Virus record (IMG/VR): IMGVR_UViG_3300044612_000981 | Location: 1-24,741 of that record | Strand: one strand, 5' to 3' | Source of the DNA: a virus | Length of the DNA: 24,741 nt | Part shown: positions 1 through 24,741 of the stretch, piece after piece | Layout: each line of letters begins with the position of its first letter | Numbering within the stretch: position 1 is the first letter of the stretch | Made by a program: the position numbers and the translations under genes | The notes under the pieces: generated by a model | Databases searched by the model: none | What the model saw: only the letters and a program-made list of their open reading frames with translations | Told to the model about the DNA's origin: nothing

Positions 1-8
1 AAATCACC

Positions 9-97
9 GTTGAACAAACCCATGCACCCAAGCGGCGATCGGGTGCTCTATCGTTGAAACCATCACCCCGCCGCTGGGTGATGGGTAGGCGTTCAAC
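9..97 (-). repeat. attC site 1
   Basis: Read on the minus strand: R'' GTTGAAC (97-91), spacer GCCT, then ACCCAT-CACCC-AGCGGCG pairing with CGCCGCT-T-GGGTG-C-ATGGGT, where T and C are unpaired extrahelical bases. Spacer TT and R' GTTCAAC (15-9) follow, fully complementary to R''. The TGA stop of the gene at 93-461 lies inside R''. Positions 13-86 match 1545-1618 in attC site 4 with one difference (position 40, C against T). Confidence 0.82.
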
Positions 98-461
98 CGA
101 CGATGATGTTAACTTCCATCTTGCGTCGGTGCATTTCCTCTAACACCAACCGGCACACTGCTCGGCGGCATGATTCTTTCGCGTCCCGTCCTGGTTCTCC
201 ACCGCTGGCAGATTGCCCGATCCATCTACCGTCTTCGCCTTCGACGACTTTGATCGTCAAATCCTGCACTGGCTTACGGTAGCATCCAGCAACTTCCTCG
301 ATCAACTCGCGGACTGCGTCTGGCTCTAACCGAAAAACCTCATTGATGATTCGTTGCGTATTGTCTTGGATCGCATCCACGACCTGCTTGATTGTGTCCC
401 AAACTTCGTCGCGATCATTGCCGGAATTGTAGCCGTCTTCGATTCTGTAATACGTTGCCAT
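93..461 (-). CDS. Cassette ORF A, hypothetical protein (122 aa)
   Basis: Function not recognised. The frame is open further upstream, but the GTG at 509 and ATG at 488 lie inside attC site 2, so the ATG at 461 (MATYYRIEDG) is the better start: it is 13 nt past the end of that attC. No strong Shine-Dalgarno is visible. The protein is polar and mixed-charge, with a helical-looking middle (WDTIKQVVDAIQDNTQRIINEVFRL is the core region) and a basic C-terminal part (CRRAVCRLVLEEMHRRK) ending in a hydrophobic NIIVG. There is no signal peptide or membrane segment. The stop codon is embedded in the R'' box of attC site 1, as in typical gene cassettes, so it forms a one-gene cassette. Confidence 0.72.
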   Translation of the reverse strand: MATYYRIEDGYNSGNDRDEVWDTIKQVVDAIQDNTQRIINEVFRLEPDAVRELIEEVAGCYRKPVQDLTIKVVEGEDGRWIGQSASGGEPGRDAKESCRRAVCRLVLEEMHRRKMEVNIIVG

Positions 462-473
462 AGGTAACTCGCG

Positions 474-566
474 GTTAAACAAAGTCATGCATCGAAGCCC
501 CCGACGCACGTTTTTTGGTTAATCAATGTTCACCATCGGGGGCTCGATGATGACAATCGTTATGCC
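474..566 (-). repeat. attC site 2
   Basis: Minus strand: R'' GGCATAAC (566-559), spacer GATT, L'' GTCAT-CATCG-AGCCCCCGA pairing with TCGGGGGCT-T-CGATG-C-ATGAC, spacer TTT, R' GTTTAAC (480-474). The extrahelical bases are again a T and a C at the same relative places as in attC sites 1 and 4, although the stem sequence is different. This is compensatory conservation of the fold. The TAA stop of the gene at 560-871 sits in R''. The R' box GTTTAACCG matches, with one change, the complement of R'' of attC site 1, as expected for the two ends of one cassette. Confidence 0.8.
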
Positions 567-871
567 GACTCAACTTCTCGCAACACGTCCTGCCAAACTT
601 CGATCGGAATCACCACGCCATCGCTACGAAACGGCATTGGCGACGAACGGTCTACCAGCTTCACTAGCAAATCGTGGCAACGCAGGAATCCATCGCGGAA
701 CACTGTTTTGTCACATTCCATGCCTGTCTCGTATTCGTCGTTTTCGTCTGGACCTGTTGTCCCGCACCGCCACCGATGCTGACCGCTCGACTTCGCGTCA
801 CAGAACGGGCATCGCAGCGGCATAACAACCGCATGCACGGGAGCACTCATCGACGTTTTCTCTGAATTCAT
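560..871 (-). CDS. Cassette ORF B2, zinc-ribbon-like protein (103 aa)
   Basis: The N-terminal third has CPFCDAK (residues about 20-26), then HRWRCGT and a later MECDK, giving a C-x2-C...H/C...C pattern like small phage zinc-ribbon proteins. The remainder (FLRCHDLLVKLVDR, then VIPIEVWQDVLREVESA) looks helical and may be a partner-binding tail. ATG at 871 has AAAGGAAAG a few bases upstream. It lies only 33 bp downstream of the stop of the gene at 905-1147, with no complete attC between them, so both ORFs now share one cassette. The stop TAA is inside R'' of attC site 2. Nucleic-acid binding is an inference from the ribbon alone. Confidence 0.75.
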   Translation of the reverse strand: MNSEKTSMSAPVHAVVMPLRCPFCDAKSSGQHRWRCGTTGPDENDEYETGMECDKTVFRDGFLRCHDLLVKLVDRSSPMPFRSDGVVIPIEVWQDVLREVESA

Positions 872-903
872 AATCTTTCCTTTCGTGCCCCGTGATGCGG
901 AGC

Positions 904-910
904 GTTAGGA
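904..910 (-). other. Orphan attC R''-like box, probable scar of a lost attC
   Basis: On the minus strand TCCTAAC spans the TAA stop of the gene at 905-1147. With its flank (CATCCTAAC) it is the exact complement of the box that opens this cassette (GTTAGGATG at 1160-1152). That is the relation expected between the two ends of one cassette. The rest of the attC (L stem, loop, R') is absent; the next ORF begins 33 bp later. Confidence 0.5.
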
Positions 911-1147
911 TGACGAAACCGTTGCTCGGAATCGCACGTCTTGGATAGCACAAACATTGTGCTTAACTGGTGCCGCGTCCACTCCTTTGCGCTTTACGAA
1001 GACTTCAACCTCATCCGGGTAGTCTAGGTTCGCATAGTTGTATTCGACGTAACGCTCTGCGGCGTCCTCTAGGCTTGAGGCTTCAACCTCTCTCGCATCG
1101 TCAATAACATCTTCATCGCCTTCGACGCAAACTAAATATTTCGCCAT
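905..1147 (-). CDS. Cassette ORF B1, small acidic hypothetical protein (80 aa)
   Basis: No family recognised. ATG at 1147 (MAKYLVCVEG) is chosen over an upstream start because the upstream codons lie in attC site 3. AGGA within the attC R' box (GTTAGGA) lies 8 nt before this ATG and can serve as Shine-Dalgarno, so the recombination site would supply the ribosome binding site. The protein is strongly acidic in its first two thirds (GDEDVIDDAREVEASSLEDAAERYVEY) and has a short basic/serine tail. The look is that of a small single-domain alpha/beta cassette protein. Its stop codon lies in an orphan R'' box at 904-910, which suggests a fused cassette. Confidence 0.75.
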   Translation of the reverse strand: MAKYLVCVEGDEDVIDDAREVEASSLEDAAERYVEYNYANLDYPDEVEVFVKRKGVDAAPVKHNVCAIQDVRFRATVSSS

Positions 1148-1150
1148 GTC

Positions 1151-1242
1151 GCATCCTAACAACGCAATTCACCATAGCCCGCGTTAGTGTCTTGCTTGAA
1201 AATGAATCACCTGCGCGGGCATGGTGATTGCTACCGTTATGC
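1151..1242 (-). repeat. attC site 3
   Basis: Minus strand: R'' GCATAAC (1242-1236, holding the TAA stop of the gene at 1237-1524), spacer GGTAG, L'' CAAT-CACCAT-GCCCGCG pairing with CGCGGGC-T-ATGGTG-A-ATTG, spacer CGTT, R' GTTAGGATGC (1160-1151). T and A are the extrahelical bases. The loop of about 30 nt contains TTTTCAAGCAAGA, resembling TTTCAACGATAGA in sites 1 and 4. The stem sequence is unrelated to the other sites while the fold is kept. Confidence 0.8.
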
Positions 1243-1524
1243 GGACTTCTGTTGCAAGTCTCGCAACGTCTCACCAAACTGAATGAACTGCGTCGGGTCG
1301 CAATGGTGAATCTCTATTGGATCGCCTTCACCAAACGGAAATTCCCCGTCGTGCCATACGAAAACATCAATGCACGAATCTGGCTCCTTGCCCATTACAG
1401 CAACGGCCTTTCCGACATATCCGCCCATTTGCGGATACCAAATTGCGTAGGCTATGTTGTGCTCTGTTTCGCCAACCAAAGCGTTCTGGCTGCACTGTTC
1501 GCCCGTAGGTTCTTGTAGTTTCAT
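1237..1524 (-). CDS. Cassette ORF C, hypothetical protein (95 aa)
   Basis: Not recognised. ATG at 1524 (MKLQEPTGEQ) is preceded by GAGGT five bases upstream; longer in-frame starts would run into attC site 4. The protein is acidic, with a compact beta-rich look (IAYAIWYPQMGGYVGKAVAVMG, then CIDVFVWHDGEFPFGEGDPIEIHHCD) and a short helical C-terminus (FIQFGETLRDLQQKSA). It has two late cysteines and a His-His-Cys cluster, but no clear metal-site spacing. The TAA stop is in R'' of attC site 3, in the same SA-stop context (CCGCATAAC) as ORF B2, so the last codons are dictated by the recombination box. Confidence 0.75.
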   Translation of the reverse strand: MKLQEPTGEQCSQNALVGETEHNIAYAIWYPQMGGYVGKAVAVMGKEPDSCIDVFVWHDGEFPFGEGDPIEIHHCDPTQFIQFGETLRDLQQKSA

Positions 1525-1540
1525 GCTTACCTCAATCGCC

Positions 1541-1629
1541 GCATAACAAACCCATGCACCCAAGCGGCGATTGGGTGCTCTATCGTTGAAACCATCACCC
1601 CGCCGCTGGGTGATGGGTCGGGGTTACTC
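1541..1629 (-). repeat. attC site 4 (near-identical core to attC site 1)
   Basis: Minus strand: R'' GAGTAAC (1629-1623, with the stop of the gene at 1624-2007), spacer CCCG, the same L stem as site 1 with extrahelical T and C, spacer TT, R' GTTATGC (1547-1541). Core 1545-1618 equals 13-86 except one base, while the R boxes differ between the two sites. Sharing of the core with divergent cassette-specific R boxes is what cassette ends should look like, and it is not expected from a simple segmental duplication. Confidence 0.82.
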
Positions 1630-2007
1630 CGCCACATCGCACGAAAACAGATTCGGTGCCTGTCCACCCCAAAATTCTTTCGTGTCCAAACGCTCCATGT
1701 CGTCGCGAGTCGATCGCACGCGACAGCACGGAGCTGAAATCATCACTACACCTTTCGACGTGAAATGACGCACTCGTATCAAGCCACCTGAACACCACGG
1801 CCAGTCTTCGTCTGCACGCAGCAACTTCCAACCGTAGTTGTGCAACCGACCATCGGACGCCTCGATCCGCCACAGTATCGCTTGCGTCAAAACCCATCCT
1901 CCCTTGAAATCAAAGACGTGATTGATCTCGATGCAATCAACTTGGTACTCGTGCGTTGTTGGCATCAATGGTGATCCTAGGCATGCAAAAAGGAAGGCGA
2001 GCATCAT
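1624..2007 (-). CDS. Cassette ORF D, hypothetical protein (127 aa)
   Basis: Function not recognised. ATG-ATG at 2007/2004 follows AGGAA by six bases, just after a GTTACAG box that would be the cassette's leading end. The first 15 residues (MMLAFLFACLGSPLM) are hydrophobic with a Cys at position 9, so a short signal or lipoprotein-type leader is possible. An internal ATG at 1965 (MPTTHEYQVD) would remove it and also has AGGA upstream. The body has several Trp and Cys residues (WVLTQAILWRIEASDGRLHNYGWKL; WCSGG; CCRVRS). TAA lies in R'' of attC site 4. It is the first cassette after the phage replication module. Confidence 0.7.
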   Translation of the reverse strand: MMLAFLFACLGSPLMPTTHEYQVDCIEINHVFDFKGGWVLTQAILWRIEASDGRLHNYGWKLLRADEDWPWCSGGLIRVRHFTSKGVVMISAPCCRVRSTRDDMERLDTKEFWGGQAPNLFSCDVAE

Positions 2008-2014
2008 GCTTTTC

Positions 2015-2021
2015 CTGTAAC
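2015..2021 (-). other. Candidate leading-edge recombination box (GTTACAG) of the array
   Basis: GTTACAG on the minus strand stands 8 nt before the ATG of ORF D. It shares GTTAC with the complement of that cassette's R'' box (GGAGTAAC). No attC-like stem could be found between here and the tRNA-like gene at 2046, so this may be the junction where the array joins phage DNA. Confidence 0.4.
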
Positions 2022-2045
2022 AAAAAGTACCGTGTTTTTATTAAT

Positions 2046-2147
2046 GGATCAGGCAGGAATCGAACCTGCTAGCCGGAGTCAGCAGTAGCCGTCACTACAA
2101 GGGCATGAAGCCAATACTCCTGCGTGTACCCACCACGCCGCTGATCC
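2046..2147 (-). tRNA. tRNA-like gene 1 with a 36-nt anticodon loop
   Basis: Minus strand 2147 to 2046: acceptor GGATCAG pairs perfectly with CTGATCC. D arm GCGT/ACGC has a loop containing GGG. Anticodon stem GGAGT/ACTCC is followed by a 5-nt variable loop GGCTA. T arm GCAGG/CCTGC carries the consensus loop TTCGATT, and the discriminator is A (2045). No CCA is encoded. The anticodon loop is 36 nt instead of 7. If the extra 29 nt sit after position 37, as canonical tRNA introns do, the first loop bases ATTGG would give U33 and anticodon UGG (Pro), but this is speculative. Position 8 is C, not the usual U. A long-variable-arm (Ser/Leu/Sec) fold was tried and does not pair. It may be an intron-containing tRNA, a decayed tRNA or a tRNA mimic. 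Confidence 0.6.
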
Positions 2148-2216
2148 ATAAACAATCCCGATCAGTAAAACCAACTACAAATTTCGCTCAAAACGTCATT
2201 TCGTTACCGAGCGGTG
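2148..2216. other. Short spacer after the replication operon
   Basis: AT-rich spacer between the end of the gene at 2217-2705 and tRNA-like gene 1. On the minus strand a weak CGCTC/GAGCG hairpin with a long loop overlaps the 2217 gene end. No U-tract terminator, promoter or ORF is convincing. Confidence 0.4.
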
Positions 2217-2705
2217 TCACAGCGTGAAACGCACTCGGCCAGAGTCGAACGCTGCATCCAGGATCTGATTCCACTCTCGGATCGCATCCAGCTCCGTCAT
2301 CTCAGCCAGCTTGACCGACTCTCGAAGCTTCAACCACCGCGGCCACAGCTCATGACTACGCACTGCATCCATCACTCGCGGCGTCTCCAGCCTCGCCACA
2401 GCCGCTTCCTTGTTCGCTGCCGTTGCTCGCTTCGATGCGTCCGAGGCTCGCAGATGCATTGCGTTGCTCACCAAGCACTGCGGAATTAGCTCACGCTCGT
2501 AAGCCTTCGGTGCTTGCACCGTTCCAAGGAACCAGAGATCGATCACTCGCTGCACCTCGTCCCGGTCGACTCTGGTTAGAGCCTTGGCCCACAGGTCGAG
2601 CGTTCGTTCTGGCTGCGGCGACTTGGTCAGCATCCAATCGGCCACATCTGGCAAGGCTGGAAACACGTCGTCCTTGATGCACCGCTTCGCTTCGTCGATC
2701 GTCAT
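2217..2705 (-). CDS. Hypothetical protein, possible phage helicase loader (162 aa)
   Basis: No firm family assignment. ATG at 2705 (MTIDEAKRC) is used rather than an upstream TTG: it overlaps the TGA of the replication gene as ATGA and has AAGGAG eight bases upstream, so the two are translationally coupled. The N-terminal half (residues 1-75) has helix-rich W/L patterns (WMLTKSPQPERTLDLWAKAL, RVDRDEVQRVIDLWFLG, then AYERELIPQCL) reminiscent of small helicase-loader proteins of the G39P/lambda-P kind. The C-terminal half is charged and helical (ASDASKRATAANKEAAVARLE; WPRWLKLRESVKLAEM). Being the last gene after the replication initiator supports a replication role by position only. Confidence 0.55.
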   Translation of the reverse strand: MTIDEAKRCIKDDVFPALPDVADWMLTKSPQPERTLDLWAKALTRVDRDEVQRVIDLWFLGTVQAPKAYERELIPQCLVSNAMHLRASDASKRATAANKEAAVARLETPRVMDAVRSHELWPRWLKLRESVKLAEMTELDAIREWNQILDAAFDSGRVRFTL

Positions 2706-3427
2706 TTGCAAAACTCCTTGATGGCCTCAGATTTCGATTTAGACGCACTCCGGCCGGTTGAGCCAACCGAACGTGCCTGGAAGTCGTTGGAGCTGTCCAA
2801 AAGCGATTTGGCTTGCTTCAGGATCGAGAATTCCAGATCCGCCTTCCCCTTGGCCTCGCCACGCCTCAAGACTTCCATCAGCGTCGCCTCCTGGGTCGTC
2901 GCTGGCATGCGTCGGCCGGTGACCGCGAACACGGTGTCCAGGAACCGAGTCCACGGATCGACCACCCATTTGGGGAGATCTAGGTTTTGAACCGCGTTTT
3001 CCTCTGTGTGTGTGTGTGTAATACTCTTCTCTTCTCTTCTCTTCTCTGGTAACGCTTTGAGCGTTACATCTGTAACGCTTCGAGCGTTACGGTGTTTCGT
3101 TACTCTTTGCTGTGTTTTTGCACGTTTTTTGGCGGTTGAGCCGTTGTGCTCGACGAAATTTGGGAACGTGATTTGGTAGTTTTCACCAGTCAGCCAGCCC
3201 ACGTTTCGCATTGCTGACGCGAACCCTGTTACACCAGTGAAACGGTCGAGCGTTACATCTGTAACGCTCACAGCGTTACCGTCTGCCGTGTTTTGGTCGG
3301 CCCACGTCCACAGCTTCCAGAGGCAACCAACGACGTGCAGCTCCGACATTTCGAGCTGGCAAGCGATCTGGATCACCCGCCAGTCGGTGTCGAGGTTGCA
3401 ACGCATTTTGATCCAATCACCGGCCAT
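2702..3427 (-). CDS. Phage replication initiator-like protein (O/DnaD-like, 241 aa)
   Basis: Residues 1 to about 110 resemble the N-terminal winged-helix domain of phage replication organisers: MAGDWIKMRCNLDTDWRVIQIA, then LHVVGCLWKLWTWAD, LDRFTGVTGFASAMRNVGWL, and ITFPNFVEHNG followed by KKRAKTQQRVTKHR. The centre is low-complexity and charged (LPEKRREEKSITHTHTEEN). The C-terminal 100 residues are helical and may bind a helicase or its loader. ATG at 3427. A striking feature is that the DNA contains seven copies of GTAACGCT in alternating orientation (3049-3090 and 3249-3279), which make the peptide SVTDVTL appear twice. This is the lambda-O-like arrangement of an origin inside the initiator gene. 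It is followed by the gene at 2217-2705 with ATGA overlap. Confidence 0.72.
   Translation of the reverse strand: MAGDWIKMRCNLDTDWRVIQIACQLEMSELHVVGCLWKLWTWADQNTADGNAVSVTDVTLDRFTGVTGFASAMRNVGWLTGENYQITFPNFVEHNGSTAKKRAKTQQRVTKHRNARSVTDVTLKALPEKRREEKSITHTHTEENAVQNLDLPKWVVDPWTRFLDTVFAVTGRRMPATTQEATLMEVLRRGEAKGKADLEFSILKQAKSLLDSSNDFQARSVGSTGRSASKSKSEAIKEFCK
3005..3047. repeat. Simple-sequence tract: (TG)n then (CTCTT)n
   Basis: TG alternation (3005-3019) is followed by a pyrimidine run with CTCTT periods (3024-3047), so the minus strand is a pure purine GA-rich run. It lies directly beside the first iteron cluster, inside the coding region, and encodes the low-complexity EKRREEKSITHTHTEE. Such mirror or purine tracts can melt or form alternative structures. 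Here this fits a DNA-unwinding part of a candidate origin, by inference. Confidence 0.6.
3049..3090. repeat. Iteron cluster 1 (four GTAACGCT half-sites), candidate replication origin
   Basis: GTAACGCT at 3049-3056 and 3072-3079 on plus; its complement AGCGTTAC at 3060-3067 and 3083-3090. Starts are 11, 12 and 11 bp apart, about one helical turn, in alternating orientation. A degenerate CGTTAC follows at 3098. The sites are inside the replication initiator gene. Confidence 0.72.
3249..3279. repeat. Iteron cluster 2 (three GTAACGCT half-sites)
   Basis: AGCGTTAC at 3249-3256, GTAACGCT at 3261-3268, AGCGTTAC at 3272-3279. The unit, spacing (12 and 11 bp) and alternation are the same as in cluster 1, about 160 bp away in the same gene. 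Confidence 0.7.
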
Positions 3428-3430
3428 TAT

Positions 3431-4066
3431 TTAGTTCCTGCACTTATACGAAAGAACAAAATGGACCCATTCAATGTGATGGTCCGACAACTGAAACCAC
3501 TCTCCTCGTATTCTCAAGTCGGAAAAGATCGCGTGCATTCGCTTTTCATATTTTCCGCACTCTTTGAATTGTGCGAGCAGGTTAAGTCGCGGATCCTCAG
3601 CTTGCAGCGTCTTTTCACGCAGACGAGGATTTGAAGACCGACCTATTTTCACAAGGCCATTTGTGTGCTTCATCAAGTATAAAAAATCATTTTTTTTGTC
3701 TATGCTTGATTGTTGTTCAAATCTGTTTTGTACGTCATCCATAACCTTAATTTTAGGCTTCAAAATATACTGCTCGTTTGCGGATTCCCAAAACGAGTCC
3801 GCAAGCTCACAGAAACATTCAAGACAAGTGACCATAAACTCAATGCTTTGATGGCAAGGTTCAGGTTGATAGTCAAAAATGGATGAGGCAACATGATGAA
3901 TAGAACAATATGGGCCTCTTGCAAATCTCCAGCGATTGTCTCTGCGTATGAATCCTATCTTTTCGCTCCCTTCTACAACTGCAATTTCAACACCATCAAA
4001 TAAATGTCGTATTTGGACGCAGTTCTTCAACGTTGGCAGCTTGTGTTTGTCTTTTTTATTCAACAC
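3431..4066 (-). CDS. T5orf172/GIY-YIG-superfamily-like protein (211 aa)
   Basis: The C-terminal 75 residues (FLYLMKHTNGLVKIGRSSNPRLREKTLQ..., then YEKRMHAIFSDLRIRGEWFQL) match the T5orf172/Mug113 branch of the GIY-YIG nuclease fold, with the conserved VKIG-R-S-N-P-R, an E/H in the middle and the GEWF end. The N-terminal 130 residues are unrecognised, with several Cys/His (CSIHH, CHQS, CLECFCE) that might bind zinc. Start is GTG at 4066 with GGAA upstream; TTG at 4063 is possible. The gene is visibly AT-richer than both neighbours and sits between the replication gene and the methyltransferase block, like a late-acquired homing-type gene. Nuclease activity is inferred, not shown. Confidence 0.7.
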   Translation of the reverse strand: MLNKKDKHKLPTLKNCVQIRHLFDGVEIAVVEGSEKIGFIRRDNRWRFARGPYCSIHHVASSIFDYQPEPCHQSIEFMVTCLECFCELADSFWESANEQYILKPKIKVMDDVQNRFEQQSSIDKKNDFLYLMKHTNGLVKIGRSSNPRLREKTLQAEDPRLNLLAQFKECGKYEKRMHAIFSDLRIRGEWFQLSDHHIEWVHFVLSYKCRN

Positions 4067-4088
4067 AGAAATTCCGTTATCTTAAAAA

Positions 4089-4274
4089 CTACCCAATCAC
4101 CTCACGCATCCTACGTTGCACATGCTCAGGCATCTTGCCTGGGCCGTATCGTCGCCGCAGCTCGGCATACGCATGCCGAACTGCTTCTCGCTCCTTCGCT
4201 TCGCCATCGATCGTCATGATCGCGACCCGCTCCTCAAACCACTCGATCATGTCCGCTTCAGAATAATCGTCCAC
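4089..4274 (-). CDS. Small hypothetical protein (61 aa)
   Basis: Short, charged and helical protein (SEADMIEWFEERVAIMTIDG, then EREAVRHAYAELRRRYGPGK). Start is GTG at 4274, overlapping the end of the methyltransferase gene by 17 bp, with AGGA about 10 bases upstream. The overlap and same strand suggest translation coupled to the methyltransferase. No domain is recognised; the size and helical make-up would fit a small regulator or partner of a neighbouring enzyme. Confidence 0.55.
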   Translation of the reverse strand: MDDYSEADMIEWFEERVAIMTIDGEAKEREAVRHAYAELRRRYGPGKMPEHVQRRMREVIG

Positions 4275-5175
4275 GGCTTTGGTCCTGTTCGACGCGTCGC
4301 AGGTTCTTTGCCGCTTCGTCGAAGTATGATTCCTTCAGCTCAATACCCAGGAACTTCCTGTTGAGCTTTAATGCTTCATGGCCTTCGGAACCGATGCCTG
4401 CAAACGGACTCAGCACCACGTCTCCCTCCTTGCTCCATAGTTGCAAGCAGCGATGAATCACGTCTAGTTGAAGTGGACATATGTGACGCGTGTCCGACTC
4501 ATGCCGAGCCGCACGAGCGTTTAGCGTGTTGCTCTGGTCGATGTCCATCCATATTGGTGACGCGTACCGTTGCCAAATGTCGATTGATAGATTGCCAGTC
4601 CGCTCAAACGCTTCGCCAGCAAAGTGATCGAACTCGCCAGCGATCGGATCTGGATTCTTCCCAGGCTTGCGGAACGTACAAACGTAATCCGGAATGCCTT
4701 GGCGACTCATCGACGAGTCTTTGCAGACTTGCTTGTGCAACAGCCCGAGAGCCTTTGTTCGCTGCATCGCCGTCACCGGATCTTTCCAAATGCAAACCTC
4801 GGAATGATAGATCCATCCGTACTCCTGGAAGCATCGGATGATGTCACCTCTAAAGTCCCGTATTCCGATGTAGCCGTCGTTGGTGATTGTGCTCGGCATG
4901 TTCATGCAATGCACACTGCACAATCGGCCTGGCTTGATGACGCGATACAGTTGCTCGACCAGAAAGCCGAAATGCTGAAAGAACTCCGCATCGCTTTCGC
5001 AGTTGCCCATATCGTTGATGATGTCGCTGTAAACGTACAGTGACGCAAACGGCGGACTGAACACTGAAAAGCCTATTGAATCGTCTGGGATGTCTCGGAT
5101 AACCTCGCAGCAATCTCCGTTGTAGAGATGCCATCCGTTGCCCGATATGTCCCGCTTTGCTGCTACCTCGCTCAC
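4258..5175 (-). CDS. DNA methyltransferase, beta-class, cytosine-N4 type (305 aa)
   Basis: Motif IV appears as SPPF at residues 40-43 (after GDCCEVIRDIPDDSIGFSVF, the usual lead-in), and the S-adenosylmethionine-binding motif I as LSPFAGIGSEG at about 255-265. Motif IV before motif I is the beta arrangement. Serine in SPP(F/Y) is typical of m4C enzymes, whereas m6A enzymes usually have DPPY, so the exact base is inferred. The target-recognition region is likely residues 130-230 (QRTKALGLLHKQVCKDSSMSRQGIPDYV is family-like). It starts with GTG four bases after the helicase stop, with GAGG just before. It is paired with the SNF2-like helicase and probably protects phage DNA from host restriction. 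No endonuclease partner is visible. Confidence 0.9.
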   Translation of the reverse strand: MSEVAAKRDISGNGWHLYNGDCCEVIRDIPDDSIGFSVFSPPFASLYVYSDIINDMGNCESDAEFFQHFGFLVEQLYRVIKPGRLCSVHCMNMPSTITNDGYIGIRDFRGDIIRCFQEYGWIYHSEVCIWKDPVTAMQRTKALGLLHKQVCKDSSMSRQGIPDYVCTFRKPGKNPDPIAGEFDHFAGEAFERTGNLSIDIWQRYASPIWMDIDQSNTLNARAARHESDTRHICPLQLDVIHRCLQLWSKEGDVVLSPFAGIGSEGHEALKLNRKFLGIELKESYFDEAAKNLRRVEQDQSRGRLF

Positions 5176-5178
5176 TTC

Positions 5179-6591
5179 CTATTCCTCCACTGTTAAAAAT
5201 GATGGCAACGAGAACTTGCCCGTTGCTCGATACTCCCGCTTCCCTTCCCGCAATCCAAATTCGTCCAGCGTCGATTCCCGCATTGCATCAGCCATTCCGC
5301 ATCGCATGGCCTCAAAGTCTGATTCTTTGCGAGCGATCGCCGAGTTAATAGCCGACTCGGTGTCTGCAAGAACAATATGCACGTCGACTGGCTTCTCTTG
5401 ACCAAATCGCCAGCAGCGTCGGATGGCTTGGTAGTACATCTCAAACGAGTAGGACAGACCCGCAAACACCATGCGATTGCAGTGCTGCCAATTCATGCCC
5501 ATGCCCGCAATGGACGGCTTGCTGATTAGTACGTCGTATTTTCCGAAGGAGAAGTCGGCCAGCTTACGTTCCTTCTCGGTGTCCTTCATGTCACCGCGTA
5601 CCTCGCAGGCTTGCGGCATCAGCTCGGCCAGCATGTCGCTTTCGTAGTTCGTGTCGCACCATACAACGCATGGTCCATCAGCGGCCTCGACAATACGTTT
5701 GGCTTGCTGGCATCTGGCCTCGCATGTCATCCGCTTTTCTTCATGGATCGTTGTGGCTGTGATCCCGCTGACGTTAAACAGAAAACCAGTCGGAGCAACC
5801 ATCACATCTGCTTCAACAATATGGCGAGTCACCCGCAATGCTGGAATGTCGTAGCCTTTGTCGCTGCCGCCAATGTCGCTTGGCTTGCCAATGCAGACCG
5901 CCCATTGAGCAACCCAGCTCCAGAAGTCTTTCTGTCCGTGCGGCATCAAAACCCAGCGTGACGTGTCGCCTGAGTCATGGTAAAAGAATCGATTGAGCAT
6001 ATCGGTAGCGTCGCACACTCCCAGAAACTCGGCGTGATTGCCCAATTCCATGTGATCGTTCGGAGCTGGAGTTGCCGTACAAGCCAATCGAAAACGAGTC
6101 TCCTTATACCTATCGCAAAGCAAGTCCCGCGTCTTGCCGTTCATGCCCTTCAAAATGCTTGATTCATCGAGCACAACGCCACCAAACTTCACGCCGTCGA
6201 ACTTGTGCAGCTTTTCATAGTTGATGAGATTGATTCCTTCGATGAGTTCCGATAAATCATCGCAAACAGCGACATCGCACTTGATGCCGAACTTTTCTGC
6301 CTCGCGTTTCGTTTGTTGCCGCACTCCAACCGGACAATGGATTACCACCGGCATCTTCGTTTCGTTGTGTACTACTCTGGCCCATTCAAGTTGCTGGAAT
6401 GTCTTGCCCATGCCGCAATCCTCAAACAGAGCAGCTCGGCCACGCCGAATGGCCCAAGCAACAACTCGCTTCTGCCAGTCCATCAGCTTTTTATTGAGGA
6501 TCTTTTCGCTGATCTCAATGCCTGTGGCATTAACCACTCGCCGCTTGTTAGCGATAAATTGTTCATAGTGGATATCTGTATTCTTAAGCAC
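5179..6591 (-). CDS. SNF2-type superfamily II helicase/ATPase (470 aa)
   Basis: Walker A EDCGMGKT at 57-64 after the Q-motif-like LMDWQKRVVAWAI; Walker B/DEAH position is DESS (142-145) followed by ILKG; motif III CTATPAPND (171-179); C-terminal RecA lobe with VWCDTNYESDML, VLISKPSIAGMGMNWQ and motif VI QAIRRCWRFGQ (388-398). The DESS form and RRCWRFGQ are typical of phage Snf2-like proteins. Start is GTG at 6591 with GGAG eight bases upstream, overlapping the previous gene by 8 bp. It moves on or remodels duplex DNA using ATP. The adjacent methyltransferase, four bases downstream, suggests a joint role in DNA modification or replication. Confidence 0.9.
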   Translation of the reverse strand: MLKNTDIHYEQFIANKRRVVNATGIEISEKILNKKLMDWQKRVVAWAIRRGRAALFEDCGMGKTFQQLEWARVVHNETKMPVVIHCPVGVRQQTKREAEKFGIKCDVAVCDDLSELIEGINLINYEKLHKFDGVKFGGVVLDESSILKGMNGKTRDLLCDRYKETRFRLACTATPAPNDHMELGNHAEFLGVCDATDMLNRFFYHDSGDTSRWVLMPHGQKDFWSWVAQWAVCIGKPSDIGGSDKGYDIPALRVTRHIVEADVMVAPTGFLFNVSGITATTIHEEKRMTCEARCQQAKRIVEAADGPCVVWCDTNYESDMLAELMPQACEVRGDMKDTEKERKLADFSFGKYDVLISKPSIAGMGMNWQHCNRMVFAGLSYSFEMYYQAIRRCWRFGQEKPVDVHIVLADTESAINSAIARKESDFEAMRCGMADAMRESTLDEFGLREGKREYRATGKFSLPSFLTVEE

Positions 6592-6931
6592 GCTTCAACT
6601 CCACATTTCTTTCTTGCATCTTCTGCTTCCGCTCAATCTCCACCTCTTCAGCTCGATCGCAACCGAGGCAACGCATGGTTAAAATTTTCGCTCCGCATCT
6701 CCCGCATCGATGTTGGTTTTTCTCGACGAATCCACGCCGGATTTGACGTGCAAGCGTCATGTAGTAATCACGGCACTTGTTCCGTCCGATGTGCAGGTAA
6801 TCGTTTCGATTGTTCGACCACCAGCGAGAGAACATCTCGCCAGCGGTTTCAATAGGATCTCTCGACGAGTACAGCATCGCGTCCATCAGTTCATCGATCG
6901 CCTTGTCCGTAAAGTTCACCCGACTAGCCAT
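6584..6931 (-). CDS. Zinc-ribbon hypothetical protein (115 aa)
   Basis: The C-terminal half has HRCGRCGAKILTMRCLGCD, a CxxC...CxxC zinc ribbon, followed by a charged helix (EEVEIERKQKMQERNVELK). The N-terminal half is helical with W/Y residues (DELMDAMLYSSRDPIETAGEMFSRWW, then YMTLARQIRRGF). The ATG at 6931 (MASRVNFTD) is preferred to an upstream in-frame start at 7000: it has GGTGATG upstream and lies within the end of the 33-aa membrane-protein gene, and the longer N-terminus would be glycine-rich nonsense read in another frame of that gene. DNA or RNA binding is likely but not specified. Confidence 0.75.
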   Translation of the reverse strand: MASRVNFTDKAIDELMDAMLYSSRDPIETAGEMFSRWWSNNRNDYLHIGRNKCRDYYMTLARQIRRGFVEKNQHRCGRCGAKILTMRCLGCDRAEEVEIERKQKMQERNVELKRA

Positions 6932-7017
6932 AACATCACCATCACCGCAACGAACACCGAAACCACCAACACCACTTCCGTGACCGGCCAGCGGTCCCAA
7001 TCAACTTCCTTTTCCAT
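6916..7017 (-). CDS. Very small single-pass membrane protein (33 aa)
   Basis: ATG at 7017 has an excellent GGAGG about nine bases upstream. The product is a charged N-terminus (MEKEVDWDRWPVTE) followed by an uninterrupted hydrophobic helix of about 20 residues (VVLVVSVFVAVMVMLWLVG) that reaches the C-terminus, so one membrane segment with a short cytoplasmic head is predicted. The 3' end overlaps the first codons of the zinc-ribbon gene (start 6931), which suggests translational coupling. The function is unknown; tiny phage membrane proteins include holin-like, superinfection-exclusion and host-modulating types, and nothing here decides between them. Confidence 0.7.
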   Translation of the reverse strand: MEKEVDWDRWPVTEVVLVVSVFVAVMVMLWLVG

Positions 7018-7036
7018 CGTCCTAGCCCTCCTCAAT

Positions 7037-7124
7037 ACCGACGGCAGGAGTTAAACCTGCAACTCTGGAGCGTCTGGTCAGTAACCTCAGCCCAGTGTGT
7101 TTCCGTTCCTTACACCACGTCGGC
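7037..7124 (-). tRNA. tRNA-like gene 2 with an enlarged anticodon loop
   Basis: Minus strand 7124 to 7037: acceptor GCCGACG/CGTCGGT (one G-U), T8 G9 present. D arm GTGT/ACAC has an 11-nt loop containing GG. Anticodon stem CTGGG/TCCAG (one G-U) closes a 21-nt loop; the variable loop is AGTT. T arm GCAGG/CCTGC has loop TTTAACT (usual C56 is T); the discriminator would be A at 7036. No CCA is encoded. An alternative CTGG/CCAG stem gives a 14-nt loop and longer variable region. The loop begins CTGAGG, giving U33, GAG and a purine at 37 if 14 extra nt follow position 37, but a Leu tRNA should have a long variable arm, so identity is not assigned. The T stem is identical to that of tRNA-like gene 1. 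Confidence 0.55.
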
Positions 7125-7132
7125 CATCACAA

Positions 7133-7363
7133 TCACCGGCTCTGCACCACCGGAAACTGTGCGTACACTTCTTCAATCCTTCGCGTCTGCTGCTCGCAGA
7201 CCTCGTCCACCTTCTTTAACTCTCGCCACAATGCGACGAGTGCCATCTGTTCTCTGGTCAGCGTTTCCAACCGACTCGTCGCCAACGACTCCGCGATCCG
7301 CCTGGCGTCATGCGGTGTGATCGGTGCGATGAGTCCGTATCGTTTTGATGTTGGGTAGATCAT
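7133..7363 (-). CDS. Small helical hypothetical protein (76 aa)
   Basis: ATG at 7363 overlaps the TGA of the preceding gene as ATGA. The protein is almost all helix, with PHDARRIAESLATSRLETLTREQMALVALWRELKKVDEVCEQQTRRIEEVYAQF forming a likely coiled coil or helical hairpin. There is no metal site, signal or membrane segment. It ends eight bases before tRNA-like gene 2. The position inside the recombination/early operon suggests a small accessory protein; no function can be assigned. Confidence 0.65.
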   Translation of the reverse strand: MIYPTSKRYGLIAPITPHDARRIAESLATSRLETLTREQMALVALWRELKKVDEVCEQQTRRIEEVYAQFPVVQSR

Positions 7364-7665
7364 TGATACACCTTGTACGTTTGAGCCAGCTTGCCTGTGT
7401 GATTGCAGATGCGTTGATCGTGCTGGTAGATCACCAGCTTCGACACCAACGCACTCGCACGCTTTCGAATCGATTCGTGATTGAGTGCACCGTTCCGAAC
7501 CGCTCTGGCTGCAACCTCGTTTGCCGTCGCCTCGCCCAGCTCCAGCAGGCAGTCGATGAACGTCTGCTCCATCATTCCGAGCTTCGGACCAATCTCCTCG
7601 GCAGCGATCTGCGAGGTAATCGGATCGCTCGCACGAGCCTCGGCCCAGTCAAGCAATGGCATCAT
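7360..7665 (-). CDS. Winged-helix-like DNA-binding protein (101 aa)
   Basis: After a short head (DWAEARASDPITSQIAAEEIGPKLG), the region FIDCLLELGEATANEVAARAVRNGALNHESIRKRASALVSKLVIY reads as a winged helix: helix, then a turn-helix with the ATANEVA...ESIRKRASALV recognition part, then a wing-like TGKLAQTYKVYQ end. Similar small proteins are common in phage early regions. ATG at 7665 with GAGGTG upstream; it follows the RecT-like gene by two bases. It could regulate the operon or act in replication; the sequence only supports DNA binding. Confidence 0.65.
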   Translation of the reverse strand: MMPLLDWAEARASDPITSQIAAEEIGPKLGMMEQTFIDCLLELGEATANEVAARAVRNGALNHESIRKRASALVSKLVIYQHDQRICNHTGKLAQTYKVYQ

Positions 7666-7667
7666 CG

Positions 7668-8339
7668 TTACACCTCAACCGTTTCTTCCAGTGCCACTGG
7701 AGTTGGCGGTGCAGCGTTCTTGATGATGTTGCCGACGCGACGAGGTGCAGCGGTGTTGATCACCTCGCCTTCGACCGTGTCGGAAACTTCCTCCGAGGTA
7801 TGCAGTCCCATCGCCAACTCCGGTGCATAGGCTCGAATGAACCAACCCGCAGCTCGGTAGCGAAGCATCTGTTCCGGCATTGTTTGCCACTTGGAACCCT
7901 GCTTTCCGTACCATCCTTCTTTCTTCGCCAGTCCGACAGTGATCTCGCTTCCTTCGAGCATCTCGCCAGTGCACAGCTCAACGGCACAAGCGATGCAACC
8001 ATGCGTATCGGTGCCCGGTTGTCCGGTCCATCGGTAGCGGATCGCAGAGAACTTCCCGCAGGAGTTGAACGTCGCAATCAAGAACTGACTCGACCAACTC
8101 GGCCTGCCGTGCACGATGTACAGATTCTGCATCACCATCAGCGGATCGGCACCCATGCGATTCGACATGTTCAAAGCAACAACGCAGTTGGCGATGTTGT
8201 TTTGAAACTCCTTCGGCACCAGCGTTGACGACGACAGCAGCTTTGCCGCTCGCTGCGTCAGCATGAAACTCTTTTCGCTGCCAAAACCGATGGAAACATC
8301 ATCAGCACTTACCAACTCTTTTTCGATTACAACACTCAT
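7668..8339 (-). CDS. RecT-like single-strand annealing protein (223 aa)
   Basis: Core resembles phage RecT-family proteins: NNIANCVVALNMSNRMGADPLMVMQNLYIVHGRPSWSSQFLIATFN, a region on substrate presentation (GWYGKQGSKWQTMPEQMLRYRAAGWFIRAYAPELAMGL) and a variable C-terminal tail (SEEVSDTVEGEV...). The ATG at 8339 (MSVVIEKEL) has a strong GGAGGAG; an in-frame start at 8366 lies inside the exonuclease gene and lacks support. It follows the exonuclease by four bases. Together they form a RecE/RecT-type module for annealing of resected DNA ends during phage recombination or replication. Confidence 0.8.
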   Translation of the reverse strand: MSVVIEKELVSADDVSIGFGSEKSFMLTQRAAKLLSSSTLVPKEFQNNIANCVVALNMSNRMGADPLMVMQNLYIVHGRPSWSSQFLIATFNSCGKFSAIRYRWTGQPGTDTHGCIACAVELCTGEMLEGSEITVGLAKKEGWYGKQGSKWQTMPEQMLRYRAAGWFIRAYAPELAMGLHTSEEVSDTVEGEVINTAAPRRVGNIIKNAAPPTPVALEETVEV

Positions 8340-8343
8340 CAAA

Positions 8344-9168
8344 CTACTCCTCCAAGGCAAAAACATGCTTGTCGTACCAACGCGGCAAGCTCAGATTCAC
8401 AACACCACTCGACCAGTTCGCGATCCAGTCATCACTAGCCAGCCGCGACTTGTATTCAACGAGCAACTGCTCGATCTCATCAAACCCAATTGCAAGTGAC
8501 TGATCGTCCAGCTCGTACACTGCCGACTCATACGGTGCAGCAGTGTTGACTACGAAGAAGAAAAACCGGAAGTCGTCTCCGTACTTCTCCCGGCAAGCCA
8601 GCCTGTAGAATGCTGCTTGCCGTGCATATCCAAACGCACCCACGCTCTTACAGAAGGCACTTGGAGACGCGTCCCTAGTGGTCTTGATGTCAATAATGAT
8701 TTGCGATTCTGGCAGCACCATATCCGGCTTGCACTTGCACGGAACACCAAGCCAGTCAAACATAATCGGCACCTCGATCACCGCATCCCGAGGCAACTCG
8801 TTGATGTAGTACTTTCCGATGTCGTGATTGCTCAGCGACTCGACGCACTCACAAGCTTGCTGGTACAGATCGCCGTCGACGAGTTGCTTGCCCGCTGCCT
8901 CGGCCTGGAACTCAGCCCACGCAATCTTTCCGTCCGTTGTGCGACGATCGCACTTTGGAACCACCGCGTAACGTGAACTAAACGTGTCCGGTTCCAACGC
9001 CAGCGAGTGCACCAGCTCGCCAAGTGCCATCGATGACGACTGCTCTTTGACAAGCGTCTCGGTAACAAACGTCTGCAAAAACTCTTGCGGACTCCGCTTC
9101 AAAACCGACAGCATTGAGTTGCTAATTCTCGACGTGTCGGCGTGATAACTATCGTTTTCGATTCCCAT
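8344..9168 (-). CDS. PD-(D/E)XK exonuclease, RecE/YqaJ-like (274 aa)
   Basis: Start ATG at 9168 (MGIENDSYH) has GGGAGGA just upstream; the 9207 extension lacks support. ISNSMLSVLKRSPQEFL and GELVHSLALEPDTF are typical opening motifs of this phage exonuclease family. The catalytic core is KPDMV (residues 147-151), then IIIDIKTT (157-164), giving the D...(D/E)xK arrangement as D..DIK; a following YARQAAFY helix carries the conserved Q/Y residues. The product is a 5'-3' resecting nuclease that would supply single-strand tails to the RecT-like partner encoded next. The end overlaps nothing, but the start overlaps the upstream gene by 20 bp. Confidence 0.88.
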   Translation of the reverse strand: MGIENDSYHADTSRISNSMLSVLKRSPQEFLQTFVTETLVKEQSSSMALGELVHSLALEPDTFSSRYAVVPKCDRRTTDGKIAWAEFQAEAAGKQLVDGDLYQQACECVESLSNHDIGKYYINELPRDAVIEVPIMFDWLGVPCKCKPDMVLPESQIIIDIKTTRDASPSAFCKSVGAFGYARQAAFYRLACREKYGDDFRFFFFVVNTAAPYESAVYELDDQSLAIGFDEIEQLLVEYKSRLASDDWIANWSSGVVNLSLPRWYDKHVFALEE

Positions 9169-9583
9169 CTCTTCCTCCCATCCCAAACAAAAACCGCACA
9201 AACTCACAAAGCACTTGCCACCTGTTCTCGCGATCGCGTCGATTCATCGCAGCGGCGATCACGTAGATCCGCTCAGGATGCAGACGAAACGCCTGCGTTT
9301 CAGTCACCAACCAATACACCTGGTCGCATGTTTCGTGATTCCAGATCCAATACAAACCACAACGCATCCATCCTGGACGGACGTTGAGCAAATTGAGCTT
9401 GAGGAACTCAGCCTCCAGCCAGTAAAAATCGATGTGGTCAAGCGAGATCAATCCCTTGCCACCGCAGTAGCAGCAGTCGTCGGCAAGTTGCCCGCGACGC
9501 TCGCACCACTCGCAATCGATTGACTCAATTACGTCATCGATAAAGCGTTCGATGCAGCGATCAATTGCTTGTTCGGTTGTCAT
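9149..9583 (-). CDS. Zinc-finger (DnaJ-type motif) hypothetical protein (144 aa)
   Basis: ATG at 9583 (MTTEQAIDRC) has GGAAAGGAA upstream and overlaps the 3' end of csrA; the longer frame start at 9664 would overlap csrA far more. CEWCERRG (residues 24-31) and CCYCGGKG (37-44) give two CxxC units of the CxxCxGxG kind found in DnaJ zinc domains. The rest (IDFYWLEAEFLKLNLLNVRPGWMRCGLYWIWNHETCDQVYWLVTETQAFRL) is Trp/Tyr-rich with no recognised fold. The C-terminus is basic (GGRDGNRKR). It lies between csrA and the exonuclease in the same operon. The function is unknown, possibly protein or nucleic-acid binding. Confidence 0.72.
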   Translation of the reverse strand: MTTEQAIDRCIERFIDDVIESIDCEWCERRGQLADDCCYCGGKGLISLDHIDFYWLEAEFLKLNLLNVRPGWMRCGLYWIWNHETCDQVYWLVTETQAFRLHPERIYVIAAAMNRRDRENRWQVLCEFVRFLFGMGGRDGNRKR

Positions 9584-9758
9584 CGGTCGATTCCTTTCCG
9601 TGTTTAATGGCTGCGTAGATTTCCTCTCTGTGAACTGGAATGTCTTTGGGAGCGGTGATGCCAAGCCTCAGCTTTCCGCCGGAAAAGAAGACGACCTGAA
9701 TAATGATGTCGTCGCCAATGCGAATCGATTCGCCAATGTCCCGTGCAAGTACCAGCAT
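9561..9758 (-). CDS. csrA: CsrA-like post-transcriptional regulator (65 aa)
   Basis: The complete family signature is present: MLVLAR (with the RNA-contacting Arg 6), GESIRIGDDIIIQVV, GGKLRLGI, APKDIPVHREEIYAAI with the second RNA-binding Arg in VHRE. Length of 65 is normal. CsrA binds GGA motifs in leaders and blocks or changes translation. Here it is the first gene of the leftward recombination operon, so a phage copy could re-tune host mRNAs or time its own operon. Its own leader has GGA at the ribosome site (CGAAAGGAATT) and ACGGACG 20 bp before the ATG, which would permit autoregulation (inference). The C-terminal tail (GKESTDDNRTSN) is polar and free. Confidence 0.93.
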   Translation of the reverse strand: MLVLARDIGESIRIGDDIIIQVVFFSGGKLRLGITAPKDIPVHREEIYAAIKHGKESTDDNRTSN

Positions 9759-9918
9759 GGGTAATTCCTTTCGGTGCGTCCGTTGCCAAAAACTAGGCAG
9801 GCACCACTAAGAGTTGATTGCTAACCGTGTGACGCTTGCAGTTCAGTGCTCGCGTTCACACGTCCTGTCGTTCAGGTGTGCAAGAGATTATCGGGCTGCA
9901 AAATGCTTTGCAATAGGT
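9759..9918 (-). promoter_or_regulatory. Leader and likely promoter region of the csrA operon
   Basis: About 160 bp without an ORF upstream of csrA. On the minus strand GATAAT (9892-9887) resembles a -10 box, with TTGCAA (9913-9908) 15 bp upstream as a weak -35. TTGCAA is also part of the repeat at 9904-9923, so a regulator binding there would cover the promoter. Around 9857-9880 an imperfect hairpin (CCTG/CAGG with flanking CACA/TGTG) is possible in the transcript. The promoter call is weak. Confidence 0.35.
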
Positions 9919-9923
9919 CTAGT
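9904..9923. repeat. Direct repeat copy 1 flanking the HTH gene (TTGCAAT/CTAGT)
   Basis: TGCTTTGCAAT, four bases, CTAGT. The second copy lies at 10137-10155 with a three-base gap. The repeats bracket the HTH gene; copy 1 overlaps its stop codon. They could be operators of the HTH protein or duplicated insertion or attachment sequence. Confidence 0.6.
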
Positions 9924-10119
9924 CGTCTTTTTTCCCAAAATTTGGATTGCCACTACCTCGCTTCCAGGTCGACTCGATCTTTTTTACCTGCTTTTCTGTT
10001 AGCAAAAGCGAGTTCCCGTACTTGAGTTGAAATCCTAGAACTTTTGCCCAACGAGAGACCGTCGCAGTCGAACAACCTATCTTTTTTGCCGCTTCTGTTG
10101 CTGTAACCATGCCTTTCAT
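9919..10119 (-). CDS. Small MerR/excisionase-like helix-turn-helix protein (66 aa)
   Basis: ATG at 10119 has a near-perfect AAGGAGGT five bases upstream; a longer in-frame start at 10290 lies in the divergent plus-strand region and is rejected. MVTATEAAKKIGCSTATVSRWAKVLGFQLKYGNSLLLTEKQVKKIE is a MerR-like winged helix-turn-helix, with recognition helix around TATVSRWAKVLG. The tail is basic (STWKRGSGNPNFGKKDD). It stands at the centre of the divergent region, facing the two plus-strand genes and upstream of csrA. This fits a small transcription regulator or an excisionase-type accessory protein. TTGCAAT repeats at 9908, 10129 and 10141 are candidate binding sites. Confidence 0.75.
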   Translation of the reverse strand: MKGMVTATEAAKKIGCSTATVSRWAKVLGFQLKYGNSLLLTEKQVKKIESTWKRGSGNPNFGKKDD

Positions 10120-10257
10120 AGTACCTCCTTGCAATCTGCTTTGCAATTGACTAGTGTAAAAAACACAGGCAAAGGAGGCTGAACCGTGATCCCAATCAAT
10201 GGACCATCGACCTTCAGTGCTTGTGTTAGCGGAGAGGAAACACCAAAAGGAGAGATC
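10120..10257. promoter_or_regulatory. Divergent control region between the HTH gene and the plus-strand genes
   Basis: Contains TTGCAAT at 10129-10135 and 10141-10147 (12 bp apart), the second direct-repeat copy at 10137-10155, an inverted repeat GTGT/ACAC around an A-run (10154-10167) and TTGACT (10147-10152) as a possible plus-strand -35. No good -10 was found. The transcript of the plus-strand genes starts somewhere here. A GTG at 10186 could extend the first plus-strand gene but lacks a ribosome site. Confidence 0.45.
10137..10155. repeat. Direct repeat copy 2 flanking the HTH gene (TTGCAAT/CTAGT)
   Basis: TGCTTTGCAAT, three bases, CTAGT; partner of 9904-9923. It lies directly upstream of the HTH gene's ribosome binding site. 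Confidence 0.6.
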
Positions 10258-10265
10258 ATGAGCAA
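10234..10265 (+). repeat. Duplicated translation-initiation leader, copy 1
   Basis: 32 bp beginning GAGGAAACACC, including AAAAGGAG, ATG and the codons for MSN/K. It is identical to 10506-10537 except for one base (G against A before ATC). It provides the ribosome binding site of the gene at 10258. Confidence 0.85.
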
Positions 10266-10500
10266 CGGACAGTGCGTGACTTGCAAACACTGGGGAAACG
10301 CAAAGGACGGAGGCAAGTCATTCCGAGAGTGCCAGCGGATTTTGCATGATGTGGTTCAGGCGTCGGACTGCGATGAGTTTAGTAGAGATCCCGAAAACGT
10401 TTTAGAAGAGACCGCCGTTGTCATCGATGGTAGCGGATATTTTGCAAGACTGCGATCAAAGGCTGATTTTGGTTGCGTCATGCACGAGGCTAAGTCCTAG
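10258..10500 (+). CDS. Small Cys-rich hypothetical protein (80 aa)
   Basis: ATG at 10258 with AAAAGGAG is fixed by the shared leader. CVTCKHWGNAKDGGKSFRECQRI (residues 6-28) has CxxC-KHW...C, followed by SDCDEF, an acidic stretch, and AVVIDGSGYFARLRSKADFGCVMHE. The CKHW...C...DFGC pattern occurs in small phage proteins and suggests a metal-binding fold held by four cysteines. It is one of only two plus-strand genes in a minus-strand genome, so it is transcribed separately from the region near the HTH regulator. The function is unknown; the regulatory placement fits an early or accessory (moron-like) gene. Confidence 0.75.
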   Translation: MSNGQCVTCKHWGNAKDGGKSFRECQRILHDVVQASDCDEFSRDPENVLEETAVVIDGSGYFARLRSKADFGCVMHEAKS

Positions 10501-10505
10501 CTTTC

Positions 10506-10537
10506 GAGGAAACACCAAAAGGAGAAATCATGAGCAA
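10506..10537 (+). repeat. Duplicated translation-initiation leader, copy 2
   Basis: Same 32-bp module as 10234-10265 with one difference, placed 6 bp after the stop of the first plus-strand gene. It provides AAAAGGAG, ATG and the first MSN codons of the second gene. Confidence 0.85.
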
Positions 10538-10838
10538 TAAAGCAATAATTGTGCTAGAAAAAGGACCTCTTGACGGTGCGGAAATAAGGTGGCCAAACAA
10601 TGGTGGGGATTTTCCAACAACGCTTCAGTTCGGGTTTCACCGACTGTTCGACCCGGCCCAACCATTGACTTCTGCAGGTGTTATCAGATATTGCAAATAC
10701 GTTGCTTACCAAGGAGAGCAATTCGGACCAATTTCAAACGAGGACGGGCTTCCTGAAAACGAAGTTCAGTATTATTTGTTTGCTGGAGAGTCTGACGACC
10801 ATGCTGAATCGATTAGCGATCTTTGGTCTAAAGAGTAG
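10530..10838 (+). CDS. Hypothetical protein (102 aa)
   Basis: Starts in leader copy 2. The sequence begins MSNKAIIVLEKGPLDGAEIRWPNNGGDFPTTLQFGFHRLFDP, which recalls phage proteins with a conserved GPLDG(A/G) start motif, and continues VIRYCKYVAYQGEQFGPISNEDGLPENEVQYYLFAGESDDHAESISDLWSKE, an acidic C-terminal half. No enzymatic motif is present. It is co-transcribed with the gene at 10258 and ends two bases before the convergent metalloprotease gene, with no obvious terminator between them. Confidence 0.75.
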   Translation: MSNKAIIVLEKGPLDGAEIRWPNNGGDFPTTLQFGFHRLFDPAQPLTSAGVIRYCKYVAYQGEQFGPISNEDGLPENEVQYYLFAGESDDHAESISDLWSKE

Positions 10839-10840
10839 TC

Positions 10841-11098
10841 CTAACGCTCCAGTCTGTAGCCGATTCGCCACAACGCTCTAGCAATGTCTGTGGCGGTTTC
10901 CTCGATGGCACTCTCGTCCAAGTCCCAATGGCATGCGTGGAGCATCTCGTGAATCAATGTGTCTAGCTCCACCTCGCCGCGGAGCGTGCTGCGAACGGTG
11001 ATGGTCTTCGTGGCTGGATCGCAGAGTCCATCGTTGCCTGGTCCAGGATTGCCGCGGTGTAGCGTCCAGTAGCGGCCTCTGAGTCGCATTCGCATCAT
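10841..11098 (-). CDS. Small HExxH zinc metalloprotease-like protein (85 aa)
   Basis: ATG at 11098 overlaps the TGA of the phosphoesterase gene (ATGA), fixing the start; the upstream extension is spurious. TLIHEMLHACHWDLDES carries HExxH (residues about 52-56), with a downstream ETATDIARALWRIGYR helix offering the glutamate third ligand. TKTITVRSTLRGEVELDTLIHEM is the typical lead-in of small phage-encoded metallopeptidases of the SprT/ImmA-like size class. At 85 aa it is a minimal domain with no signal peptide. It may process a virion or host protein; the substrate is unknown. It converges with the plus-strand gene ending at 10838. Confidence 0.75.
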   Translation of the reverse strand: MMRMRLRGRYWTLHRGNPGPGNDGLCDPATKTITVRSTLRGEVELDTLIHEMLHACHWDLDESAIEETATDIARALWRIGYRLER

Positions 11099-12111
11099 GC
11101 ACCTCGCACTTCGCCACGTTTGTTGATTCGCATGTTGCGGACGCTGAAACTGCCGTCTGTGGCGATGTCCACCCAGGCGAATCCGTGATTCCAACGATTT
11201 ACGCGAGCATATTCAGGGGTGAGATCGCAGAGGCAGCCGGTGCTCCAGACGAATGTTTCCGAGTGGAACATGTCGGTGTCTGCGTGGCCTGATGTCTGGT
11301 GGCTGTGACCGACCAGGACTGTGTGATGGGTTCGGAGGAATGCTCCGCGTGCTGGGTTGACTGGCGAGAAGATCGAGCGGCCCAGCTCGTGGCCGTGGAG
11401 GACTGGGAGCTTGCCCAACATGATCGGTCGTTGGTCGCCAATCACCTCGATGCCGAACTGCTTGGCCTTTACTAGTTCATCGATCCTGACGTTGGCGAGG
11501 TCGTAGATCTCGGGTGCTCGGTTCCAGATGAAGTGGTCCCAGCGTTCTTCGTGATTGCCTAGCTTGTAGACGATCCTGGCTTTTGGGAACTCATGGCGAA
11601 TCCATTCGAGGCCAGAGATGACCGCTTTGAGTTCCTCGCTGAAGCGTCGATGGTGCGGATCGCGTTGGTGACGTGACACCTGGTAGAAGTCGGCGAAGTC
11701 TCCGTTGATGAGCAGGCAGTCTGGTGATTGCTTTTTCAACTCCTTCACCGCAGCGGAGAACGCTGTTTCGTCGTGGTACGGGATGTGGACATCAGAAATT
11801 ATACCGACGCGTTTGGCTTCGATCTGGAACGGTTCCCAGGCCGTTGAAAGACTCGGTGGCATCTTGGGGGCAGTGCCAGCAACGCCCTTTGGCCTCGGTT
11901 GGGTTGCGAATTTCTTCTTTGCTGTTCCGTGTGCACCGCGGATGGATCGAATGGTGCTGCGAGCTGTTTCGATGGTCGCGAAGCTGTTTGGTCGTTCGGC
12001 CTTTGCTCGCTTGGCTAGGCCAAGATTGCTTGCGTCTGGAAACTTTTTGCACAGTTCCTCCAAGTAGAGACGAGCTGACGTGTGAGGCGGTCCTGGTCGT
12101 TTTTCTGTCAT
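11095..12111 (-). CDS. Calcineurin-like metallophosphoesterase with N-terminal HTH-like domain (338 aa)
   Basis: Catalytic motifs in order: ISDVHIPYHD, INGDFADFY, KLGNHEERW, VLHGHELG, and VGHSHQTSGH, the five blocks that bind two metals in this superfamily. The first 80 residues (TSARLYLEELCKKFPDASNLGLAKRAKAERPNSFATIETARSTIRSIRG) are a separate helical, DNA-binding-looking domain known from phage phosphoesterases. ATG at 12111 (MTEKRPGPP) is preferred to an upstream frame start at 12198, which overlaps the glycosyltransferase gene. The ribosome site is weak. Possible substrates are phosphodiesters in nucleic acid; the actual one is not inferable. It ends with ATGA overlap into the metalloprotease gene. 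Confidence 0.85.
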   Translation of the reverse strand: MTEKRPGPPHTSARLYLEELCKKFPDASNLGLAKRAKAERPNSFATIETARSTIRSIRGAHGTAKKKFATQPRPKGVAGTAPKMPPSLSTAWEPFQIEAKRVGIISDVHIPYHDETAFSAAVKELKKQSPDCLLINGDFADFYQVSRHQRDPHHRRFSEELKAVISGLEWIRHEFPKARIVYKLGNHEERWDHFIWNRAPEIYDLANVRIDELVKAKQFGIEVIGDQRPIMLGKLPVLHGHELGRSIFSPVNPARGAFLRTHHTVLVGHSHQTSGHADTDMFHSETFVWSTGCLCDLTPEYARVNRWNHGFAWVDIATDGSFSVRNMRINKRGEVRGA

Positions 12112-12127
12112 CTCAATCCGTCCGTGT

Positions 12128-13444
12128 TTAGGTGTCGATTGACAAATACCGTCTCCAGCGATCCGCCATCGCGTCCGCTGTGTACTCGCTGAGATCAATA
12201 CTGCATGCTGTAGCGGTTTCTATAGCATGTGCTATAGCCGATGCGTCCGAGTCCACATCGAGGATCGAAGGACCGAAGTCTCCGTGACGCTCGGCCAGAT
12301 CGTGCATGATTCCGAGATTGGTTGAGACGACTGGCAAGCCAAAGTGCATCGCTTCAACGACCGAAAGCCCGAATCCCTCGCTTGATGGAACAGTCGCGAA
12401 GACGTCGATGGCGTTGAGGAAGTTGCCGATGTGCTGGATGGGTTCAAGCATGCGAACGCGATCACTGACTCCAAGATCGTTGGCAATCTGGCGTACTCGT
12501 TCGGCATGCTTGGTGAGCCAACCGCAAAGGACTAAATACGCTCCATCCATCTTCGCAATGGCTTGAACTAACAGCTCGCAGCGTTTCTCGGTGGCGATGC
12601 GTCCGGTGTATCCGACAACAAAAGCATCCTGGGGAATCTCGCAACGTAGACGCATCTCCTCGCGACTTATTGTCGGAATGAGTCGCTCGGTTTCGATTCC
12701 GTTTTCGATGGTTTCGCATGGTCGGCCTGTCCATCGAGTGACGTGCTCAGAGACAACCCTGGAAACACCCACCAGACGCCGGCAGACGCCGTGGGAACTC
12801 ATAACCCAGTCGCGTGTCCAGTCGCAGTAACCGTGAGCCAGAAGTATCAAATCAGAGTCGAGGATCGGTGCTGCCTTTGCTACGCAGCTCATGACGATCG
12901 GGACGCCGTGCTTTGCCGCATCAAGTAATCGGACGCGAGGGGACATGCCAAGCAGCGTCTCGGCAACAGACTCATCGGCAATGTTGCCGTGTACAACGGT
13001 TCCGAAGGATCGCAAACGGCGAGCCATCGAAATCGACCAGCACTCAAGACCACCGAAGTGGATCGGTTGCCAGAATGCAATCTCGGATCGCCAGAGACGG
13101 AGTGCCTCGTCGACGGTGATCTGCGGGTATCGTTTGCGTTCGTTGTCAAGCTTTGCGTTGACTTCGTTATGGACGTCGATTGTCCATTTGAAGAAGTCGT
13201 CAGGAGTCTCGAAGCGTGGCGGTGTTCGCTCCTTGATCTGACGATAGCCTTCCTCGCACTTGCAATATCGTGGAATGGTGCGTTCCCATTTCTCAAGCCA
13301 TTCGGGATCGTTGCCTCGGTATCGATGGAGGTGGAACCAAGGATTCTGAGCGAACCAGGCGAACGCTCGATTCTGCTGTTGCACGATCGGTTTTGGTTCC
13401 GAGGATCGTGTCTCTGGGCTCTCAAAGTGTACGCCAACTCGCAT
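12128..13444 (-). CDS. Glycosyltransferase (GT4-like) fused to an Erv/ALR-like N-terminal region (438 aa)
   Basis: Residues from about 190 to the end form a GT4-type C-terminal nucleotide-sugar domain: VVGYTGRIATEKRCELLVQAI, LVLCGWLTKHAERVRQIA, VRMLEPIQHIGNFLNAIDVFATVPSSEGFGLSVVEAMHFGLPVVSTNLG, with the EGFG..VVEAM signature. Residues about 35-105 (WLEKWERTIPRYCKCEEGY..., then PPRFETPDDFFKWTIDVHNEVNAKL) look like the Erv1/ALR-type segment with HNxVNxxL. The thiol motif here is CKC, not CxxC, so oxidase activity is doubtful. It follows the virion genes and may decorate virion or host-surface glycans. ATG at 13444. Confidence 0.8.
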   Translation of the reverse strand: MRVGVHFESPETRSSEPKPIVQQQNRAFAWFAQNPWFHLHRYRGNDPEWLEKWERTIPRYCKCEEGYRQIKERTPPRFETPDDFFKWTIDVHNEVNAKLDNERKRYPQITVDEALRLWRSEIAFWQPIHFGGLECWSISMARRLRSFGTVVHGNIADESVAETLLGMSPRVRLLDAAKHGVPIVMSCVAKAAPILDSDLILLAHGYCDWTRDWVMSSHGVCRRLVGVSRVVSEHVTRWTGRPCETIENGIETERLIPTISREEMRLRCEIPQDAFVVGYTGRIATEKRCELLVQAIAKMDGAYLVLCGWLTKHAERVRQIANDLGVSDRVRMLEPIQHIGNFLNAIDVFATVPSSEGFGLSVVEAMHFGLPVVSTNLGIMHDLAERHGDFGPSILDVDSDASAIAHAIETATACSIDLSEYTADAMADRWRRYLSIDT

Positions 13445-13453
13445 GGCAGCCTG

Positions 13454-14890
13454 TTAGGTGTTGAGGGTGACGACGACCGTTGGGAATGGTATGCAAACCT
13501 CGTCGGTCGGCTCAATCTGCTTGGTGAAGTTAACGGCGAACGTGTAGCTGTCGACCGTCGCGACTTTCATTTGATAGACAGGAACAATGGGATCTGCACC
13601 AGAAAAATAGCAATCGATGCAGTCCCACCAATTGCATTCGTTCTGCTCGTCTTCAGGTGGACCAGGATAAATCGGGGAATTTTCTTCCGGGAATGGAGAA
13701 GAATTGCAAAAATCGCAATCTTGCGGCCATCGTCCTGGTGCGTAGTTTTCCCAATACAAAGTATGACACTGGGTCGTAGATATCATGTACGGGTTTTGAA
13801 CAACATTGAAAGTTTCCATGATTCCGTCCTCAGTAAACCTGGACTCAGAGTGCGTTCTGTCGGTTTCGCGATCCAGATCGCAGGAACATGGGTATCCACC
13901 GCTGAACTTGGCACAGACATCGCATTCAATGCCGATGTTGAAGCAGAACTGGCAGTTGTACAGATAACCGATGCTTCGGATGGTGCCGCCTTTAGCGTCG
14001 TCCAGTGCTGTTCCAATAGGATAGAAACATAGTGAGTCGATGCCCTCGATGCATGTCTCAAAGTTGCATTCGTTGACGTCTGCGTCGGTAAAGGTGATAG
14101 TCTCTGGAATGTCTTCAGGTGCGTCGTAGACGCGATAGCGCAAAAGCCAATACGTTACTTCTGCTCCAAACTCAACGTTGTCTGGACAATTGAACGGCGA
14201 GTCGTGATATGGCTTCTGTGTGGTACATGCCTCGTTAAAATTTGGAATCGGGGGCCAACCACTGCCAAAGTCGTAGCCTAATATGCCTTCTTCACAGCAT
14301 GGTGATTTTGAACTCATAGATGCGTGTTTTGTGAATGATGCCCAAAATCCGGCACCGTGAGCCGCTCGCACTTCGACTGCACATTCGACAACGTACTTGC
14401 ACTCAATGGTTCCGCCATACTCGCAAGTCATGTTGGCTTTGTAGATCGATACTTTCGTCTCGCCATAGGCCCAGCGAACTGCAATCCATCGCTGCGTCTT
14501 TAGCTCAACAGCACGTTCAACGGTGCCGCAGTTGTAGACGTCGTCGCAAAAGTCGGCAGCACTTGCGTTTGGCTCATCGTAAAAGAAGGTGCAAAAGACA
14601 TCGTTTTGCTGGTAGGTTCCAGGCGGATCGAGCACGTACTTTTTCGACTTGATCATCTTTGACGAAACTTGGATCGTTTCGTTGATGGTTCGATCGACGA
14701 CTAGAAGCGTGTCGCATGTGTAGTAGATGGTGTCGTCGGTCGCTGTTGCGGTGTGGCAGCATCCATTCGAAACAAACGAAACGGTGTCTGTTTCCGATTC
14801 TTTGACGATAGTGACGCTGGTAGCGATCTCGGCGAGTTCTGCGGCATCCATGCAGCATGGTGAGCAGTTGCACGATCCGAAACATCCCAT
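13454..14890 (-). CDS. Cysteine-rich putative virion protein (478 aa, 34 Cys)
   Basis: About 7 percent cysteine, many in CxxC, CC or CxC spacings (GCFGSCNCSPCC at the N-terminus; CQFC, ECDVC, YPCSC, CDFC, CNWWDC). Rich in Asp/Asn/Thr/Tyr and predicted beta strands, with no signal peptide. It is the last large gene of the virion block, after the tape-measure and tail genes, so it could be a tail-tip or fibre-associated protein. The cysteines could hold metals or form disulfides after assembly. No family is recognised. ATG at 14890 is just downstream of the gene at 14891-15577. Confidence 0.75.
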   Translation of the reverse strand: MGCFGSCNCSPCCMDAAELAEIATSVTIVKESETDTVSFVSNGCCHTATATDDTIYYTCDTLLVVDRTINETIQVSSKMIKSKKYVLDPPGTYQQNDVFCTFFYDEPNASAADFCDDVYNCGTVERAVELKTQRWIAVRWAYGETKVSIYKANMTCEYGGTIECKYVVECAVEVRAAHGAGFWASFTKHASMSSKSPCCEEGILGYDFGSGWPPIPNFNEACTTQKPYHDSPFNCPDNVEFGAEVTYWLLRYRVYDAPEDIPETITFTDADVNECNFETCIEGIDSLCFYPIGTALDDAKGGTIRSIGYLYNCQFCFNIGIECDVCAKFSGGYPCSCDLDRETDRTHSESRFTEDGIMETFNVVQNPYMISTTQCHTLYWENYAPGRWPQDCDFCNSSPFPEENSPIYPGPPEDEQNECNWWDCIDCYFSGADPIVPVYQMKVATVDSYTFAVNFTKQIEPTDEVCIPFPTVVVTLNT

Positions 14891-15577
14891 TTAACAAATC
14901 TCCACAGCAACCCACTTGGCATCGACTGGGAATATCAACACGATCGCATTCGCAGTGATCGGTGTCGATGTCGGTGCCCATGCGGTGTAGGTGATGGTTC
15001 CTGGACTCCAATTACCGGAGCTGGGGAGCCTGGCCGTAACGGTTCCACTGCTGTTGCCGGCGATGCCGAGCGATCCTGCGGTCGCCAGTAGTGGCGTTTC
15101 GCACGCGATCACTTTGAGGATGTCGGTTCCGATGTCATCGTAGGCGATCGCGGTAAAGGAACTCCCCTTGGTAAGTTCAAAGGAGTCCACCGCCGGTCCA
15201 AGCCTGGTTCCGCATGCGTAGGCGGTTCCGTCGGTGAGTGCTCGGAAGATCGGACCAGATTGAGCCACGCCAAGATCACCGGCCTCAACTTCGTAAGGAC
15301 CATTCAAAAGGAACGGTGCCATCACGGAGTTGGTGTAATCGAACGGTCTGGCGATCTGCAAGTAGTTCTGGCTTCCGATTTCCTGGACGCCGTTGACCTG
15401 GATGCATCCGTAGGGAGGAACTGTATGGCTTGACAGATTGATGAAGTAGATCGGTGGAGCTATCGCCGGTCGCATGTCGGTACTTGCGACATCGATTCCT
15501 CGCTCAAAAGCAAGCGTGGCCTGCCAGATTCGGCGAGCACGCTCGGGAGTAAAGGCTCCGATCTCAACGTCTGGCAT
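14891..15577 (-). CDS. Putative virion protein (228 aa)
   Basis: Unrecognised. N-terminal RARRIWQATLAFERGID is a short helix, then beta-rich sequence with PPIYFINLSSHTVPPYGCIQVNG, PFLLNGPYEVEAGDLGVAQSGP and a Gly/Ser/Thr-rich C-terminal half (SLGIAGNSSGTVTARLPSSGNWSPGTITYTAW). This style fits a tail or appendage protein with beta-sandwich domains. It lies in a tight run of virion genes with only a few bases between them. ATG at 15577. Confidence 0.65.
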   Translation of the reverse strand: MPDVEIGAFTPERARRIWQATLAFERGIDVASTDMRPAIAPPIYFINLSSHTVPPYGCIQVNGVQEIGSQNYLQIARPFDYTNSVMAPFLLNGPYEVEAGDLGVAQSGPIFRALTDGTAYACGTRLGPAVDSFELTKGSSFTAIAYDDIGTDILKVIACETPLLATAGSLGIAGNSSGTVTARLPSSGNWSPGTITYTAWAPTSTPITANAIVLIFPVDAKWVAVEIC

Positions 15578-15580
15578 CGA

Positions 15581-16207
15581 TTAGCCTCGGGTGTCGCACA
15601 GGAGAGATACTTTGTAAACCGCTGGAGTCACCGCGGTTCCAGTCGCTGCGTCGTTGCAGGCGATCGACATGCGGCATTCCAGCAGCTTGCCAGCCAGACT
15701 GGAGCCAGTGACGGTGAAGTCGTAGTTCGCTGCCGTCAGTGAGTTCATGCTAGTCGCCGACGTTGTAACCAGATCGGAACCAGGCGATCCGGACGAGCCA
15801 GCATACGCCTCGAAATCGATGGTGCATGTGGTATCGGCAACCGTCGTTTCCATCTTTGCATTGGCTCGAATTTGGATCGTCTGCCCGTTTTCAAAGTTAG
15901 GAGGCACGGGGATCGAGAAGTAAATACGTCGCGTGGTCGCTCCAACGGCCTTTAGATCGCCAGCGGTGATCCGGACAGGGTTGGTTCCCCAGGTGCCAGT
16001 TACCAAGCCGAGATCGTCGCTGGCCGCTGCGGAGACGGGATTGGATGCGACCGCGTCCCAAACTCGGAACGCAGAGACTGGAACAACGTACTCGGCGAGA
16101 ACTCGCTGAGCCATCTTTGTTGGATCGATGTTGGCATTGGCGGCGATGTCGACATCGTTGATCGAGGAATCGGGAAGGAGAATTGTGACGTTTGGGATTG
16201 TTGCCAT
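15581..16207 (-). CDS. Putative virion protein, beta-rich (208 aa)
   Basis: Unrecognised. Composition is Ala/Thr/Ser/Val-rich, with alternating strand-like stretches (RIYFSIPVPPNFENGQTIQIRANAKM, then TCTIDFEAYAGSSGSPGSDLVTTSATSM and LLECRMSIAC), like tail tip or spike jelly-roll domains. Only three bases separate it from the next gene. ATG at 16207. A structural role is inferred from neighbours and composition only. Confidence 0.65.
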   Translation of the reverse strand: MATIPNVTILLPDSSINDVDIAANANIDPTKMAQRVLAEYVVPVSAFRVWDAVASNPVSAAASDDLGLVTGTWGTNPVRITAGDLKAVGATTRRIYFSIPVPPNFENGQTIQIRANAKMETTVADTTCTIDFEAYAGSSGSPGSDLVTTSATSMNSLTAANYDFTVTGSSLAGKLLECRMSIACNDAATGTAVTPAVYKVSLLCDTRG

Positions 16208-16208
16208 A

Positions 16209-17114
16209 TTAGAGGAGTCCTAATGCGTTGAAAGGGAGTGAATCGTAGAGCTTGAACTCAAGCCAGTTTGCAATCTGTTCTTCGCCTTCAGCGGGTACGG
16301 GAAGTCGATAACCATCCGAGGCTAGAAGTACCTTGCGAGTCATCGGTTCTTTGTTGCCGTCGACAGCTCGAACAATGCGAGTTCCGGCACCTGGCCCGGA
16401 CAGATCAATCTTTTCGTAGAAGCCTTCATGACGGACGCGAGCGTACCAAGCCTTTTCAGCGGTTGTTCGGTACGGGTAACGGAATCGGATCTGTGCAGTG
16501 ATTTCCCAGTAGCCGCCAATTTCGCCAAAAACATTGGACGCAGAGAACTTCATGAGTTTTGCGGTTCCGGGAGGCCAACCAAGAAATGTGTCTGAGTTGA
16601 CCGCTCGGCGGTAACGTGCCTGGACATACGGCGAGAAGCTAATCATGTTCCGCTTGATGCTCACCGTCTGGTCTGGGATGAGTGCCTTGACGCCCTCGAT
16701 CGGTTCACGGTTGACGGTCTGAATTGGCTTGCCGTCGAAGTCCTCGTCGATTTCTTCCTCGCTTTCTACGTCGTCCCAGTCGATGCGAGGCGGAGCCATG
16801 ATTGGATTGTTTGGCTCTTCTGGATCGGTGCCAGGTGCAATCTCGCCGTTGTAGTCGATCGTCATCATCCATAGGACTGGAGAGACTCGCTCAAGCGATG
16901 CACCGTCGGCGTAGACAAATGGAAAGTCTTCGCTGAAGGACGAGCCGGCAGCGGGGATTCCGGTCGCTTGGTAAATGTCCCATTCGACAGCGTTGGGCGT
17001 GCTGGTAATCTGAAATGCACGCTGAAGCTTGACCGTGAGCTTTCGGAAGTTGTCTTCCAGTCGCACGTCATGAGCGGGCTTTGACCACATTTCGGTGACT
17101 TCAAGGGCTGGCAT
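16209..17114 (-). CDS. Putative tail or baseplate protein (301 aa)
   Basis: Position directly after the tape-measure gene suits a distal-tail or baseplate component, but no family is recognised. Notable are an acidic proline-rich linker near residues 90-130 (PEEPNNPIMAPPRIDWDDVESEEEIDEDFDG) between two beta-rich parts, and a C-terminal WLEFKLYDSLPFNALGLL. The first part has KLQRAFQITSTPNAVEWDIYQATGIP. ATG at 17114 overlaps the stop of the tape-measure gene. Confidence 0.62.
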   Translation of the reverse strand: MPALEVTEMWSKPAHDVRLEDNFRKLTVKLQRAFQITSTPNAVEWDIYQATGIPAAGSSFSEDFPFVYADGASLERVSPVLWMMTIDYNGEIAPGTDPEEPNNPIMAPPRIDWDDVESEEEIDEDFDGKPIQTVNREPIEGVKALIPDQTVSIKRNMISFSPYVQARYRRAVNSDTFLGWPPGTAKLMKFSASNVFGEIGGYWEITAQIRFRYPYRTTAEKAWYARVRHEGFYEKIDLSGPGAGTRIVRAVDGNKEPMTRKVLLASDGYRLPVPAEGEEQIANWLEFKLYDSLPFNALGLL

Positions 17115-18514
17115 TACTTGATCACCTCAAATTTTACTCTGTCGAGATTTGGCGTTTTCAATGGTTCCAGTTTCTTGATTGCTTCCTCAACCTTTCCAAG
17201 TTGCTCAACGGTCAGCTTGGTATTCTCAACGATCTTCTTTTGATCGTCCTCGCGTGGACCGCGACTAAGCAATCGCGATTCAAAAGCCGCGTTGCTGGTC
17301 TGCTCGATTGCCTTCGCGTCCTTCTTTTCTTTCGATGCGTCCATTGCGGCCTGAGCTGCGGCGATCGCTTCGGCGGTTCCCTGGTCGAGTCCCTGCTGCT
17401 GGAGCCGGAATGCGTGGGCGGCTTGTTCGCCTTGTTCGATGGCGATCTTTTGTTCCTGTAGTCGTTCCAGTTCGCTCTTGCGTAGGTCGTCAATCTTTTG
17501 GATGCGTGCTTTTTCTTCGTCGTCGGCCTTCTTTTTGGCGTCTGCTTTTTCCTTTTCGAGGTCCACCATCTTTTGCAGGTTGGTAATGATTTTTGCGTCT
17601 TGCTCAGATTTGCCCTCGGCAAGCATCTGAGCCATCTTTGCATCTTCTGCACTCATCGTCAGTTCGTTGTACTGTTGACGAAGTGCCTGCATCTGAGAGA
17701 GAGAGTTGGCAGAGATCTGCTTTCGTTTCGCTTCGGCTTCGTCCTCGGCCTGTTGCTTGTCCTTGATGGCTTTGACCTCAAGAGCACGAATGCCGTAGAT
17801 TTTTCCGATTTCGTTTTTCTGTGCACGCATCTGGTCGATGAGTTGCACATCTGCGGCAAGTTCGTCCTGCTTTGCTGCGAGGTTCCTGCCACGCTCGCCA
17901 GTAACTCGACCGAGGGCATCGGTGGCATTCCTCATCTTGTCGAGTGCAGTTACGCCTCTGCCGTAACGAGCCTCGATCGTTTGAAGATTCTTGTCGATCG
18001 AGTCGTAAAGCTTGCGAGCTTCTGCGGCTTGCTCGTCAGGATTCTTGATGAGTTGGACGTCTTCGAGATCTTCGGCGAATCGCATGCCTCGAACAGTGTT
18101 TGCGGCGTCTCTCAATTCCTGGATGCGAGCCCGCGATTCCTCTAGCAGCCTGTTCCATTTGTCGGTCTTGAAGATTGCGTTGCCGATCGACTGGCCGACG
18201 TTGAACGCGAGAGTAGCAACGAGTCCCACCAGACCAGCCTTGAACGCTAATGCACCGGCACCTCCAGCCTTTTGCATCTCGGCAAATTGTCCTACCTTTT
18301 CGGTGACTCCCGCCAACTGACCTGCATACGACGCCAGCTCCGTTCCGCCCAATTGACCAGCGAGGACGCCAATAAACTCAGTGGAGGCTTTCGCCTTGGC
18401 TCCGGTGTCCTTCACCGACTTGATATTCTGATCGATTGCCTGAGCAGCAGCAGCGACCTTTGCAGACGCTTTGTCCTCGGCCTCGATCAGGATCTGAACG
18501 GATTCGCTAGCCAC
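17114..18514 (-). CDS. Tape-measure protein, short type (466 aa)
   Basis: The opening SESVQILIEAEDKASAKVAAAAQAIDQNI is the usual tape-measure start. It is followed by a glycine/alanine hydrophobic stretch near residues 84-110 (AGALAFKAGLVGLVATLAFNVGQSIGNAIF) that may enter the membrane at DNA ejection, then long charged coiled coil (DEEKARIQKIDDLRKSELERLQEQKIAIEQGEQAAHAF). The length of a tape measure sets tail length, so 466 aa would mean a short tail. A GTG start at 18514 has GGAGG seven bases upstream and overlaps the chaperone gene by 8 bp. Confidence 0.82.
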   Translation of the reverse strand: MASESVQILIEAEDKASAKVAAAAQAIDQNIKSVKDTGAKAKASTEFIGVLAGQLGGTELASYAGQLAGVTEKVGQFAEMQKAGGAGALAFKAGLVGLVATLAFNVGQSIGNAIFKTDKWNRLLEESRARIQELRDAANTVRGMRFAEDLEDVQLIKNPDEQAAEARKLYDSIDKNLQTIEARYGRGVTALDKMRNATDALGRVTGERGRNLAAKQDELAADVQLIDQMRAQKNEIGKIYGIRALEVKAIKDKQQAEDEAEAKRKQISANSLSQMQALRQQYNELTMSAEDAKMAQMLAEGKSEQDAKIITNLQKMVDLEKEKADAKKKADDEEKARIQKIDDLRKSELERLQEQKIAIEQGEQAAHAFRLQQQGLDQGTAEAIAAAQAAMDASKEKKDAKAIEQTSNAAFESRLLSRGPREDDQKKIVENTKLTVEQLGKVEEAIKKLEPLKTPNLDRVKFEVIK

Positions 18515-18851
18515 GGTGAGCCTCCGCCTTGATCATGAGTTCATCGAGTTCCAAGAAACGTTGTGCATCGACAAACCAGACGGCCTGGTCGAGTGCTCCG
18601 CCAGAGACGGGTGGCAATCCCTTTTGGTAGAGATCGCACAGTCCAATGACGTCGACAATGGGACGGCAGAATCGATTTGGGCAACCCTGAATGCGTACCG
18701 ACCCCTGAGCACATTGGGAGCACCCGGACCCGTTGCAATGCGGGCACTCGATCTCAATTGGTTCTTGTTCGGTTCCCATGTCAACGCACTCCTTGTCGCT
18801 GCAATGCCGGCAGAGTTTCCCCTGACGGATCAAAGCAGCGACTCGCATCAT
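18507..18851 (-). CDS. Tail-assembly chaperone frameshift extension with zinc-binding motifs (114 aa)
   Basis: Its frame is entered by a predicted -1 slip on the A-run at the end of the gene at 18848-19192; an ATG at 18851 exists but may not be used. CRHCSDKEC, CPHCNGSGCSQC and CPNRFC give about nine cysteines, suggesting two zinc sites. The C-terminal part is helical (VWFVDAQRFLELDELMIKAEAHRG). In lambda, gpG and the gpG-T fusion are made this way, T recruiting the major tail protein and G the tape measure. The zinc-binding sequence here is unusual for T. It overlaps the tape-measure start by 8 bp. Confidence 0.75.
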   Translation of the reverse strand: MMRVAALIRQGKLCRHCSDKECVDMGTEQEPIEIECPHCNGSGCSQCAQGSVRIQGCPNRFCRPIVDVIGLCDLYQKGLPPVSGGALDQAVWFVDAQRFLELDELMIKAEAHRG

Positions 18852-18860
18852 TTTTTTTCG
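18848..18860 (-). promoter_or_regulatory. Programmed -1 frameshift site in the tail chaperones
   Basis: On the minus strand GAA AAA AAA TGA: eight A (18858-18851) give the canonical A AAA AAA slippery heptamer in the 0 frame, with the stop directly after. Slipping back one base reads ATG ATG CGA, exactly the frame of the next gene. The fusion product would be about 228 aa. A downstream stimulatory structure was not identified. Confidence 0.8.
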
Positions 18861-19192
18861 TCGCCACTCATTCGCTGGTTGTAGGCAACCTTGCGCAACA
18901 GTTCGATCGATTCGTTGTAGCTGAGCACATCCTCGATCGCGTCGGCGTTGTACTCGCGGCCCATGTTTCGCCAGTCGGTTAGGACTCGCTTCAACTGCTC
19001 GACCGCTGCATCGAAGACCTGAGCGACAGTGACGCCGTCGGCGTGCAGCATGTCGATCGCTTCCATGATCTTTCGCTGACCTCGCATCGATTGCGAGCGA
19101 GCCACAAACACCGGACGCGAGGCCACGGGTTTGTCTGCATCGCTATCGAGCACGATTTCAAACGACTGATCAGGTTCCAAGAAAATCGGCAT
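18848..19192 (-). CDS. Tail-assembly chaperone, G-like (114 aa)
   Basis: Located between major tail protein and tape measure, the fixed place of this gene in long-tailed phages. Residues 1-40 are beta/basic (FEIVLDSDADKPVASRPVFVARSQSM), then helical (GQRKIMEAIDMLHADGVTVAQVFDAAVEQLKRVLTDWRNMG...), ending SGDEKK on a run of A codons. That run makes the -1 frameshift site giving the longer G-T-type fusion. ATG at 19192 has GAGGAGGGG upstream. Acts in the cytoplasm to coat the tape measure during tail assembly (known for the family). Confidence 0.8.
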   Translation of the reverse strand: MPIFLEPDQSFEIVLDSDADKPVASRPVFVARSQSMRGQRKIMEAIDMLHADGVTVAQVFDAAVEQLKRVLTDWRNMGREYNADAIEDVLSYNESIELLRKVAYNQRMSGDEKK

Positions 19193-19210
19193 AACCCCTC
19201 CTCAAAAAAA

Positions 19211-20146
19211 CTAGGTAGCAGCGGTGAAGGTGATCGATACCTCCTGATCCGCTGTTGAACCGTTGGCATTGCATTGCCAAGTAATGTCATCGACCACGAG
19301 TCGTTCGCGGTCAGCCTCCGAGATGGAGGCGATCTGAGCTTTCGGAGCTGCGATGGTGATCTTGCTGTTGGTCGGCCCATCAAGATCAAAGGTGAGTGCG
19401 TGCTCGCTGTAGTCGAGCAGTTTGCCGTAGCGATCCTGAGTTGCGACGAGTTTTGATTCTGGATTGCCAGTGATGGTGCACATCCGATTGGTGACGATCG
19501 CGGCCAGGAATCCAGCCGCGGTGCCAGCAGACTCACGAAGTAAGATCGTATTGCCGCTGTCGAGAACCAGGCTTTCTAGGTGCAAGTCAACGCTGTTCCA
19601 TGTGGTCGTCGACGATGCAAAGCGGAGAGGTGCAACCGTCGGATACGTTGGAGCGATGATCGCGGTGTCGGTAGGTGTTTCCCATACGCCGGTAAACTCG
19701 AACTCGAGGAACGCTGTTTTTCCGGTTGGGCAGTTCCATTTGAAGGTGCCCATGCAACCTCGAAGCAGCTTTCGCATGCCGTCGATGTAGACGCCGATGG
19801 TCAGTGTTTTGACGTTGGTGCCTGGTGCCTCGGTGCGAGGTGTGTAGACCTGGCCTGATTTAACCCAGCCGCACGCAGGCAGGAACGTATCGGCCCAAGC
19901 TGGCTCGGTGGCTGTTCCGTCCCAATGTGCATCATGCTTGAAAGTTACCTTTCCTTTGTAGCCGCCAGCAACGCTGGGACGCATGCCGAAAGATCCCTGG
20001 CCCTCACGCTGTTCCATTTCCGTTTCGGTCTGGATCATGACGTCGTAAGCGTTGAATGCTGCCTCGGCCGTAGTCAAAGCTTCGGCAGTTCCTGGAGTAG
20101 ATTCGATCTTTGCGGCAAGGACTCGTTTGCGTTTGAGTAGCGTCAT
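19211..20146 (-). CDS. Major tail protein (tail tube) (311 aa)
   Basis: The beginning LLKRKRVLAAKIESTPGTAEALTTAEAAFNAYDVMIQTETEMEQREGQGSFGM is typical of tail-tube subunits of long-tailed phages, followed by YKGKVTFKHDAHWDGTATEPAWADTFLPACGW. The remainder is beta-rich with a Gly/Asp-rich later part (TGVWETPTDTAIIAPTYP...). It lies 18 bp before the chaperone gene. It polymerises into the tail tube through which DNA passes. ATG at 20146 is just before the gp10/Z-like gene end. Confidence 0.82.
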   Translation of the reverse strand: MTLLKRKRVLAAKIESTPGTAEALTTAEAAFNAYDVMIQTETEMEQREGQGSFGMRPSVAGGYKGKVTFKHDAHWDGTATEPAWADTFLPACGWVKSGQVYTPRTEAPGTNVKTLTIGVYIDGMRKLLRGCMGTFKWNCPTGKTAFLEFEFTGVWETPTDTAIIAPTYPTVAPLRFASSTTTWNSVDLHLESLVLDSGNTILLRESAGTAAGFLAAIVTNRMCTITGNPESKLVATQDRYGKLLDYSEHALTFDLDGPTNSKITIAAPKAQIASISEADRERLVVDDITWQCNANGSTADQEVSITFTAAT

Positions 20147-20818
20147 TTAATTGGTTCCTAGTTCAGGTGACGTGCGTAGTTTGATTTTGCCCTCGGCCGC
20201 CAGTGTGACCTCGCGGAGCCTGCGTTTGATTTCGATGGGTAGTCGCTCAGCGGCAATTCGAGCGGCATCGCTGGCAATGCTGGTTTGGGTGAAGTAGTCG
20301 CCTGGACTCTTGCCAAATATCTTTCGAAGCTTGCGTCCGCCCTCTTCACGTTTGTAGACGTGTCCGCCCCACTGTCGGACGGTGAATCCATCAAGGACGC
20401 TGGTCCAGCCGCCGCCCATGTTCGTCTTGTAGCGGACTCCAGATCGGACTCGCTTCCCCTTGCGAGTCTTTCCGTACTCCATCGCTTCGTGCCATCGAGC
20501 TGGAAAGGGATGCCCCTTCCAGAGCTTGATCGTGACTTGTGGACTGGCAGGCGATGCATTGTTCTTTTTGATGACCGCCTTCTTGAGCACCTTCGCCTTG
20601 GTGTAGGTCTTCGATGTGTGCTTGTTGGTGCTGTGGAGTTTGAAGTTGACGACCTTGCCGAGCTGTTGTGCGGCCTCGACGCCAACGGTCTTTGCAGTGC
20701 GGTTGACAGCAGTTGCGAGATGGCGTGACAAGTGAGGCTTGAACTGACCAAGATTCTCAGCGATCTTGCGGAGGGATTCCTGGTTGACGTCGACCTTGAA
20801 GTTGAATGCCTCGCTCAT
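20147..20818 (-). CDS. Minor tail protein Z-like (tail completion) (223 aa)
   Basis: Between the tail-terminator-like gene and major tail protein. LRKIAENLGQFKPHLSRHLATAVNRTAKTVGVEAAQQLGKVVNF is like the opening of phage tail Z proteins, with a basic linker (LHSTNKHTSKTYTKAKVLKKAVIKK) and the HEAMEYGKTRKGKRVRSGVRYKTNMGGGW region. The C-terminal DYFTQTSIASDAARIAAERLPIEIKRRLREVTLA is helical. Binds at the head-proximal end of the tail in the families known. ATG at 20818 overlaps the end of the upstream gene. Confidence 0.72.
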   Translation of the reverse strand: MSEAFNFKVDVNQESLRKIAENLGQFKPHLSRHLATAVNRTAKTVGVEAAQQLGKVVNFKLHSTNKHTSKTYTKAKVLKKAVIKKNNASPASPQVTIKLWKGHPFPARWHEAMEYGKTRKGKRVRSGVRYKTNMGGGWTSVLDGFTVRQWGGHVYKREEGGRKLRKIFGKSPGDYFTQTSIASDAARIAAERLPIEIKRRLREVTLAAEGKIKLRTSPELGTN

Positions 20819-21306
20819 GTTCTCACCACCGTTGGATCTCCCTCATCCGTCCTGTAGGTGACAAGCAGAGGTACATTGACTCCGTCGAGCCCGCCATCTG
20901 CGGAGACGTATTCCGGTGATCGAAACTGAGCATCGACGGCAAGTCCGCCGAGAGTGTGCCAAGTAGAAGCGACGCTACAGACAGCACGCACAACGTCAGC
21001 ATGAAAGAGATTGAGCTGTTCGTCGATTGTGGCTGCATCGCGTTCGCTCGGCATTAGGTGGCATCGGATCTGGTACGTTTGGCGATAGGCGACAGCTGGC
21101 GGATTGCCTGGTCGCATCAGTTCCTCGACGATCTCAGCTGATCCCTGAACGAGAACGATTTGGCGATCGCGAGGTGTAAAATCGGTCGAGCGTGTTGGTC
21201 GCAGCACCTCGCAGACGTCGATCGGATAATTCGTGGAATCTCCGATCATCGCCTGCAAGCGTCCAAGCAAAACGACAGCGATCTGTTCGTTGACTGCTAG
21301 CGGCAT
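20815..21306 (-). CDS. Tail-terminator-like protein (163 aa)
   Basis: Order (head-tail joining gene before it, Z-like after) and style (residues 1-25 VNEQIAVVLLGRLQAMIGDSTNYPIDVCEVLRP, later PPAVAYRQTYQIRCHLMPSERDAATIDEQLNLFHADVVRAVC) match U/HK97-type tail terminators, which stop tube growth and join tail to head. The C-terminal GLDGVNVPLLVTYRTDEGDP is the usual strand-rich ending. Sequence similarity alone is weak. Its start overlaps the previous gene by 10 bp. Confidence 0.65.
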   Translation of the reverse strand: MPLAVNEQIAVVLLGRLQAMIGDSTNYPIDVCEVLRPTRSTDFTPRDRQIVLVQGSAEIVEELMRPGNPPAVAYRQTYQIRCHLMPSERDAATIDEQLNLFHADVVRAVCSVASTWHTLGGLAVDAQFRSPEYVSADGGLDGVNVPLLVTYRTDEGDPTVVRT

Positions 21307-21644
21307 TCTAGGACCAGCATCCCCTCGTCATGCGACAGAAGCTTGGTAATGGTGCGGCGTTCTGGTTTGCGTCCGACCCGGACGGCAAACGCGATTGCGT
21401 CGCCGCCGAGGTCGAGTTCTTCGCTAGAAATCCCCTGCGTGATGTCATTTGCAACGCTGACCTCGAAGACGGGAGTGATTGTGTCTCCGTCCTCGGGCAG
21501 GATTGCTAGAGCGTCTCGGACCACGATCGCGTTGATTGATCTCGATTTGCCAGTCCGCTTGATGTAGCTGACCGGCTCGGCAAAATCGTTCGGATTCGCG
21601 AACAGGTTAATCGAGTCGCTCTGTATGACATCGTGCAAGGTCAT
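21297..21644 (-). CDS. Head-tail joining protein (115 aa)
   Basis: DFAEPVSYIKRTGKSRSINAIVVRD, then FEVSVANDITQGISSEELDLGGDAIAFAVRVGRKPERRTITKLLSHDEGMLVLECR, reads as an FII/head-closure-like small beta-barrel protein with the common ending L-x-HDEGM-x-x-LE. It lies downstream of the capsid genes and upstream of the tail terminator, the place of a head-closure or adaptor protein. It would close the portal side of the DNA-filled head and provide the tail docking face. ATG at 21644. Confidence 0.72.
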   Translation of the reverse strand: MTLHDVIQSDSINLFANPNDFAEPVSYIKRTGKSRSINAIVVRDALAILPEDGDTITPVFEVSVANDITQGISSEELDLGGDAIAFAVRVGRKPERRTITKLLSHDEGMLVLECR

Positions 21645-21647
21645 CGC

Positions 21648-22304
21648 TTACCGCTTGCACTCCACCGACACGTAGTCGATGGTGACGCTGTTGACGTTCG
21701 TCGATGCAGTCTTGCTCATCTGAACGAACGGTTGCAGCGAACTGGTTGCAGCGGCCATCGTGAAGGTCGTGGTCGATGCGACCCGGTTGCCGTCGACGTA
21801 GAACTTGACGTCGGACTTGCCGCCAGTGAAGTCGATGACGAACTCGCGGTACGTGGCGACGAGCGATAGGCCAGTTGCCTTGTCGTCGAGATCGCTGGTT
21901 CCGTCGTCGGACTCGCAAACGATCGCGTTTGATCCAGCAAGCTTGAATTGAGCATTGTTGGCAGTCGCGTCGGTGTCGTCGTTGCGTGCGGATTGCAGTC
22001 CAAACGCCAATGTCGTCGCAGCGTTGAGCGTTGCAACGGTCTTGACGATGAAAATCGCTCGCTGGATATTGTCGATGTCGAAGCAAAGCTTGTCACCGAA
22101 ATCCAGGCAAACGTTTTGCACTTCGTTAGCACTGTCAAAAGTCAGTGCAATCTCTCCGGTCGCCGATGGGCTGACCGATGCATACGTTGGAGTGCCGCTC
22201 GACGAGGTGTCGGTAACCTTCCAGTTGCCTTCACCGACCGTTGCGGTAAACGTTCTTCCGCCGAAGAAGTCATCTTCGAATTTCGCGTGGTTCACGAATC
22301 CCAT
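21648..22304 (-). CDS. Putative capsid-associated protein, LamG-like beta sandwich (218 aa)
   Basis: Strand-rich with DDFFGGRTFTATVGEGNWKV, EIALTFDSANEVQNVCLDFGDKLCFDIDNIQRAIFIVKT and FKFYVDGNRVASTTTFTM-like strands (VKFYVDGNRVAS), plus a closing VNSVTIDYVSVECK. This is the pattern of concanavalin/LamG-like folds. The position straight after the major capsid gene suggests a decoration or head fibre protein that may bind sugars or host surface. ATG at 22304. An inferred role; no specific family is proven. Confidence 0.6.
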   Translation of the reverse strand: MGFVNHAKFEDDFFGGRTFTATVGEGNWKVTDTSSSGTPTYASVSPSATGEIALTFDSANEVQNVCLDFGDKLCFDIDNIQRAIFIVKTVATLNAATTLAFGLQSARNDDTDATANNAQFKLAGSNAIVCESDDGTSDLDDKATGLSLVATYREFVIDFTGGKSDVKFYVDGNRVASTTTFTMAAATSSLQPFVQMSKTASTNVNSVTIDYVSVECKR

Positions 22305-22392
22305 TTTTCTTTATTCCCGTTTATTGATGTGGTTTTGGTTGTCAACATGCCCCTGAGCCGATAAGCCCAGGGGCGAAGATTGTCAGCTAAGA
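22305..22392 (-). promoter_or_regulatory. Spacer after the capsid gene, with hairpin and possible weak promoter
   Basis: The transcript folds GCCCCTG-GGC-loop-GCT-CAGGGGC (22375-22350). TTGACA follows (22346-22341) with only a poor AT-rich -10. No clear U-tract is present. Confidence 0.3.
22350..22375 (-). terminator. Hairpin downstream of the major capsid gene
   Basis: Seven GC-rich pairs GCCCCTG/CAGGGGC with inner GC pairs and a TTATCG loop, 18 nt after the capsid stop codon. No run of U follows, so it may be an RNA-stabilising or partial terminator hairpin that sets the ratio of capsid to downstream transcript, and not a strong stop. Confidence 0.45.
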
Positions 22393-24591
22393 CTAGGTGC
22401 GGTTTCCGAAGATACCGCGGTGATCGATGACGGCAGCAGCCATCGTTTGACGCACGTAGTAGTGGTAGGTGTCGTTGTCCTTGTTCCATTCGCTTTCGAG
22501 GACTGGGGACTCTTCACCGTTGAGGAAGGTGATTTCCACGGTGTCGATCTGCGAGTTGTCGGCGATCGCGTACCAGTTGGTTGCACTGTTCGCGTCGAGC
22601 AGTGGCGTCGAGACGACTTGCAACGGACGAACGCCGTTCACGCCGTAGATGTTGACCACGCCTTCGTTGCCGTTGCTCTGTGCGTAGGACTGGCTGTTGA
22701 CCAGTTCCAACGCGGTGCCAGAGTAAGCAAGCGGAACGAGCAACGTGCGAGGTTGCAGGTTCAGGTAAACGTCGCTCGACAGACCCTTTTGAAGGCCCAT
22801 GAACTTGAACGCCTCGTTGAGAGTCGTTACGCCAGGAGCTGCAACAGACACGCCAGTGATGTTGGTTCCGCTGGTGTGCGATGCAGAGAACAACGCAAAG
22901 CCGTCCGCCATCGTTGGGTTGGCGAGGAGTGCGTCGTAAACGACCTTTTCTTGGGTTCGGCGAGCTGCGTTTCCGTGCATGGCTGGGATTCGCGACAGTG
23001 CGTCGAGATCGTCGTTGATGACGGTTTCCCAGGTGACGGAGAACTTTTTGCCGAACTTCTCAACCTTGTACGATCGCTTGGAATCGCTGATTGATCCCTC
23101 TGGGTACGGTGCCCCTTCGGGAACCATTTCCAAGTTTGGCGATTCGCCAAGCTGGATGCGGTTGATGTTCTTGAAGTCCTCGACCGATTGAGCTTGGCGA
23201 GCCCAAAGCGACCAGGTGTACGGTGCTTCTTCGTAGGCGGCTCGCAGCGTCTTTGTTGCTGCGTCGAGCAACAGATTGGCAAACGATCCACTGGTGTGGT
23301 ACGCTTCAACCGAACGTCGAACGTTGAGACGGTTGAAGGTGGGTTCGTGACCCATCGCCATCCGTGCGACGTCTTGGCGAGTGTATCGCTCAGGATTGAT
23401 TCCCATTCGGCGAACGCACAGTTCGGCCAAACGGTAAACGCCCAGGTTGCGGAATTGCTCCGATCCTTGGACTTGTGGTGCCTGTCGCTTGACTTGTCCT
23501 TGGAAACATCGCTGCACGAGGCCAGCGGATGCGACTTCCATGAACTTGTCTTGCTCGGACACGGTGACTGCAATGCTGGAGCCTTCGATGGCTCCGCTTC
23601 CCAATGGTGTTTGAGCCATTCTTCGAATAATCTCCCGTCGGGCATCTGCAACAGAAACGTTGTCATCGATGAGCTTGTCTGCGAGTGCCCGATCTTGTCT
23701 CGCGAGCTTCACGTCATTGATGATGGTTTGGCGGCGGATCTTTTCGGCAGCGAGTTGGCGTGCAACCTCGGCCTTGACCGCTTCTTCTTGAGATGGTGCA
23801 GCGGAGACCATTTCGGCATCCGCTCGAACCGCTTCGCCCTCCATTGGTTTGTCTTCATACATCGATTCGATCTCTGGCATCTCTGGTGCCTCGATCGCTT
23901 CCGAGCCGGCTGCACCAGCAAGAAACGTGATGATTTGAACTGGATCGGTCATACCTTCCGGCACGCCGAGTTTTTGAACTGCGGCCATGAGTGCCTCGTC
24001 CATTCTCGTAATCCCTTCCCGGTCGCTAGACCGACGAACAGTAGAATTAGGATCTGCACCCGTTGCACAGATCGAAGCGTTGTGTGGCTCCCAAGCGGTG
24101 ACAATCTCCGCTGGTCCATCTATCACGTTCCCACTCGGAGTCGTGTATCGTTGACCCTCTGGCACGTACTGTCGTGCGAGGATTTGTGCATCAATGCTGA
24201 AGTCGTTGAGGTGTCCCTCGTTGTATCTGGTCGCAATCTTTTGGCTTTCGTCGTCGCTCGCGAACTCGGGGAGTCCAACGAGTGCATCGCCCTCGATCTT
24301 GATAGATCGGATGGAACCGAAGACATTGCGAACGGTTTGATCGTTGTGGCTGTCGACGATCGGTAGCTGATTGCGATCCTGTCGGAATCGGACTCCGTTC
24401 ATGAGCAATACTTGAGCAACCCATTGACGCCTGGCCTCGTCGTAGACCATGACAGGAGTCTCGGTGGCAATGACTGCCTTGCCGTCCTTGATGACTCCGA
24501 ACTGTCGCTGGATGACCGGCGATGGATCGTTCTTTGCGATCGCTTGTGCAATCTTCTTGCGACGGATTGCGTTTATTTCGGCAAGTGTCAT
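22393..24591 (-). CDS. Prohead protease fused to major capsid protein (Mu gpT-like) (732 aa)
   Basis: Residues 1 to about 190 form a prohead protease: PIVDSHNDQ (catalytic His 82) and NDFSIDA (Ser 132). Residues about 200-360 are a charged helical scaffold-like linker (PSQEEAVKAEVARQLAAEKIRRQTIINDVKLARQDRALADKLIDD). Residues about 370-732 are a gpT-like major capsid domain (NRLNVRRSVEAYHTSGSFANLLLDAATKTLRAAYEE, then VPEGAPYPEGSISDSKRSYKVEKFGKKFSVTWETVINDDLDALSRIP). So one polypeptide delivers protease, scaffold and shell, and the protease must cut itself free. Such fusions are known in some phages. It starts as ATGA over the end of the upstream gene. Confidence 0.85.
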   Translation of the reverse strand: MTLAEINAIRRKKIAQAIAKNDPSPVIQRQFGVIKDGKAVIATETPVMVYDEARRQWVAQVLLMNGVRFRQDRNQLPIVDSHNDQTVRNVFGSIRSIKIEGDALVGLPEFASDDESQKIATRYNEGHLNDFSIDAQILARQYVPEGQRYTTPSGNVIDGPAEIVTAWEPHNASICATGADPNSTVRRSSDREGITRMDEALMAAVQKLGVPEGMTDPVQIITFLAGAAGSEAIEAPEMPEIESMYEDKPMEGEAVRADAEMVSAAPSQEEAVKAEVARQLAAEKIRRQTIINDVKLARQDRALADKLIDDNVSVADARREIIRRMAQTPLGSGAIEGSSIAVTVSEQDKFMEVASAGLVQRCFQGQVKRQAPQVQGSEQFRNLGVYRLAELCVRRMGINPERYTRQDVARMAMGHEPTFNRLNVRRSVEAYHTSGSFANLLLDAATKTLRAAYEEAPYTWSLWARQAQSVEDFKNINRIQLGESPNLEMVPEGAPYPEGSISDSKRSYKVEKFGKKFSVTWETVINDDLDALSRIPAMHGNAARRTQEKVVYDALLANPTMADGFALFSASHTSGTNITGVSVAAPGVTTLNEAFKFMGLQKGLSSDVYLNLQPRTLLVPLAYSGTALELVNSQSYAQSNGNEGVVNIYGVNGVRPLQVVSTPLLDANSATNWYAIADNSQIDTVEITFLNGEESPVLESEWNKDNDTYHYYVRQTMAAAVIDHRGIFGNRT

Positions 24592-24741
24592 TGAGGCACC
24601 TCGGTAGTTGGTAGCTGCGTATTAACAACGCCATCTAATGCATCTTTGATGAGAATCTCAATATCCTCATCTGGCATTCCTGTAGACTTGAGAAATACCC
24701 TTGCTGTCGGCTCTGTCATTGTTCCAGACGCTAGTTCATCA
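24588..24741 (-). CDS. C-terminal end of an upstream gene (partial, at least 50 aa)
   Basis: The frame enters from outside the window and reads DELASGTMTEPTARVFLKS, TGMPDEDIEILIKDALDGV, VNTQLPTTEVPQ, then TGA overlapping the start of the protease-capsid gene (ATGA). Acidic, with a likely helix. In phage gene order this place usually belongs to a portal or head-morphogenesis protein, but these residues alone do not identify it. An internal ATG at MTEP with GGA nearby could make a separate 43-aa ORF. Confidence 0.6.
   Translation of the reverse strand, partial: DELASGTMTEPTARVFLKSTGMPDEDIEILIKDALDGVVNTQLPTTEVPQ

Follow-up and report, generated by a model that had tools for sequence, protein, structure and literature searches.

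Where does replication of a phage genome begin, and can the starting point be written inside the gene for the protein that recognizes it? The locus that raises this question lies in a 24,741-bp viral record (IMGVR_UViG_3300044612_000981), the whole of which is referred to here as the window. An earlier note had proposed an origin within the initiator gene, formed by seven copies of an octamer that fall in two clusters between 3005 and 3279 and alternate in orientation at 11-12 bp steps. All of these particulars were borne out. Comparison with relatives gives good support to the wider proposal: a putative origin in the initiator coding sequence, whose sites share one face of the helix and adjoin a melting element.

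The elements of the locus are as follows (coordinates of the window):
2702-3427, minus strand: initiator gene, 241 aa, PHROG 2509 replication initiation protein
3140-3427, minus strand: codons 1-96, winged-helix-like N-terminal domain (structure model, pLDDT mostly >90)
3086-3139, minus strand: codons 97-114, predicted basic helix STAKKRAKTQQRVTKHRN (structure model); residues 101, 105, 109 and 112 track site type
2771-3004, minus strand: codons 142-219, C-terminal helical domain (structure model)
3249-3279: cluster A, GTAACGCT at 3249(-), 3261(+) and 3272(-), start steps 12/11
3261-3279: cluster A palindrome, 19 bp, GTAACGCT-CAC-AGCGTTAC, a perfect iteron-like dyad
3249-3256, minus strand: third cluster A half-site GTAACGCT, 12 bp from its neighbour
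3049-3090: cluster B, GTAACGCT at 3049(+), 3060(-), 3072(+) and 3083(-), start steps 11/12/11
3072-3090: cluster B palindrome, 19 bp, GTAACGCT-TCG-AGCGTTAC, perfect
3049-3067: cluster B palindrome, 19 bp, GTAACGCT-TTG-AGCGTTAC, perfect, 23 bp from the 3072-3090 palindrome
3024-3047, minus (coding) strand: purine tract, 24 nt, (AGAAG)n, coding for EKRREEK, pyrimidine on the other strand; proposed duplex-unwinding element
3006-3019: (CA)n/(TG)n run adjoining the purine tract, coding for THTHT
2217-2711, minus strand: next gene, 164 aa, in the position that a helicase loader or DnaB helicase gene occupies in homologues

The initiator protein

A profile search places the protein in PHROG 2509 (phrog_2509, E=6.1e-48, residues 1-143); it has no Pfam match. 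Relatives in this family include the 'replication initiation protein' or 'primosomal protein I' of phages epsilon15, SPN1S and CP2, and YdaU of the Rac prophage. In the structure model, helix 97-114 directly precedes a disordered linker, a stretch modelled with only moderate confidence, and the C-terminal domain (142-219) is expected to contact the helicase or its loader. A DnaT domain (PF17948) is present in 14 of 88 homologues and was not found in the window protein by Pfam search. Sequence and fold searches of the PDB returned no significant relative, the fold matches being weak. Predicted-fold matches to replisome organizers (Phage_rep_org_N, DUF1376, Lin1244-type) are likewise mostly weak, with one homologue matching Phage_rep_org_N at 8e-4.

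The closest match to the initiator in a cellular genome is in a Blastopirellula MAG (L332; residues 1-127, 71% identical). Relatives also occur in other Planctomycetota MAGs (L333, L369, L395). Together these matches suggest that the host of the window phage is a planctomycete.

Palindromic sites within the initiator gene

The seven exact copies of GTAACGCT lie within 3049-3279, and their orientation alternates from copy to copy in both clusters. An eighth exact copy is solitary, at 1049. The three palindromes do not recur anywhere in the 24.7-kb record, even when 2 mismatches are allowed. Read along the coding strand, cluster A (nt 149-179) comes first, then cluster B (nt 338-379), the purine tract (nt 381-404) and the (CA)n run (nt 409-422). 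The (TG)n run and pyrimidine tract that the earlier note had placed beside the sites are present at 3006-3019 and 3024-3047. The peptide SVTDVTL also occurs twice, as it had stated, at residues 54-60 and 117-123. The two clusters share a 42-nt segment with 83% similarity.

Such repetition could follow from the peptide. When the codons of the gene were shuffled synonymously 300 times, no shuffle gave seven copies of any 8-mer, the expected maximum being 2.04; because none reached seven, the array is not a by-product of the peptide. The same analysis was applied to a family set of 197 non-redundant initiator genes (<90% identity). Here, the mean maximum 8-mer count is 3.15 in the real genes versus 2.07 in the shuffled ones, and 45 of the 197, the window's included, exceed all 300 of their own shuffles. 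By this homologue comparison, of the kind that the earlier note had proposed as a check, the sites are kept at the DNA level, at the expense of codon choice.

Sites across the family

An unbiased scan of 2.9 million viral contigs for a 31-bp pattern returned eight stretches, seven of them within a PHROG 2509 initiator gene; of these, one comes from a divergent relative and two are copies from a further lineage. The remaining stretch (L089) is on a fragment of about 1 kb with the same two-cluster spacing and no resolved ORF. The family is large, each viral-contig search yielding, as a lower bound, over 560 confirmed relatives.

Five word types, GTAACGC, GTCACGC, GTCCGCA, GTAGACG and GTCCCCA, cover 173 of the 197 genes under a strict rule (at least three sites and a margin of 2), leaving 24 without a clear type. 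This rule replaced a first classifier that chance single sites had misled (L023, L164, L081). GTAACGC is the type of the window and of Rac ydaU; GTCCGCA is that of epsilon15 and many proteobacterial phages. Half-sites in the same direction are 11 bp apart (or 22, or 33), and convergent pairs form 19-bp palindromes, or palindromes of 12 and 20 bp in the GTAGACG type. The usual cluster consists of two forward sites followed by two reversed sites, 11 bp apart, around a 19-bp palindrome. The claim that the unit is inverted every turn therefore holds for the window phage and its near relatives, to which strict alternation is limited, and is not the rule of the family. Genes of the GTCCGCA type differ in having their first cluster at nt 54-78.

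Clusters A and B are of the same type in all 111 genes in which both are clearly typable. Site density per kb is 8.0 in A and 13.5 in B, compared with 0.6-1.4 in the rest of the gene and 0.57 in the flanks. In 44 whole records, 70 of 70 palindromes fall inside the initiator gene, a reversed-pattern control gives 0, and no second palindrome array was found elsewhere. As in an in-gene origin of the lambda type, arrayed sites of the kind bound by initiators thus lie within the initiator gene. The clusters also share more 7-mers (7.7) than shuffles do (4.3) or a control region does (5.7); since this excess is clear but noisy, the cleaner type test was preferred. Strict helical phasing between the clusters was considered and fails, the distances being 189, 195, 200, 210, 279, 288 and 300 bp.

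Two genes have other arrangements. One (L036) contains an unusual array of seven CCGTCACG words at nt 376-495, five of them at 11-bp steps. In the other (L274), a gene one domain of which is changed, ACGTAACG words occur at nt 190, 201, 488 and 500.

A purine tract beside cluster B

Of the 197 genes, 180 contain a stretch of purines 15 nt or longer (median 23) in nt 300-600; in nt 1-300 the count is 1. Codon usage was examined in peptide-defined linker [EKR] segments, where 91.2% of arginines are AGA or AGG versus 17.5% elsewhere; an arginine-codon test in purine-defined runs was dropped as circular. Of the stretch examined, the 30 nt that follow the last B site have the lowest average stability, with an AT content of 59% versus about 40%, and are 78% purine. 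Taken together, the codon and stability data indicate an easily melted purine tract that is kept through codon choice. A tract of this kind adjoins the sites across the family and, at 3024-3047, in the window, as a lambda-type origin would have it. The earlier note had assigned the melting part to both tracts. The (AGAAG)n purine tract is the conserved part; the (CA)n/(TG)n run is common to near relatives and was not seen to be conserved across the family.

A probable recognition helix that follows site type

Among about 120 aligned N-terminal positions, those that follow type best are 105, 101, 112 and 109, which are spaced along one face of a helix. In the GTCCGC type, Arg101 is found in 87 of 88 genes, and Asp or Glu105 and Lys109 in 88 of 88 each. 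The GTAGAC type has Glu101, Lys105 and Gln109 in 8/8. Thr105 and Val109 each occur in 41 of 44 aligned genes of the GTAACG type, and the GTCACG type combines Ala or Gly105 with Lys or Gln109. The main exceptions at residue 105 are L024 (Asp105 with GTCACG) and L027 (Glu105, from an earlier set). The apparent pairing of residue and base is that of usual chemistry: acidic side chains for C, Lys or Arg for G.

Shared descent alone is an unlikely cause of this match. Gene pairs that are 80-87% identical outside the helix and the cluster A codons differ in type exactly when the helix residues differ. In a clade of 59 genes, type fits residues 101, 105 and 109 in 53 of 53 typable genes, with about 15 type changes on the best tree, which is weakly supported. 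When type was predicted from training genes <50% identical, balanced accuracy was 0.735 with the helix residues, compared with 0.217 (maximum 0.43) with random variable residues. These close-pair and low-identity-training controls were used in place of independent-pair sign tests on the tree, which were not significant and underpowered, there being just 1-3 differing pairs on branches with good support. As the trees are weakly supported, the number of independent type switches is uncertain.

Since sites and DNA-reading helix change together in hundreds of related phages, the reading code is largely deducible from sequence. We lean, with some reserve, towards a phage-wide initiator family with a near-digital origin code, in which half-sites GT-x1-x2-x3 would be read by helix residues 109, 105 and 101. 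Under this code, residue 109 would pair Val with A and Lys or Gln with C; residue 105, Thr, Ala or Gly with A, Asp or Glu with C, and Lys with G; and residue 101, Arg with G. Helix and in-gene sites would travel together in one short cassette, and by exchanging it phages would repeatedly change their replication compatibility type while the rest of the initiator and its helicase partner stay unchanged.

Natural exchanges of site type

Two relatives illustrate such changes. Over the 2.3 kb that end at gene nt 20, L007 and the window share 92% identity, and from nt 378 on they share 91%. Between these boundaries, in nt 21-377, which hold the binding domain and both clusters, DNA similarity to the window was not detected and the sites are GTCCCC. 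A further relative (L009) has the same right-hand boundary. In L022, VTDVTL is coded GTGACAGATGTCACG rather than GTTACAGATGTAACG, so that the word has switched and the peptide is the same. The earlier note had held that homologues conserving the peptide and not the octamer would speak against the proposal. L022 is the one such case, but all of its sites are of the GTCACGC type throughout the gene and its helix is of the GTCACGC type as well. Because the word switched gene-wide and the helix matches, L022 supports reading at the DNA level.

Directly upstream of the window initiator (3431-4066, minus strand) is a gene for a MUG113/T5orf172 protein, similar to a homing-endonuclease PHROG. This protein might take part in moving the origin cassette.

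Gene neighbourhood and GC skew

Among 95 homologues, the next gene encodes a P-like loader in 27, a DnaC-like loader in 25 and a DnaB helicase in 18-19; a helicase or loader thus adjoins the initiator in most homologues. The window's own neighbour has no Pfam or PHROG match and no recognised loader domain. Its structure model is all-helical and of low confidence (pLDDT 58), too poor for a fold search. In the Rac prophage of E. coli, ydaU carries the sites, and the DnaC-like ydaV comes next. An active origin, oriJ, is known in Rac (PMC3945230), and that paper mentions it without a place in a gene; its place relative to ydaU was not found in the literature on Rac searched.

The earlier note had looked to a GC-skew peak at 3000-3300. 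None is seen in the window, where the skew changes sign at about 9750-10500, near 10 kb rather than 3 kb. Among ten near-complete relatives, six have an extremum no more than about 2.2 kb from the gene; in the remaining four the distance is 4.5-9.7 kb. The sign change in the window sits at the boundary of replication-type and structural-type genes.

The early region includes minus-strand genes at 4258-5175, 5179-6591, 7668-8366 and 8344-9207 for a DNA methyltransferase, an SNF2-type helicase, a RecT-like annealing protein and a DUF3799 exonuclease. At 9561-9758 (minus strand) is a phage-encoded CsrA homologue (PF02599, 6e-22), which is unusual for phages. A glycosyltransferase at 12128-13444 (minus strand) is oddly combined with an Erv1/Alr-like segment, which spans residues 56-105 (PF04777, 2e-7). 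In the 732-aa protein at 22393-24591 (minus strand), a capsid domain occupies residues 429-728, and the long N-terminal portion may be a fused prohead protease.

Comparison with lambda and SPP1

The arrangement resembles that of lambda, where the origin lies in the middle of initiator gene O. In lambda, too, every iteron is an inverted repeat, 18-19 bp long, to which a dimer of O binds, and the spacing of about 20-24 bp is alike in the two systems (PMC7466680, PMC6022878). The contrast that the earlier note had drawn with lambda's 'direct iterons' is misleading for this reason. In both systems an AT-rich, purine-rich tract directly follows the last site (coding for KEKRK in lambda and EKRREEK here), and the lambda initiator has an N-terminal binding domain, a linker and a C-terminal contact for the helicase loader, as is predicted here (PMC7466680, PMC6022878). 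The loader gene comes next in lambda, and a loader or helicase gene does so in most homologues of the window gene. In contrast to lambda, there are two clusters here, separated by coding sequence for the binding domain; the half-sites are short (6-8 bp), with the same grammar over many word types; and type tracks a helix that follows the winged-helix domain. Comparison of the initiator with lambda O (Phage_rep_O) by hhalign gave a probability of 0.5% and an E of 0.12, and none of 88 homologues has a Phage_rep_O match in Pfam.

Bacillus phage SPP1 offers a second parallel, as the repeats of oriL lie inside initiator gene 38, with an AT-rich unwinding element and genes for loader (39) and helicase (40) (PMC6316719). 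SPP1 differs in that its repeats are direct and that it has another origin, oriR; in the present family the sites are palindromes and a second array was not found. The best reading of these comparisons is an in-gene origin of the lambda/SPP1 kind, whose initiator is not detectably related to lambda O.

A model for initiation and its alternatives

It is almost certain, judging from the comparative data, that the protein binds sites written in its own coding sequence to start genome copying. The phage replication origin would, very probably, be located inside the gene of its own initiator, with dimers binding palindromes, the purine tract opening and the helicase being recruited. In this scheme, initiator dimers would bind the 19-bp palindromes, each made of two GTAACGCT half-sites, in the two clusters, with the bases read by the basic helix 97-114 that follows the winged-helix domain. 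The assembled complex would then strain the purine tract adjoining cluster B, where the duplex would open. Next, the C-terminal domain would bring in the replicative helicase, usually via a loader that the neighbouring gene encodes. The data show that the coding sequence bends to keep the sites at the DNA level, that these lie in this gene alone, and that they change together with the helix; the destabilised tract and the gene neighbourhood are likewise observed. We infer binding, dimer stoichiometry, opening and the start of replication at this place; the binding, opening and recruitment steps are modelled on lambda and SPP1.

Could the sites instead be operators through which the initiator controls its own gene or operon, with replication starting elsewhere? 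Initiators often autoregulate, and the co-switching of sites and helix, which points to self-binding, would suit this role. We nevertheless judge it improbable: the sites are found 150-380 nt into the gene and not at its promoter, a destabilised purine tract comes after cluster B in most homologues, a helicase or loader is usually the next gene, and the 44 whole records offer no alternative palindrome array as origin.

Far less credible is a self-recognition or immunity element that silences the co-encoded protein, for which the precedent is aba, a cognate DNA element that lies within the phage gene bstA and comes in variants of matched specificity (PMC8585504). That element carries two terminal direct repeats, in contrast to the palindrome arrays and melting tract described here. 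Moreover, the protein belongs to a replication initiation family, some members of which have DnaT domains, and the genes sit in replication operons rather than a defence locus. Just as remote is the idea that the repeats are by-products of a conserved SVTDVTL repeat or of a duplication within the gene. The doubled peptide and the alike 42-nt segments are what it would predict, but peptide-preserving shuffles lose the repeats, other lineages have other words at comparable places over different peptides (L007, L073), L022 keeps VTDVTL with another word, and site type goes with the residues of the helix.

An origin inside the initiator gene, bound by that gene's product, is thus the preferred reading. 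The family is annotated merely as replication initiation protein, and a mapped origin for it was not found; for the epsilon15, SPN1S, CP2 and Rac genes, no description of sites, melting tract or specificity types was found in the literature searched. The gene represents a clear case in which one sequence codes for a protein and for that protein's putative binding sites, and the natural exchanges show how origin types switch. Should the reading hold, sequence alone would place the origin to within about 50 bp in several hundred phages, among them Salmonella phage epsilon15 and the Rac prophage of E. coli K-12, in both of which the initiator gene carries the sites, and the DNA-recognition code of this initiator family would become directly testable.
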